Shown here piece after piece: positions 1-64,000 of a stretch of DNA of 64,000 nt; within the stretch, counting starts at the first letter, position 1, and each line of letters opens with the position of its first letter. The stretch is from Mycobacteriales bacterium (GTDB lineage: Bacteria; Actinomycetota; Actinomycetes; JAFAQI01). The stretch spans positions 1-64,000 of the forward strand of contig DATJSI010000037.1 of NCBI GenBank assembly GCA_035504215.1. The letters run 5' to 3'. The notes under the pieces are model-generated. The model searched no databases. It saw only the letters and a list, made by a program, of their open reading frames with translations, and was not told the DNA's origin. A program made the position numbers and the translations under genes.

Positions 1-448
1 CGACACCTATGGGCCATGCGTGTCGCCCAAGCAACCCTTATGGGCCATACGTGTCGCCCTGGCAACCCCTCTGGGCCATGCGTGTCGCCCTGCGCAATCC
101 CCATGGGCCATGCGTGTCGCCCAGGAAACCCCCAGGGGCCATACGTGTGCCGCTGCGCGACACCTATGGGCCATGCGTGGCGCCCTGGCAACCCCTATGG
201 GCCATGCGTGTGGCGCGGCGCGACACCTATGGGCCATGCGTGTCGCCCTGGCAACCCCTATGGGCCATGCGTGTGGCGCGGCCCGACACCCATGGGCCAT
301 GCGTCGCGCCCAGGAAACCCCCATGGGCCATACGTGTGGCGCTGTGCGGCACCTATGGGCCATGCGTGTCGCCCTGGCAACCCCTATGGGCCATGCGTGT
401 GGCGCGGCGCGGCACCTATGGGCCATGCGTGTGGCCGCACGCGAGGTC
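1..448. repeat. Phased tandem repeat array, about 31.5-bp period
   Basis: Fourteen copies of the core GGGCCAT begin at 11, 42, 73, 105, 136, 168, 199, 231, 262, 294, 325, 357, 388 and 420. Spacing is 31 or 32 bp and mostly alternates. The usual unit is ATGGGCCATGCGTG plus a 17- or 18-bp linker of two alternating kinds, so the dimer is 63 bp. Copies 4-8 match copies 10-14 at an offset of exactly 189 bp, which shows a higher-order repeat of six units. The array begins inside a linker at base 1 and so continues to the left. All three forward frames are open because 63 and 189 are multiples of three; I do not regard any of them as coding. The same core recurs near 56800 and 62950. Confidence 0.93.
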
Positions 449-464
449 CGATTCCCGCGGGAAC

Positions 465-3204
<2,740 letters not shown>

Positions 3205-3208
<4 letters not shown>

Positions 3209-4089
3209 TGCGGTGAGGGTACCAGCCGGGCGTTCCACCGCGCACGGACGAAAACGATCGCCCCGAGCAGGGCGAGCGCGACGACACCGTCGAGCCAGTA
3301 GTGGTTGGCGGTGACCACCACGACGTACGCCGTAATGACCGGATGCAGGACGGCGAGCCAGCGCCAGCGGCTCCGGCTGACCGAGATGATCGCCGCCGCC
3401 ACGATGACCGCCCAGCCGATGTGCACCGAGGGAATCGAGGAGAGCTGGTCGGTGATCCCCTTGCCGAGCGCCGAGTAGACCGACTGGTGATAGCGGTCGG
3501 CGAGATCCACCATCCCGAAGCTCGGGATCAGCCGGGGCGGCGCGACCGGGAGCAGGCCGATGAGCAACGAGATTCCCGTGAACGCAACCACCAGGTTGCG
3601 CCAGCGCGGGTAGGCATCGCGGTGCCGCCAGAGCAGCCAGATCAATGTTGCGGCGAGCAAGCCGGCGTGGGCGTACTCGTAGTAGCCGTTGCAGATTCTC
3701 GACAGCGTGACGTGCGGCAGGATCTGGCGCTGCAACGCCGCCTCGCTCGGCAGGTGCAAGGTCCGCTCGAGGTTCCAGATCCAGCGCCCGCGCCCGAACG
3801 CACCGGCCTCGTGGAACACCGAGACGTGACCGACGATCCGCCAGACGACGAACAGCACGTTGAGGACGACGAAGTCTCGGAGCACGAGCGCCCATCGACC
3901 CCAGTCGCGCGGGGTCGACGCCGCGCGGGCACGAGCAGGCGACAGGGCCAAGCCCTCGCCGAAGGCCCGCCCGCACGACGTGCAGGTATCCGCGGACATC
4001 GGCACGCGCGCGCGGCAACCGACGCACACCCACTCCGGCCCATCCCCCGCCGGGAGGGCACCGGCGGGCGCCGCCGCAACGTCCGTCAC
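3205..4089 (-). CDS. PAP2-superfamily membrane protein with N-terminal zinc ribbon
   Basis: This 294-residue membrane protein begins with a likely zinc ribbon (Cys22, Cys25, Cys36, Cys39). Five or six membrane segments of the PAP2/inositolphosphotransferase type follow. The phosphatase motifs are visible: PSVHIGW near residue 218 (the SxxH element) and TANHYWLDG near residue 265 (the HxxxxD element). The family cleaves or transfers lipid phosphates at the membrane; I infer this general chemistry and no particular substrate. The start is GTG 4089. The stop codon overlaps the start of the leuA leader peptide, so the leuA promoter must lie within the 3' end of this gene. Confidence 0.8.
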
Positions 4090-4431
4090 CTACCGGGTAT
4101 CGGCCATTCGAGTGATCCACCTGAGCCGCCGCCGCTCCCGGCGCTCGCCGGATCGTGAAGGCTCCAGCCTGCACAACCCGTGAAACTCACGGTTGGCTGT
4201 ACGCGGTGGAACCTCTTTGACGGTCCACGAGGTCCCTGTCTGTTGCTGGTGCTGCTGGCCGCAGGTGAGCGACCCGCCCAAACGGACGCGATCGTCCCCG
4301 CGACGCTCTGCACGCCCTGAACCAACCCAGCCACACCAGCAGCGCTTTCGCGGAAGCACTCGCGGCGGTCTAGGCGCCCACCCAGCGGCATCGTGTCCTG
4401 ACCCGAACCCGACGAGCCGAGCAGCGCAAGA
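4090..4431. other. Intergenic region without a recognisable gene
   Basis: These 342 bases separate the PAP2 gene from the SnoaL-like gene, both on the minus strand. Short open frames cross the region in both directions, but none has a ribosome site, family motif or plausible composition. A small palindrome, GTGAAACTCAC, occurs near 4180. The region may hold the promoter for the PAP2 gene. I see nothing else that I can support. Confidence 0.5.
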
Positions 4432-4818
4432 TCAGTTGAGCTCGCGAACCCTGACGGTGTCGACGTGCTGCTGGAAGGCCTTCGCCTTGCCGTCCTCGAC
4501 GGTCCACACGTGAGCCATCTTCACCGCCGCGGGCTCCCCGGAGCTCTTGCGCTTCCAGGTGTAGTTCCCGAGCACGACAACGGTGTCGCCATCCGCGACG
4601 AACTGCTCGGGCACCACGGCGAACTCGTCGCCTACTTCGACGAGTCGCATGAAGACCCCTTCCAGCACGGCCTGCGGGCCGACGTACGTGCCTGCGAGCG
4701 GGAAACCATCCGCCTCCGTCCACTGGATGTCCTCGGCCATCGCGCCAAGCGCGGCGGGTATGTCCCCCCGCGCAAAGCTCGCATACGCGGCTTCGATCAG
4801 GTCCTTGTTCGTGGCCAT
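4432..4818 (-). CDS. SnoaL/NTF2-like domain protein
   Basis: This 128-residue protein has the compact alpha+beta cone fold sequence typical of the SnoaL-like/NTF2-like superfamily. It shows an N-terminal helix (NKDLIEAAYASFARGD), a region rich in W and G (EDIQWTEADGFPLAGTYVG), and beta strands ending in VKMAHVWTVEDGKAKAFQQHVDT. Members include ketosteroid-isomerase-like enzymes and many proteins of unknown function, so no reaction is assigned. ATG 4818 is chosen because GAGGAATGGGG lies just upstream and the earlier part of the open frame is arginine/proline-rich and unlike the family. The gene follows an alpha/beta hydrolase by 79 bp on the same strand. Confidence 0.8.
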   Translation of the reverse strand: MATNKDLIEAAYASFARGDIPAALGAMAEDIQWTEADGFPLAGTYVGPQAVLEGVFMRLVEVGDEFAVVPEQFVADGDTVVVLGNYTWKRKSSGEPAAVKMAHVWTVEDGKAKAFQQHVDTVRVRELN

Positions 4819-4897
4819 CGGGTTCCCCATTCCTCGGCACGGTGCCGGCTTGCACCGTAGTGCACTCATCGCCGTCCACGCCCGCTTCGCTCCGCGA

Positions 4898-5761
4898 TCA
4901 GCGAAGGAACCCCGCCACCGTTTCGCGGAACTGTTCGGGGGTGTCGACCCAGGGGTAGTGCGCCGCTCCTGGGAGTTCGGCGACGCTTGCATGCGGCAGG
5001 CAGCCGGCGACGATGTGGCCGGCCTTGACTCCGGTCATGCCGTCGAGGTCGCCCACGATGACGAGCACCGGAGCGGTCACCGCCCGCAGCGCGTCGAGAA
5101 AGCTCTGACCCTCTGCTCGGAAGGACTCCGAGGCGAACGCGGCCATCGCGCGCAGCGACATCTGCCCATCGGTCGACGCGGCGTGCGCCCGCGAGCGCTC
5201 GTCCCAGCGGGCGTAGCCGAATGGTCGCAGTCCCCGGTCCATCCCGCCACCGGCCCGGCGACGCGGGGGCAGGTGGTGCAACTCCGCGTCGAGAGCAGCG
5301 ACCTCGGCGTACCACGGCTCCTCACTTCGGCTCGCCCTGATCCGCTCGATGTCGTCCGTCACGTCCCCGAAGCCGCGCGCCGAAGGCGTCACGAGCACCA
5401 TCCGCGACAAGCGGTTCGGATAGCGCGCCGCGTACACCAGCGCGACGAAACAGCCGGCCGAGTGCGCGAGCAGATCGATCGTGTCGAGGCCGCGCGCGAT
5501 GCGGATGTCCTCGATGTCGTCCGCGAGTCGAGGGAACTGCAGCGACTCCCGATCATCCGGCAGCTCGGACACGCCGGTGCCGCGCAGGTCGAACCGCAGC
5601 AACGTGAAGTCGGCGGACAACCCGGCCAGCTCCTCGAGGTACTCCGACGCACGGCCCGGCCCGCCGGGCACGCACACCACGGGCGGACCCGAACCGAACA
5701 CGTGCATCCCCAGCCGGGTGCCGTCCCGCGCCTCGAGGTGGACGACCGACGCCTCCGCCAC
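4898..5761 (-). CDS. Alpha/beta-fold hydrolase, proline-iminopeptidase-like
   Basis: This 287-residue protein has the alpha/beta hydrolase fold. The oxyanion-hole region reads VPGGPGRAS near residue 34, the nucleophile elbow is AHSAG near residue 103, and the acid and histidine lie in VGDLDGMTG and GAAHYPW near the C-terminus. The GGPG element resembles proline iminopeptidases, but substrate prediction within this superfamily is unsafe. The GTG start sits two bases after the serA stop and behind a GAGGAG ribosome site that lies within the end of serA, so the gene is probably translated with serA in the same operon. Confidence 0.85.
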   Translation of the reverse strand: MAEASVVHLEARDGTRLGMHVFGSGPPVVCVPGGPGRASEYLEELAGLSADFTLLRFDLRGTGVSELPDDRESLQFPRLADDIEDIRIARGLDTIDLLAHSAGCFVALVYAARYPNRLSRMVLVTPSARGFGDVTDDIERIRASRSEEPWYAEVAALDAELHHLPPRRRAGGGMDRGLRPFGYARWDERSRAHAASTDGQMSLRAMAAFASESFRAEGQSFLDALRAVTAPVLVIVGDLDGMTGVKAGHIVAGCLPHASVAELPGAAHYPWVDTPEQFRETVAGFLR

Positions 5762-5763
5762 GC

Positions 5764-7359
5764 CTACTCCTCGGGCAGGTACGCCGCGCGGATCTCCGAC
5801 GCGCCCACAGCGGAGGCGATCTCCCCGAGGATGTCCGGCGGGATGACCGAGTCGACCGTCATCACCATCAGCGCCTCGCCGCCCTCGGCGGTACGCGAAA
5901 CCTGCATGCCGGCGATGTTGACGCGCGCTTGGCCGAGCAACTGGCCGACGATGCCGACGATGCCCGGCCGGTCGACATAGGTGACGAAGACCATGTGCTC
6001 GTTGAGCGCGACCTCGATGTCGAAGCCGTTGACCTCGACCAGCTTCTGGATCAGCCGCGGACCGGTGAGGTTGCCACCGACCGAGACGACGCGCCCGTCC
6101 GCCATCGCGCCGCGCACGGTCAGCACGTTGCGGTAGTCGGGGCTGTTCTCCGTCGCGGCCAGCCCGACCTCGATCCCGCGCTCGGCCGCGAGCAAGGGCG
6201 CGTTGACGTACGTCACCTGCTCCTCGACGACGTCGGTGAACACCCCGCGCAGCGCCGCGAGCTGCAGCACCTTGACGTCGTACGCCGCCACCTCGCCCTT
6301 GATGTCCACCGTGAGGTTCGCCGGTACGCCGCCGGCCAGCGCGGTGAACAGCCGGCCCAACCGCTCGACCAGCGGCAGGCTCGGTCGGATCTCCTCCGCG
6401 ACGACGCCCCCCGCCTGCACGTTGACCGCATCCGGCACGAACTCACCCGCGAGCGCGAGCTTCACCGATCGCGCCACGGCCAGGCCCGCCTTGTCCTGCG
6501 CCTCGTTCGTCGAGGCTCCGAGGTGCGGCGTGACAACCGCGTTCGCGTGCGCGAACAGCGGCGAGTCCGTGCACGGCTCGCTCACGAACACGTCGACCGC
6601 GACGCCTCCGATCCGGCCCGCTTTGAGCGCCTGCGCCAACGCGTGCTCGTCGACCAGCCCGCCACGGGCGGCGTTGACGAGGATCGCGCCCGGCTTCACG
6701 AGGGCGAGCTCGCGCTCCCCGATCAGCCCGCGCGTCTCCGCCGTCTTGGGCAGGTGGATCGAGATGAAGTCGCTTTCTCGCAGCAGCTGGTCGAGCGAGA
6801 CGAGCTGAACCCCGACCTGCGCCGCGCGGGCCGCGGGGACATACGGGTCGTACGCCAGCAGCCGCACGCCGAAGCCGGCCATCCGCTGCGCAAACAGTAC
6901 GCCGATCCGCCCGAGACCGACGACGCCGACAGTCTTCTCCGCGACCTCGACACCGGTGAAGGCGCTGCGCTTCCACTCACCTGACTTCAAGCTCGCGTTC
7001 GCGGCCGGAATCTTGCGGGCGGCGGAGAGCAGCAACGCGATGGCATGCTCCGCCGCAGAGACGATGTTCGACACCGGAGCGTTGACGACGAGCACGCCGC
7101 GTGCGGTGGCGGCCTCGACGTCGACGTTGTCCAGCCCGATGCCCGCACGAGCGACCACCTTCAGCCGATCACCCGCAGCAAGCGCCTCCGCGTCGACCTG
7201 CGTCGCGCTGCGGACGATCAACGCGTCCGCACCGGCGAGGGCGGCGAGCAAAGCTGCCCGGTCGGTGCCATCGACCTGACGGACCTCGCCGTCCTCGGCG
7301 AGCACCGCCAACGCCGCCGGCGCCAGCTCCTCGGCGACGATGACCACCGGCTTCGGCAC
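5764..7359 (-). CDS. serA: D-3-phosphoglycerate dehydrogenase
   Basis: SerA oxidises 3-phosphoglycerate to phosphohydroxypyruvate, the first step of serine synthesis. The 531-residue protein is the long form. The NAD-binding Rossmann motif GVVGLGRIG lies near residue 145, the catalytic Arg in NAARGG, the Glu in the SEP region and the His in TPHLGAS near residue 275. An intervening domain and a C-terminal ACT domain (VDRPGIVGIVG onwards), which senses serine in this family, follow. GTG 7359 gives the N-terminus VPKPVVIVAEEL, matching the family better than the GTG at 7368. It is 21 bp downstream of ilvC and probably in the same transcript. Confidence 0.96.
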   Translation of the reverse strand: MPKPVVIVAEELAPAALAVLAEDGEVRQVDGTDRAALLAALAGADALIVRSATQVDAEALAAGDRLKVVARAGIGLDNVDVEAATARGVLVVNAPVSNIVSAAEHAIALLLSAARKIPAANASLKSGEWKRSAFTGVEVAEKTVGVVGLGRIGVLFAQRMAGFGVRLLAYDPYVPAARAAQVGVQLVSLDQLLRESDFISIHLPKTAETRGLIGERELALVKPGAILVNAARGGLVDEHALAQALKAGRIGGVAVDVFVSEPCTDSPLFAHANAVVTPHLGASTNEAQDKAGLAVARSVKLALAGEFVPDAVNVQAGGVVAEEIRPSLPLVERLGRLFTALAGGVPANLTVDIKGEVAAYDVKVLQLAALRGVFTDVVEEQVTYVNAPLLAAERGIEVGLAATENSPDYRNVLTVRGAMADGRVVSVGGNLTGPRLIQKLVEVNGFDIEVALNEHMVFVTYVDRPGIVGIVGQLLGQARVNIAGMQVSRTAEGGEALMVMTVDSVIPPDILGEIASAVGASEIRAAYLPEE

Positions 7360-7380
7360 GCCGCCCACCCTACTGAGCGC

Positions 7381-8901
<1,521 letters not shown>

Positions 8902-8909
<8 letters not shown>

Positions 8910-10668
8910 CGGAGCTGACCTCACCCATCTCGTACTCGAAGTCCGGCGCGGTCTCGCGCGCGATCTTGATGTCGTCGTTCGAGGTGCCCGCAGCCACCAT
9001 CGGCCAGACCATCGCGTCCTTGCCGACCACGAAGTCGACGACCACCGGTGCATCGTTGATCGCCATCGCCTTCTCGATCGTCGCGTCGACGTCGTCGGCG
9101 TTCTCGCAGCGAAGGCCGACGCAGCCCATCGCCTCCGCGAGCATCACGAAGTCGGGAATGTAGCGAGCGCCCTTCGCAAGATCGGTGTGGGAGTACCGAC
9201 CGTCGTAGAACAGGGTCTGCCACTGCCGCACCATGCCGAGCGCCCCGTTGTTGATGATCGCGATCTTGATCGGGATGCCCTCGACCGCGCAGGTGGTGAG
9301 CTCCTGGTTGGTCATCTGGAAGCAGCCGTCGCCGTCGATCGCCCAGACCAGCGCCTCCGGCCGCCCGACCTTCGCGCCCATCGCCGCCGGTACGGCGAAA
9401 CCCATGGTTCCGAGCCCGCCGGAGTTGATCCAGGTGTGCGGCTGCTCGTACGACACGAACTGCGACGCCCACATCTGGTGCTGGCCGACCCCGGCGACGA
9501 TGACCGTCGACGGCCCGCAGACCTTGCCCAGCCGCTCGATCACGTACTGCGGCGCCATGGTTCCGTCGTCCGGGTGGTCGTATCCGAGCGGGTAGGTCCG
9601 CCGCCAGGCGTTGCACTGCTTCCACCAGGCGGTGAAGTCGCCCTTGCGACCGTCCGCGTGCTCCGCCTGGATCGCGATGATCAGATCAGCGATCACCTCA
9701 CGCACGTCGCCGACGATCGGCACGTCCGCCGTACGGTTTTTCGAGATCTCCGCCGGGTCGATGTCCGCGTGGATCACCGTCGCTTCCGGCGCGAAGCTCG
9801 ACAGCTTGCCGGTCACTCGGTCGTCGAACCGTGCACCCAGCGTGACCAGCAGGTCGGATCGCTGCAGCGCCGTCACCGCCGACACCGAGCCGTGCATCCC
9901 GGGCATGCCCAAGTGCTGCGGATGGGAGTCCGGGAACGCACCGCGCGCCATGAGCGTCGTGACGACCGGGACGCCGGTCAGCTCGGCGAGCACGCGTAGC
10001 TCCTCGGTCGCGTGTGCCTTGAGCACACCGCCGCCGACGTAGAGCACCGGTCGCTCGGCGTCCACGATCAGCCGGGCCGCCTCGCGGACCTGCTTGCCGT
10101 GCGGCTTGGCGGCCGGCCGGTAGCCGGGCAGGTGCATCTCCACCGGCCAGGTGAAGGTCGTCTCCGCCTGCAGCGCATCCTTCGCGATGTCGACCAGCAC
10201 CGGTCCGGGCCGCCCGGTCGCGGCGATGTGAAACGCCTCCGCGAGGGTCCGCGGGATGTCCTCGGCGTTCTGGACGAGGAAGTTGTGCTTGGTGATCGGC
10301 ATCGTGATGCCGCAGATGTCGGCCTCCTGGAAGGCGTCCGTCCCGATCGCGCCCGACGGCACCTGCCCGGTGATCGCGACCAGCGGCACCGAGTCCATGT
10401 AGGCGTCGGCGATCGGCGTCACGAGGTTGGTCGCGCCAGGACCGCTGGTCGCCATGCACACCCCGACCCGACCGGTGGCCTGCGCATAGCCGGTAGCCGC
10501 GTGCCCCGCGCCCTGTTCGTGGCGGACCAGGATGTGCCGGACCTTCGTCGAGTCGAACAACGGGTCGTACGCCGGGAGGATCGCGCCGCCGGGGATGCCG
10601 AACACCACCCGCGCGTCGAGCTCCTCCAGCGCCCGCACCATCGCCTGCGCGCCGGTCAGCCGTTCCAC
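8902..10668 (-). CDS. ilvB: Acetolactate synthase, large (catalytic) subunit
   Basis: IlvB uses thiamine diphosphate to make acetolactate from pyruvate, the entry to valine and leucine, and acetohydroxybutyrate for isoleucine. The 588-residue protein shows the three ThDP-enzyme domains. The N-terminal domain carries the catalytic Glu in [13 protein letters not shown], and the C-terminal ThDP/Mg motif runs from [12 protein letters not shown] to INN. The open frame extends upstream into the attenuator, but GTG 10668 has AGGAG eight bases upstream and gives the expected N-terminus [12 protein letters not shown] second GTG lies at 10674. A leader peptide and Rho-independent terminator precede the gene. 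Confidence 0.97.
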
Positions 10669-10725
10669 TGTCACCACTCCTACATCGGGTCCTTCATCGG
10701 GCCTTGCTTCCGGTGTGCCTGCATG

Positions 10726-10755
10726 AAAAAACCCCTCGCGCGAAGCGCTGAGGGG
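10726..10755 (-). terminator. ilvB attenuator terminator
   Basis: On the transcribed strand CCCCTC (10750-10755) pairs with GAGGGG (10732-10737), and inside this GCGC pairs with GCGC around a TTC loop with one bulged base. Six Ts follow at once (10726-10731). This is a canonical intrinsic terminator located between the ilvB leader peptide and ilvB, about 60 bases before the ilvB start. Confidence 0.92.
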
Positions 10756-10757
10756 CG

Positions 10758-10785
10758 GCACGTGATCCAGGATCAGATCACGTGC
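10758..10785 (-). promoter_or_regulatory. ilvB leader pause/anti-terminator hairpin
   Basis: GCACGTGATC (10776-10785) is a perfect 10-bp inverted repeat with 10758-10767 around an 8-base loop. It starts within the last codons of the leader peptide and ends two bases before the terminator stem, so a ribosome stalled on the Ile/Leu/Val codons would alter its folding. A TTGACA box on this strand at 10841-10846 could be a -35 element, but I could not place a convincing -10. Confidence 0.7.
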
Positions 10786-10810
10786 TCACAAGTACGAGAA
10801 TTCGCCGCAC
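10778..10810 (-). CDS. ilvL: ilvB leader peptide ([10 protein letters not shown])
   Basis: This 10-codon frame, starting GTG and ending TGA, encodes Ile-Leu-Val-Leu-Val in succession, exactly the three branched-chain amino acids made by the downstream ilvBNC products. It lies directly before a strong hairpin and an intrinsic terminator. The arrangement is that of transcription attenuation by translating ribosomes. No strong Shine-Dalgarno is visible. The peptide is too short for gene callers and would normally be missed. Confidence 0.85.
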
Positions 10811-10842
10811 GCCACAACGGTGGACTACGGGTCCGGCCGGTG

Positions 10843-11418
10843 TCAAGGACGCGCGGGTGAAGATCGCGCATCCAACCGCGTGGGCAACCCGTCGATGCTC
10901 TCGGCGTTCCGCTCCGCCCGGTAGTCGGCGATCGCCTGGTCGTCCTTGCGCTCTGCCCACCGCTCGAGCAGGTCGCGGTCCTCGACGTAGTCCATGCGAG
11001 GTACCGCGAAACCGCACGAGTCACTCACGCGGGTCACATCGACCACAATGATCGCGCGGGCGCCCCGGCGCGCCGGGAACCGCGCGGCCAGCTGCTCCCA
11101 CTCCGGATCGGCCGGCTGCACCGCCCTCCCGCTGCCGTGCAGCCGGACGATCTGCGGCGGCCCGTCGAACGCGCAGAGCATGACGACCACCCGGCCGTTC
11201 TCGCGCAGGTGCGCGATCGTCTCGGCCCCGCTGCCGGTGAGGTCGAGCCAGGCCACCGTGTGCTGGTCGAGCACGGCGAGCGAGCCACGCCCGCCCCGCG
11301 GCGAGACGTTGATGTGTCCATCCGCAGCCAGCGGCGCGGTCGCGACGAAGAACACCGGCTGCTGCTCGATCCAGGCGCGCAGCCGCGGCTCGATCCCGTC
11401 GGGGTGAACCTTGCTCAT
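10843..11418 (-). CDS. Pyridoxamine 5'-phosphate oxidase family protein
   Basis: This 191-residue protein has the split-barrel flavin-binding fold of the PNPOx-like family. Features include an N-terminal strand pair (PVFFVATAPLAADGHINVSPRGG), the following strand TVAWLDLTGSGAETIAHLRENGRVVVML and a conserved late region near FAVPRMDYVEDRDLLERWAERK. Related proteins bind FMN, F420 or heme, so cofactor and substrate are uncertain. It begins immediately after ilvD on the same strand through an unusual stop-start chain and is likely cotranscribed with ilvD. Its 3' end lies 33 bp before the ilvB leader peptide. Confidence 0.82.
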   Translation of the reverse strand: MSKVHPDGIEPRLRAWIEQQPVFFVATAPLAADGHINVSPRGGRGSLAVLDQHTVAWLDLTGSGAETIAHLRENGRVVVMLCAFDGPPQIVRLHGSGRAVQPADPEWEQLAARFPARRGARAIIVVDVTRVSDSCGFAVPRMDYVEDRDLLERWAERKDDQAIADYRAERNAESIDGLPTRLDARSSPARP

Positions 11419-11482
11419 CCGAACACCACGCTCATCCGAACACCACGCTCATCCGAACCCCGCGCTCATCCGCACACCGCGC
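11415..11482 (-). repeat. Four 17-bp direct repeats carrying stop-start overlaps
   Basis: Units start at 11415, 11432, 11449 and 11466 (plus-strand form TCATCCGAACACCACGC with minor changes). On the coding strand each contains GGATGAGC, so ATG and TGA overlap in each unit. The first TGA is the stop of ilvD, and the last ATG is the start of the PNPOx-like gene. Between them lie three 6-residue frames (MSAGFG, MSVVFG, MSVVFG), each ending in the ATGA that starts the next. Confidence 0.9.
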
Positions 11483-13136
11483 CCTGAGCCGCCGAGCCGA
11501 CCAGCTTGACGTACTTGCCGAAGACGCCGGTCGGGTACCGCGGCGGCAGCGCGGACCACTCGGCGCGGCGGCGTTCGAGCTCGGCCTCGTCCACCAGCAG
11601 GTCGAGCCGGCGAGCCGGTACGTCGAGCCGGATCGGGTCGCCGTCGCGGACCAGCGCGATCGGCCCGGCATCGGCCGCCTCGGGCGCGACGTGCCCCACG
11701 CAAAGCCCGGTGGTCCCGCCCGAGAACCGGCCGTCGGTGAGCAGCAGGACGTCCTTCCCGAGCCCGGCGCCCTTGATCGCGCCGGTGACCGCCAGCATCT
11801 CCCGCATCCCCGGACCGCCGCGTGGGCCTTCGTACCGGATCACGACGACGTCGCCGGCCCGCAGCCCACCGCCGGTGACCGCGTCCATGGCCGGGCGTTC
11901 GGTGTCGAAGACGCGAGCGGTTCCTTCGAAGACCGCGGTGTCGAACCCGGCCGTCTTGACGACCGCACCATCGGGGGCGAGCGAGCCACGCAGGATCACC
12001 AGGCCACCGGTCTGGTGGATCGGGTCGGCCAGCGCGTGGATCACGGTGCCGTCCGGGTCTGCCGGCGCCACGTCCGCGAGGTTCTCCGCGACCGTCTTGC
12101 CGGTCACGGTGAGGCAGTCGCCGTTGAGCAGGCCCGCGTCGAGCAGCGTCCGCATGACCACCGGGATCCCCCCGACCCGGTCGATGTCACTCATCACGAA
12201 GCGCCCGAACGGTTTGACGTCCGCGAGGTGCGGGGTGCGGTCCCCGATCCGGTTGAAGTCGTCAAGGGTGAGGTCGACCTGCGCCTCGTGCGCGATCGCG
12301 AGCAGGTGCAGCACGGCATTGGTCGAACCGCCCAGCGCCATGACGACCGTGATCGCGTTCTCGAACGCCTCGCGGGTCATGACCGACCTCGCCGTGATGC
12401 CGGCATCGACGAGCGCCATCACGGCCTCGCCGGAGCGGATCGCGTAGTCGTCGCGACGCCGGTCGACCGCAGGCGGCGCGGCGCTGCCGGGCATCGACAT
12501 GCCCAGCGCCTCGGCCGCACTGGCCATGGTGTTCGCCGTGAACATGCCGGCGCATGCACCTTCTCCCGGACAGGTGTTGCGCTCGATGGCACCGAGCTCG
12601 TCCTGGCTGATCAGCCCCCGGGCGCAGGCGCCGACCGCCTCGAACGCGTCGACGATGGTCAGGTCGCGGTCGCCGATGTGCCCCGGCAGGCTGGTCCCGG
12701 CGTACAGGAAGACCGAGGCCAGGTCGAGGCGCGCGGCGGCCATCAGCATGCCGGGCAGGGACTTGTCGCAGCCGGCCAGCAGCACCGACCCGTCCAGGCG
12801 CTCGGCGAACATCACGGTCTCCACCGAGTCCGCGATCACCTCACGCGACACCAGCGAGGCGTGCATCCCCTCGTGACCCATCGAGATGCCGTCGGAGACC
12901 GAGATCGTGCCGAACTCCAGCGCGACTCCCCCGGACTGCCGGATCCCGTCCTTCGCGCGCTTCGCCAACCGGTCGAGCGAGAGGTTGCACGGCGTGATCT
13001 CGTTCCACGACGAGGCGACGCCGATCTGCGGCTTGTCCCAGTCGTCGTCGGTCAGCCCGACTGCGCGGAGCATGGCCCGCGCCGGCGCGCGCTCGTACCC
13101 GTCAGTGACATCTCTGCTTCTCGGCTTCCGGTCCAC
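11466..13136 (-). CDS. ilvD: Dihydroxy-acid dehydratase
   Basis: IlvD dehydrates dihydroxy-acids to the 2-oxo acids of valine and isoleucine, using an iron-sulfur cluster. The 556-residue protein keeps the cluster cysteines in [11 protein letters not shown] and [13 protein letters not shown], plus the Mg-binding and C-terminal motifs [12 protein letters not shown] and [24 protein letters not shown] 13136 is preferred: the frame opens earlier but that part overlaps gatB, and TACGCT at 13144-13149 lies exactly 7 bases before this GTG, consistent with a leaderless transcript. It is separate from ilvBNC, with a PNPOx-like gene and the ilvB leader between them. Confidence 0.96.
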
Positions 13137-13179
13137 GGCCAGAAGCGTATGCGGCGCGGGAGATTCGCCGTACGACGGC

Positions 13180-14679
13180 TCAGACCGACCCGCCGAGCCG
13201 TTCGAGCAAGAGCTCACGGGCTCGCTTCGCATCCGCCGTACCTCCGGTGGCCTTCATGACGGCGCCCACGAGCGGGCCGACCGCGCCGAGGTTGCCGTCC
13301 CGCACCTTCTGCGCGGCATCCGCCTGGCCGGCGATGGCGGCGTCAACCGCGGCGACCAGCTCGTCGTCGCCGGCGACCTGCCAGCCGTGCGCCGCGATCA
13401 CCGCGTCAATGCCGCCCTCACCGCCGAGCATCGCGTCGACCACCTGCCGGGCCAGCTTGTTGGTGAGCGTACCGTCGTCCTCCATCGCGGACAGCCGCGC
13501 GACGTCGGCGGGGGTCACGGCCAGCCGGTCGACCTCTTCCCCGCGCTCGGTGGCCGCACCGACGAGGTAGCCGAGCCACCACCCCTTGGCCTTCGTCGGC
13601 GACGCCCCTGCCGCGATCGTCGCCCCGACCAGGTCGAGGATGCCGGCGTTGGTCATCTGCTCGAGGTCGAGCGGGCTGTAGCCGTTCGCCTCGGCGAAGC
13701 GGGCCCGCCGCACGCCGGGCGGCTCCGGAAGCGACGCCCGGATCGCTTCCACCTGCTGTGGAGGCGGCGCGAGCGGGACCAGGTCCGGCTCCGGGAAGTA
13801 CCGGTAGTCCTGGGCCTCTTCCTTGCTGCGCCCCGAGCTCGTGGTGCCGCTGTCCTCGTGGAAGTGCCGGGTCTCCTGCACGATCCGCTCCCCGGCGTCC
13901 AGCCGGGCGCCTTGACGCTCGACCTCGTGGCGAACGGCCGCCTCGACCGAGCGCAGCGAGTTGACGTTCTTCGTCTCCGTCCGAGTGCCCAGCTCGGTCG
14001 ACCCCTTGGGCATCAGCGAGAGGTTCACGTCCGCCCGCAGCGAGCCCTGCTCCATCCGCACGTCGGACACCCCGAGGTCGCGCAGCAGGTCGCGCAGCTC
14101 GCTGACATACGCACGCGCGACCTCGGCCACCCGCTCGCCGGTGCCGGCGACCGGTCGCGTGACGATCTCGACCAGCGGGATGCCTGCGCGGTTGTAGTCG
14201 ACCAGCGAGTGGGTCGCACCGTGGATCCGCCCGGTGGCACCGCCGACGTGCAGCGTCTTGCCGGTGTCCTCCTCGAGGTGCACGCGCTCGATCTCGACCC
14301 GGTAGGGCTCGCCGTCGACGGTCACGTCCAGGTACCCGTCGGTGCAGAGCGGCTCGTCGTACTGGCTGATCTGGTAGTCCTTCGGCATGTCCGGATAGAA
14401 GTAGTTCTTGCGCGCGAACCGGGACCACGACGCGATGTCGCAGTGCAACGCAAGGCCGATCCTGATCGTCGACTCGATCGCGGCAGCGTTCGTCACCGGC
14501 AGCGACCCCGGCAGGCCGAGGCAGACCGGGCAGACGTGCGTGTTCGGCGGAGCGCCGAACTCGGTGGAGCACCCGCAGAACAGCTTGGTCACGGTGCCGA
14601 GCTCGACGTGGGTCTCGAGACCGAAGACCGGGTCGTAGCGGGTGAGGACGTCGTCGTATGCGGCCAGAGTCGCGGTCAC
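13180..14679 (-). CDS. gatB: Aspartyl/glutamyl-tRNA amidotransferase subunit B
   Basis: GatB activates misacylated Glu-tRNA(Gln) or Asp-tRNA(Asn) in the GatCAB complex so that they can be amidated. The protein of about 499 residues contains the FGLETHVEL start, a zinc site ([19 protein letters not shown]) and the long kinase-like domain, followed by the helical and YqeY-like tail. GTG 14679 gives the expected N-terminus. It sits 8.6 kb from gatA and gatC, separated by a peptide importer. A 59-bp divergent gap separates it from the deformylase gene, so promoters of both genes should lie there. Confidence 0.96.
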
Positions 14680-14738
14680 GTCTCCAGTCTGGCAGCCGGG
14701 CGCAAACCCGATTCGCCGCAACCCGCGAGAATCAAGGG

Positions 14739-15221
14739 ATGGCGGAACGCGCGATCAGGCTGTGGGGCGATCCGATCCTTCGCACCCCCTGCGACGAGGT
14801 GACCGGCTTCGACGACGCGATCGCCGCGCTCTGCGCCGACCTGCTCGACACGGTCACCGCACGGGACGGGCGGGCGGGGCTGGCGGCCAACCAGATCGGC
14901 GTCGGGCTGCGTGCCTTCAGCTGGTACGTCGACGGGCGGGCCGGCGTCATCGTCAACCCGCGGCTGGTCGAGCTGGCCGGCGAGCAGGACGGACCGGAGG
15001 GCTGCCTGTCGCTGCCCGGGCTGTGGTTCGACCTCCGCCGGGCGGAGCGAGCGGTGGTCGAGGGTCAGGATGCGGTGGGACGACCGCTACGGGTCGAAGG
15101 CAGCGGCCTGCTCGCCCGTGCGTTCCAGCACGAGTGCGGGCATCTCGACGGCGAGCTGTTCATCGACCGGCTCGAGGGTGACGCCCGGCGCGAGGCGCTG
15201 CGCGCGGCACGCGCGTTGTGA
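14739..15221 (+). CDS. def: Peptide deformylase
   Basis: Deformylase removes the N-formyl group from new proteins. The 160-residue protein contains all three motifs: GLAANQIGV (motif 1), EGCLSLPG with metal-binding Cys89, and QHECGHLDG with His131, catalytic Glu132 and His135. Trp follows the motif-2 glycine ([10 protein letters not shown]), and the sequence is shorter than the housekeeping E. coli type. ATG 14739 follows AAGGG directly, with no spacing for a normal ribosome site. It is divergent from gatB and convergent with the importer ATPase; the two stop codons share a hairpin. Confidence 0.93.
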
Positions 15222-15245
15222 GCCGGACTCGCTCCGCAGGCCGGC

Positions 15246-15248
<3 letters not shown>
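15219..15248. terminator. Bidirectional hairpin containing both stop codons
   Basis: TGAGCCGG (15219-15226) and CCGGCTCA (15241-15248) form a perfect 8-bp inverted repeat around a 14-base loop. The left arm contains the TGA of def and the right arm contains the TGA of the convergent ABC ATPase gene. No T-run follows on either side. Confidence 0.65.
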
Positions 15249-17294
<2,046 letters not shown>

Positions 17295-17295
17295 G

Positions 17296-18243
17296 TCAGC
17301 GCCTCCGCATGCGCACGTCGACCGCGTCGCGCAGCGCGTCACCCATGAAGTTGAACGCCATGACCGTGAGGATCAAACAGATACCTACCGGATAGATCTG
17401 CCACCAGTAACCGTCGCCAAGGTAGTTGACGCCGTTGGAGAGCTGGTCGCCCCAGTCGACCTGGGGGAAGTGCAGCCCGAAGCCGAGATAGCCGACGAAG
17501 GCAACAGTGAGGATCGCGTCCGCGATCTGGAAGGTCGTGTTGACGATGACCACGGACAGCGAGTTTGGAATCAGGTGGCGGTAGATCTGCCGGCTCTGGC
17601 TGGCCCCCATCGCGCGAGCGGCCGCGACGTAGTCGCGTTCCCGAATCGTGAGCACCTCCCCGCGAACCAGCCGGGCCGGCACGAACCACGCATTGACCCC
17701 GATGATGATCGACAGGCTGATCACCGTGGCGCTGTAGCGCGCGGAGATGATCAGGACGACGAACAGCGTGGGGATCGACAAGCCGACGTCGACGATCCGC
17801 ATCATCAGGCCGTCGATCCAGCCCCCGACCAGACCGGCGACCGCGCCCCACAGCGTGCCGATGACGGTCGCGATGAGCGCGGTCAGCAGGCCGATCTCCA
17901 GAGCGGCCTGGCCGCCCTTCATGATCCGGCCGAGCTCGTCGAAGCCGTTGTCGTCGGTGCCGAGCGGGTGACCCTTGCCGGGCGGCAGGTCGTTGGCGCC
18001 GAGGTTTCCCGAGATCTGGTTCGAGTGGTAGAGGTGCGGCCCGACGAAGGAGAACAGCAGGAAGAACACGACCAGGCCGATGCCGACCAGCGCGAGCCGG
18101 TTCTCCGCGAACGCTTTCAGGGTGATCTTGAACCCGCTGCCCTGCTCGTAGACCTCGCCGGCGTCGGCCGGACCGAGCAGCGGCTCGAGTGCTTCGAGCC
18201 GCTCGCGGTTGCGCGACGGCATCCCTGGGATCAGGTTGGTCAT
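17296..18243 (-). CDS. Dipeptide/oligopeptide ABC importer permease, DppC type
   Basis: This 315-residue inner-membrane permease has an N-terminal membrane segment (about 45-70) preceded by a cytoplasmic stretch, then the six-helix BPD_transp_1 domain. The EAA loop that docks on the ATPase reads DYVAAARAMGASQSRQIYRHLIPN near residue 205. It overlaps the DppB-type gene by 4 bp (ATGA) and is followed after one base by the ATPase gene, so all three form one operon with the binding proteins. Confidence 0.93.
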   Translation of the reverse strand: MTNLIPGMPSRNRERLEALEPLLGPADAGEVYEQGSGFKITLKAFAENRLALVGIGLVVFFLLFSFVGPHLYHSNQISGNLGANDLPPGKGHPLGTDDNGFDELGRIMKGGQAALEIGLLTALIATVIGTLWGAVAGLVGGWIDGLMMRIVDVGLSIPTLFVVLIISARYSATVISLSIIIGVNAWFVPARLVRGEVLTIRERDYVAAARAMGASQSRQIYRHLIPNSLSVVIVNTTFQIADAILTVAFVGYLGFGLHFPQVDWGDQLSNGVNYLGDGYWWQIYPVGICLILTVMAFNFMGDALRDAVDVRMRRR

Positions 18244-19187
18244 GTCAGCCGGATCCGTGGGTCGGTGAACGTAAGTGCGATGTCGGCGATCAGGTTGCCG
18301 AGCACGACCAGGATGCCGCCGACCAGCGTGTAGGCGAGCAGGATCGGGTAGTCCTCCGTGCCGAGACTGTTGAAGAACAGCAGCCCGAGCCCCGGATAGT
18401 TGAACACCTGCTCCGTGATCAGGTTGCCGGCCAGCAGGTCGGGGATCGAGAGGCCGATCAGGGTGACCATCGGCAGGCTCGAGTTGCGGACCAGGTGCCG
18501 GAACAGCACGGACCGCTCCGACAGGCCCTTGGCCCGGGCCACCTTGATGTAGTCCTGGGCCAGGTTGTCCAGCGCCGAGGAGCGCATGTATCGCGAGTAG
18601 CCGGCGACGGAGAGCGCAACGAGTGATACGACCGGCAGGACCATCGACCGGGGTTGTTTGAGGACGCCGATGACCGTCGTCGACTGGCTCGCCTCGAACG
18701 GGAACCAGTGCAGGTGCAGAGCGAAGATGTCGATCAGGATCAGCGAGATGAAGAAGATCGGCATCGAGTAGAGCGTGAAGCTGACGCTCGTCAAGAGGTA
18801 GTCGGAGATCGAGTTGCGCTTGACGGCCTGGTAGATACCCATCGGCACGGCGATCAGGACCGCGAGGAACACGGAGACTCCGGACAGCAGCGCCGAGCGA
18901 CCTGCGTTCTCCTTGAACAGGTCGGTGACCGACTGGTTGAGCTTGTAGGAGTACCCGAAGTTGAAGTGGACCGTCTGGTTCATGTAGGTGAGGAACTGGC
19001 GGGCCAGCGGGCGGTCGTAGCCGTGCTCGTGGTTGAAGCCGGCGATCGCGGCCGGCGAGGCCTTGATGCCCAGGACGGCACGCGCCGGCGAGGGCGCGAT
19101 GATGTGCAGCATCGTGAACGTCACCAGCATGATCCCGATGACCACGATGACGGCGCTGACGAACCGGCGCAGGATGTAGGAGATCAT
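18240..19187 (-). CDS. Dipeptide/oligopeptide ABC importer permease, DppB type
   Basis: This 315-residue permease starts with the typical DppB N-terminus (YILRRFVSAVIVVIGIMLVTF), followed by an extracytoplasmic loop and five further helices. The EAA loop is DYIKVARAKGLSERSVLFRHLVRN near residue 215. It pairs with the DppC-type permease to form the channel. The gene lies 59 bp downstream of the nearer binding-protein gene. Confidence 0.93.
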   Translation of the reverse strand: MISYILRRFVSAVIVVIGIMLVTFTMLHIIAPSPARAVLGIKASPAAIAGFNHEHGYDRPLARQFLTYMNQTVHFNFGYSYKLNQSVTDLFKENAGRSALLSGVSVFLAVLIAVPMGIYQAVKRNSISDYLLTSVSFTLYSMPIFFISLILIDIFALHLHWFPFEASQSTTVIGVLKQPRSMVLPVVSLVALSVAGYSRYMRSSALDNLAQDYIKVARAKGLSERSVLFRHLVRNSSLPMVTLIGLSIPDLLAGNLITEQVFNYPGLGLLFFNSLGTEDYPILLAYTLVGGILVVLGNLIADIALTFTDPRIRLT

Positions 19188-19246
19188 CCTGCGACCGGCC
19201 CGTCCGCTCGCATGTCAGACATCTTGCGATGCCGTCGTCGTTTTGG

Positions 19247-21148
19247 CTACTTGCCGGTCACGAACCAGAACTCGGGCGTGAACGCGAACTGGGTCAGGTC
19301 GGCGAAGGAGTCCGGCGGGCCGGAGACTCCCTTCCAGGCGTAGATCCGGTCCTCGTTCGGGGTGAAGATCGCGGGCAGGTTGCTGGTGAGGTACTGCGCT
19401 TCCTTCTGCACGGCATTCGGGTCGCTGGAGTACTCCGAGTTCTTGATCAGCTGGTCCGCCTGCGGGCTGCTGTAGCCGCCCTCGTTGAACGAGCCCTTGG
19501 TGTTGAAGATCTCGTCGGTGGTCGGGTAGATGTCCATGCTGAACCCGCCGAAGTTCTCCATCTGCCACTTGTTGTCGTTCTGCGGCGCGGACGGGTCGTC
19601 GTAGTTGTCGATGATGTAGTTGAACGTCTTCGCCACCGGGTTGATGTTGATCCCGACCTGCTTGGCCGCCGAGGCGAGCTGGGTGGTCTCCTGGCCGGCG
19701 ACCGGCGGGTCGTTGGTGTAGGGGATCGTGATCGAGATCTTCTGCCCCTTCGGGATGCCGGCGCCGCACTGGTTGGGCCCGCTGCCCGGGTTCTGGCAGG
19801 TCGTCGTGCCGTTCGGCACCACGTGCCAGCCGTGCGAGCTCAGCAGCTGGCTGGCCGCCGAGGTGCTGTACGGGTACGGGTTGGTGGCCGCGTTCGACGG
19901 CACGTATGCCGTCGCGGGCACCGCGGGGACCGGACCGTAGGCCTGGGCCGCGGCGCCGTGGTAGGCGCCGTGGATGACCGCCACCTGGTTCTCCAGGTGC
20001 GCCATCGCCTGCCGGAAGTACAGCTGGCCGACGAGGTTGGCCCAGTGGTCGGTCTGGTCCTTGAAGTTGAACACGATGTAGTCGAAGCCCAGGTCCGGGT
20101 AGCCGTAGACGTTGTAGCCCTCAGCCTTCAGCTTCGGAACCTGCGGCAGGCTGTCGGACGGAACCTCGCCCTCGTTGAGCTTGCCGGCCAGCATCGCGTT
20201 GAACTCCGCGGTCGATGATGCGAAGTACTCGGCCTTGAGGGTGCTGAAGACCGGCTTCTGACCGCCGTACGTCGCGTTCGGAACCATCGTGTTGGCATCC
20301 GTGGTCGGGTTGAACTGGGTCAGCTTGAACGGGCCGTCGACGTCCTGCCACAACGGGTTGCTCGCGTAGGTCGAGACCTTCTTCGACTGCGCGTTGAGGT
20401 AGTCGTAGATCTTCTTGGCGTTGGCCGGGTTGTTGAAGTTCAAGTGCTTCCCGCCGGCCGATGCCACGTTCCAGACGGTGGACGGGAGCGGCGAGATCAC
20501 GTTGAGCTGGGTCTCGGTGTACCAGTTCGGGTTGTAGGCCTTGGTCAGGTGCAGGACCACCTGGAACTGGCTCGGCGCGGACATGCTGGCGATGTTGTCC
20601 GGAAGGTTGCCCTTGGTGTAGTTGCCGAAGTTCGCGGCGTTCTCGTGCACCGCGGCGGCGAGCTCCTTGAGGAAGAACAGCACGTCCTGCGCGTCGACCG
20701 GCTTGCCGTCTGACCACTTGTAGTTCTGCTTCATGTTGATCGTGATCGTCTTGTTGCCGTTGGAGTAGACCGGCAGCGAGGCCAGCGACAGCGTCGGGTC
20801 GATGATCGGCCGGTTGCCCTGCGGGGTCCAGTACAGCGGCCGCCAGAGCAGGTACTGGAACTCGGCGTTGTAGACCGAGGAGTTCGCGCCCGGCGTGATC
20901 GGCATGATGTACGTCGGCTGCGAGCCGGCCTCGATGCCGTAGGTGATCGTGCCGCCCGGCTTGGGCGTGCCGGTCTGGTTCGGCAGGCTGCCGTACTCCC
21001 CTGCCGTCGTGCTGGTGTTGCCAGAGCTGCTGCCGCCGCTCGGCTTGTTGCCCCCCGATGAGCTCGAGCCGCACGCGGCGAGCACGAGCACGCTGCTCAC
21101 GGCCGCGATGAACGGCAGCTGGCAACGTCGCAGAATCGATCGCTTCAT
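19247..21148 (-). CDS. ABC importer substrate-binding lipoprotein (family 5), copy 1
   Basis: This 633-residue protein is a family 5 (DppA/OppA) solute-binding protein. It has a lipoprotein signal ending LVLAAC near residue 26, a Ser/Gly-rich tether, then the binding domain with the family signature region (VYNAEFQYLLWRPLYW, then KWSDGKPVDAQDVLFFLKEL near residue 130). It should be anchored outside the membrane and deliver peptides or another ligand to the permeases. ATG 21148 has GGAG nine bases upstream; a TTG at 21157 is less likely. It is a tandem paralog of the next gene, with long shared stretches including NPLWQDVDGPFKLTQFNPTT. Confidence 0.93.
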   Translation of the reverse strand: MKRSILRRCQLPFIAAVSSVLVLAACGSSSSGGNKPSGGSSSGNTSTTAGEYGSLPNQTGTPKPGGTITYGIEAGSQPTYIMPITPGANSSVYNAEFQYLLWRPLYWTPQGNRPIIDPTLSLASLPVYSNGNKTITINMKQNYKWSDGKPVDAQDVLFFLKELAAAVHENAANFGNYTKGNLPDNIASMSAPSQFQVVLHLTKAYNPNWYTETQLNVISPLPSTVWNVASAGGKHLNFNNPANAKKIYDYLNAQSKKVSTYASNPLWQDVDGPFKLTQFNPTTDANTMVPNATYGGQKPVFSTLKAEYFASSTAEFNAMLAGKLNEGEVPSDSLPQVPKLKAEGYNVYGYPDLGFDYIVFNFKDQTDHWANLVGQLYFRQAMAHLENQVAVIHGAYHGAAAQAYGPVPAVPATAYVPSNAATNPYPYSTSAASQLLSSHGWHVVPNGTTTCQNPGSGPNQCGAGIPKGQKISITIPYTNDPPVAGQETTQLASAAKQVGININPVAKTFNYIIDNYDDPSAPQNDNKWQMENFGGFSMDIYPTTDEIFNTKGSFNEGGYSSPQADQLIKNSEYSSDPNAVQKEAQYLTSNLPAIFTPNEDRIYAWKGVSGPPDSFADLTQFAFTPEFWFVTGK

Positions 21149-21297
21149 GGCTGACAACTCCGGTTCGACAGGTATGTCCGACGGTTAGCGGTTGGTGACG
21201 TTTTACCGTACGCCCGACGTACTCACAAGAAAATCCGGTCTAGGCCGCGCCGATGCTACAGATTCGTTACCTGGCGGGCGAACCGGCCATAGATCAC

Positions 21298-21330
21298 GTA
21301 GCCCGGCCCGGCTCGGTTCAGGCCGGCTAC
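21298..21330 (-). terminator. Hairpin between the two binding-protein genes
   Basis: GTAGCC and GGCC at the start of the transcribed strand (21321-21330) pair with GGCC and GGCTAC at 21298-21308 with one bulged G. The stem begins at the stop codon of copy 2. There is no T-run, so it may stabilise or partly terminate the upstream message and set the ratio of the two binding proteins. Confidence 0.5.
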
Positions 21331-23222
21331 TTGGTGAGGTACCAGTACTCGGGCGAGAACTCGTACTGGGTGAGGTTGGAGAAGGAGTCCGGCGGGCCCG
21401 AGATCCCCTTCCAGGCGAAGATCAGGTCCTGGTTGGGCAGGAAGATGCCCGGCAGGTCCTTGGTGATGAAGGCCGCCTCGGCGCGCACCGCGTTCGGGTT
21501 GCTGCTGTACTTCGAGGCCCTGATCAGCCGGTCCGCCTCGGGATTGTTGTACTCGCCCTCGTTGCCGCTGCCCTTGTTGAAGATGGTGTCGGTCGTCGGG
21601 TACGGGTTCTCGGTGTAGCCGCCGAAGTTCTCGACCTGCCACTTGTTGTTGTTCTGCGGCGCGACCGGGTCGTCGTACTGGTCGACGATGAAGTTGAAGG
21701 TCTTCGCCACCGGGTTGATGTTGATCCCGACCTGGCGGGCGGCCGAGGCCCACTGCGTGGTCTCCTGGCCGGCGGCGGCGGGATCATTGACGTAGTAGTC
21801 GGTGAAGTTGAGGTTCTGGCCCATGGGGATTCCGGCACCGCACTGGGTCGGGCCGCTGCCCGGGTTCTGGCAGGTCGTCGTACCGTTCGGCACCACGTGC
21901 CAGCCGTGCGAGGCGAGCAGGTTCTTCGCGTCAGCCACGCTGTAGGGGTAAGGATTGGTCGACGCGTTCGACGGCACGTAGGCCGTCGCCGGGATCGCGG
22001 GGACGGGACCGTACGCCGGCGCGGCGGCGTCCTTATATGCCCCGTGGATGATCGCGGTCTGGTCCGACAGATGTGCCAGGGCCTGCCGGATGTAGAGCTG
22101 GGCGATGATGCTGTTCCAGTGGTTGGTCTTGTCGGCGAAGTTGAAGACCGCGTAGGAGAAGCCGAGGTCGGGATAGCCGTAGACGTTGTAACCTTCCGCC
22201 TTCAGCCGCGGCACCTGCGGGATCTCGTCGGCGGTGACGTCGCCCTGGGTGAGCTTGCCGGCCAGCATCGCGTTGAACTCGGCGGTTGAGGACGCGAAGT
22301 ACTCCGCCTTCAGCTCGGAGAACCGGGCCTTCTGCGGACCCCCGTAGTTCGGGTTCGGAACCATCGTGTTCGCGTCGGTCGTCGGGTTGAACTGGGTGAG
22401 CTTGAACGGGCCGTCCACGTCCTGCCACAGCGGGTTGGTGGCATAGGTCGAGAGCTTCTTGGCGGCCGCGTTGAGGTAGTCGAAGATCTTCTTGGCGTTG
22501 GCCGGGTTGCTGTAGTCGAGGTGCGGGCCGCCTTGGCGCGCGACGTTCCAGGCCGTCGACGGCATCGGCGTGATGTTGATCAGCTGCGTGTCGGTGAACC
22601 AGCTCGGGTTGTAGGCCTGGTCCAGGTGCAGCACGAGCGTGAACTTGCTCGGCGCGGACATGCTCACGACGTCGTCCGGGAAGTTGCCGGGGGTGTACGG
22701 ACCCCAGTTCGACGCGTTCTCCTTGACCGCGGCGCGGACCTCGTCGATGAAGAAGATCATGTCCTGAGCGTCGACCGGCTGGCCGTTGCTCCACTTGTAG
22801 GTCTTGTACAGGTTGATCGTGACGGTCTTGTCCCCGTCGGAGTACGTCGGCGCCGGCGCGAGCGACAGCGAGTAGTTCATGACCGGCCGATTGCCGACGC
22901 TCTCCCAGTACAACGGCCGGTAGAGCAGGATCTCGAAGTCGTAGTTGTAGACCGTCCACGCCGATCCCGGGTAGACCGGTCCGATGTAGGTGGGCTGCGA
23001 ACCGGCGATGATCGGGTAGCTGATCGTCCCGCCCGTGGTCGGCGTACCCGACTCGGCCGGCAAGGTGCCGTAGGCGCCCGCTGTCGTGCTCGTGTTGCCC
23101 GGGCCGGTGCTCGAGCCACCCTTGCCGCCGGAGGACCCCGAACTGCAAGCGGCGAGCACGAGAGCCACCACGACGGCGACGAACAGCGGGCGGGCGAGCG
23201 AGCGTGGGCGAGGGCGCGTCAT
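21327..23222 (-). CDS. ABC importer substrate-binding lipoprotein (family 5), copy 2
   Basis: This 631-residue family 5 binding protein has a lipoprotein signal with the cleavage motif ALVLAAC near residue 25, a Ser/Gly tether and the same domain plan as copy 1. It shares NPLWQDVDGPFKLTQFNPTT and many other blocks with copy 1 and differs mainly in loop residues, as expected if the ligand range differs. ATG 23222 follows AAAAGG; the open frame upstream lacks signal-peptide character. It is first in the importer operon, 74 bp after the gatA stop, and gatA is on the same strand. Confidence 0.92.
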   Translation of the reverse strand: MTRPRPRSLARPLFVAVVVALVLAACSSGSSGGKGGSSTGPGNTSTTAGAYGTLPAESGTPTTGGTISYPIIAGSQPTYIGPVYPGSAWTVYNYDFEILLYRPLYWESVGNRPVMNYSLSLAPAPTYSDGDKTVTINLYKTYKWSNGQPVDAQDMIFFIDEVRAAVKENASNWGPYTPGNFPDDVVSMSAPSKFTLVLHLDQAYNPSWFTDTQLINITPMPSTAWNVARQGGPHLDYSNPANAKKIFDYLNAAAKKLSTYATNPLWQDVDGPFKLTQFNPTTDANTMVPNPNYGGPQKARFSELKAEYFASSTAEFNAMLAGKLTQGDVTADEIPQVPRLKAEGYNVYGYPDLGFSYAVFNFADKTNHWNSIIAQLYIRQALAHLSDQTAIIHGAYKDAAAPAYGPVPAIPATAYVPSNASTNPYPYSVADAKNLLASHGWHVVPNGTTTCQNPGSGPTQCGAGIPMGQNLNFTDYYVNDPAAAGQETTQWASAARQVGININPVAKTFNFIVDQYDDPVAPQNNNKWQVENFGGYTENPYPTTDTIFNKGSGNEGEYNNPEADRLIRASKYSSNPNAVRAEAAFITKDLPGIFLPNQDLIFAWKGISGPPDSFSNLTQYEFSPEYWYLTK

Positions 23223-23296
23223 AGTGCCTTTTATCCCACGCGCGCGATCACGGCAACAAACGTTGTGGCCGATGACGCCCGGCCGCGACAAATTTG

Positions 23297-24766
23297 CTAC
23301 CGAGTCGTGATCTTGTCGAGGATTTGGTCGGATCCGAGCGCCCGCTCGACCGCGGCCGCCACCCGGTAGATCCGGTCGTCGGCGAGCACCGGCGCCATGA
23401 CCTGCAGGCCGACCGGAAGGCCGTCATCGGACAACCCGCAGGGGACCGAGATGGCCGGGCCGCCGTAGAGGTTCGACGGGATCGTGCACAGGTCGGCGAG
23501 ATACATCGCCAGCGGGTCGTCGATCCGCTCGCCGAGGGTGAAGGCGGTGGTCGGCGTGGTGGGCGACACCAGGACGTCGACCTGCCCGAACGCGGCCTCG
23601 AAGTCACGGGTGATCAGCGTGCGCACCTTCTGCGCCTGGCCGTAGTAGGCGTCGTAGTACCCGGCCGAGAGCGCATAGGTGCCGAGGATCACCCGGCGCT
23701 TGACCTCCGCGCCGAACCCCGCCGCCCGGGTGACCGACATGACCTGTTCGGCCGACGCCTCTCCGTCGTCGCCGACCCGGAGGCCGTAGCGCATGGCGTC
23801 GTACCGGGCCAGGTTGCTCGACGCTTCTGCCGGCGCGATCAGGTAGTACGCCGGCAGCGCGTAGTCGAAGTGCGGGCAGGACACCTCCTCGACCTTCGCG
23901 CCGAGGCTCGTCAGCAGGTCGACCGCCTCGCCGAATCGGGCGGTGACCCCCGGCTGGTAGCCCTCGCCCGCGAACTCCCTGACCACCCCGACCCGCAAGC
24001 CGGCGATGTCGCCGGACCGCGCGGCCTCGACGACCGGAGGGACCGGCGCATCGATCGAGGTCGAGTCCCGCGGGTCGTGGCCGGCCAGGACCTCGTGCAG
24101 GAGCGCGGCGTCGAGCACGTTCCGTGCGCACGGCCCGGCCTGGTCGAGCGAGGAGCTGAACGCCACCAGCCCGTACCTCGAGACCCCGCCGTAGGTCGGC
24201 TTCGCCCCGACCGTGCCGGTGACCGATGCCGGCTGGCGGATCGAGCCGCCGGTGTCCGTGCCGACGCCGAGCGGCGCCAGATGACCCGCGACCGCCGCGC
24301 TCGAGCCGCCACCGGATCCGCCCGGGGTCCGGCTGAGGTCCCAGGGGTTACGCGACGGCCCGAAGGCGGAGTGCTCGGTCGAGCTGCCCATCGCGAACTC
24401 GTCGAGATTGGTCTTGCCGAGGATGACGATCCCGGCCGCTCGCATCCGCTCGACGATCGTCGCGTCGTACGGCGGGACCCAGCCCTCGAGGATCCGCGAG
24501 CCGGCCGTGGTCGGGACCCCGCGGGTCACGACGATGTCCTTGAGGGCGAGCGGCACCCCGGCGAGCGGCCCGGAGCATTCGCCGGCATCGACCGCCCGTG
24601 CCTGCGCCAGCGCTCCTTCGGCGTCGACGTGAAGGAACGCGTGGTAGTCGCCGTCGACGTCTGCGATCCGGTCGAGGTGCGCCTGCGTGACCTCGAGCGC
24701 GGAAGCCTCGCGGTTCGCGACCGCCCGGGCGAGCTCGGCGGCGGTCATCCGCGTGAGGTCGGTCAT
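23297..24766 (-). CDS. gatA: Aspartyl/glutamyl-tRNA amidotransferase subunit A
   Basis: GatA hydrolyses glutamine to ammonia, which is channelled to GatB to amidate misacylated tRNA. The 489-residue amidase has the Lys-Ser-Ser triad: Lys76 in ALKDI, Ser151 in the GGSGGGSS stretch and nucleophile Ser175 in [12 protein letters not shown], with the same spacing as in known GatA proteins. Its ATG overlaps the gatC stop by 4 bp (ATGA), so the two are translationally coupled. Confidence 0.97.
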
Positions 24767-25062
24767 TGCTCGTCGTCCAGGATCCTCGGCACTCGGAAGC
24801 GGTCGTCCTCGCTCGCGGGCGCCGCAGCCAGCGCCTCGGCCGGTGTCAGGCAGGGAGCGGGCAGGTCGGCGCGGAGCACGTTGACCACCGGCACGGCGTG
24901 CGAGGTCGGCGGGATGTCGGCCGCGGCGACCTCCTGCACCCGGCTCACGGCGTCCAGAATCACCTCGAGCTGGCTCGCCATCGCATCGAGCTCGCGGTCG
25001 TCGAGGGCGATCCGAGCGAGCTTCGCGAGGTGCGCGACGTCGGATCGCGAGATGTCGGGCAC
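24763..25062 (-). CDS. gatC: Aspartyl/glutamyl-tRNA amidotransferase subunit C
   Basis: This 99-residue subunit stabilises the GatA-GatB complex. The sequence begins [22 protein letters not shown] and contains the family helix region with [14 protein letters not shown], then the C-terminal [18 protein letters not shown] and FRVPRIL segments. The long open frame upstream is not part of it. GTG 25062 is preceded by TAGGAT (25070-25075) with exactly 7 bases between, which fits a leaderless transcript starting at the GTG. Confidence 0.94.
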
Positions 25063-25124
25063 GCCAACGATCCTAGGCGGCCGGGATTCGAACGGCCTGC
25101 GAGTTTCCGCCGGTGCGGATCCGG

Positions 25125-27221
25125 TCAGCCGCGGGCGACGCCGAGTCGGGCGGACCGCGCGGACGGCAGGACGCGACCGTCGGAAGCCGGGCTCGACCCG
25201 ACGTGCCGCACGTTCTGCAACCACTCGGTCGCGACGTCCGCCGGCATTCCCTTGGCGAGATACCACCCCTGCGCGGCGTCGCAGCCGTAGACCGCGAGCC
25301 GGTCCCACGCATCGCGGGTCTCGACGCCTTCGGCGACGGTGCGCAGGCCGAGGGCGCCCGCCAGGTCGATGATCGAGCGCACGATCGCCGCGTCGTCCTC
25401 GTTGACGTCCATCCGCATGACGAACGACTTGTCGATCTTGACCTCGCTGACCGGAAGCCGCTTGAGGTGTACGAGAGAGGAGTAGCCGGTGCCGAAGTCG
25501 TCGAGCGAGACACCGACCCCGAGACCGGCGAGCGCGAGCAGCGTGGACGCGGCGCGGGCCGGGTCGGCCATGAGGATGCTCTCGGTGACCTCGATCATGA
25601 GCGCGCGCGGCGGGACGTCGTGCTGCTCGATGTTGCGTTGCAGCAGCTCCGCGAACCCGCGGTCATAGAGGTCGAGGGCACTGACGTTGACGGCGGCGTG
25701 GACCTTGATCCCCATCCGCCACCAGACCGAGAGCTGACACAGGGCTTGCTCGAGCACGAACTTGGTGATCAGCCGCATGAGGCCGGTCTGCGCGGCGAGC
25801 GGCAGGAAGTCGTCGGGCTGGATCAGGCCGCGTTCGGGGTGCCGCCAGCGCAGCAGCGCCTCGACGCCGACGACATCTCCCGTGCGCAGGTCGGCCTTGG
25901 GCTGGTAGTGCAGCTCCAAGTCGTCGTTCTCGAGTGCGGTCCGCAGCTCGGCGAGCATGCTGAGCCGCAGCGTCGAGTGCCGGTCGATCTCGGTGGAGTA
26001 CAGCTGTACGCCGGTGCCCCGGCCCTTCGCGACGTACATCGCGACATCCGCGCGCTGCAGCAGGGTCTCGAAGTCCGAGCCGTGCGCCGGGTAGATCGCC
26101 ACCCCGATGGAACCGTCGATCTCGTGCGACAGCCCGTCGTAGTGGAACGGCTCGACGAGCGACATCCGCACGCGCTCGGCGAGGTCGACCGCGGCCCGGG
26201 GATCCTCGAGGTTCGGCACCAACATGGCGAACTCGTCGCCGCCGAGCCGGCCGATCACGTCGCCCGGGCGAAGCGCCGCGGTCAGCCGCCGGCCGACCAG
26301 CTGAAGCAGCTCGTCACCGACCCGGTGCCCCAGCGTGTCGTTGATCTCTTTGAAACGGTCGAGGTCGAGCAGGAACAGCGCGACGTGGTGACCCGCCTCG
26401 GCGGCCGCTGCGACTGCATCGGCGGTGCGGTCGGTCATGAGCGTGCGGTTCGGCAGCCCGGTCAACGGGTCGTGCATGCTCTCGCGCTCGCGCGTCCGCA
26501 TCATCGCGGCCGTCGCGTAGACCGCGGCCAGCGGGAACAGCAGCAGCGGAACCATCGCCGAGCTGGTCTCCACCACGATCACGACGATCGGCGCGATGCC
26601 GAGCAGGGCGGCGTTCGAGAGCACCTGGAAGGCGAAGTCGGAGAAGAACTCGTGCTGCACCGTGGTGCGGTTCTTCAGCGCGAGCGCGGTGGACACGAAG
26701 CTGTTGTTGATGACGAAGTAGACGACCGCGGCAAGCGCGATGGACGGGAGGTCGCTCCCCTTGACCCCGAGCATGTGCGTGATCGACGCGTGCCGGCCGC
26801 AGAGCAGCAGGACCACGTCGGCCGCGCCGTAGGACAAGGTGAACTGGGCGACGTTGAACGCGGTCCGCCAGACGGCTCGCCGGTAGGCCATCGCCGCCGC
26901 GACCGTGGCGCAGGCCTGCAGCACCAGCGCGACCGGAAGCCCGGTATGCAGAAGGAGTGCGAACGTGAACGCGGTGGAGGTCGTCACGCCGGTGACGTCA
27001 CCGACGCCGGTCACGACGAGCGGGCGGACCTCGCCGATGATCACCATGATCGCGATCACGATGAACGCGGTGCCCATGTCCTTGAGGTCCGCACTGTGCA
27101 GGAGCGTGAGCTGCCAGGCCAGCAGGGCGAACCCGGCGACGGTGACCGCGCTCAGGTAGGCCCAGAAAGCGTGCTCGCCCGATGCGGGGGCGACATTGCG
27201 CGCCTCGTCCTGCGAGCTCAT
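25125..27221 (-). CDS. Membrane GGDEF-EAL cyclic-di-GMP protein (RmdB-like)
   Basis: This 698-residue protein has an N-terminal membrane sensor of about eight helices (residues 20-250), a GGDEF domain and an EAL domain. The active-site motif RLGGDEF is intact, and RPGD five residues before it is a product-binding I-site. The EAL domain keeps EALLRW, NVSALDL, EVTES, DDFGTGYSSL, KIDKSFV and AEGVET, so both synthesis and breakdown of cyclic-di-GMP are possible. The position between ligA and gatC matches the Streptomyces gene for RmdB, a bifunctional enzyme controlling development; orthology is inferred from domain plan and synteny. ATG 27221 has GAGGTG just upstream. Confidence 0.92.
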   Translation of the reverse strand: MSSQDEARNVAPASGEHAFWAYLSAVTVAGFALLAWQLTLLHSADLKDMGTAFIVIAIMVIIGEVRPLVVTGVGDVTGVTTSTAFTFALLLHTGLPVALVLQACATVAAAMAYRRAVWRTAFNVAQFTLSYGAADVVLLLCGRHASITHMLGVKGSDLPSIALAAVVYFVINNSFVSTALALKNRTTVQHEFFSDFAFQVLSNAALLGIAPIVVIVVETSSAMVPLLLFPLAAVYATAAMMRTRERESMHDPLTGLPNRTLMTDRTADAVAAAAEAGHHVALFLLDLDRFKEINDTLGHRVGDELLQLVGRRLTAALRPGDVIGRLGGDEFAMLVPNLEDPRAAVDLAERVRMSLVEPFHYDGLSHEIDGSIGVAIYPAHGSDFETLLQRADVAMYVAKGRGTGVQLYSTEIDRHSTLRLSMLAELRTALENDDLELHYQPKADLRTGDVVGVEALLRWRHPERGLIQPDDFLPLAAQTGLMRLITKFVLEQALCQLSVWWRMGIKVHAAVNVSALDLYDRGFAELLQRNIEQHDVPPRALMIEVTESILMADPARAASTLLALAGLGVGVSLDDFGTGYSSLVHLKRLPVSEVKIDKSFVMRMDVNEDDAAIVRSIIDLAGALGLRTVAEGVETRDAWDRLAVYGCDAAQGWYLAKGMPADVATEWLQNVRHVGSSPASDGRVLPSARSARLGVARG

Positions 27222-27318
27222 GTCACCTCATTAGGTCATCGGGGTCCCAGACGAGCCCTTCCCTGGGCGAAGATCGACAGAAAATGCCGATTCTTGAGCG
27301 CGGCCAACGTGTTCGGGG

Positions 27319-30380
<3,062 letters not shown>

Positions 30381-30407
30381 ATCGCCGAGAGTAGTGGCGG
30401 GGTGTGA

Positions 30408-30953
30408 CTACCGATCCAGCATGTCCAGCAGAGCCGTGACCGTGCGCCAGTTGCGGTTGGTGCCGCGTACGCCGAGCCGACGCTCCCACGGTGCAGCGGC
30501 CATCTTCGACCGGCCGAACCCGCCCGGATAGAACTGGTAGAGGCAGCGATCGCCGACCGCGAAGCGCTCGGGGTCGAACTCCTCGGGATCCAGCGCGGCG
30601 ACCTTGTCCTTGGCCGGCTGGGCGGCGAGGAAGTTCACGTGCACCCGAGTCGGGTCCTCGGCGGGTTCGAGAAACGGGTTGCCCTTGACGACCTTCGCGA
30701 GATCGGCTCGGCTGCGGATCATCACCTCGATGTCGAGCCCGAAGCCGTCTCGGAGCGCGGCAACGACATCCGCCTCGACGGCGGCCGGAGACGTGCCGGA
30801 CAGCACGATGTTGCCGCTCTGCACGTAGGTCTGCACGTCGGGGTAGCCGCGCTCGGCGAGCAGCTCGCGCAGCTTCGGCATCGCGACCTTGTTGTGCGAG
30901 CCGAGGTTGACGGCGCGCAGGAGGACGGCGTACCCCGTCGGCTTCGCGGTCAC
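30408..30953 (-). CDS. DUF1697 family protein
   Basis: This 181-residue protein carries the DUF1697 signature: an N-terminal [25 protein letters not shown], the [13 protein letters not shown] segment and a C-terminal [16 protein letters not shown]. The function of the family is unknown. GTG 30953 overlaps the TGA of mnmA (GTGA), so it is probably translated with mnmA. The long frame upstream is the shadow of mnmA. Confidence 0.88.
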
Positions 30954-32008
30954 GCCGCGCTGTCGATGGTGGCCGACCCGAGCACCTCGTCGCCGAGATA
31001 CACCACGAGTGACTGGCCGGCGGCGACACCGTGCACGCCGGGTCCGAGGTCGGCGACCAGCCGGTCGTCGCGCAGGTCGACGTGGCAGGGTACGGCGGTG
31101 CCGTGCGCCCTCACCTGGGCAAGGCCGTCCAGCGGCAAGACCGGCACCCCGGCGCACCAGGTGGGCGGCCCGCACTCGATCCGGCGGACCGCGAGCCGCT
31201 CCCGCGGTCCCACCGTCACCGTCCGCGAGACCGGTGAGACCGACAGTACATAGCGCGGGCGGCCGTCGGCCGCGGGCGCTGAGATGGCCAGCCCCCGGCG
31301 CTGCCCGACCGTGAAACCGAACGTGCCGTCATGGTTGCCGAGGGTCGCCCCGGTCTCGTCGACGATCGCGCCGGGCGCGCTCCCGAGCCGGTCGCGCAGG
31401 AACCCGCTCGTGTCACCGGACGGGATGAAGCAGATGTCATGGCTGTCCGGCTTCGTCGCGACCGCCAGGCCGCGCCGGTCCGCCTCGGCCCGCACCTCGG
31501 ACTTCAGCGAGTCGCCGAGCGGGAACATCGCGCGGGCGAGCTGGTCCGGGCGGAGCACGGCCAGGACGTAGGACTGGTCCTTGTCAGGGTCGGCCGCACG
31601 GTGCAGGCGGCCGTCGGCGAGCCGCGCGTAGTGGCCGGTGCAGACCGCGTCGAAGCCGAGCGCCACCGCGCGGTCGAGGACAGCAGCGAACTTGATCCGC
31701 TCGTTGCACCGCACGCACGGGTTCGGCGTGCGGCCGGCGGCGTACTCCGCGACGAAGTCGTCCATCACCTCGCGCTCGAAGCGCTCGGCGACATCCCATA
31801 CGTAGAACGGGATGTCGAGGACGTCGGCCGCGCGGCGCGCGTCGCGGGCGTCCTCGATCGAGCAGCAGCCGCGGGCGCCCTCGCGATGCGAGGCGGGCGT
31901 CCGCGACAGTGCGAGGTGCACGCCCGTGACGTCGTGACCCGCGTCGACGGCGCGCGCGGCAGCGACGGCGGAGTCGACACCGCCGGACATCGCGGCCAGG
32001 ACCTTCAT
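30950..32008 (-). CDS. mnmA: tRNA 2-thiouridylase
   Basis: MnmA transfers sulfur to the wobble uridine of tRNA for Lys, Glu and Gln. The 352-residue protein has the ATP-pyrophosphatase loop SGGVDS near residue 8, the sulfur-carrying Cys101 in NPCVRCN and the second catalytic Cys193 in DICFIPSGD. The upstream cysteine desulfurase, 11 bp away on the same strand, is the likely sulfur donor. ATG 32008 is chosen because the family N-terminus [13 protein letters not shown] begins there. Confidence 0.96.
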
Positions 32009-32019
32009 CGGCGTGCCGT

Positions 32020-33198
32020 TCAGGCGGTCCGTCGTGCCGAGCGGGCACGAAGCACGGCCGGACCGATTGCCTCGACGAGCGCGTCGACGTCCGCAGCCGA
32101 CGAGGAGTGACCGAGCGAGAACCGCAGCGAGGACTTTGCCCGGTCCTCGTCGTGACCCATCGCGAGCAGGACGTGACTCGGCCGCGCGACGCCGGCCGAG
32201 CAGGCCGAGCCGGTCGAGCACTCGACGCCGCGGGCGTCGAGCAGCATCAGCAGCGCGTCACCTTCGCAGCCCGGGAAGGAGAAGTGCGCGTTGCCGGGAA
32301 GCCGACGGTCGGCGGACAGCGTCTGGTCGCCGTTGAGCTGGGCGTCGGCGACGACCGCGCGAACCCGGCCGACGAGATCGTCCCGGAGATCGCGCAGCCA
32401 CGCGGACCGGTCGGCCTGCTCCTTGACCGCGATCTCGACCGCGAGCGCAAAGGCAGCCACCCCTGGTACGTCGAGTGTGCCCGACCGGACGTCGCGCTCC
32501 TGGCCACCGCCGTGCACGATCGGGACCAGGTCGATGTCACGGCCGATCAGCAAAGCGCCGGCTCCGACCGGGCCGCCGACCTTGTGGCCGGTCACGGTGA
32601 GTGCCGCGACGCCGCTGGCCGCGAAGTCGATCGGGATCGCACCGAGCGCCTGCACCGCGTCGGTGTGTACGGGAATGCCAGCCTTGGCGGCGACTGCGGC
32701 CAGCTCGGCGATCGGCTGCACCGTGCCGACCTCGTTGTTGGCCCACATGACGCTGACCAACGCGATCTCGTCGGGTGCGCTCGCGATCGCCTCGGCCAGC
32801 GTCTCGGGAGCCAACCTCCCGGTCGGGTCGACCGGGAGCAGGACCAGTTCGGCCCCCTCATGCTCGGCCAGCCAGATGGCGGCGTCGAGGACGGCGTGAT
32901 GCTCGACGGCGCTCACCAGGACCTTGCGGTGGCGGGAGTCGGCCGCGACCCGGGACCAGAACAGGCCCTTGATCGCGAGGTTGTCGCTCTCGGTGCCACC
33001 GCTGGTGAACACGACCTCGCTGGGACGGGCATTGAGGGCGGCGGCGATCGTCTCGCGGGCCTCCTCGACGACCCGGCGGGCACGCCGGCCGGTGGCGTGC
33101 AAGGACGAGGCGTTGCCGACCTGCCCGAGCAGCTCGGACATCCGATCGACCGCCTGCGGGAGCATCGGCGTCGTCGCCGCGTGGTCCAGGTAGGCCAT
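32020..33198 (-). CDS. Cysteine desulfurase (IscS/NifS family)
   Basis: This PLP enzyme of 392 residues converts cysteine to alanine and a protein-bound persulfide. It keeps the cofactor lysine, Lys206, in TGHKVGG, and the catalytic Cys333 in the CSTGSACS loop, with Cys327 nearby. The N-terminus [10 protein letters not shown] is typical. With mnmA next in the operon, tRNA thiolation is a likely use; iron-sulfur assembly is also possible. TAGGCT (33207-33212) ends 8 bases before the ATG, suggesting its own leaderless promoter. Confidence 0.95.
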
Positions 33199-33253
33199 CG
33201 CGGTTCAGCCTACGTGCTGGTTGCGACGGCAAACACCGCTTATCGCCCGCGTG

Positions 33254-33277
33254 CTTGCCGGGCCGGCTTTCGGCAAG
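33254..33277 (-). terminator. Hairpin after etfA
   Basis: CTTGCCG (33271-33277 on the transcribed strand) pairs perfectly with CGGCAAG (33254-33260) around a 10-base GC-rich loop. It begins nine bases after the etfA stop codon. No T-run follows, which is common for actinobacterial terminators. Confidence 0.55.
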
Positions 33278-33285
33278 GGCCGGGC

Positions 33286-34239
33286 TCAGGCCTTGCGCTG
33301 CTCGATCTGCTCGGTCAGCTGCGGTACGACGGTGAACAGGTCGCCCACGACACCGAAGTCGACCAGGTCGAAGATCGGAGCCTCCGGGTCCTTGTTGATG
33401 GCCACGATCGTCTTCGAGGTCTGCATGCCCGCGCGGTGCTGGATCGCGCCGGAGATCCCGACCGCGACGTAGAGCTGAGGCGACACCGTCTTGCCGGTCT
33501 GCCCCACCTGATTCTGGTGGGGGTACCACCCGGCGTCGGTAGCGGCACGGGAGGCTCCGACCGCCGCGCCGAGGGAGTCGGCGAGCTTCTCGATCAGCGC
33601 GAAGTTCTCACCGCCGCCGACCCCGCGACCGCCGGACACGACGATCGACGCCTCGGTCAGCTCGGGTCGGCCACCCTTCTTCTCGCTGACGCGGTCGAGG
33701 ATCTTCGCCTTCTTGGCCGGCTCCGACAGCACGACGGACACCTGCTCCTCGGCCGGCTGCGCGGGCGCGGGCTCAGGCGCCGTGGAGTTGGGCCGGACGG
33801 TGATGACCGGCGTACCGCGGCTGACCTTCGAGCGCACGGTGAACGAGCCGCCGAAGATCGACTGCTCCGCGACCAGGCCGTCGGCGACTCCGGTGGCGTC
33901 GGTGATGATCCCCGAGTCGAGCTTGACCGCGAGCCGCCCGGCGATCTCCTTGCCGTCCGGGCTGCTGGCGATCAACACCGCGGCCGGCGAGCCGGTTGAC
34001 GCGACCTGCGCGAGCACCTCGGCCTTGGGTGCGACCAGATAGGAGTCGAGCTCGGCGTCGCCGGCCACGTAGACCTTCTGCGCGCCGTACTCGGCAAGCG
34101 GTGCCTTCGCGTTGTCGTAGCCGGCGCCGACAAACACCGCGGAGGGCTCGCCGAGCGAGCGCGCCAGGGTCAGCAGCTCGAGCGTGACCTTCTTCGGTGT
34201 CCCGTCGACGTGCTCGACGAGAACGAGAACTTCAGCCAT
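33286..34239 (-). CDS. etfA: Electron transfer flavoprotein, alpha subunit
   Basis: EtfA and EtfB form a flavoprotein that carries electrons from acyl-CoA and other dehydrogenases to the quinone pool. The 317-residue protein has the N-terminal alpha/beta domain and the C-terminal FAD-binding domain, with [10 protein letters not shown] near residue 205 and the diagnostic [23 protein letters not shown] near residue 245. The gene follows etfB by 14 bp. Acyl-CoA enzymes elsewhere in the window are plausible partners. Confidence 0.97.
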
Positions 34240-34253
34240 GAGTCAGCCCCGTC

Positions 34254-35033
34254 TCAGATGATCTTCTGCGCGGCGAGGAACTCGGCCAGCTTCACGCCGC
34301 CGTCGCCTTCGTCCTTGACGATCTGCCCGGCGGCCTTCGGCGGTCGCGCCGTGACCTCGACCACCTCGGAGCCCGATCCGGCCAGGCCGACCTTGTCCGC
34401 CTCGATGCCCGCGTCGGCGACCGTCAGAGTGGTCAGCGGCTTCTTCTTCGCCGCCATGATGCCCTTGAACGACGGGTAGCGCGGCTCGTTGATCTTCTCG
34501 ACCACGGACACCACCGCAGGAGTCGGCCCCTCGACCACGTCGTACCCGGTGTCGGTCTGCCGCTCGATGCGCACCGTCCCGTCACCGATCTCGACCTTGC
34601 GCGCGAACGTCAGCGCGGTCGCGCCGAGCCGCTCGGCGAGCATCGCCGGCACGACGCTCATCCGCGCGTCGGTCGACTCGACGCCGAGGATCACCAGGTC
34701 GTATTGCACGGTGCCGAGCGCCTTCGCCAGCGCGTACGACGTAGCCAGCGCGTCCGAGCCGTGCAGCGCGTCGTCGACCAGGTGGATCGCCTGGTCGGCG
34801 CCCATCGACAGCGCCTTGCGGATGGTCTCGCTGGCCTTCTCCGGCCCCATCGTGAGGACGGTGACCTCGCCCTCGTGCGCCTCCTTGATCCGGAGCGCCT
34901 CTTCGATGGCGTACTCGTCGAGCTCGTTCATGACGCCCTCGGCGCCCTCGCGGTCGACCGTCTTGTCGGAGTCGCTGAGCTTCTTCTCAGCCCAGGTGTC
35001 CGGCACCTGCTTCACGCACACGACAACGTTCAT
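34254..35033 (-). CDS. etfB: Electron transfer flavoprotein, beta subunit
   Basis: This 259-residue subunit shows the family N-terminus MNVVVCVKQVPDT, the adenine-nucleotide-fold segments VTVLTMGPEKASETIRKALSMGADQAI and YDLVILGVESTD, and the loop region near residue 195 (EPRYPSFKGIMAAKKKPL) that contacts partner dehydrogenases. It is first of the etfBA pair. The upstream intergenic region (35034-35206) should hold the promoter. Confidence 0.97.
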   Translation of the reverse strand: MNVVVCVKQVPDTWAEKKLSDSDKTVDREGAEGVMNELDEYAIEEALRIKEAHEGEVTVLTMGPEKASETIRKALSMGADQAIHLVDDALHGSDALATSYALAKALGTVQYDLVILGVESTDARMSVVPAMLAERLGATALTFARKVEIGDGTVRIERQTDTGYDVVEGPTPAVVSVVEKINEPRYPSFKGIMAAKKKPLTTLTVADAGIEADKVGLAGSGSEVVEVTARPPKAAGQIVKDEGDGGVKLAEFLAAQKII

Positions 35034-35166
35034 GGCCGGCGGCCGACCTCCTGCCGAGGGGACTGGCGAATGATGCGACGGCTGCCGTCAATGCCAGCCG
35101 TGCCTAAGTGCAAACTCTAGCAAGCGCCGAACCGGATTCGCTTTCCGCCCCGGCGCGCCGCCCCCC

Positions 35167-35214
35167 ACTTGTGAGCTCTCCGGTACACCCCGCTGTACCT
35201 GACGACTCACAACC
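35167..35214. repeat. Palindromic flanking repeat, copy A
   Basis: The 40-bp centre (35171-35210) has nested symmetry: GTGAG, 6 bases, GGTACA, 6 bases, TGTACC, 6 bases, CTCAC. Its reverse complement matches copy B at 36943-36982 in 34 of 40 positions, including 17 consecutive central bases, and the match continues a few bases on each side. It overlaps the stop codon of the lipoprotein gene between the copies. Confidence 0.85.
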
Positions 35215-36910
35215 CTCGGTTGACCTCCTCGCCGGGCAGCCGTGGCCAACTCTCCCGCCAGGTCGCCCCGCCATCCGTGGTCCGCCATAACGCCCCGTGA
35301 AACGCAAAGATCGCTCTGTCCCGCCCGGTGACCACGATCATGTGGGTCCAGTCCGGCACCCACGCCGGCATCCGGTACCCGATCCACGGGTGCCGCGGGC
35401 CGCCGCGATGCAGGACCCATGCGTCCTTGCGCGACCGAAGGGCGCAGAACCGCCATCCCCGAACCGCTCCGGTGCGGCAGCCGACCGAGACGTCATCGCC
35501 GGTACGGCGAAGGCGCGGCCGGTGCAGCAACCGGTCCGCTCGGGCCGCTGGCAGCATTCGCCACTTGTCGCCGGCATCGCGGCTACTGACCCAGCCGAGG
35601 TTGGTGCGCCACAGCAGGCGGGAGCCGACGCCGGTGAAGACATCTCCCCACACGTCACCCGGGCGGTTCTCGACCTGCAAGCCGGCTCGGGCGACCGCCC
35701 CGGTCGCGAGGCCATCTCCCCCGAGCCCCGGCCCAGCACGCCCCGCACCGGCTACGACGAAGTGTCCGCCCTGGGTGGGCGCCACCGCGAGCCAGCCGTT
35801 CGCCAACGGCGGGACCGGCGTCCGGCGCAGCCGCCGGCCCGCGCTCGACACCTGGTCGAGATCGCCCCGACACGGAAGGTCCTCGCCCTCCTGGCACGGA
35901 CCGGTAACGACGAACCCCTGGGAGGGCGTGACGAACGCGACCCGGGCGAAGCCCACCACCTCTTCCTGTACGCCTACCTCCGTCGGAGCGACGTAGCGGG
36001 TGGTCCGCCAGCGGAGGCCGCCGTCGCTGGTCGTCTCGATGACCTGACCGCCGCCACCCGGGTACGACGCGCCGCCGACGGCCACCGCGTGCCGGGCATC
36101 GAGGAACTGGACGTCGAGCAACGGCTGCCGGCTGCACGAGCCAGGCAGCTCGGACCAGGTCCGTCCGAGGTCGACGCTGCTGAAGACGGCACCGCGACAG
36201 GCCGACCCGATCCCGGCAGCGGTTGCGACGATCGTGCCGCTCGCCGACATCTGCAACCCACCGGTGGCGAACGGCAGCCCGTCCGCCTTGGTCCATCGGC
36301 GCCCGGCATCGGTCGTCCTCAACATCGGGCCGCCGGACCAAGAGTCGTCGGCCCGGGCAACGGCAACGCCCACGGAACCGTCCAGGACGGCTCGGTATCC
36401 GAAGGTCGGCGACGACCGACGGCGCCCGGTCTCGATCCGGCGCACCTGCCAGTGCCGACCGCCCAAGCTGGTCGCAACGACCGGGCGATCCGGTCGCCGG
36501 CGCTGGGCTCCGATCGCGACGAACCCGGTCGGCCCGCGAGTGATCGACCACATCTCCACGCCTTGCAGCACGCTGCGCCACGTTCGACCACCGTCAACGC
36601 TCCGGCTGATTCCGCCGTACGTCGCGGCAAGCACGACGTCGCCGTCGGCGTAAAGGTCAAGCGCGCCCGACAGCGCAGTGGACCTCGGCGGGGCAGCGGC
36701 GACCAACCGCGCAGGACCGCCGTCACGCCAGCGCAGGCCGGGGAAAGGGTGTGCGCCCTGAACCCCGGAGCCGGCCGCAGGTGCCCCCGCGACAGGCGGA
36801 TGCGGTGCCGACGAGTGCGAGCCGACCGCTATGCGATCTGCGGGTCGGCTTGTGCAGGCGGTCGCGAGCAACGTGATGCACGCCGCGGCCGAAGCGAAGC
36901 GAACTGCCAC
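35207..36910 (-). CDS. Secreted lipoprotein with sialidase/BNR-like repeats
   Basis: This 567-residue protein starts with a short signal ending in a lipobox-like LLATAC near residue 19, so it is probably a surface lipoprotein. The rest is a predicted beta-propeller built on repeated S-x-D-x-G-x-x-W motifs: SVDGGRTW, TTDAGRRW, SVDLGRTW, TTSDGGLRW, SRDAGDKW and TTDGGATW. Proteins of this kind include sialidase-fold and YCF48-like propellers; no catalytic sialidase residues are evident, so no enzyme activity is claimed. The GTG start has no obvious ribosome site. The gene is exactly framed by two inverted copies of a palindromic repeat, which suggests that it moved as a unit or is insulated by them. 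Confidence 0.75.
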   Translation of the reverse strand: MAVRFASAAACITLLATACTSRPADRIAVGSHSSAPHPPVAGAPAAGSGVQGAHPFPGLRWRDGGPARLVAAAPPRSTALSGALDLYADGDVVLAATYGGISRSVDGGRTWRSVLQGVEMWSITRGPTGFVAIGAQRRRPDRPVVATSLGGRHWQVRRIETGRRRSSPTFGYRAVLDGSVGVAVARADDSWSGGPMLRTTDAGRRWTKADGLPFATGGLQMSASGTIVATAAGIGSACRGAVFSSVDLGRTWSELPGSCSRQPLLDVQFLDARHAVAVGGASYPGGGGQVIETTSDGGLRWRTTRYVAPTEVGVQEEVVGFARVAFVTPSQGFVVTGPCQEGEDLPCRGDLDQVSSAGRRLRRTPVPPLANGWLAVAPTQGGHFVVAGAGRAGPGLGGDGLATGAVARAGLQVENRPGDVWGDVFTGVGSRLLWRTNLGWVSSRDAGDKWRMLPAARADRLLHRPRLRRTGDDVSVGCRTGAVRGWRFCALRSRKDAWVLHRGGPRHPWIGYRMPAWVPDWTHMIVVTGRDRAIFAFHGALWRTTDGGATWRESWPRLPGEEVNRGL

Positions 36911-36938
36911 AGCCGGCAGACGCCGGGGGGGCTACTTC

Positions 36939-36985
36939 GGTTGTGCGCCGTGCGGTACAGCGGGGTGTACGGGACAGCTCACAAC
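36939..36985. repeat. Palindromic flanking repeat, copy B
   Basis: This is the inverted partner of the repeat at 35167-35214. The central GGTACA-N6-TGTAC hairpin is conserved, and the outer GTG and CTCAC arms are partly symmetric. It lies between the cysteine-rich small gene and the start of the lipoprotein gene, 33 to 72 bases upstream of its GTG, so it could also be an operator. Confidence 0.85.
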
Positions 36986-36998
36986 AGGGTGCCGGAGG

Positions 36999-37175
36999 TC
37001 AGGCGGCGGCGGTGGCGAGGGCGGTGACCGGCGTACCGCAGTCGCAGGCTCCCGCTGCGAACGACTGCGAGTCGCAGCCGTCACCCTCGCAGCCGTCGGT
37101 GCCACACCCGGCGCACTCGATCAGCAGGTTGTTGCAGGCGCTTCCGTCGAACAGTCGACCGTTGCAGCGGCGCAT
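36999..37175 (-). CDS. Small cysteine-rich protein downstream of aceA
   Basis: This 58-residue protein has eight cysteines (positions 4, 14, 21, 24, 29, 34, 44 and 46), including CAGC and CDC, and no signal peptide. The pattern suggests metal binding or an oxidised knot, but I do not recognise a family. It is a real gene candidate because an AGGAGG ribosome site lies five bases before ATG 37175. It starts 43 bp after the aceA stop on the same strand and is probably cotranscribed. The C-terminus is Ala-rich (TALATAAA). Confidence 0.75.
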   Translation of the reverse strand: MRRCNGRLFDGSACNNLLIECAGCGTDGCEGDGCDSQSFAAGACDCGTPVTALATAAA

Positions 37176-37218
37176 CGCGTCCTCCTGTGGGTACCCGTGT
37201 CCTCGATGGTTGGTCGGT

Positions 37219-38514
37219 CTAGTGGAACTGCTCTTCCTCGGTCGATCCCTTGAGCGCCAAGGTCTCCGCGGCGGGGTCGATCGCGGTCGCGACCGCGTCG
37301 AAATACCCAGCACCGACCTCGCGCTGGTGCTTGGTCGCGGTGTAGCCGAGCTTCTCCGCCGCGAACTCCTTCTCCTGCAGCTCGACGTACGCCGCCATGT
37401 CGCGCTCGGCGTAGTCGCGGGCGAGCTCGAACATCGTGTAGTTCAGCGCGTGGAACCCGGCCAGGGTGATGAACTGGAAGCGGTACCCCATCGCGCCGAG
37501 CTCGCGCTGGAACTTCGCGATCGTGTCGTCGTCGAGGTGCGCCTTCCAGTTGAACGACGGCGAGCAGTTGTAAGCCAGCAGCTGGTCCGGGTGCTCCTTC
37601 TTGATCGCCTCGGCGTACTGCCGGGCCAACTCGAGGTCCGGCGTCGACGTCTCCATCCAGAGCAGGTCCGCGTACGGCGCATACGCCACGCCGCGCGCGA
37701 TGCACGGGTCGATGCCGTTGGTCACGCGGTAGAAGCCCTCCGCGGTCCGCTCGCCCGTGATGAACGCCCGGTCGCGCTCGTCGACGTCGCTGGTGATCAG
37801 CGTCGCCGCCTGCGCGTCGGTGCGCGCGACGATGACGCTCGGCACGCCTTCGACGTCCGCCGCCAGCCGGGCCGCGGTCAGGGTCTTGATGTGCTGACCG
37901 GTCGGGATCAGCACCTTGCCGCCGAGGTGCCCGCACTTCTTCGCGGAGGACAACTGGTCCTCCCAGTGCACGCCCGCCGCGCCGGCCTGGATCATCGCCT
38001 TCATCAGCTCGAAGGCGTTGAGCACGCCGCCGAAGCCCGCCTCGGCGTCGGCGACGATCGGCGCGAACCAGTCGATGTCCTCGTCGGCGCCCTCGCTCCA
38101 GCTGATCTGGTCCGCGCGGATCAGCGCGTTGTTGATCCGGCGTACGACGGCCGGCACGGAGTTCGCCGGGTAGAGGCTCTGGTCGGGGTAGGTCTGGGCG
38201 GCCAGGTTCGCGTCGCCCGCCACCTGCCAGCCGGACAGGTAGATCGCCTTCAGGCCGGCCCGCACCTGCTGCACCGCCTGGTTGCCGGTCATCGCGCCGA
38301 GCGCGTTGACGTAGCCGTCGGAGTTGATCAGCTCCCAGAGCCGCTCGGCGCCGCGCCGGGCCAGCGTGTGCTCCTCCTGCAGCGACCCGCGCAGCGCGAC
38401 CACGTCGGCGGCGGCATAGCTGCGCTCGGTGCCCTTCCAGCGTGGGTTGGTCTCCCACTGCCGGGCGAGCTCGGCGGCCTGTTCGGCCTTGGACTGGGTG
38501 GTGATGGGGGCCAC
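37219..38514 (-). CDS. aceA: Isocitrate lyase
   Basis: AceA splits isocitrate into glyoxylate and succinate, allowing growth on acetate or fatty acids. The 431-residue protein is the short type and has the catalytic KKCGHLGGK loop with Cys194, and the metal/substrate elements [12 protein letters not shown] and [16 protein letters not shown] 38514 gives a family-length N-terminus and has GGAG eight bases upstream; an ATG at 38589 would add 25 atypical residues. A perfect 8-bp-arm palindrome lies between aceA and divergent ramB, so repression by RamB is likely. Confidence 0.95.
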
Positions 38515-38546
38515 TGGGTGCGCTCCGTCCGTACGGCGACCGGTCG

Positions 38547-38568
38547 AAGAAGTTGCTCGGAACTTCTT
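38547..38568. promoter_or_regulatory. Putative RamB operator between aceA and ramB
   Basis: AAGAAGTT (38547-38554) and AACTTCTT (38561-38568) are perfect inverted arms around GCTCGG. The AACTT half-site resembles the published RamB motif of Corynebacterium, which contains AACTTTGCAAA. The site lies 33 bases upstream of the aceA GTG and 52 bases upstream of the ramB ATG, suiting control of both genes. Confidence 0.7.
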
Positions 38569-38619
38569 GAGGTGTTTCACTATGACCATGATTTCGCGCG
38601 GCGCGAAGAGGCCTAGAAC

Positions 38620-40119
38620 ATGAAGAAGGGCGAATCTTCACTTTCGGCGAAGAACGCCTTACGCTCTGCCGCCGCCGACGTCGACCTGGTCACCCTCGGC
38701 CAGCGGGTCCGCCATCTGCGCCGGGCCCGGGAGCTGACCCTCGCCGATCTGGCCACTGCGGTCGGCTCGGCGAGCTCCGCCCTCTCGCTGGTCGAGAACG
38801 GCCGGCGCGAGCCCCGCCTTTCCCAGCTCCGGGCGATCGCCGCCGCGCTCGACGTACCCGTCGAGGACCTGCTCCGCCCGGAGCCGCCGAGCCGGCGGGC
38901 ATCGCTGGAGATCGCCCTCGAGCGCGCCCAGCGCGAGCCGGCGTACGCATCGCTCGGCCTCGCACCGCTTCGGCCCAGCCCGCGGATCCCCACCGATGTC
39001 CTCGAACACGTGGTTGCCCTGCACGACGAGCTGCGCCGTCGGGACGCCCGGTTCGCCGCGACCCCGGAAGCCGCCCGGCAGGCAAACGTCGACCTGCGCC
39101 GGCAGATGCGCAGCATCGACAACTACTTCGCCGAGATCGAAGCCGAGGTCGGCACCGCGCTGCGGTCCGTGCACTACACCGGCGGCGCGCTCCCGCAACG
39201 GCTGATCAACGACCTTGCGGCGCACTACGGCTTCACCCTGCACAACGTGAGCGACCTGCCCGACTCGACCCGCTCGATCACCGACCTCGAGCACCGGCGG
39301 ATCTACCTTCCGCAACAACCAGCCGGCCACGACCCGCGCTACGTGGTGCTGCAGACCCTCGGGCACTTCGCGCTCGGTCACACCGACCCGGCCGACTTCG
39401 CCGACTTCCTGCGCCAGCGGGTTGAAGCCAACTACTACGCGGCTGCCGTTCTCGTCCCCGAAACCACCGCCGTGCGCTTCCTTCAGGACGCGAAACGCGA
39501 CCACGCCATCAACATGGAGGACATCCGCGATGTCTTCTCCGTGTCGCACGAGACCGCTGCACACCGCTTCACCAACCTCGCCACCCATCACCTCGACCTG
39601 CAGGTGCATTTCAGCCGGACCGACCGCAGCGGCACGATCTACAAGGCGTACGAGAACGACGGCCTGGCCTTCCCGACCGACGCCATCGGCGCGATCGAAG
39701 GCCAGCTCGCCTGCCGCGAGTACGCCTCACGCCAGGTGTTCACCTCGCCCGAGCGCTACGGCACCTACCTGCAATACACCGACACACCCGGCGGCACCTT
39801 CTTCTGTACGGCGCATGTCGAACCGGGACCGGGCGGCGAGTTCGCCGTGACCGTCGGCGTTCCCTTCCATCACGCGAAATGGTTCCGCGGCTCGGACACT
39901 CATCGCCGCCGGCGCTCGACCTGCCCGGCACCGACCTGTTGCCGGCGGCCGCCGGCCAAGCTGTCCGAACGCTGGGCCGGGCAGGCATGGCCCTCCGCCC
40001 GACCGCACACTCACCTGCTCGCCGCGCTTCCGCCGGGCACCTTCCCCGGCGTCGACACCACCGACGTCTACTCGTTCCTGGACCGGCACGCGCCGGACGG
40101 CGCAATCAGCGACGAGTAG
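38620..40119 (+). CDS. ramB: RamB-type XRE regulator of acetate metabolism
   Basis: This 499-residue protein has an N-terminal XRE helix-turn-helix (about 25-80: [27 protein letters not shown]), an IrrE/ImmA-like (DUF955) region near residue 245 and the long C-terminal domain with a cysteine pair ([13 protein letters not shown]). RamB represses isocitrate lyase and malate synthase genes in Corynebacterium and Mycobacterium, where it also lies near icl. The region that corresponds to HExxH reads HFALGH, so a protease active site is not expected. The start has AGAGG eight bases upstream. The 3' end overlaps the convergent MFS gene by 14 bp. Confidence 0.9.
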
Positions 40120-41602
40120 CCGCCGCCGCGGTCGCGACATCGCGCGGGTAGCTCGACATCGCACGGAACAGCACGAGCGAACTGGCCATCAGCGGCACGA
40201 GCATCACGAGGAATGTCCAGTGCAGCGCGCCGTGCCGGTTGCCGAACACGATGTCCGAGGTGGCGCCGAACAGGATCGGCGCAAGCGCCTGCGCCGCGGT
40301 CCGCAGGAACGTGCGAATCCCCTCGGCCCGCCCCCATAACGGCGGCACCATGATGTCGAGCCGGGCCGCGTTGAGCGGCGCGTTCTGAGCCGACAACCCG
40401 AACGCCGCGACGACGAGGTAGGGCAAGGCCCGGGTCGAGTGATGGGTGAGCAGCGCAGGGATGAACGCAACGGCCGCGAGCCCCGACGTGATCGCGGCTA
40501 CGAGCATCCGCCCGTTGAGCACCCCGCGCGCGAGCAACGCGTCGCCGAGCCGGCCGCCTACCAGTACGCCGATGACCGCGCCGAGGCCGAGCACCAGGAT
40601 CAGCAGGTTGGCGAGCGCCTGGTTGATGCCGTACTGCTGGTGCACCAGTTCGGCACCGAAGGTCTGCACGCCGGCGAGATAGAAGTAGCCGCACGCACCC
40701 GCGATGATCATGACCACGTTGGTGCGGATCGACAGGATGTAGCGGGTGGCGGAGTAGAGGCTCATCGTTCGCGCGTCTTCGACCAGGATGTTGGCGTGGT
40801 CGGGCGCGACGCCTTTCTCGCGCGACACCCTTTGCGCGTCGGTCTCTTCGAGCTCGTCCGCTTCCGCGACGTCTTCGCCCGCGACCCGATGGTCGGCGAC
40901 CACCGGGATGCGCTGGGCGCCGGTCGGGATCAAGCCGACGCCGCCACGCACGGGTTCCGGCAGCTTCAGCACCAGCCAGGCGATGAAGAACGCGGGCACC
41001 GCGAGCACGAGGAAGGCCAGCCGCCAGGACAGCGCCGCGATGTCGCCGGTGACCGCGAAGCCCACGCCGGCCCCGAGCAGCTCACCGGTCAGCACGTAGC
41101 TGTAGATCCGACCGCGTTCGGCACTGGCGAACCAGTCGCCGAGCATCGACGCGACGACCGGACCGGCTGACGCGGTGGCAATACCGAGACACAGCCGGGT
41201 CAACAGCAGGTAGGAGAACGAGCTCGCCGTCGCGCTCCACACCATGCACGCGCCCCAGAGCGCGATGGAGAGCCCGAGAGTCGTCGTACGCCGCATCCGG
41301 TCGGCCAGCACCCCGAACGGAATGCTTGCGATTGCACCCACCACGGAGTTGACCCCGACTAGTAAGCCGATGTCGGCGTTGTCGATGTGCAGCGCATGCC
41401 GCAGCACCGTTGCGGACGCACCGACCGTGGCGCTGTCCGCGCTGGACAGCGCCCACACCGCCCCGAAGATCAGGATCACCCGGGTGCGTGCCGGGCCGCC
41501 GAAGGAGTCTTCGATCCGGCGTGCGACAAATCCGGTCACGCGGCGGCCGACGCCCGGACGACCGGGCGTCGCCTCGGTCGTCGTCACCACCTGATCATGC
41601 AC
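40106..41602 (-). CDS. MFS transporter
   Basis: This 498-residue protein has twelve predicted membrane segments in two halves separated by a charged loop of about 60 residues (near 235-290: DHRVAGEDVAEADELEETDAQRV). The MFS loop motif GVLADRMRRTTTLG appears near residue 100, and VGGRLGDALLARG is its equivalent in the second half. The overall pattern resembles Spinster-like/sugar-phosphate MFS proteins, but the substrate cannot be predicted. It lies between ramB (convergent) and the ABC exporter genes. Confidence 0.87.
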   Translation of the reverse strand: MHDQVVTTTEATPGRPGVGRRVTGFVARRIEDSFGGPARTRVILIFGAVWALSSADSATVGASATVLRHALHIDNADIGLLVGVNSVVGAIASIPFGVLADRMRRTTTLGLSIALWGACMVWSATASSFSYLLLTRLCLGIATASAGPVVASMLGDWFASAERGRIYSYVLTGELLGAGVGFAVTGDIAALSWRLAFLVLAVPAFFIAWLVLKLPEPVRGGVGLIPTGAQRIPVVADHRVAGEDVAEADELEETDAQRVSREKGVAPDHANILVEDARTMSLYSATRYILSIRTNVVMIIAGACGYFYLAGVQTFGAELVHQQYGINQALANLLILVLGLGAVIGVLVGGRLGDALLARGVLNGRMLVAAITSGLAAVAFIPALLTHHSTRALPYLVVAAFGLSAQNAPLNAARLDIMVPPLWGRAEGIRTFLRTAAQALAPILFGATSDIVFGNRHGALHWTFLVMLVPLMASSLVLFRAMSSYPRDVATAAAATRR

Positions 41603-41650
41603 GAATACGGTGACCTCAAACGACGGGACATCAGGCCGGCCCGTGCCGGG

Positions 41651-43522
41651 TCAGACCAGGCTTTCCCGCCAGGCATGGGCGAGCGCGGCGTACTCCCCCG
41701 AGCCGGCTTCCAGCAGGTCGTGCGGCGTGCCATCCTCGATGATCCGCCCGTCGGCCATCACGAGGACGCGGTCGGCGATCGAGACCGTCGAGAGCCGGTG
41801 CGCGATGATCAGCGCCGTCCGGTTCGCGAGCACCGTGCGCAGGGCGTGCTGCACCAGCCGCTCGGTCGGGGCGTCGAGCGACGAGCTCGCCTCGTCGAGG
41901 ATCAGCACCGCGGGATCGGCCAGCAGCGCCCGGGCGAGGGCGATCAGCTGGCGCTGGCCGGCCGACAGCCGCGAACCGTTCTTGCCGACACTCTCGTCGT
42001 AGCCGTTGCGCAGGTGCGAGACGACGGCATCGACGCCGACGGCGCGACCGGCCGCTTCGATCTCGGCGCGAGTCGCGTCCGGACGCCCGAACGCGATGTT
42101 GTCCGCCACCGATCCCGAGAACATGAACGACTCCTGCGTCACCATCGCAACCGCGCGACGCAGGTCGCCCTCCGCGAGCGCGGGCAGCGGGATGCCGTCG
42201 ATCGACACGGTGCCGGACAGCGGGTCGTAGAACCGCGCGAGCAGTCGCGCCAGAGTGCTCTTGCCTGCCCCGGTGTTGCCGAGCAGCGCGACCGTCTGCG
42301 CCGCCGGGATGTCGAGGGAGAACTCGTGCACGACCTCTCGGCCGGGTCGGTAGCCGAAGCTCACGTGGTCGAACGACACCGCGCCGCGGAAGTCATCGGC
42401 CGGAAGCTCTGCCGATGCTTCGGGCAGCTTGACCGACGGCCGCTCGTCGAGCACTCCGGCGAGCTTCTCGATGCCGGCCGCCGCGCCCTGGAACGCGTCG
42501 TAGAACTGGCTGACCTCGGCCATCGGCTCGAAGAACTGGCGGAGGTAGAGCACGAACGCGGCGAGGACGCCGACTCCCATCTTGCCGTCGATCACCCGGG
42601 TTCCGCCGTACAGAAGGACTACCGCGGTGGTGACGTTGCCGACCAACCGGATCCCGGGCCAGTACACGGTCAGCAGCTGGAACGACGTCGTCATGGCCTT
42701 GCGGTTGCGCTCGTCGAGGTCCCGGAAGATCTCATCGTTGCGCGGCTCGCGGCGGAATGCCTGCACCGCGCGGATCCCGCGCAACGACTCGGTGAAGTGG
42801 ATGATCACCAGCGCGATCGCCTCACGGGTACGCCGGTAGGCGACCGTCGAACGCCGCTGGTACCACCGGCTCATGTAGGCGAGCGGGATCAACGAGACCA
42901 GCGACACGAGCGCAAGCGGCCAGTCCAGCACCAGGAGGATCACGGTGATCGTGACGATCGTCAGCACCGACGTGACGAGAGTGTCGAGACCTGCGTCGAG
43001 CAGCGCGTTGATCGCGTCGAAGTCCGAGGTCAGCCGGCTGATCACGCGCCCTGACGTGTAGCTCTCGTGGAAGGACAGGCTCAGCCGTTGGAAGTGCACG
43101 AACACGCGGCGGCGCAGCTCGAGCACCGCGTCCTGCCCGATCCGTCCTGAGCCGAGCAGGAACACGCGGGTCAGCCACGCCTGGACCAGCGCGCATCCGA
43201 CGATCGCCGCGGTGATGACCGCGATCGGCGTGTAGTCGCCTCCGCGGGCATGCTTGATGCCCGTGTCGATCCCGGCACCGACCAGCGCCGGGATCGCCAT
43301 CGACGCCCCGGTGCCCACCACGATCGCGGCCGACACCTTGAGCATGGCGCGCCGGTGCGGCTGCAGGAGCGAGGAGAGCAGCGCGCGGGTCCGGCGGCGC
43401 AGGAGCACCGAGACCGATGTCGGCATCTCCTCGTCGGTGTCCGCGGCGACGCCGCGCCAGCGCGCGAGGTCGTCGAGCTCCTCGATCTCGTCGCTGAGGA
43501 CATCCGAACGGTCGACGGTCAC
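41651..43522 (-). CDS. ABC exporter half-transporter, canonical ATPase
   Basis: This 623-residue half-exporter has a cytoplasmic N-terminal extension, six membrane helices (about 70-365) and an ATPase domain. It has Walker A GNTGAGKST, signature LSAGQRQL, Walker B VLILDEASSSLD with the catalytic Glu, and the His switch in AHRLST. The GTG start overlaps the stop of the partner gene (GTGA), so the two are made together. Its partner has a degenerate Walker B, hence a heterodimer of the TM287/288 type is inferred. Drugs, peptides or lipids are possible substrates. Confidence 0.93.
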   Translation of the reverse strand: MTVDRSDVLSDEIEELDDLARWRGVAADTDEEMPTSVSVLLRRRTRALLSSLLQPHRRAMLKVSAAIVVGTGASMAIPALVGAGIDTGIKHARGGDYTPIAVITAAIVGCALVQAWLTRVFLLGSGRIGQDAVLELRRRVFVHFQRLSLSFHESYTSGRVISRLTSDFDAINALLDAGLDTLVTSVLTIVTITVILLVLDWPLALVSLVSLIPLAYMSRWYQRRSTVAYRRTREAIALVIIHFTESLRGIRAVQAFRREPRNDEIFRDLDERNRKAMTTSFQLLTVYWPGIRLVGNVTTAVVLLYGGTRVIDGKMGVGVLAAFVLYLRQFFEPMAEVSQFYDAFQGAAAGIEKLAGVLDERPSVKLPEASAELPADDFRGAVSFDHVSFGYRPGREVVHEFSLDIPAAQTVALLGNTGAGKSTLARLLARFYDPLSGTVSIDGIPLPALAEGDLRRAVAMVTQESFMFSGSVADNIAFGRPDATRAEIEAAGRAVGVDAVVSHLRNGYDESVGKNGSRLSAGQRQLIALARALLADPAVLILDEASSSLDAPTERLVQHALRTVLANRTALIIAHRLSTVSIADRVLVMADGRIIEDGTPHDLLEAGSGEYAALAHAWRESLV

Positions 43523-45339
43523 GACGCCTCCCGCTCGGTGCCGTCGACCGACAGGATCGCGGCGTACGCCGGCAGCCGCATGAGCTCCGAGTGCGTCCCG
43601 ACCGCTGCGAGAGTGCCGTCCTTGAGCAGGGCGACGCGGTCGGCGAGGGCAACGGTCGACGGGCGGTGTACGACGACCAGCCCGGTCGTCTCCCTCAGCA
43701 CCGCAGCGAGGGCCCGCTCGACGAGGGCTTCCGTGTGGACGTCGAGCGCCGACAGCGGGTCGTCGAGCACCAGCACGGTCGGCCGCGCGACCACCGCGCG
43801 CGCGAGCGCGAGCCGCTGCCGCTGTCCGCCGGACAGCGAGAGCCCCTGCTCGCCGATCCGGGTGTCGAGCCCCCACGGCAGGTCGTGGACGAAGGTGGCC
43901 TGGGCCAGCTCGAGCGCGGCCTGGATGTCGTCCTCGGACGCGTCCGGCCGACCGAGCGAGAGGTTCTCGCGAACGCTCATCGAGAACAGCACCGGATCCT
44001 CGAAAGCGGTCGCGACCTCGCGCCGCAGCTGCGTGAGCGGCAGGTCACGGATGTCGATCCCGTCGAGCGTGATCCGGCCGGCGGTGACGTCCTGCAGCCG
44101 CGAGGGCAGTGCGGTCAGCACGCTCTTGCCCGATCCGGTCGCGCCCACGATGGCGACCGTCTCGCCGGGCTCGATGTCCAGCGAGATGTCGTGCAGCGTC
44201 GGCTCATCGGCGTCGGCGAACTGGAAGGCCACCGACTCGAAACACAGCCGGCCGCGCGGCCGGATCAACGGAATCGGGGACGGCGGGTCGACGATCGTCG
44301 GCTCGGTCTCGAAGACCTCGATCAACCGCATCGCCGCGGTCGCCGCCTCCTCGCCCATCGCGAGGATCCAGCCGATGTCGATGACCGGCCACTGCAGCAG
44401 GACCAGCAGTGTGACGAACGCGACCAGTGCCCCGAGGGTCATCGCGCCGTGGACGACGGCGATCGTGCCGAGCAGGACCACGAGCGCCATCGTGAGGTTC
44501 GGGATCAGGAACAGCAGCGACCAGAACCGGCCGAGCAGGTTGACCATGTCCAGCTGCGAGCCACGGACCAGCTGCGCGGCCTCCATGAAGTGCCCGGTCA
44601 GCCAGGGACCGCGGCCGAACGCCTTGGTGACGCGGATCCCGCTCGCGGCCTCTTCGGCGATGGTCGCAAGGTCGCCCTGCTGGTCCTGCATGCGCCGTGA
44701 CACGACGGCGTACGACTCACCGAAGCGGCGGGCCAGGTGCACGACCGGGAACGTCCCGACGCCGACGAGAATGCCGAGCGGCCAGTAGGTCAGAAGGAGA
44801 AGCACGATGACCGCGATGTACTGCACGGTGTTGACGACGAGATAGATCGCGCCGAACCCGAGGAACCGGCGAATCGTCGACAGGTCGCTGGTCGCGCGCG
44901 AGAGCAGCTGCCCGGTGCCCCAGTGGTCGTGGAACCCGACCGAGAGCTGCTGCAGATGCGCGTACAGGTCGTCGCGCATGTTGCGCTCGATCATCAGCAC
45001 CGCGATCGACTGGATCCAGCGGCGGTAGGCGATCAGCCCTGCCTCGGTGATGCCGAGGCCGAGGACGGCGAGGAACAGCGGGAGCAGCTGGCCGCGATCA
45101 CCGCGCTTGATCGGCCCGTTGACGATCGCCTCGATGACCAGAGGCACCACGGTGCTCGCCGCGACACCGATCATCGCGGCGACGAACATGGTCGCGATCT
45201 GGCGCGACCAGGGCCTGGCGTAGGAACGCAGCCACCAGAGAGCAGCGAACCGCGAGCGCGTCGTGGCGCCCGACGGTTCGGGAGTCTCTACGTCGGTGAT
45301 GGACCCTTTCTGAGCCTGCTCACCCCCCGTTCCGGTCAC
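43519..45339 (-). CDS. ABC exporter half-transporter, degenerate ATPase
   Basis: This 606-residue half-exporter has six membrane helices (about 35-320) and an ATPase with Walker A GATGSGKS and signature LSGGQRQR. Walker B reads VLVLDDPLSALD, with Asp where the catalytic Glu normally lies, the hallmark of the degenerate site in heterodimeric exporters. The switch His is kept (VVHRPST). GTG 45339 is chosen because TACGGT (45347-45352) ends exactly 7 bases upstream, indicating a leaderless transcript; the frame can also open at TTG 45366. Confidence 0.92.
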   Translation of the reverse strand: MTGTGGEQAQKGSITDVETPEPSGATTRSRFAALWWLRSYARPWSRQIATMFVAAMIGVAASTVVPLVIEAIVNGPIKRGDRGQLLPLFLAVLGLGITEAGLIAYRRWIQSIAVLMIERNMRDDLYAHLQQLSVGFHDHWGTGQLLSRATSDLSTIRRFLGFGAIYLVVNTVQYIAVIVLLLLTYWPLGILVGVGTFPVVHLARRFGESYAVVSRRMQDQQGDLATIAEEAASGIRVTKAFGRGPWLTGHFMEAAQLVRGSQLDMVNLLGRFWSLLFLIPNLTMALVVLLGTIAVVHGAMTLGALVAFVTLLVLLQWPVIDIGWILAMGEEAATAAMRLIEVFETEPTIVDPPSPIPLIRPRGRLCFESVAFQFADADEPTLHDISLDIEPGETVAIVGATGSGKSVLTALPSRLQDVTAGRITLDGIDIRDLPLTQLRREVATAFEDPVLFSMSVRENLSLGRPDASEDDIQAALELAQATFVHDLPWGLDTRIGEQGLSLSGGQRQRLALARAVVARPTVLVLDDPLSALDVHTEALVERALAAVLRETTGLVVVHRPSTVALADRVALLKDGTLAAVGTHSELMRLPAYAAILSVDGTEREAS

Positions 45340-45364
45340 ACCCTCGACCGTACCCAAACCGGTC

Positions 45365-45382
45365 AACCGGATTCTTCCGGTT
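45365..45382. promoter_or_regulatory. AACCGG palindrome upstream of the ABC exporter
   Basis: AACCGG (45365-45370) and CCGGTT (45377-45382) are perfect arms around a six-base AT-rich centre. Additional ACCGG elements lie just beside it on both sides. The cluster sits directly upstream of the exporter promoter and could bind a regulator that is not encoded next to it. Confidence 0.45.
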
Positions 45383-45412
45383 CGCTACCGGTGTGACGGG
45401 CAAAAGGCCTGA

Positions 45413-46192
45413 TCAGCGGCCCTTAAAGACCGCCTTGCCGGGTCCGTGCTCCACGAACGAGGTCATTCCGGTGGTCTGGTCCTCGGTCGCGAACAGCGCC
45501 GCGAACTGCTGGCGCTCGATCGCCAGGCCGGTGTCGAGGTCGACCTCGAGCCCACGGTCGACCGACTCCTTGGCGGCCCGAAGCGCGTACGCCGGGCCGT
45601 TCGCGAACGCGCTCGCGTACTTGACCGCCGCGTCGTACACCGAGTCGGCCGGCACGACCTCGTCGACCAGGCCGATCCGCAGCGCCTCCTCGGCGCCGAC
45701 GAAGCGTCCGGTGAAGCAGAGGTCCTTGGCCTTTGCCGGGCCGATCAGCCGCGGCAGCCGCTGCGTGCCGCCCGCGCCCGGAATGACGCCGAGCAGAATC
45801 TCGGGCTGACCGAGGTGGGCGTCCTCGGCGGCGATCCGCCGGTCGGCGCACAGCGCAAGCTCGCAACCGCCGCCGAGCGCGTACCCGTTGATCGCGGCGA
45901 CGACCGGCTTCGGGATCCGCGCAACTGTCGAGAACGCCTCCGACAGGCCGGTCGACCGGTCGACCATGTCCGAGTACGACGCGACCGCCATCTCCTTGAT
46001 GTCCGCGCCGGCCGCGAAGATCTTCGGGCCGCCCCAGATGATGACGGCGCGCACCTCTCGCCGCTCGCCGGCCTCGATCGCCGCCGCCTTCATCTCTTCC
46101 TGCACCTGCGCGTTGAGCGCGTTCATCGGCGGGCGGTCAAGGCGGATCGTCCCGATTGCGCCCTCGACCTCGAGCCTCACGTAGTCAGCCAT
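45413..46192 (-). CDS. Enoyl-CoA hydratase/isomerase family protein
   Basis: This 259-residue crotonase-fold enzyme probably hydrates enoyl-CoA in beta-oxidation. The oxyanion-hole regions are AAGADIKEM near residue 63 and GYALGGGCELALC near residue 105. Both catalytic-glutamate positions look occupied (GGGCE in the second block and LGQPEILLGVIPGAGGTQRL), so hydratase activity is likely. ATG 46192 gives the family N-terminus; the longer open frame is low-complexity. It lies upstream of the ABC exporter on the same strand. Confidence 0.92.
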   Translation of the reverse strand: MADYVRLEVEGAIGTIRLDRPPMNALNAQVQEEMKAAAIEAGERREVRAVIIWGGPKIFAAGADIKEMAVASYSDMVDRSTGLSEAFSTVARIPKPVVAAINGYALGGGCELALCADRRIAAEDAHLGQPEILLGVIPGAGGTQRLPRLIGPAKAKDLCFTGRFVGAEEALRIGLVDEVVPADSVYDAAVKYASAFANGPAYALRAAKESVDRGLEVDLDTGLAIERQQFAALFATEDQTTGMTSFVEHGPGKAVFKGR

Positions 46193-46262
46193 GCCGCGAG
46201 CGTAACGACCCCCGTCGCCCACCCCTCTTCGTGATCTTGACCACCGAACGCCAGAGCGTGCG

Positions 46263-46302
46263 GGGGTGTGCGTGCGGGGTGTGCGTGCAGGGGTGTGCGT
46301 GC
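46263..46302. repeat. Three 13-bp direct repeats
   Basis: GGGGTGTGCGTGC occurs at 46263-46275 and 46276-46288, and again at 46290-46302 after one extra base. A degenerate fourth copy follows. The repeats lie in the 124-bp gap between the thioredoxin-TPR gene and the enoyl-CoA hydratase gene, 71 bp upstream of the latter. Confidence 0.8.
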
Positions 46303-46316
46303 GGCGGTGTTGCGGG

Positions 46317-47234
46317 TTAGAAGAGGGCGTTCGCCAAGGCTCGGCGGCCGGCCGCCAGTCGGGGGTCCTGCGGGTCGAGCACTGCGAAGAGCTCGACCAG
46401 ATGCAGTCGCGCCCGCTCGCGGTCGTCACCGGCGCTGCGTCGTACCAGGTCGACCAGCCCGCCGATCGCCTCGTCGACCCGGCCGTCGGCCAGGTCGAGG
46501 TCGGCGACCACCAGCGCCGCGTCGACGTCGTCCGGCGCGCCGGCCGCCCGCGCGCGGGCGGCCGCCTCGTCGACTCCTCTCACCCGCAGGAGCAGCTCGC
46601 AGCGGGCGACGCCGGCCAGCGCGATCGGGTCGGCCGGCGCATGCTCGAGGACGACGCGAAACGCGGCCAGTGCAGCCTCGAGATCTCCACGATCGAGAGC
46701 GGCCTCGGCATCGGCGTACCGCGGATCAACACCGGACTCGTCCGGAGCGGGCTCCGTGGGCTCCGCCGCCTCGACGGTCCCGCTCACGCCGTTCGCCGCG
46801 GCGACCCGCAGCACCTCGTCGATCACCTGGCGCGCCTGCTGCTCGGAGACGGCGCCCTGGAACAGCGGCACCGGCTGGCCGCCGATCACCGCCATCACGC
46901 TCGGGATGCTCTGGATCTGGAACGCCTGGCTCAACCGGGGCTGCGCGTCGACATCGATCTTCGCGAGCACCCAGCGGCCGCCACCCTCGCTCGCCAGCTT
47001 CTCCAGAACCGGCGAGAGCTGCTTGCACGGCCCGCACCAGTCGGCCCAGAAGTCGATGACCACCGGCACCTGCATCGAGCGGTTGACGACCTCGGTCTCG
47101 AAGCTCGCTTCGGTGACGTCGATGACCAGCGCACCAGGGGCCGCTGCAGGCGCGCCGGCCGCCGGCGCCGGTCGGTTGAGGGTGGACAGGTCGACGGCGC
47201 CTCGCAGCGGCAGGTCTCGGGGAGCGGAGGTCAC
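46317..47234 (-). CDS. Thioredoxin-TPR protein (CnoX/YbbN-like)
   Basis: This 305-residue protein has a proline/alanine-rich N-terminus, a thioredoxin domain (about 35-145) with the active site WCGPC (Cys67, Cys70) and cis-Pro in IPSVMAVIGG, and a C-terminal tetratricopeptide region with repeats such as DRGDLEAALAAFRVVLEHAPADP. CnoX-type proteins protect unfolded proteins and deliver them to chaperones under oxidative stress. Unlike E. coli CnoX, which lacks a second active cysteine, this copy keeps both cysteines. It lies 30 bp after the mutase gene. Confidence 0.9.
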   Translation of the reverse strand: MTSAPRDLPLRGAVDLSTLNRPAPAAGAPAAAPGALVIDVTEASFETEVVNRSMQVPVVIDFWADWCGPCKQLSPVLEKLASEGGGRWVLAKIDVDAQPRLSQAFQIQSIPSVMAVIGGQPVPLFQGAVSEQQARQVIDEVLRVAAANGVSGTVEAAEPTEPAPDESGVDPRYADAEAALDRGDLEAALAAFRVVLEHAPADPIALAGVARCELLLRVRGVDEAAARARAAGAPDDVDAALVVADLDLADGRVDEAIGGLVDLVRRSAGDDRERARLHLVELFAVLDPQDPRLAAGRRALANALF

Positions 47235-47264
47235 GCGATCAAGGCTAATGAAGCCCGGCGCAGC

Positions 47265-48938
47265 TCAGAAGCGGGCAGGTTCCCGGTAGCTGCCCCACTC
47301 CTTGCGCAGTACGCCGCAGATCTCGCCCAAGGTCGCCTCGAGCCTGGTGGCCTCGAGCATGGGCGGGAGCAGGTTCGCGGACCCGCGGGCCGCCTCGCGC
47401 AGGGTCGCGAGCGAGGCCATGACGGCCGCGTCGTCGCGGGCATCGCGCCGCGCGGCGAGCATCCGGTTCTGCTCGATCTCGACCTCGTGGGAGACGCGGA
47501 GGATCTCGAGCTCGCCGACGACAGTGTCCTCGCCGACGTTGACGCCGACCACCTTCTTGTCGCCCTTCTCCAGCGCCTTCTGGTAGGCGAACGCGGCATC
47601 GGCGATCTCGGCCATGAACCAGCCGTCCTCGATGCCGCGAAGGATGCCCGACGTCATCGTGCCGTCGCTGCCCATCTCGCGGATCCGGCTGAAGATCGCC
47701 TCCGCCTCCGCCTCCATCCGGTCGGTGAGCGCCTCGAGGTACCACGAGCCGCCGAGCGGGTCGGCGACGTTCGTGACGCCGGTCTCCTCCATCAGCACCT
47801 GTTGAGTCCGCAGCGCGATCTCCGCGGCCTTCTCACTCGGCAGCGCGAGCACCTCGTCCAAAGCGTTGGTGTGCAGCGAGTTCGTGCCACCGAGCACGGC
47901 AGCGAGTGCCTCGACCGCGGTACGCACGACGTTGTTGTCCGGCTGCTGTGCCGTGAGCGAGACGCCGGCGGTCTGGGTGTGGAAGCGCAGCCACTGTGCG
48001 CGCGGATCGGTTGCGCCGTACACGTCACGCATCCACCGCGCCCAGATCCGCCGCGCGGCACGGAACTTCGCGATCTCCTCGAAGAAGTCGATGTGCGCGT
48101 CGAAGAAGAAGGACAGTCCGGGTGCGAACCGGTTGACGTCCAGGCCGCGCGACTGCCCGAGCTCGACGTAGCCGAACCCGTCGGCGAGGGTGTACGCCAG
48201 CTCCTGTACGGCGGTCGAGCCGGCTTCGCGGATGTGGTAGCCCGAGACCGACAGCGGCTTGTAGCGCGGGATCCGCTGGTCGCAGAACTCCATCAGGTCG
48301 CCGATCAGGCGCAGGTGCGGCTCGGGCCCGAACAGCCACTCCTTCTGCGCGATGTACTCCTTGAAGATGTCGGTCTGCAGCGTTCCGTCGAGTACGCCGA
48401 TGTCTGCGCCCTGCCGCTCGGCGGCGACGAGGTACATGCAGAAGATCGGTACGGCGGGACCGCTGATCGTCATCGACGTGGTGACATCCGCCAGCGGGAT
48501 GCCGGCGAACAGCACGTCCATGTCCGCGGCGGAGTCGATGGCGACGCCACAGTGCCCGACCTCGCCGAGCGAGCGCGGGTCGTCGGAGTCGCGGCCCATC
48601 AACGTCGGCATGTCGAACGCGACCGACAGCCCGTGGCCGCCGGCCTCGAGGATCATCTTGTAGCGCTGGTTGGTCTGCTCCGCGTTGCCGAACCCGGCGA
48701 ACTGCCGGATCGTCCACTGCTTGCCGCGGTAACCGGTCGGATACAGCCCGCGGGTGAACGGGTACTCGCCCGGCCACCCGATCCGCTCGAAGCCGTCGTA
48801 GCCCGTGCCGGGCGCCGGGCCGTAGACCGGGTCGACCTCACTGCCCGACAGGGAGGTGAAGTCGGCCTCGCGAGTGCCGGCCGCGTCGAACCGCTGCTGC
48901 CAGCGTGCGCGGCCCGCCTCGATGTCCTTCGCGTCCAT
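47265..48938 (-). CDS. icmA: Acyl-CoA mutase large subunit, isobutyryl-CoA mutase type
   Basis: This 557-residue protein is the substrate-binding barrel of the B12-dependent methylmalonyl-CoA mutase family without a B12 domain, so a separate small subunit is needed; none is in the window. The residues that distinguish substrates are Phe80 (IRQFAGF) and Gln198 (KEYIAQKE). These are the isobutyryl-CoA mutase residues at the same numbers as in IcmA, where methylmalonyl-CoA mutase has Tyr and Arg. Interconversion of isobutyryl- and butyryl-CoA is therefore the best guess. The gene is preceded by a 24-bp palindrome and a MarR gene on the same strand. A MeaB GTPase is encoded 3 kb away. Confidence 0.9.
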   Translation of the reverse strand: MDAKDIEAGRARWQQRFDAAGTREADFTSLSGSEVDPVYGPAPGTGYDGFERIGWPGEYPFTRGLYPTGYRGKQWTIRQFAGFGNAEQTNQRYKMILEAGGHGLSVAFDMPTLMGRDSDDPRSLGEVGHCGVAIDSAADMDVLFAGIPLADVTTSMTISGPAVPIFCMYLVAAERQGADIGVLDGTLQTDIFKEYIAQKEWLFGPEPHLRLIGDLMEFCDQRIPRYKPLSVSGYHIREAGSTAVQELAYTLADGFGYVELGQSRGLDVNRFAPGLSFFFDAHIDFFEEIAKFRAARRIWARWMRDVYGATDPRAQWLRFHTQTAGVSLTAQQPDNNVVRTAVEALAAVLGGTNSLHTNALDEVLALPSEKAAEIALRTQQVLMEETGVTNVADPLGGSWYLEALTDRMEAEAEAIFSRIREMGSDGTMTSGILRGIEDGWFMAEIADAAFAYQKALEKGDKKVVGVNVGEDTVVGELEILRVSHEVEIEQNRMLAARRDARDDAAVMASLATLREAARGSANLLPPMLEATRLEATLGEICGVLRKEWGSYREPARF

Positions 48939-48967
48939 CGCACACTCCCGGGTGAAGGCCCCTCAGT

Positions 48968-48991
48968 AGATACTAGGACGTCCTAGTATCT
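48968..48991. promoter_or_regulatory. 24-bp perfect palindrome, putative MarR operator
   Basis: The half-site AGATACTAGGAC (48968-48979) is followed directly by its exact reverse complement (48980-48991). It lies 30 bp upstream of the mutase ATG and overlaps the last codons and stop of the MarR gene. The TACTAG and CTAGTA ends could contribute a -10 box, so binding would block mutase transcription. Confidence 0.85.
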
Positions 48992-49512
48992 TGGCCAACC
49001 CCCGCCACTCCGAAGTCTCCCGCCGCCAGCCGCAAAGTACGCAGCTGCTCGAAGATTGCTCGCAGGTCGCTCTCGTCGTACGCCGTGAGCCCGAAGCCGT
49101 CGGCGGTCAGGTCGACGGTGGCGCGCTCGAGCGTCTCCCGACCCGCGTCGGTCAGCTTCGCGAGCACTCCGCGACCGTCGCGCGGGTTGCGCCGGCGCTC
49201 GACGAAGCCTTGCGCGGCCAGCCGGTCAATCGTGTTGGTGACGCTGGTCGGGTGCACCATCAACCGTTCGCCGATGACCGACAGCGGCAGCTCCCCGGTG
49301 CGGCTGAAGTGCAGCAGCACCAGCGCCTCGTAACGCGCGAACGTCAGCGCATACGGCCTGAGGATCTCGTCGTAGCGCGAGAGCAACAGCTGCTGGGCGC
49401 GCATGACCGAGGTCGCGACCCGCATGGCGGCCGCCGGTCCGAAGTGCGACTCCCACAGCTCGCCGGCCCGTTCGATCGGGTCGAACGGCAGGTCGAGCGG
49501 CTCCCGGCTCAC
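48973..49512 (-). CDS. MarR-family transcriptional regulator
   Basis: This 179-residue regulator has the MarR winged-helix domain (about 35-150): a dimer helix, LTFARYEALVLLHFSRTGELPLSVIGERLMVHPTSVTNTIDRLAAQGFVERR as the HTH core, and the wing RRNPRDGRGVLAKLTDAG. It probably controls the mutase gene just downstream through the palindrome that overlaps its own stop codon, perhaps sensing an acyl-CoA; the ligand is inference. GTG 49512 is chosen: TACGAT (49521-49526) ends 8 bases before it, consistent with a leaderless transcript. The frame upstream is unlike the family. Confidence 0.9.
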   Translation of the reverse strand: MSREPLDLPFDPIERAGELWESHFGPAAAMRVATSVMRAQQLLLSRYDEILRPYALTFARYEALVLLHFSRTGELPLSVIGERLMVHPTSVTNTIDRLAAQGFVERRRNPRDGRGVLAKLTDAGRETLERATVDLTADGFGLTAYDESDLRAIFEQLRTLRLAAGDFGVAGVGQDTRTS

Positions 49513-49562
49513 AGCCGCCGATCGTACGGCGAACCGTCGTGCCTTTGGTCTCTGGACAAAAG

Positions 49563-49581
49563 AGGTTTGTAATGCAAACCT
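49563..49581. promoter_or_regulatory. Palindrome before the membrane protein gene
   Basis: AGGTTTG (49563-49569) and CAAACCT (49575-49581) are perfect arms around TAATG, ending six bases before ATG 49588. The small winged-helix regulator encoded at the end of this two-gene operon is the obvious candidate ligand, giving autoregulation. Confidence 0.65.
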
Positions 49582-49587
49582 TGTGCT

Positions 49588-50325
49588 ATGACGTCTACGC
49601 CCGCATCCGCATCGGGTGACCCGCAGAACCTTCTGGCAGCCACCCGCAGCCTGACCAGACGGGTACGCCGCGACCAGCGGAGCGCGTGGTTGCCGCTCCT
49701 CGTGTTCGCAGTGGTGACCTTCGGTGCGATCCCGTTCGACCGCTATGGCCCGCACCACACGCACTGCGCGGCCGAGTCCGGCGGGCGCGAGATCTGCCGG
49801 GCCTACGGAGTCCTGTCGCTCTGGTACTGGACGGTGGCGCTGCTCCTCGCCTATGCGGTCATCGGGTGGTTCTACCTGCGCCGGTCCAACGAGCGCGGCA
49901 TCGGCACCAGGGTGCAGCCCTACCTTGCGGTCGGCGCCGCGCTCACCGTGCTCACGATCGCATGGGCACTGTGGTCGAGCGCGAACCCGACCTCCCTGCA
50001 CGCCATTTCGAACCCCGGCAGTCCCGGCACCCTCGTCGACCGGATCGCCAGTCCGGAGGGAGCGATCGGGTTGGCGCTGCTGCTGCTCGCCTGGATCGAA
50101 CGCGACTGGGTGCTGGCGGCGGTCACGGTGGTCTACCTGGTGGTCGCGATGACCGTCGTCCACCACACCCGCCTGGCCGCGCACTCGGCCTCGCTCCTGA
50201 CCCATCTCGCCCACCCCGATATCTGGGGCTTCCTTCCCCGGCTGCTGGCCAGCGGCGCTGTCCTGCTGGCCGGCAGCCTCGTCGTCGCCCTCGCCCATGC
50301 CCGTCGTCAGCGGCCGGCCGGATGA
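49588..50325 (+). CDS. Multi-pass membrane protein of unknown function
   Basis: This 245-residue protein has about six hydrophobic segments (near residues 36-52, 78-98, 112-132, 160-175, 180-195 and 220-238). A loop after the first segment contains His, Cys and Arg (YGPHHTHCAAESGGREICRAYG). I recognise no family. It ends in an ATGA overlap with a winged-helix regulator, a pairing seen for small actinobacterial membrane-protein/regulator operons. Expression is probably controlled by the palindrome just upstream. Confidence 0.75.
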   Translation: MTSTPASASGDPQNLLAATRSLTRRVRRDQRSAWLPLLVFAVVTFGAIPFDRYGPHHTHCAAESGGREICRAYGVLSLWYWTVALLLAYAVIGWFYLRRSNERGIGTRVQPYLAVGAALTVLTIAWALWSSANPTSLHAISNPGSPGTLVDRIASPEGAIGLALLLLAWIERDWVLAAVTVVYLVVAMTVVHHTRLAAHSASLLTHLAHPDIWGFLPRLLASGAVLLAGSLVVALAHARRQRPAG

Positions 50326-50645
50326 GCGAGCACCCGGTCAACGGGCTCGACGACGTCGTACACCAACGGGTCCGGCTCGGCATCCTCGCCATCGCGCAAC
50401 AAGCGCGACGCGTGGAGTTCACCTACCTGCGCGACGCGCTCGACCTCACCGCCGGCAACCTCTCGCAGCACCTCACCGTCCTGGAGAAAGCGAAGCTGGT
50501 CACGATCGAGAAGGGGTACGACGGCAAGCGACCCCGTACCTGGATCGAGCTGACCAACGCCGGCAAGAAGGCGCTCCGCGACGAGGTCGCGAGCTTGAAG
50601 AGCCTGATCCACCAGCTCGAGCGACGCAGCCCGCGACAACCGTGA
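50322..50645 (+). CDS. Small winged-helix transcriptional regulator
   Basis: This 107-residue regulator consists of one winged-helix domain: QRVRLGILAIAQQARRVEFTYLRDALDLTAGNLSQHLTVLEKAKLVTIEK is the HTH, and GYDGKRPRTWIELTNAGKKAL is the wing and following helix. It is of the MarR/ArsR-like type often annotated as winged-helix DNA-binding protein. No sensing domain or metal cysteines are present. The ATG overlaps the stop of the membrane protein gene, so the two are coupled, and it probably binds the palindrome before that gene. Confidence 0.88.
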   Translation: MSEHPVNGLDDVVHQRVRLGILAIAQQARRVEFTYLRDALDLTAGNLSQHLTVLEKAKLVTIEKGYDGKRPRTWIELTNAGKKALRDEVASLKSLIHQLERRSPRQP

Positions 50646-50708
50646 TCGGTGGCAGGTTTGCGTGAGCCTTCGGTACCCGGATCGGCGCGCAGAGCGCGTT
50701 AATGAGGT

Positions 50709-51209
50709 GTGGGCGCGGAGTTCGATGAGTGGGCGGTCGCGCGCGGGCCGGCTCTGATCCGGTTCGGCTACCTGCTCACCGGCGACCGACAGCTCGCACA
50801 GGACCTTTCGCAAGAAGCGCTGACGCGCGTGCATCGCCGCTGGCGGCGGCTGGCGGACGAGGGCAACCCGGACGCTTACGCCCGCAAGATCATGGTCAAC
50901 CAGCTCACCTCCTGGCGCCGCCGCCGGTCCTTCTCCGAGCGAGTGACCGACACCGCCGAGCTGCCCACAACGACGATCGAGTTCGACCAGACGGCGATCG
51001 ACCGGCAGGCCCTCTGGGTAACCATCCAAAGCTTGCCGACTCGTCAGCGTGCCGTGGTCGTCCTGCACTTCTACGAGGATCTCGACGATGACGCGATCGC
51101 CCGGATCCTCGGCTGCGCGGCGAGCACGGTGCGCGTTCATCTCCGTCGCGCTCTCGCCGCGCTTCGCACCCATCCCGTTACTCGCGACTTCGCTGGGAGA
51201 ACGCCATGA
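50709..51209 (+). CDS. RNA polymerase sigma factor, SigE (ECF) family
   Basis: This 166-residue ECF sigma factor has region 2 (about 10-80, with FGYLLTGDRQLAQDLSQEALTRVHRRWRRL) and region 4 (about 108-158, with SLPTRQRAVVVLHFYEDLDDDAIARILGCAASTVRVHLRRALAAL). It belongs to the large actinobacterial SigE family, whose members are usually followed by a membrane-anchored regulator. The next gene overlaps its stop (ATGA) and fits that role. The GTG start is preceded by GAGG-like sequence at short distance. Confidence 0.92.
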   Translation: MGAEFDEWAVARGPALIRFGYLLTGDRQLAQDLSQEALTRVHRRWRRLADEGNPDAYARKIMVNQLTSWRRRRSFSERVTDTAELPTTTIEFDQTAIDRQALWVTIQSLPTRQRAVVVLHFYEDLDDDAIARILGCAASTVRVHLRRALAALRTHPVTRDFAGRTP

Positions 51210-51799
51210 CCGACCTCGACACCATGATCCGCGACTGTCTGCAGGAACGCGCGGAGACGGTGGAGTACGCCGATCCCGTCGCCGGCGCCCGCGAGCGCAG
51301 CCGCAGGAAGGTGCGTCGGCAGCAGATCGCGGCCGGCGCGACCACGACGCTGGTCGTTGCGGCGGGAGTTCCACTCGGGCTCGCTCTGGCCAGCCATCAT
51401 CCGGCGCGGCACCGGCAGCCGGCAGTCGTCGTCCAGGCATCGCCGACCCAGTCACCCCAGCCGCCGAGCTGTCCGAGCGGCCGGGTGCCGAACCTCACCG
51501 TCGACGAAAGCGCCGCACCGCAACCGCTGAGCAACCTGATCCACGACGTCGCCGACGCGAGGATCTACTTCGTCGTCGCGAACGGAGTCGTGTTCCACGC
51601 CAACGGTCAGGCGCCGCCGGCGCGCAGCTACCTGCTGATCGTGACCAACCGCAGCGGTGCCGGCGCGCAGGACATCGTGACCTCACCGGACGCGTTCACG
51701 GCCGGCGGCAAATCTCTCCGAGACCGCGCGCATGACTACGTCGAGAAGCTCAAGGGTTGGAACGCGACCTTCGCCGGCTGCCAGGCGAAGGGATCATGA
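51206..51799 (+). CDS. Putative membrane-anchored anti-sigma-like protein
   Basis: This 197-residue protein has a short acidic cytoplasmic N-terminus, a basic stretch (RERSRRKVRRQQ), one membrane segment (about 45-66) and an extracytoplasmic domain with two cysteines. It overlaps the sigma factor gene by 4 bp. Such partners usually bind and restrain the sigma factor, but no HxxxCxxC zinc motif is visible, so the anti-sigma role is inferred from context only. Confidence 0.7.
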   Translation: MTDLDTMIRDCLQERAETVEYADPVAGARERSRRKVRRQQIAAGATTTLVVAAGVPLGLALASHHPARHRQPAVVVQASPTQSPQPPSCPSGRVPNLTVDESAAPQPLSNLIHDVADARIYFVVANGVVFHANGQAPPARSYLLIVTNRSGAGAQDIVTSPDAFTAGGKSLRDRAHDYVEKLKGWNATFAGCQAKGS

Positions 51800-51827
51800 C
51801 GCCCGAGTCAGCGGCCGGCGCAGCGGC

Positions 51828-52787
51828 CTACTCCGCGCTCGCGGCCGCAACCAGCTCGTCGGCTGCGGCGTAAGGATCGGTCGAACCGGACAGCACCCGA
51901 TCGGCGAGCGCGTCCAGCGCCGCACCTCCGCGCAGGTCGCTGAACCGTTCGCGTACGGCGGTGACCGCGATCGCCTCGATCTCGTCGGCAATGCGGGCGC
52001 GGCGGCGACGCTCGAGCTGACCCGAGGACAGCAGCCACTCGCGGTGTCGTGCGATCGCCTCGACGAGCGCGTCGCTGCCCTCGCCCTGGGACGCGATCGT
52101 CTTGACGATCGGCGGCTTCCAGGCGCCGGGGTCCGGCGACTCGGCCAGCGACATCATCGTGCGCAGATCGCGCACGGTGTGGTCGGCATCGTCGCGGTCG
52201 GCCTTGTTGACGACGAAGACATCCGCGATCTCGAGAATGCCGGCCTTCGCCGCCTGGATGCCGTCGCCCATGCCGGGCGCGAGCAGCACGACTGTCGTGT
52301 CCGCGAGCGAGGCGATCTCGACCTCGGCCTGCCCGACTCCGACGGTCTCCACGATCACGACGTCGCAGCCGGCCGCGTCGAGCACGCGGACCGCCTGCGG
52401 TGTCGCCCACGCCAGGCCGCCGAGGTGCCCGCGGGTGCCCATCGAGCGGATGTAGACGCCGGGATCCGTCGCGTGGTCCTGCATGCGCACGCGGTCACCG
52501 AGCAACGCGCCGCCGCTGAACGGCGACGACGGGTCGACGGCCAGCACACCGACCCGCTTGCCGGCCGCCCGGTACGCCGTCAGCAACGCAGACGTCGTCG
52601 TCGACTTGCCGACCCCCGGCGAGCCGGTCAACCCGATGACCTCGGCGGCACCGGCGTGCGGCGCGAGTGCGGCCGTCACCTCGCGCAGCTGCGGTGAAGA
52701 GCTCTCGATCAGGGAGATCAGCCGGGCGACGCTGCGGTGGTCACCGTCGCGGGCACGCGCGACGAGCTCCGCGACGTCGAAGGCCAT
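51828..52787 (-). CDS. meaB: MeaB-type GTPase chaperone of acyl-CoA mutase
   Basis: MeaB GTPases gate B12 loading and protect methylmalonyl-CoA mutase family enzymes. The 319-residue protein has the P-loop GSPGVGKST near residue 55, the switch regions VLAVDPSSPFSGGALLGDRVRM and ETVGVGQAEVEIASLAD, and the base motif NKAD near residue 200. Its client is likely the isobutyryl-CoA-mutase-type subunit encoded 3 kb upstream on the same strand, or a methylmalonyl-CoA mutase elsewhere. It is 27 bp downstream of the thiolase gene. Confidence 0.95.
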   Translation of the reverse strand: MAFDVAELVARARDGDHRSVARLISLIESSSPQLREVTAALAPHAGAAEVIGLTGSPGVGKSTTTSALLTAYRAAGKRVGVLAVDPSSPFSGGALLGDRVRMQDHATDPGVYIRSMGTRGHLGGLAWATPQAVRVLDAAGCDVVIVETVGVGQAEVEIASLADTTVVLLAPGMGDGIQAAKAGILEIADVFVVNKADRDDADHTVRDLRTMMSLAESPDPGAWKPPIVKTIASQGEGSDALVEAIARHREWLLSSGQLERRRRARIADEIEAIAVTAVRERFSDLRGGAALDALADRVLSGSTDPYAAADELVAAASAE

Positions 52788-52814
52788 AGCTCGACCCTAG
52801 GGGTCGCTCCGGAC

Positions 52815-54002
52815 TCAGGCAGCGGGGACGCGCAGGAGCAGGGCGTCGCCCTGGCCGCCGCCGCCGCAGAGCGCGGCCGCGCCGTATCCGCCACCGCGCC
52901 GGCGGAGCTCGAGCGCGAGGGTGAGCGCGAGGCGCGCGCCGGACGCACCGATCGGGTGGCCGAGCGCGATCGCGCCGCCGTTCACGTTGACCTTGTCCCA
53001 CGACACGTCGAGCAGCTTCGCGGAGTGCACCGCAACCGCAGCGAAGGCCTCGTTGATCTCGATCAGGTCGAGGGCTGAGACGTCCTCGCCGGCACGGGCC
53101 AGCGCCTTGTTGATCGCGTTCGCCGGCTGGGCCTGAAGCGACGCGTCCGGTCCGGCGACGACGCCGTGATAGCCGATCTCGGCGAGCACCGGCGCGCCGT
53201 GCCGCTCTGCGGCGTCGCGCGACATCACGACGACCGCACAGGCGCCGTCGGAGATCTGTGACGCCGAGCCCGCGGTGATCGTGCCGTCCTTGGCGAAGGC
53301 CGGACGCAGCGACGTCAGCCCCTCGACCGTCGTGTCGGCGCGCACGCCTTCGTCGGTCGTCACGACGATCGGGTCGCCGCGACGCTGCGGAACGCTCACG
53401 GTGACGATCTCCTCGTCGAACGCGCCGTTCTTCTGCGCCGCGGCAGCAAGCTGGTGCGACCGCGCGGCAAACTCGTCCTGTTCCACGCGGCTGATCCCGA
53501 GAAGCGCGTTGTGCTTCTCGGTCGACTCCCCCATCGCGCACTGGTCGAACGCGCAGAACAGCCCGTCGTACGCCATCGAGTCGAGCAGCACGCCGTCGCC
53601 GTACCGGTAGCCGCGGCGAGCACCCGGCAGCAGGTGCGGCGCGTTCGTCATCGACTCCATGCCGCCGGCGACCACGACGTCGAACTCACCCGCGCCGATC
53701 AGCTGGTCGGCCAGCGCGATCGCGTCGAGACCGGACAGGCAGACCTTGTTGACCGTCAACGCCGGCACCGTCATCGGGATGCCGCCCTTGACGGCGGCCT
53801 GCCTGGCCGTGATCTGGCCGGCGCCGGCCTGCAGGACCTGACCCAGGATCACGTAGTCGACGTCGTCGCCACCGATGCCCGCCCGCGCCAGAGCCGCCTC
53901 GATGGCGAAGCCACCGAGATCAACCGCCGGGAAGTCACCGAGCGAGCCGAGCAGCTTGCCGATTGGAGTACGGGCACCACCGACGATCACCGAACCAGGC
54001 AT
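52815..54002 (-). CDS. Acetyl-CoA acetyltransferase (thiolase)
   Basis: This 395-residue thiolase II condenses two acetyl-CoA or cleaves acetoacetyl-CoA. It has nucleophile Cys88 in [11 protein letters not shown], His in [11 protein letters not shown], the GHPIGASG motif and the second active Cys in [11 protein letters not shown]. The family N-terminus [13 protein letters not shown] fixes the start at ATG 54002. TATCGT (54010-54015) ends exactly 7 bases before the ATG. Only 18 bases separate this ATG from the divergent epimerase ATG. Confidence 0.96.
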
Positions 54003-54020
54003 AACTGACACGATACGGCG
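54003..54020. promoter_or_regulatory. 18-bp divergent promoter region
   Basis: These 18 bases are all that separate the ATG codons of the divergent thiolase and epimerase genes. The minus-strand -10 box TATCGT covers 54010-54015, and the best plus-strand candidate, CACGAT, covers 54009-54014. The two boxes nearly coincide, so the -35 elements must lie inside the opposite coding regions, and both messages should be leaderless. Confidence 0.7.
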
Positions 54021-54446
54021 ATGTTCACCCGCATCGACCACGTCGGGATCGCGTGCAGGGACCTCGAGGCGACGATCGCCCGCTACACGGCGGCGTTCGA
54101 CCTCACCGTTCTCGGCCGCGAAACGAACGAGGCGCAGGGCGTGCACGAGGCGATGCTCGTCGTTGCCGACAGCGCCACCGGCCGGTCCTGCGTCCAGCTG
54201 CTCCAGCCGACCCGTCCCGACACGCCGGTCGGCAAGTTCCTCGAGACGCGCGGTGAAGGGCTGCACCACGTCGCCTACGGCGTCGACGACATCGTCGGCT
54301 CGCTCAGCGCGCTGCGCGAGAGCGGCGCCGAGCTGATCGACGAGACGCCGCGGCACGGTTTCGGCGGGTCCGCGATCGCCTTCATCCATCCGCGCAGCGC
54401 CGGCGGCGTGCTGACCGAGCTGGTCGAGGCGGTCCGGCGCTCCTAG
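54021..54446 (+). CDS. mce: Methylmalonyl-CoA epimerase
   Basis: This 141-residue VOC-fold enzyme interconverts the epimers of methylmalonyl-CoA, linking propionyl-CoA carboxylation to the mutase. The N-terminal [19 protein letters not shown] carries the first metal His. The second half has [16 protein letters not shown] with the metal His, and the late Glu lies in [10 protein letters not shown]. Neighbouring meaB and thiolase genes support the assignment. The start faces the thiolase start at 18 bp, and the end overlaps the convergent hydrolase gene by 4 bp. Confidence 0.95.
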
Positions 54447-55168
54447 CCGGCCGCGCCGTCGCCCGGCGGCCACTCCCGCGGAAGCGGCGCCCGATCGGGG
54501 GCAACGGTCGCGACGATGGCGTCGAGCACCGCCTCGGTGTAGCCGACGAACAAGTGCTTCGCCCCCGGTACGTCGATCACTCTCGCCTGCGGCACGACCG
54601 CGAACCGTTCACCCGCCTGCTTCGGTCTCAGGTAGTCGTCGAGCTCCGGGACGATCGCGACCAGCGGCTTGCCGGAGGCCGCCCACGTGGCGAGGTCGAC
54701 GTCGGTTGCGGTCTTCAGCGGCGGCGAGATGAGGATCGCGCCCGTGACGCTCGGGTCGCAGCCGTAGCGCACCGCGAGATCGGTGCCGAACGACCAACCG
54801 ACCAGCCACAGGGCGGGCAGGTCCCGCGACTCGGCGAGGTCGAGCGCGGCGGCGACGTCGTACCGCTCGGACTCGCCACCGTCGAACTGCCCCGCGCTGC
54901 GCCCGGCCTCGCTCTGGGTGCCGCGCGTGTTGAAGCGGAGCACCGCGAGATCGGCGAGCGCGGGCAGCCGGTTCGCCGCCTTGCGGAACAGGTGGCTGTC
55001 CATCATGCCGCCCTGCGTGGGCAGCGGATGCAGCGTTATCAGCGTGGCGACCGGCGGCGCGGACTCCGGGAGCGCGAGCTCGCCGACCAGCTCGAGCCCG
55101 TCGGCGGTGTGCAGTGTCACCGGCTCCCGCCGTGCCGGCAGGACGGTATTCGCCAGGATCTGTGACAT
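54443..55168 (-). CDS. Alpha/beta-fold hydrolase
   Basis: This 241-residue hydrolase has the fold landmarks [16 protein letters not shown] (oxyanion-hole loop), FNTRGTQSE, nucleophile GWSFGTD near residue 105, Asp in PELDDYLRP and His in GAKHLFVG. It resembles short dienelactone-hydrolase-like/KANL3-like esterases; the substrate is unknown. ATG 55168 is chosen over an upstream frame that runs into a tandem repeat. The repeat carries two TATCGT boxes and probably contains the promoter. Confidence 0.87.
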
Positions 55169-55171
55169 CGC

Positions 55172-55231
55172 GGCTCGCACGATAGTGGCTCGCACGATAG
55201 TGGCTCGCGCGATCGTGGCTCGCGCGATGGT
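55172..55231 (-). repeat. Four 15-bp direct repeats upstream of the hydrolase gene
   Basis: Units begin at 55172, 55187, 55202 and 55217 (plus-strand form GGCTCGCACGATAGT with changes). On the hydrolase strand the two proximal units each contain TATCGT, a good -10 hexamer, so the promoter box is duplicated in tandem. The two distal units have lost it by single changes. Confidence 0.85.
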
Positions 55232-55244
55232 CGCCAGGGCGAAG

Positions 55245-55285
55245 GAGCCCGGCGGCGCGCAGGAAAGGGACGCGCCGCCGGGCTC
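55245..55285 (-). terminator. Strong hairpin after the HtrA-like gene
   Basis: GAGCCCGGCGGCGCG (55271-55285 on the transcribed strand) pairs perfectly with 55245-55259 over 15 bp around an 11-base loop. It starts eight bases after the protease stop. No T-run follows, but the stem is long and entirely paired, as in many actinobacterial terminators. Confidence 0.8.
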
Positions 55286-55292
55286 TGCGCGG

Positions 55293-56675
55293 CTACGCCG
55301 CCGGGCCGTCGATCAGCGTGACGGTGGCCTGGTGCGTGCCGCCTGAGGAGTCGGTCCATCCGACCGTGACGCGATCACCGCCGTGGGTGCGATCGAGCGC
55401 CGCGGTGAGCTGCTCCTCGGTAGTGACGGTCGTGCCGTTGATCGAGCTGATCGTGTCGCCCTCGCTGATGCCGGCCTTGGCCGCCGGGCTGTTCGCGACC
55501 ACGCCGAGCACGGTCAGGCCCGCGTCGGTCGACGCCGCGGTGCGGTAGGCGGTGCCGTACGTCGTACCGCCCGGGGACTGGCTCGATCCGGTCGAGCCGA
55601 ACCCGGGCCAGGTCCCACTACTGCCGCCAGGGATCCCGCTGCCGAGTCCCGGCCAGCCGTTGCCGGTACCGCCGTTGCCGAAGCCGGGGTAGGCCCCGCT
55701 GCCCGATCCGGTCGACGCGGACGAGCCGAGCTCGACGCCGAGGAATCCCGGCGTACCGATGACGATGGTCGAGCTGGCCTTGCCGCCGGCGATCTTCTTC
55801 GCGATCGACAGCGCGGTCGTGATCGGGATCGCGTAGCCGTCGTTGGACTCCGTCACGCCGCTCGCGTCGGCACCGAAGCCCGATGAGCTCGAGGCCGCCG
55901 TGTCCATCCCGATCACCTGACCGCTGGAGTCGACCAAGGGCCCGCCGGAGTCTCCGGACACGATCTCGGCGTCGATCTCGAGCATGCCGTTCAGCTGCTC
56001 GGGGTCCGAGCCGTCCTCGTCCGAAGCGGTGATCGTCCGGCCGGTGCCGGTGATCTTCCCCGTCGTGACGGTCGGCGTGCCCGAGCGGCCGAGTGCGTTG
56101 CCGATGGCGGCGACCGACGTACCCGTCTTCGCGGCCGATGCATCAGCGGCGCTGATCGTGGACAGCCCGCTGGCACCTTGGATCTTGACCAGCGCGACGT
56201 CGTCGGTCGCGTCCGTGCCGATGACCTTGGCGTGGTAGCTGCGACCGGACGACACCAGGGTGACCGTCACACTGGTCGCGCCCCGAACCACATGGTTGTT
56301 GGTGAGCACGACACCGCCCGACGTGATGACCATGCCGGTGCCGGCGTCCTCCTCGCCGCTGTAACGGTCGGTCGCGTCGATGTCCACGACGGCGTTGTCG
56401 ACCGCAGCCGCGGCATCCGATGCGTTGACCGCACCGGCGGCGGACAGCGAAGCCACGTGAGGGAAGCCGTGGGTCGCGTGCCCGCCCGCCAGTGCGTCGG
56501 TGAGGCCCCAAGCGCCGACCGCCAGCCCGGTCGCCACCAGAGTGCCGCCGGCGATGATCTTGCGGCGCCGGGAGTGCCGGTACGCCGGATCGGGCTCGCC
56601 CGCGACCTCCGTGATCTCGGGAAGGTCGAGGTGCTGCTGGCCGGGAATCTCGCTGTCGTACGTCTCGTCGCTCAC
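55293..56675 (-). CDS. Membrane-anchored HtrA-like serine protease with PDZ domain
   Basis: This 460-residue protein has a cytoplasmic N-terminus, one membrane segment (about 40-62), a trypsin-like domain and a PDZ domain (about 370-455). The triad is His128 (LTNNHVV), Asp159 (TDDVAL) and Ser243 (GDSGGPL), so it should be active outside the membrane in protein quality control. Between protease and PDZ lies an unusual Gly/Ser/Pro linker of about 50 residues with repeated YPGFG, WPGLG and WPGFG elements. GTG 56675 has GGTGG just upstream. The longer frame runs into the repeat array near 56800 and is rejected. Confidence 0.93.
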   Translation of the reverse strand: MSDETYDSEIPGQQHLDLPEITEVAGEPDPAYRHSRRRKIIAGGTLVATGLAVGAWGLTDALAGGHATHGFPHVASLSAAGAVNASDAAAAVDNAVVDIDATDRYSGEEDAGTGMVITSGGVVLTNNHVVRGATSVTVTLVSSGRSYHAKVIGTDATDDVALVKIQGASGLSTISAADASAAKTGTSVAAIGNALGRSGTPTVTTGKITGTGRTITASDEDGSDPEQLNGMLEIDAEIVSGDSGGPLVDSSGQVIGMDTAASSSSGFGADASGVTESNDGYAIPITTALSIAKKIAGGKASSTIVIGTPGFLGVELGSSASTGSGSGAYPGFGNGGTGNGWPGLGSGIPGGSSGTWPGFGSTGSSQSPGGTTYGTAYRTAASTDAGLTVLGVVANSPAAKAGISEGDTISSINGTTVTTEEQLTAALDRTHGGDRVTVGWTDSSGGTHQATVTLIDGPAA

Positions 56676-56765
56676 GTATCCACCGTTGCCGCCGGTTGTG
56701 AAACTTCTCTGAACGTGGCCTGGAAACTCGCTGCAACCGGCCGTCCCCGCACGCAGGGCCGATCG

Positions 56766-56850
56766 CACGCATGGCCCATTGGTGGTGCTGGGGGCCCACG
56801 CATGGCCCATTGGTGGTGCTGGGGGCCCACGCATGGGCCATGCGTGGGGA
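56766..56850. repeat. Phased ATGGGCCAT repeat array, locus 2
   Basis: ATGGCCCAT, the reverse complement of the core, occurs at 56771 and 56802, and ATGGGCCAT at 56833; the spacing is 31 bp each time. The linkers contain GGTGGTGCTGGGGGCCCAC. The third copy is a perfect inverted repeat with 11-bp arms (CCCACGCATGG, 56826-56836) around G56837. The array fills the gap between the HtrA-like gene start and the TetR gene stop. Confidence 0.9.
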
Positions 56851-56875
56851 GACAAGACCGCGAGTCGCCGCGCGG

Positions 56876-57634
56876 CTACTCGGCGGCGGTGTCGGCGGTC
56901 TCGGCGGCGGTGTCGGCGATCTCGGCGGCGGTGTCGGCGGACTCGGCGGCGGTGTCGGCGATCTCGGCCGTCCCGACGACCTCAGCGCGGCCGGCGACCT
57001 CGGCGGGTTCGTCCGGCGACACCCGCATCCCGCAGAGCAGGCTCACGATCAGCTCGCCGATCTCCGCCTTCGCCGCCACCGGGTCATCGGCCTCGGCGAG
57101 ATACAGGCAGGCCTCGCTCAGCGCGCCGATCAGCATGAGGGCGAGCGGCCGCAGCGGCTCGCGCCTGATCACCCCGGCGTGCATCGCCTTGCGCAGCGCG
57201 CCGCGCAGCGCAACGGTGCTGAACCTGGTCTCGATCAGCCGCGCGGTCTCCCAGCCGAGCACGACCCGGGCGTCGATCAGCACGATCTGGCGGACCGCCG
57301 GATCGGCGTGCGCCTCGACCCACAGCCGGCAACCGACCACCAGCGCGTCCCACGAGTCGGGCTGAAGGAACTCGATCACGGCTTGGTCCGAGACCTCTTG
57401 CTGGACCTGCTCGAAGACCGCGCGGAAGAGCCGCTCCTTGTCCGCGAAGTGGTGGTAGAGCGCGCCCTTGGTCACCCCTGCGCGCTCGACGATCTCCTCG
57501 GTCGACGTGGCCGCGTACCCCTGCGCGCCGAACATCTCCCGGGCGGCCGTGATCAGGGCCTCCCGGGTGCCCAGTCCCTGCGCGACCCGCTTATCTTTCG
57601 ATGTGGGCTTGACTTCCATACCAGCGGTATGCAT
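56876..57634 (-). CDS. TetR-family regulator with heptad-repeat tail
   Basis: This 252-residue regulator has a TetR DNA-binding domain (about 20-70: ALITAAREMFGAQGYAATSTEEIVERAGVTKGALYHHFADKERLF) and the usual helical ligand domain to about residue 205. It ends in an Ala/Glu-rich tail of seven-residue repeats (ADTAAEI, ADTAAES, ADTAAEI, ADTAAET), which could form an extra helix or coiled coil and is not typical of the family. It is divergent from the DUF4242-OsmC pair, and two matching palindromes lie between, so autoregulation and repression of that pair are likely. ATG 57634 has AGGAG three bases away; ATG 57619 lies inside the first palindrome. Confidence 0.9.
   Translation of the reverse strand: MHTAGMEVKPTSKDKRVAQGLGTREALITAAREMFGAQGYAATSTEEIVERAGVTKGALYHHFADKERLFRAVFEQVQQEVSDQAVIEFLQPDSWDALVVGCRLWVEAHADPAVRQIVLIDARVVLGWETARLIETRFSTVALRGALRKAMHAGVIRREPLRPLALMLIGALSEACLYLAEADDPVAAKAEIGELIVSLLCGMRVSPDEPAEVAGRAEVVGTAEIADTAAESADTAAEIADTAAETADTAAE
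56880..56963. repeat. 21-bp coding tandem repeat in the TetR gene
   Basis: Four units begin at 56880, 56901, 56922 and 56943. Each is TCGGCGGCGGTGTCGGCG plus three variable bases and encodes one heptad of the regulator tail. The repeat stays in frame because its length is a multiple of three. It lies only 30 bp from the phased array. Confidence 0.9.
57617..57631. promoter_or_regulatory. TetR operator 1
   Basis: CATACC (57617-57622) and GGTATG (57626-57631) are perfect arms around AGC. The site covers the second possible start codon of the TetR gene. It matches operator 2 in arm sequence and three-base spacing. Confidence 0.75.
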
Positions 57635-57660
57635 ATTCTCCTACTGTCGGAATGTGATCG

Positions 57661-57677
57661 ACGTACCGCCGGTACGT
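57661..57677. promoter_or_regulatory. TetR operator 2
   Basis: ACGTACC (57661-57667) and GGTACGT (57671-57677) are perfect 7-bp arms around GCC. The site lies 24 bases before the DUF4242 start codon, suited to repress that gene. Its centre is 45 bp from the centre of operator 1. Confidence 0.78.
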
Positions 57678-57700
57678 TAACACACAGGGGAGGCAACGAC

Positions 57701-57973
57701 ATGCCCAAGTACGTCATCGAGCGCGACCTGCCGGGTGCCGGCAAGCTGTCCGGCGACGAGCTGCGTGCCATCAGCCAGAAGTCCAACCAGGTGATCACCT
57801 CGCTCGGCCCAGACATCCACTGGCTGCACAGCTACGTCACGGACGACAAGCTGTACTGCGTCTATATCGCTCCGGACGAGGACATCGTCTACGAGCACGC
57901 CCGCTGCGGAGGCTTCCCGGCGGACAAGGTCTCGCGGATCACCACCCAGATCGACCCGTCGACGGGCGACTGA
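57701..57973 (+). CDS. DUF4242 family protein (SCO4226-like nickel-binding type)
   Basis: This 90-residue protein matches the small DUF4242 ferredoxin-like fold: MPKYVIERDLPGAG at the start, then SNQVITSLGPDIHWLHSYVTDDKLYCVYIAPDEDIVYEHARCGGFPADKVSRI. A related Streptomyces protein, SCO4226, binds nickel; metal binding here is only inferred. A strong GGGGAGG ribosome site lies seven bases before ATG 57701. It forms an operon with the OsmC-like gene three bases downstream, under the divergent TetR regulator. Confidence 0.88.
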   Translation: MPKYVIERDLPGAGKLSGDELRAISQKSNQVITSLGPDIHWLHSYVTDDKLYCVYIAPDEDIVYEHARCGGFPADKVSRITTQIDPSTGD

Positions 57974-57976
57974 GCA

Positions 57977-58477
57977 GTGGATGCAGCAACTCTGCGAGAG
58001 CGGCAGCAGCCGCTGAAGGAGCAGTACCGAGCGGACCCGGACAGCGCGCTGGTCACCCTGCGCGCCGACGGGTCACTCGACGACGCCGAGGTGTCCTGCT
58101 CGGTGCAGACCGGTCGCGCCTTGGTCGAGGCCGGTCTGCACCCGGCGACCGGCGGCGACGGGTCGCTCGCCTGCTCCGGCGACATGCTGCTTCAGGCGCT
58201 GGTCGCGTGCGCCGGCGTCACGATGCGCGCGGTTGCGACCAACCGCGGTATCGAGATCAGCGGGACACTGCGCGCGGAGGGCGATCTGGACTTCCGCGGA
58301 ACGCTCGGGCTGGATCGCGACGCCCCGGTCGGTTTCCGGGCGATCCGGCTGATCTTCGACGTTGACTCGCCCGCATCCAGCGAGGAGCTCGACGCGCTGG
58401 TCGAGACGACCAAGCGCTACTGCGTCGTACTCCAGACGTTGGTCGACTCCCCCGCGCTCGAGGTCGTTCGCAGCTGA
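57977..58477 (+). CDS. OsmC-family protein
   Basis: This 166-residue protein has the OsmC/Ohr-type fold. The two redox-cysteine positions are visible in LACSGDMLLQALVACAGVTMRAVA (near residues 74 and 84) and KRYCVVLQTL (near residue 155). OsmC and Ohr enzymes reduce organic hydroperoxides through a cysteine pair; which pair acts here is not certain. The gene starts at GTG, three bases after the DUF4242 stop, so it is coupled to it. Confidence 0.88.
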   Translation: MDAATLRERQQPLKEQYRADPDSALVTLRADGSLDDAEVSCSVQTGRALVEAGLHPATGGDGSLACSGDMLLQALVACAGVTMRAVATNRGIEISGTLRAEGDLDFRGTLGLDRDAPVGFRAIRLIFDVDSPASSEELDALVETTKRYCVVLQTLVDSPALEVVRS

Positions 58478-58492
58478 ACGCCCGGCAAGCGG

Positions 58493-58798
58493 TCAGCCGT
58501 AGCGGGGTGCGTTGCGGGAGCGTTTGACGTCGGCGCCCCGGCGCAGGCGGGCGTTCCAGCACGGGGTGTGCCAGTGCCGCCGATCACCCTCGGCCCCGGG
58601 CCGCCAGGCGACGATGTGCGGCAGGCTCGGGCGGATCTCCTGGTCGCACCCCGGGCAGCGGTAGCTCTTGCCGGCGGACTCGGCCGACACCGGCCGGACC
58701 ACCCACTCACCATCGGGGTGGCTCTCCGTCATCGGGATCGCGCGGGCGCGCAGCGGCGCGGGCGACTCGTCCTTGCGCCGCGCCCGCCGCGGGCTCAT
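58493..58798 (-). CDS. Small zinc-ribbon protein
   Basis: This 101-residue basic protein has a likely zinc site made of CPGC (near residue 48) and the HWHTPCW segment (near residue 77). Orthologs in actinobacteria are sometimes labelled ATP/GTP-binding protein, but no P-loop is visible and I assign no function. The ATG overlaps the stop of the dehydrogenase gene (ATGA), so it is translated with it. Confidence 0.78.
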   Translation of the reverse strand: MSPRRARRKDESPAPLRARAIPMTESHPDGEWVVRPVSAESAGKSYRCPGCDQEIRPSLPHIVAWRPGAEGDRRHWHTPCWNARLRRGADVKRSRNAPRYG

Positions 58799-60375
58799 GG
58801 CGTCACTCCCCCGCCGAAAGCCGCGAGCTCGTCGAGCAGCGGCGCGGGGGCCAAGGCAGCCTGGTGCGTCGCCGCCGCAAGGTGCAGCAGCCCCGACCGC
58901 AGATGGTCGGCTCCGACCGCATCGAGCATCGCGAACGGCCCGTCCGGGTAGCCGCAGCCGAGCGTCATCGCGGTGTCGACGTCGGCGCTGCTCGCGTAGT
59001 GGTCGTCGACCATCCGCACCGCGTCACCGAGATGTGGGAGGACGAGCAGGTCCAGGACGTGGCCCGGCCGGTCGCGGCACGGTACGGCGACCAGCCCGGC
59101 GGCACGCACCGCCGCGCCCACCGTCGCTACGGCGGCCGGCGACGACTCGATCGTCGCCACGACTTCGAGGACGCCCGGCCGCGGGGTCCGTGCGGCGTGC
59201 AGCCCGACGACATCGGCGGCTCGACCCGTGCCGGCCGCGATCGTGCCGACCGGTGCCTCGTCCGTGGTGGCGACGGCAAGCACCGCTCCCGCCCGTGTGA
59301 CGCGGGCGACCCGGGCGGCGAGCTCGGCCGTGCCCGACCGCGTGCCGCCGTCGATCACGACGACGTCGACGTCCGCGACGTCCTCGATCGGCACTGCTGG
59401 CACGTCGGCGAGCGCGGCCGTCACGCGCGACTTGCCGCTCCCGACTACGGCGACCACGCGGTCGAAGGGCCTCGGGGCAGCCGCGGCGAACTCCGGTACG
59501 GCGAGGGCGGGCTCAACCTCCGGGCCGTCGTACCGGTAGTAGCCGCGACCCGACTTGCGGCCGAGCTGGCCGGCCATGACCAGGCGCCGGAGCAGCGGCG
59601 CCGCGGCGTAGCGCTGGTCGCGGGTTTCGTCGTACAGCGTCTCGAGGACGTCGAGCGACACGTCGAGGCCGATCAGGTCGAGCAGGGTCAGCGGTCCCAT
59701 CGGAAGGCCGCAGCCGGCCACGATGCCCGCATCGATGTCGGCAACCGCAGCCTGTCCGGTCTCGGCGGCGCGCGCTGCGGCGTTGAGGTACCCGAACAGC
59801 AAGGCGTTGGCGACGAAGCCGGCGCGGTCGCCGACGACCACCGGGGTCTTGCCGCACGTGGTCGCGAGCTCACGTACCGCCTCGACGACCTCGGCGTCGG
59901 TCAGGACGGTGTGCACGACCTCGACCAGCCGCATGACCGGAGCCGGGTTGAAGAAGTGCATGCCGACGACGCGGTCCGGCCGGCCCGTCGTCGCTGCAAT
60001 CCGCGTGACCGGCAACGACGACGTGTTGGTCGCGAGAATGGTCGAGGGCGGGCAGATCTGATCCAGATCCGCGAACAGCTCCGCCTTCAGGTCGAGCCGC
60101 TCCGGAATCGCCTCGACGACCAGATCAGTGGCGGCGAGCTCGCTGCGATGCGTGGTGAAGCGGACCCGTCCGAGCTGGGCGTCCCGGTCCTCGGCGCTGA
60201 GCCGGCCGCGGTCGACCTGACGGTTCAATGACCTCTCGAGCCGAGCGGTGCCGGCGGCGAGCAGCGCATCGTTCACTTCCAGTGCGACGACCTCGAGGCC
60301 TGACCGCGCGAACACCTCGACGATGCCCGCGCCCATCGTGCCCAGGCCGACGACCCCGGCGGTGCGGATCTCCAC
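58795..60375 (-). CDS. 3-hydroxyacyl-CoA dehydrogenase
   Basis: This 526-residue enzyme oxidises 3-hydroxyacyl-CoA with NAD in beta-oxidation or related routes. The Rossmann motif is GVVGLGTMGAGI near residue 7. The catalytic region has NTSSLPVT and GMHFFNPAPVMRLVEVV (catalytic His and Asn), and a first C-terminal domain has the AGFVANALLFGYLNAA helix. Residues from about 305 to 400 form a Rossmann-like insert, and a second dehydrogenase C-terminal domain lies at the end (HVLDLLVLPHLGDAVRMV and MTLGCGYPDGPFAMLD). This PaaH/PaaC-like two-lobed plan has a longer form in actinobacteria. GTG 60375 is the start. Confidence 0.93.
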   Translation of the reverse strand: MEIRTAGVVGLGTMGAGIVEVFARSGLEVVALEVNDALLAAGTARLERSLNRQVDRGRLSAEDRDAQLGRVRFTTHRSELAATDLVVEAIPERLDLKAELFADLDQICPPSTILATNTSSLPVTRIAATTGRPDRVVGMHFFNPAPVMRLVEVVHTVLTDAEVVEAVRELATTCGKTPVVVGDRAGFVANALLFGYLNAAARAAETGQAAVADIDAGIVAGCGLPMGPLTLLDLIGLDVSLDVLETLYDETRDQRYAAAPLLRRLVMAGQLGRKSGRGYYRYDGPEVEPALAVPEFAAAAPRPFDRVVAVVGSGKSRVTAALADVPAVPIEDVADVDVVVIDGGTRSGTAELAARVARVTRAGAVLAVATTDEAPVGTIAAGTGRAADVVGLHAARTPRPGVLEVVATIESSPAAVATVGAAVRAAGLVAVPCRDRPGHVLDLLVLPHLGDAVRMVDDHYASSADVDTAMTLGCGYPDGPFAMLDAVGADHLRSGLLHLAAATHQAALAPAPLLDELAAFGGGVTP

Positions 60376-60404
60376 GCGTCAAGTCTCGCGTATCGCGGCG
60401 TCGG

Positions 60405-61061
60405 TCAGAACAGCCGCGGCACCACGGGGTCGATCCCGCGCAGCTCGTCGTAGTCGATGACGACGCACTCGATCCCGCGAGAGCTTGCAAGCACGCGGGC
60501 CTGTGGCTTGATCTCCTGGGCGGCGAGGACGCCTCGGACCGGCCGCAACATCGGGTCCCGGTCGAGCCGTTCGACGTACCGGGTCAGCTGCTCGACCCCG
60601 TCGATCTCGCCACGTCGCTTGATCTCGACTGCGACGGTTCGGCCGGACTCGTCTCTGCACAGCAGGTCGACCGGCCCGATATCGGTCGGGAACTCGCGCT
60701 GCACGAGCCGCAAGCCGGCGCCGATCGACTCGCAGTGCTCGGCGAGCAGCACCTGCAGGTGCGCCTCGACGCCGTCCTTGACCAGACCCGGCTCGATGCC
60801 GAGGTCGGCGTACGCGTCGGAGACGATCTCGTCGATGGTGATCACCAGCTGCTCGCCCGTCTTGTTGGTGACCGTCCAGCGCTCCGCCTCCTCACGCAAT
60901 GTGCACGGCGGGCTCATCCAGTTGAGCGCCTTGCTCCCGACGTCGGCGTGGATGAGGACGGTGCCGTCGGTCTTCACCATGAGCAGCCGGGTGGCCAACG
61001 GAAGATGCGCATCGAGCCGACCTGAGTAGTCGACCGAGCACCGCGCCACCACCAACCGCAC
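60405..61061 (-). CDS. nucS: Mismatch endonuclease NucS (EndoMS)
   Basis: NucS is the core of the MutS/MutL-independent mismatch repair found in many actinobacteria and archaea; it cuts both strands at mismatches. The 218-residue protein has the N-terminal beta domain and the C-terminal RecB-like nuclease domain with Asp132, Glu146 and Lys148 ([19 protein letters not shown]), at the spacing of the family's known catalytic residues. TAGGTT (61068-61073) lies 6 bases before GTG 61061. The promoter and first codons are duplicated 725 bp downstream on the plus-strand map. Confidence 0.95.
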
Positions 61062-61110
61062 GTCGTCAACCTAACGGCGCCCGCGAACTTCGAACGTATC
61101 CGGCGTTCCC
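61039..61110. repeat. Direct repeat of the nucS start region, copy 1
   Basis: This segment includes the first eight codons and the putative promoter of nucS. Bases 61039-61079 are identical to 61764-61804, and the next 31 bases match at about three of four positions. The copies are in direct orientation, 725 bp apart. Confidence 0.9.
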
Positions 61111-61126
61111 GCACGATCGCCCGCCC

Positions 61127-61220
61127 CCGTTTCTGCACACAACCGCTTGCGACTCGCCGCGCATCGACCGCAGGACACCAGTCTCAGCGGCGTGTTGGGC
61201 CAGGTTGTGTGCTGAAACGG
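61127..61220. repeat. 18-bp inverted repeat pair enclosing 58 bp
   Basis: CCGTTTCTGCACACAACC (61127-61144) is the reverse complement of 61203-61220 with one mismatch. Inner segments can also pair (GCCGC with GCGGC). A shorter inverted pair, CGTTCCCG at 61104-61111 and CGGGAACG at 61218-61225, lies around it. It occupies the 310-bp gap between nucS and the VOC gene; I see no gene there. Confidence 0.8.
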
Positions 61221-61371
61221 GAACGACCGAAGTGCCGTTCGCGAGCGTGCCACATTGGACGTTGTCGATGAGGACGATGGCGACGGTCAGAGGGTCCGCT
61301 TCATGTGGATCGTCGCGACGAAAGTCAGCACGGATTCAGTGCCGCAGGCGACCGTGTGAGAACGTGAGCCC

Positions 61372-61758
61372 ATGACCGCCGAAGTCGCATCCATCGTGTT
61401 GTTCGCCTCAGATGCACCTAGGTGCGCCGAGTTCTACCGATCGGCCGGCATTGCCCTTGTCGACGAGCGACACGATGACGGCCCGACGCATTACGCGGCG
61501 GAGCTCGGCCCGGTGCACTTTGCCATCTATCAAGCGACCGGTCCAACCGCCTCACTCGAGCACCGCCGACCGGGAGAGGTCTTCGTCGGCTTCTACGTCG
61601 ATTCGCTGGATCGGGTCGTCGCCGCTCTCACAGCGCTTGGAATGGAGGCCTCGGGGACGCACGAGCAGATGTCCTGGGGATGTCGTCAGCTGTTCCACGA
61701 CCCTGACGGGCGCACGGTGGAGATCAATGATCGGAACCACTGCCCAAGCGTTGGATAG
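61372..61758 (+). CDS. VOC/glyoxalase-like protein
   Basis: This 128-residue protein has the VOC fold as two beta-alpha-beta repeats: ASIVLFASDAPRCAEFYRSAGIALVDE, then GEVFVGFYVDSLDRVVAALTALGMEASG, ending QLFHDPDGRTVEIND, which is typical of the superfamily. Members include glyoxalases, dioxygenases and antibiotic-resistance proteins. The usual metal ligands are only partly recognisable, so no reaction is assigned. The gene lies between the two direct repeats and may have arrived with them. Confidence 0.85.
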   Translation: MTAEVASIVLFASDAPRCAEFYRSAGIALVDERHDDGPTHYAAELGPVHFAIYQATGPTASLEHRRPGEVFVGFYVDSLDRVVAALTALGMEASGTHEQMSWGCRQLFHDPDGRTVEINDRNHCPSVG

Positions 61759-61763
61759 GTGCC

Positions 61764-61835
61764 CACCGCGCCACCACCAACCGCACGTCGTCAACCTAAC
61801 GGCGGCCGAGAAGTCCGAACGCATCCCGCCTTCTC
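61764..61835. repeat. Direct repeat of the nucS start region, copy 2
   Basis: This copy repeats the nucS promoter box and first codons but leads into unrelated sequence, so it is a remnant and not a gene. It lies just after the VOC gene and just before the MBL hydrolase gene. Confidence 0.9.
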
Positions 61836-61889
61836 GCTACGCAGGCATTGGACGATCACGGGCGCATTGCCTTTGAGAGACTTATTCTG

Positions 61890-62681
61890 GTGACGGGTCA
61901 TCTGATCGTCTTAGGCAGCTGCGGGGCTTGGCCGGAGCCCGGTCGAGCCTGCAGCGGTTTCGTGGTGGAGAGTGACGGCTTCCGGGTTGTGGTCGATCTG
62001 GGATACGGCACCCTGAGTAGGCTCCTCGCCTACGTTGGCACGACCAACGCCGCGGGCATCGACGCTGTATTGGTCACTCACCGGCATGCCGACCACGCCG
62101 CCGATTTGCACGGCCTGTTTCGTGCTCGCTGGTTCGGAGCTCGGCGCGCAGGGCCGATTCCCCTTTACTCACCTGCCGGGGTGATCGAGATGCTGGTGTC
62201 GATGGAAGAAGATCCCGAGCAAAGCCGATCCAACCTTGAACAAGTCTTCGACTGGCATCCGCTGCCCCACAGCGACTACGACGTTGGTCCGTTGCGGCTT
62301 CGATCGTTTGCGCTCCCGCATTGGGTGCCCAACGCGGGGATCAGGCTGGAATGCGAGCAGTTCACCGTCGCCTTTACGGGTGACTGCGGACCGGACCCGG
62401 CGCTTGCCGAGTTAGGCCGGGACGCGGACCTTTACGTCGTGGAGGCGACCGATCGAGAGTTCGGCGATGAGCAGGCTCAGGGAACGGCCGACCGACAACC
62501 GAAGTTCCATCTCAACGCCCGAGAGGCGGGACAAGCCGCGCGAGAGGCTCGCGCACGCCGGTTGCTGCTGACTCACTTCTGGCCGGGCAACGACCGAGAA
62601 AAGTCTCTCGCAGCTGCGGCTACTGTGTTCCACGGTCCAATCGCGCTCGCTGAGGAAGGCCAGATCCACCGCCTTCCGTGA
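61890..62681 (+). CDS. MBL-fold metallo-hydrolase
   Basis: This 263-residue protein has the metallo-beta-lactamase fold with the zinc motif THRHADHAAD near residue 80, then Asp in FTGDCGPD and a final His in LLLTHFWPG. The N-terminus HLIVLGSCGAWPEPGRACSGFVVE is the typical start of the RNase Z/ElaC-like hydrolase group. The longer frame opens at TTG 61848, but GTG 61890 agrees better with the family. It lies after the second nucS-derived repeat. Its substrate is unknown. Confidence 0.88.
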   Translation: MTGHLIVLGSCGAWPEPGRACSGFVVESDGFRVVVDLGYGTLSRLLAYVGTTNAAGIDAVLVTHRHADHAADLHGLFRARWFGARRAGPIPLYSPAGVIEMLVSMEEDPEQSRSNLEQVFDWHPLPHSDYDVGPLRLRSFALPHWVPNAGIRLECEQFTVAFTGDCGPDPALAELGRDADLYVVEATDREFGDEQAQGTADRQPKFHLNAREAGQAAREARARRLLLTHFWPGNDREKSLAAAATVFHGPIALAEEGQIHRLP

Positions 62682-63039
62682 CTCCTGGATCGTGTTGGCG
62701 CGATTAACAGTCGGCTACGACGCCATCAGGGCCCTCGCGTAGGACTTTCGCAGCGATTCCTCGCGCACTGCTTGGCAAGTGATGCCATAACGGAGCGGGT
62801 GCCACCTCCGCTCGGTGGGGTTCTCCGAGAAATCTCACCGCAATGGTGGATCGGGCCGGGGCACTCGCACCGTGGACTGGCTGCGCCGGGCTGAGTCGGG
62901 CGGACAGCTGCGACAGAGACCAGCCCCACCAATGGGCCATGCGTGGGACTCCAGCCCCACCAATGGGCCATGCGATCTCGTGGTTGCCTGTCGGATGTGT
63001 CGACGTGGAGGATCAAGCTGTTGCGGGAGGTGGTGCGCA
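62682..63039. other. Intergenic region holding array locus 3
   Basis: This 358-bp gap separates the MBL gene from the cyclase gene. It contains the third phased array (62926-62975). Short open frames cross it, but none has a ribosome site and family features. A GGGAGG ribosome site for the next gene lies at 63025-63030. Confidence 0.6.
62926..62975. repeat. Phased ATGGGCCAT repeat array, locus 3
   Basis: ATGGGCCATGCG occurs at 62932 and 62963, 31 bp apart, each preceded by CAGCCCCACCA. The linker (GGACTCCAGCCCCACCA) is a close variant of the locus 2 linker read on the other strand. The locus has only two cores. Confidence 0.88.
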
Positions 63040-64000
63040 GTGGTGCCTGTCACGCGGTATGCGCACACTCCCGATGGGTTCTCCATTGCTTATCAAACTT
63101 TTGGTGACGGTCCACATGACGTCGTGTTCCTGCGCAAACACGAGGCCAACATCGAGCACGACTGGGAGGACCGAGTCCTCGCTCACGTCTTCGAGCGGAT
63201 CGGTGGGTTCGGCAGGTTGATCCTCTTCGACCGGCGGGGTACCGGCCTGTCCGACCCGATCGGTGAAGTCCTGCCCACCCTCGACGCGCGCTCCGACGAT
63301 CTCACCGCTGTGCTCGACGCGGTCGGCTCGACCCAGGTCGTCCTGCTCTCCCTCGGCATGGCCGCGTCGAGCCTCGTCTGCTTCTACGCTGCCACCCACC
63401 CGGCCCGGGTCTCCGCACTGGTGATCTACAACGGCCAGGTCTGCGGCCACGCTGCCCCTGACTACCCGTGGGGGTTGACGCCCGAGGAGGTCACCGAGGG
63501 CCGCGCCGAGATCCTCGAGGCGTGGGGTGACTCGGAGTATGTCGCGACAACGATGCCGAGCACCGCGACGAGCCGAGCCACGGACCCGACCTGGGTGCAA
63601 TGGTGGGCCGCGTCCGAACGGCGGAGTGCGTCCCCCCAGGCCGCGCTCGCGCTCTACGACATGGAGGTCGCGACCGATGTCCGGGCAGTGCTGTCCACCA
63701 TCGCCAGCCGAACCCTTGTCATCCGCCGTGGCCCCTTGGTGCCGGTCGAGGAGGCGGAGTGGATTGCCGGCCAGATTTCGGGCGCCCGGTTACTCGACAT
63801 CGCCGGGCCGGACCACATGCTGCTTTCCGGTGACACCGACGCCGTGCTGAACGAGATCGAACAGTTCATCACCGGATCGGTTCGCACCCAGCCGATGTTC
63901 GACCGGATGCTGACCACGATGTTGTTTACCGACATCGGCGATTCCACGGTGCAGCTCGCGGCGATGGGCGACCGTGCCTGGGCGGCCCTCATCCAGGTCC
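63040..64000 (+). CDS. Alpha/beta hydrolase fused to adenylate/guanylate cyclase (partial)
   Basis: The frame runs off the window, giving 320 residues. Residues 1-270 are an alpha/beta hydrolase of the kind found N-terminal to class III cyclases: FDRRGTGLSDP near residue 70, and a late His in GPDHMLLSGD near residue 260. The nucleophile elbow reads LLSLGMAAS, with Leu in place of the first Gly of GxSxG, so hydrolase activity is uncertain. The cyclase domain begins near residue 288 with MLFTDIGDST, which includes a metal-binding Asp. GTG 63040 has GGGAGG nine bases upstream; GTG 63043 is adjacent. It probably makes cAMP in response to a signal sensed by the hydrolase fold. Confidence 0.88.
   Translation, partial: MVPVTRYAHTPDGFSIAYQTFGDGPHDVVFLRKHEANIEHDWEDRVLAHVFERIGGFGRLILFDRRGTGLSDPIGEVLPTLDARSDDLTAVLDAVGSTQVVLLSLGMAASSLVCFYAATHPARVSALVIYNGQVCGHAAPDYPWGLTPEEVTEGRAEILEAWGDSEYVATTMPSTATSRATDPTWVQWWAASERRSASPQAALALYDMEVATDVRAVLSTIASRTLVIRRGPLVPVEEAEWIAGQISGARLLDIAGPDHMLLSGDTDAVLNEIEQFITGSVRTQPMFDRMLTTMLFTDIGDSTVQLAAMGDRAWAALIQV

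What the first reader, a model, noticed from the sequence alone, without database searches (positions are those of the whole stretch)
1..448. Repeat array with helical phasing and three levels of periodicity
Fourteen cores are spaced 31,31,32,31,32,31,32,31,32,31,32,31,32 bp. The mean is 31.5 bp, three turns of 10.5-bp DNA, so every core faces the same side of the helix. Two linker types alternate (63-bp dimer), and a six-unit pattern recurs at exactly 189 bp. A neutral minisatellite need not hold helical phase while the linkers diverge. A protein-binding or DNA-bending array (nucleoid organisation, segregation, boundary) is a reasonable idea; expansion of a 63-bp duplication is the alternative.
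Basis: partly seen in the sequence, partly recalled or inferred. Interest (0 to 1): 0.85.

Follow-up and report, generated by a model that had tools for sequence, protein, structure and literature searches.

The report
Palindrome array tied to a nuclease
The repeat array is one of about 36 copies in this genome of a family of short DNA palindromes set about three helix turns apart, and such palindromes bracket genes for one family of predicted DNA-cutting proteins across the actinobacteria, which points to a little-known kind of self-spreading DNA element.

Summary
In detail: 14 imperfect palindromes (CACNNATGG-S-CCATNNGTG) lie 31/32 bp apart, with two alternating linkers. The array is cut by a contig end and probably continues to ~23 units between leuB and eamA. 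It is one of ~36 arrays (2-15 units) in this genome, mostly just after stop codons; relatives lack it at leuB-eamA. The palindromes also bracket a gene whose product looks like an AbiEi-type DNA-binding domain fused to a Vsr/I-Bth0305I-like homing-nuclease domain. Across Actinomycetes, 30 of 34 homologs have matching repeats on both sides (top 5% of control genes). Different branches carry different palindromes, again ~30-32 bp apart, and the two other palindromes searched are also dispersed. At one locus (glpD) relatives show an empty site, a full element (three palindrome types, two orientations) or a solo array. Best reading: a REP/RAYT-like mobile palindrome family with an unrelated cognate nuclease, not a nucleoid or boundary array. 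The ~3-turn spacing of neighbouring palindromes is real and recurs in unrelated families; strict 10.5-bp phase along whole arrays does not (mean 30.2 bp in one family, 32 in another). Cutting and mobilisation by the nuclease are inferred, not shown.

The parts
1..435 (+). Tandem array of 14 palindromic cores; core centres at 13, 44, 75, 107, 138, 170, 201, 233, 264, 296, 327, 359, 390 and 422; alternating 12-bp (TCGCCCTGGCAA-like) and 13-bp (TGGCGCGGCGCGA-like) linkers; truncated at base 1 by the contig end
   Evidence: continuation in contig C146 (30-base identical overlap)
482..487 (+). TAGTTT, a possible -10 element of eamA left outside the array; the leuB side likewise keeps a TANNNT just outside the array
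   Evidence: sequence reading; comparison with G004, where both genes lie close together without an array; inference
495..1409 (+). eamA, EamA-family transporter (PF00892, 3.9e-35, scanned on 465-1409); GTG 495 preferred as start over ATG 465 from the G004 alignment. The array lies between it and divergent leuB on contig C146
56766..56846 (-). Second array of the same family, 3 units at 31 bp, in an intergenic gap
62927..62976 (+). Third array of the same family, 2 units at 31 bp, in an intergenic gap

Best explanation
The array is an expanded, gene-less copy of a mobile palindrome family. The unit is a 19-bp imperfect palindrome followed by a 12/13-bp, often palindromic, linker; the smallest working form appears to be a pair of palindromes ~31 bp (three helix turns) apart that can fold into one hairpin. 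The cognate gene is bracketed by such arrays and is predicted to encode an AbiEi-like DNA-binding domain plus a Vsr/I-Bth0305I-like nuclease domain. Shown here: genome-wide dispersal, bracketing of the gene, different palindromes with different protein branches, empty/full/solo states at one orthologous locus. Inferred: the AbiEi-like domain binds palindrome pairs on one face of the helix, the nuclease nicks or cuts there, and break repair copies the palindromes (with or without the gene) to new sites, usually just after stop codons where damage is least; arrays then lengthen by tandem duplication, here as a 63-bp dimer and 189-bp hexamer. Solo arrays could also arise by recombination between the arrays flanking the gene. 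Any effect on host genes (hairpins in 3' UTRs, separation of the leuB/eamA promoters) is a by-product.
For: Dispersed family: ~36 arrays, nearly all of 2 or more units, spacing 30-33. The four closest homologs of the nuclease (one clade, support 100/98) all have cores on both sides within about 130 bp; G004 has only three core matches (1 mismatch or fewer) and two of them bracket this gene. 30 of 34 homologs exceed the 95th percentile of 259 control genes for up/down flank similarity, 16 exceed the 99th. TCCACA box upstream in 26/34 homologs against 16/471 control genes. Dispersed copies of two other palindromes: AGCAATGNNNCATTGCT 101 in G001, 25 in G002, 0 in G000; TGAGGGTGCCCCTCA 82+64 in G039, 0-2 elsewhere; both about 30-31 bp apart. 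glpD locus: empty in G001, G003, G009, G010, G011; full in G000, G007 (opposite orientation, other palindrome) and G005 (third palindrome); solo array in G008, solo palindrome in G006. Array absent between leuB and eamA in G001 and G004. Model pLDDT 92; Foldseek hits AbiEi 6y8q (1e-5) and I-Bth0305I 3r3p (TM 0.72 by target); PADLOC AbiEi in 14/14. Out-of-sample: Rhodococcus ruber plasmid gene WP_029540190.1 bracketed by the same design, about 30 bp.
Against: No activity is shown, and no target-site duplication or exact insertion junction was defined. G008 has many arrays of this family but no homolog of the matching clade, and G005 has clade-B palindromes without a clade-B gene found (MAG 68% complete); these would be orphans or missing data. 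The nuclease domain is supported mainly by structure (3r3p E = 0.015; DUF559 E = 0.22). Unit-level compensatory changes do not exceed shuffles, so hairpin selection within genomes is not demonstrated. Some homologs (G052:C193, G137, G002:C184) show no flanking repeats above control, although G137 and G002:C184 have the TCCACA box. The flank test was made after seeing the first cases.
Confidence: 0.72

Rival explanations
1. Host-beneficial hairpins: the arrays are bidirectional transcription terminators or 3'-UTR stabilisers that the host keeps and reuses; the nuclease association is secondary.
For: 23/36 (G000), 9/11 (G001) and 9/16 (G008) arrays lie within 50 bp of a stop codon; fold z-scores average about -4 on both strands; hairpin clusters after stop codons are proposed terminators in high-GC bacteria (PMC8355165).
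Against: Few shared positions between genera; empty sites at glpD and leuB-eamA; a minority, including the window array, lie between divergent genes; it does not explain why palindromes bracket one gene family. REPs show the same 3'-end bias (PMC3733652).
Confidence: 0.15
2. Regulatory or architectural sites: the AbiEi-like protein is a DNA-binding regulator or nucleoid protein and the arrays are its operators or boundary sites, phased for cooperative binding.
For: AbiEi-like N-terminal domain, palindromes ~3 turns apart in several unrelated families, upstream copies could be an autoregulatory operator.
Against: Palindromes also lie downstream of the gene; positions turn over between genera; copy number ranges from 0 to over 100 among relatives; a nuclease-like domain is conserved; long arrays do not keep 10.5-bp phase in G039.
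Confidence: 0.08
3. Ordinary minisatellite: a 31-bp duplication expanded to a 63-bp dimer and 189-bp hexamer with no machinery.
For: 63- and 189-bp periods in this array; long arrays carry their own linker subtypes, so local tandem duplication did contribute.
Against: The same cores are dispersed in ~36 arrays with differing linkers, cores are more conserved than linkers, and the same architecture brackets homologous genes in other families.
Confidence: 0.04

Closest known systems
REP/BIME/REPIN palindromes with RAYT (TnpA-REP) transposases
   Same: Dispersed extragenic palindromes, often as inverted pairs and clusters, mostly 3' of genes; cognate gene bracketed by the palindromes; palindrome type tracks the protein branch (PMC2817692, PMC3116915, PMC3733652).
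   Different: No Y1/HUH protein (PF01797) in five genomes of the family that were searched; the bracketed gene encodes an unrelated AbiEi-like plus Vsr-like protein; units at a tight 30-32 bp instead of the 71-110 bp most common in P. fluorescens REPINs; no GTAG/CGTC tag seen in the units of this family.
Free-standing homing endonucleases of the Vsr/EDxHD type (I-Bth0305I)
   Same: Predicted C-terminal domain matches the I-Bth0305I catalytic domain, TM 0.72 by target length; the gene behaves as a mobile unit at orthologous sites.
   Different: I-Bth0305I is a phage-intron enzyme (from memory); here the gene is bracketed by palindromes, empty sites lack the palindrome, and most copies are gene-less arrays.
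AbiE type IV toxin-antitoxin systems (AbiEi antitoxin)
   Same: N-terminal fold and sequence profile of AbiEi; AbiEi is reported to bind inverted repeats in its own promoter (from memory).
   Different: No adjacent AbiEii toxin gene seen at G000:C50, where the neighbours are glpD and an anti-sigma-like gene on either side of the arrays; extra nuclease-like domain; repeats also downstream and genome-wide.
MITEs and solo LTR-like remnants
   Same: Non-coding copies with inverted ends; a solo array stands in G008 where G000 has array-gene-array in direct repeat.
   Different: No DDE transposase or LTR seen in association; no target duplication identified.

Membership tests
REP/RAYT (REPIN) system | Y1 (HUH) tyrosine transposase of the RAYT/IS200 family in the genome | tested here: not met
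   PF01797 absent from G000, G001, G002, G004, G008 while the control rings in E. coli and four others
REP/RAYT (REPIN) system | Dispersed extragenic palindromes, mainly in pairs or clusters | tested here: met
   ~36 arrays, nearly all of 2 or more units, intergenic
REP/RAYT (REPIN) system | Cognate gene bracketed by the palindromes | tested here: met
   Met, but by an unrelated protein family
REP/RAYT (REPIN) system | GTAG or CGTC tag at one end of the REP | tested here: not met
   Units listed have no such fixed tag; judged by inspection for this palindrome family only
Homing endonuclease gene | Nuclease domain of a homing family | tested here: met
   Foldseek 3r3p I-Bth0305I, TMt 0.70-0.72, E 0.015-0.018; D226, E237, H244, R256 conserved in at least 85% of homologs. 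A structural prediction, not an activity
Homing endonuclease gene | Empty allele contains the intact target that the gene interrupts | tested here: inconclusive
   glpD empty sites carry no palindrome; G008 solo array could be an uninterrupted target or a remnant
Homing endonuclease gene | Sequence-specific cleavage | not testable with these tools
   needs purified protein
AbiE type IV toxin-antitoxin | AbiEi antitoxin domain | tested here: met
   PADLOC AbiEi in 14/14 members; Foldseek 6y8q
AbiE type IV toxin-antitoxin | Adjacent AbiEii nucleotidyltransferase toxin gene | tested here: not met
   At G000:C50 arrays, glpD and an anti-sigma-like gene flank the ORF; neighbours of other homologs not systematically scanned
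CRISPR array | Unique spacers between identical repeats, with cas genes | tested here: not met
   Linkers are themselves repeated in two types and shared between arrays; cas genes not sought
Nucleoid or segregation site array (parS-like) | Conserved chromosomal position across relatives | tested here: not met
   Absent between leuB and eamA in G001 and G004; few shared positions

The most novel reading that the evidence does not exclude
A separate class of bacterial mobile element: an AbiEi-like DNA-binding domain fused to a Vsr-like nuclease recognises pairs of palindromes three helix turns apart, copies them round actinobacterial genomes by cut-and-repair, and changes palindrome sequence as the protein diverges. 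It would be a convergent counterpart of REP/RAYT with no HUH or DDE transposase.
Probability: 0.5. Interest if true: 0.93.

Novelty: new variant of a known kind. Interest (0 to 1): 0.85.

Why it matters
Dispersed palindromes in bacteria are usually explained through RAYT transposases; genomes without RAYTs leave their repeats unexplained. This finding gives such repeats in actinobacteria a candidate enzyme, links an otherwise uncharacterised AbiEi-plus-Vsr-like protein family to a concrete DNA target, and supplies defined substrates (palindrome pairs at 30-32 bp) that make binding, cutting and mobility directly testable. It would also explain long arrays that break assemblies and hairpins at many gene ends in these genomes.

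Tried and rejected
RAYT (PF01797): absent in five genomes. Rfam: no match in the window. RNA structure under selection: strong folding, but covariation between units no better than shuffles, so not claimed. Viral contigs: no match to the two-unit pattern; phages: no homolog of the protein; plasmids: no match to the array and one distant protein homolog. A first spacing pattern was mis-specified (gap too short) and found almost nothing; ignored. Pfam and NCBIfam gave no name for the nuclease proteins adjoining arrays, only weak AbiEi_4 and DUF559 hits among relatives. Literature searches (open-access library only) found no report of DUF559/AbiEi proteins with flanking palindromes. The 11-mer control was inflated because controls came from the same loci; replaced by the gene-based control.

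Full report
1. The observation. The window starts at base 1 of contig C37 of a 3.47-Mb, 150-contig actinobacterial genome, G000. The core occurs 24 times in the window against 1.3 expected. The last 30 bases of contig C146 equal the first 30 of the window, so the array probably continues to ~23 cores; this is an inference from the overlap. On C146 the next gene is leuB on the minus strand; on the window side it is eamA, whose start is best put at GTG 495 by comparison with G004. The array therefore sits between two divergent genes, with a TANNNT box left outside it on each side (sequence reading).

2. A genome-wide family. About 36 arrays of 2-15 units occur in the stretches fetched, and nearly every core belongs to an array. 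Adjacent spacings: 30 (3), 31 (74), 32 (31), 33 (5), with few others. The unit is an imperfect palindrome, CACNNATGG-S-CCATNNGTG, plus a 12/13-bp linker that is often palindromic itself (GGGCTATAGCCC, TCGCTATAGCGA). Short arrays tend to begin with CACGCATGGC and end with GCCATGCGTG, so a pair can form one long hairpin (reading). Core positions carry 1.47 bits and linker positions 0.88. Folding is far stronger than in shuffles, mean z about -4 on either strand, but changes between paired positions are not compensatory above shuffles, so I do not claim selection for RNA structure.

3. Where the arrays are. 23 of 36 lie within 50 bp of a stop codon (9 of 11 in G001, 9 of 16 in G008). Gene calls come from a simple codon-usage caller. 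Few array positions are shared between genera. Between leuB and eamA, relatives G001 and G004 have no array. Relatives carry the same design with changed cores: centre TSA in G008 and G004, GCA in G001. No RAYT (Y1) transposase was found in five of these genomes.

4. A gene bracketed by the palindromes. Among genes next to arrays, one ~310-aa family recurred. Its four closest members (G000:C50, G000:C95, G001:C14, G004:C47; one clade, support 100/98) all have cores on both sides. In G004 only three places in the genome match the core within one mismatch, and two of them bracket this gene. In G000:C50 the two flanking arrays are direct copies of each other; the G000:C95 copy has lost its C-terminal domain at the array.

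5. The protein. AlphaFold gives mean pLDDT 92.4, pTM 0.85. Foldseek against the PDB gives AbiEi antitoxin 6y8q (1.3e-5), Rv2827c 1zel, and the catalytic domain of the homing endonuclease I-Bth0305I, 3r3p (E 0.015, TM 0.70-0.72 by target length). PADLOC AbiEi profiles match all 14 members. Pfam gives only one member AbiEi_4 (1.3e-4) and a weak DUF559 (0.22). D226, E237, H244 and R256 are conserved in at least 85% of 34 homologs. A nuclease with an AbiEi-like DNA-binding domain is therefore a prediction, not a demonstration.

6. The tie is general. The protein was found in 23 of 148 Actinomycetes genomes at E of 1e-30 or better. In 30 of 34 homologs the upstream and downstream 310-bp flanks are more alike than in 95% of 259 control genes, and in 16 more than in 99%. 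The repeats differ between branches: CCAGCGGTGTGCCACTGCTGG in G007, CAGCAACGCTGCGTTGCTG in G004:C22, AGCAATGNNNCATTGCT in G001:C72 and G002:C75, TGAGGGTGCCCCTCA in G039. Tandem spacing of 30-32 bp was detected in the flanks of 10 of 33 homologs against 7 of 199 control genes. A TCCACA box lies upstream in 26 of 34 homologs against 16 of 471 control genes; its role is unknown. Caveat: the flank test was designed after the first cases were seen, and the homologs are related to one another. An out-of-sample check, a Rhodococcus ruber plasmid gene (33% identity), shows the same bracket: two ~54-bp hairpins holding ATGTSACAT palindromes about 30 bp apart, and TCCACA boxes.

7. Two other palindromes are also dispersed. 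AGCAATGNNNCATTGCT has 101 forward matches in G001, 25 in G002, 11 in G008, 8 in G005, 5 in G004 and none in G000; reversed-pattern controls give 0-1. TGAGGGTGCCCCTCA has 82+64 matches in G039 and 0-2 in nine other genomes. Both sit in arrays at 30-31 bp; G001 also has 51/52 bp. Copy number broadly follows the presence of the matching protein branch; G008 (branch A) and G005 (branch B) are exceptions.

8. One locus shows the states. 3' of glpD, five relatives are empty (G001, G003, G009, G010, G011). G000 has array-gene-array; G007 has the gene in the opposite orientation with another palindrome; G005 has it with a third palindrome. G008 has a solo three-unit array, G006 a solo palindrome like that flanking its own homolog at C217, and G004 what looks like a decayed remnant. 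G002 has other sequence there. This is what a mobile unit and its remnants would leave.

9. Spacing and helical phase. Others drift: C95 3.0 bp, C36 5.0; the 14.5 bp for C57 is inflated by a spurious terminal match. G039 arrays step by 30.0-30.4 bp and drift 7.5-12.5 bp. So a near-integral number of turns between neighbours is conserved, while long-range phase is not. The likeliest reason is that a palindrome pair is the unit recognised; this is inference.

10. Mechanism. Shown: dispersal, bracketing, branch-specific palindromes, turnover at orthologous sites. Inferred: the AbiEi-like domain binds palindrome pairs, the nuclease domain nicks or cuts, repair copies the element, and tandem duplication lengthens arrays. 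Effects on host expression are open.

11. Relation to known systems. It works like REP/RAYT (PMC2817692, PMC3116915, PMC3733652), but the defining Y1 transposase is absent, so it is not filed there. It is not shown to be a homing endonuclease, and it lacks the AbiEii partner at the one locus examined. Searches of an open-access library found no description of this association; subscription literature was not searched.

Noticed in passing
homologs of the nuclease, 75-150 bp upstream of the ORF: A TCCACA box resembling a DnaA box (often NTCCACAG) lies just inside the upstream palindrome in 26 of 34 homologs, in several as two copies about 29-30 bp apart. Role unknown.
   Followed up: partly
L147, upstream of leuB in G001: eamA is reduced to a fragment there, and next to it is a different long inverted repeat (CAAGTTGTCAGCGTC ... 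GACGCTGACAACTTG) with GTGCTATAGCCCC in its centre, like the linkers of the array family.
   Followed up: no
G001 clade-B arrays, e.g. L249, L252, L254: Palindromes are spaced 30/31 and 51/52 bp, near three and five helix turns, with a half-palindrome (GTGATGTGACCG) in the longer gap.
   Followed up: partly
G001 arrays L107, L111, L113: The stop codon of the upstream gene (TAG in CTAGGCC or CTAGCC) coincides with the linker half of the repeat, as if the element supplied the stop.
   Followed up: no
L199 (G000:C104) and L171 (G008:C143): Another branch of the same protein family carries short flanking repeats sharing GCTCTAGC; no dispersal search was made for it.
   Followed up: no
window 11413-11482, 46256-46310, 55172-55228, 56879-56968: Unrelated short tandem repeats (17, 14/27, 15 and 21 bp units) reported by TRF.
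   Followed up: no
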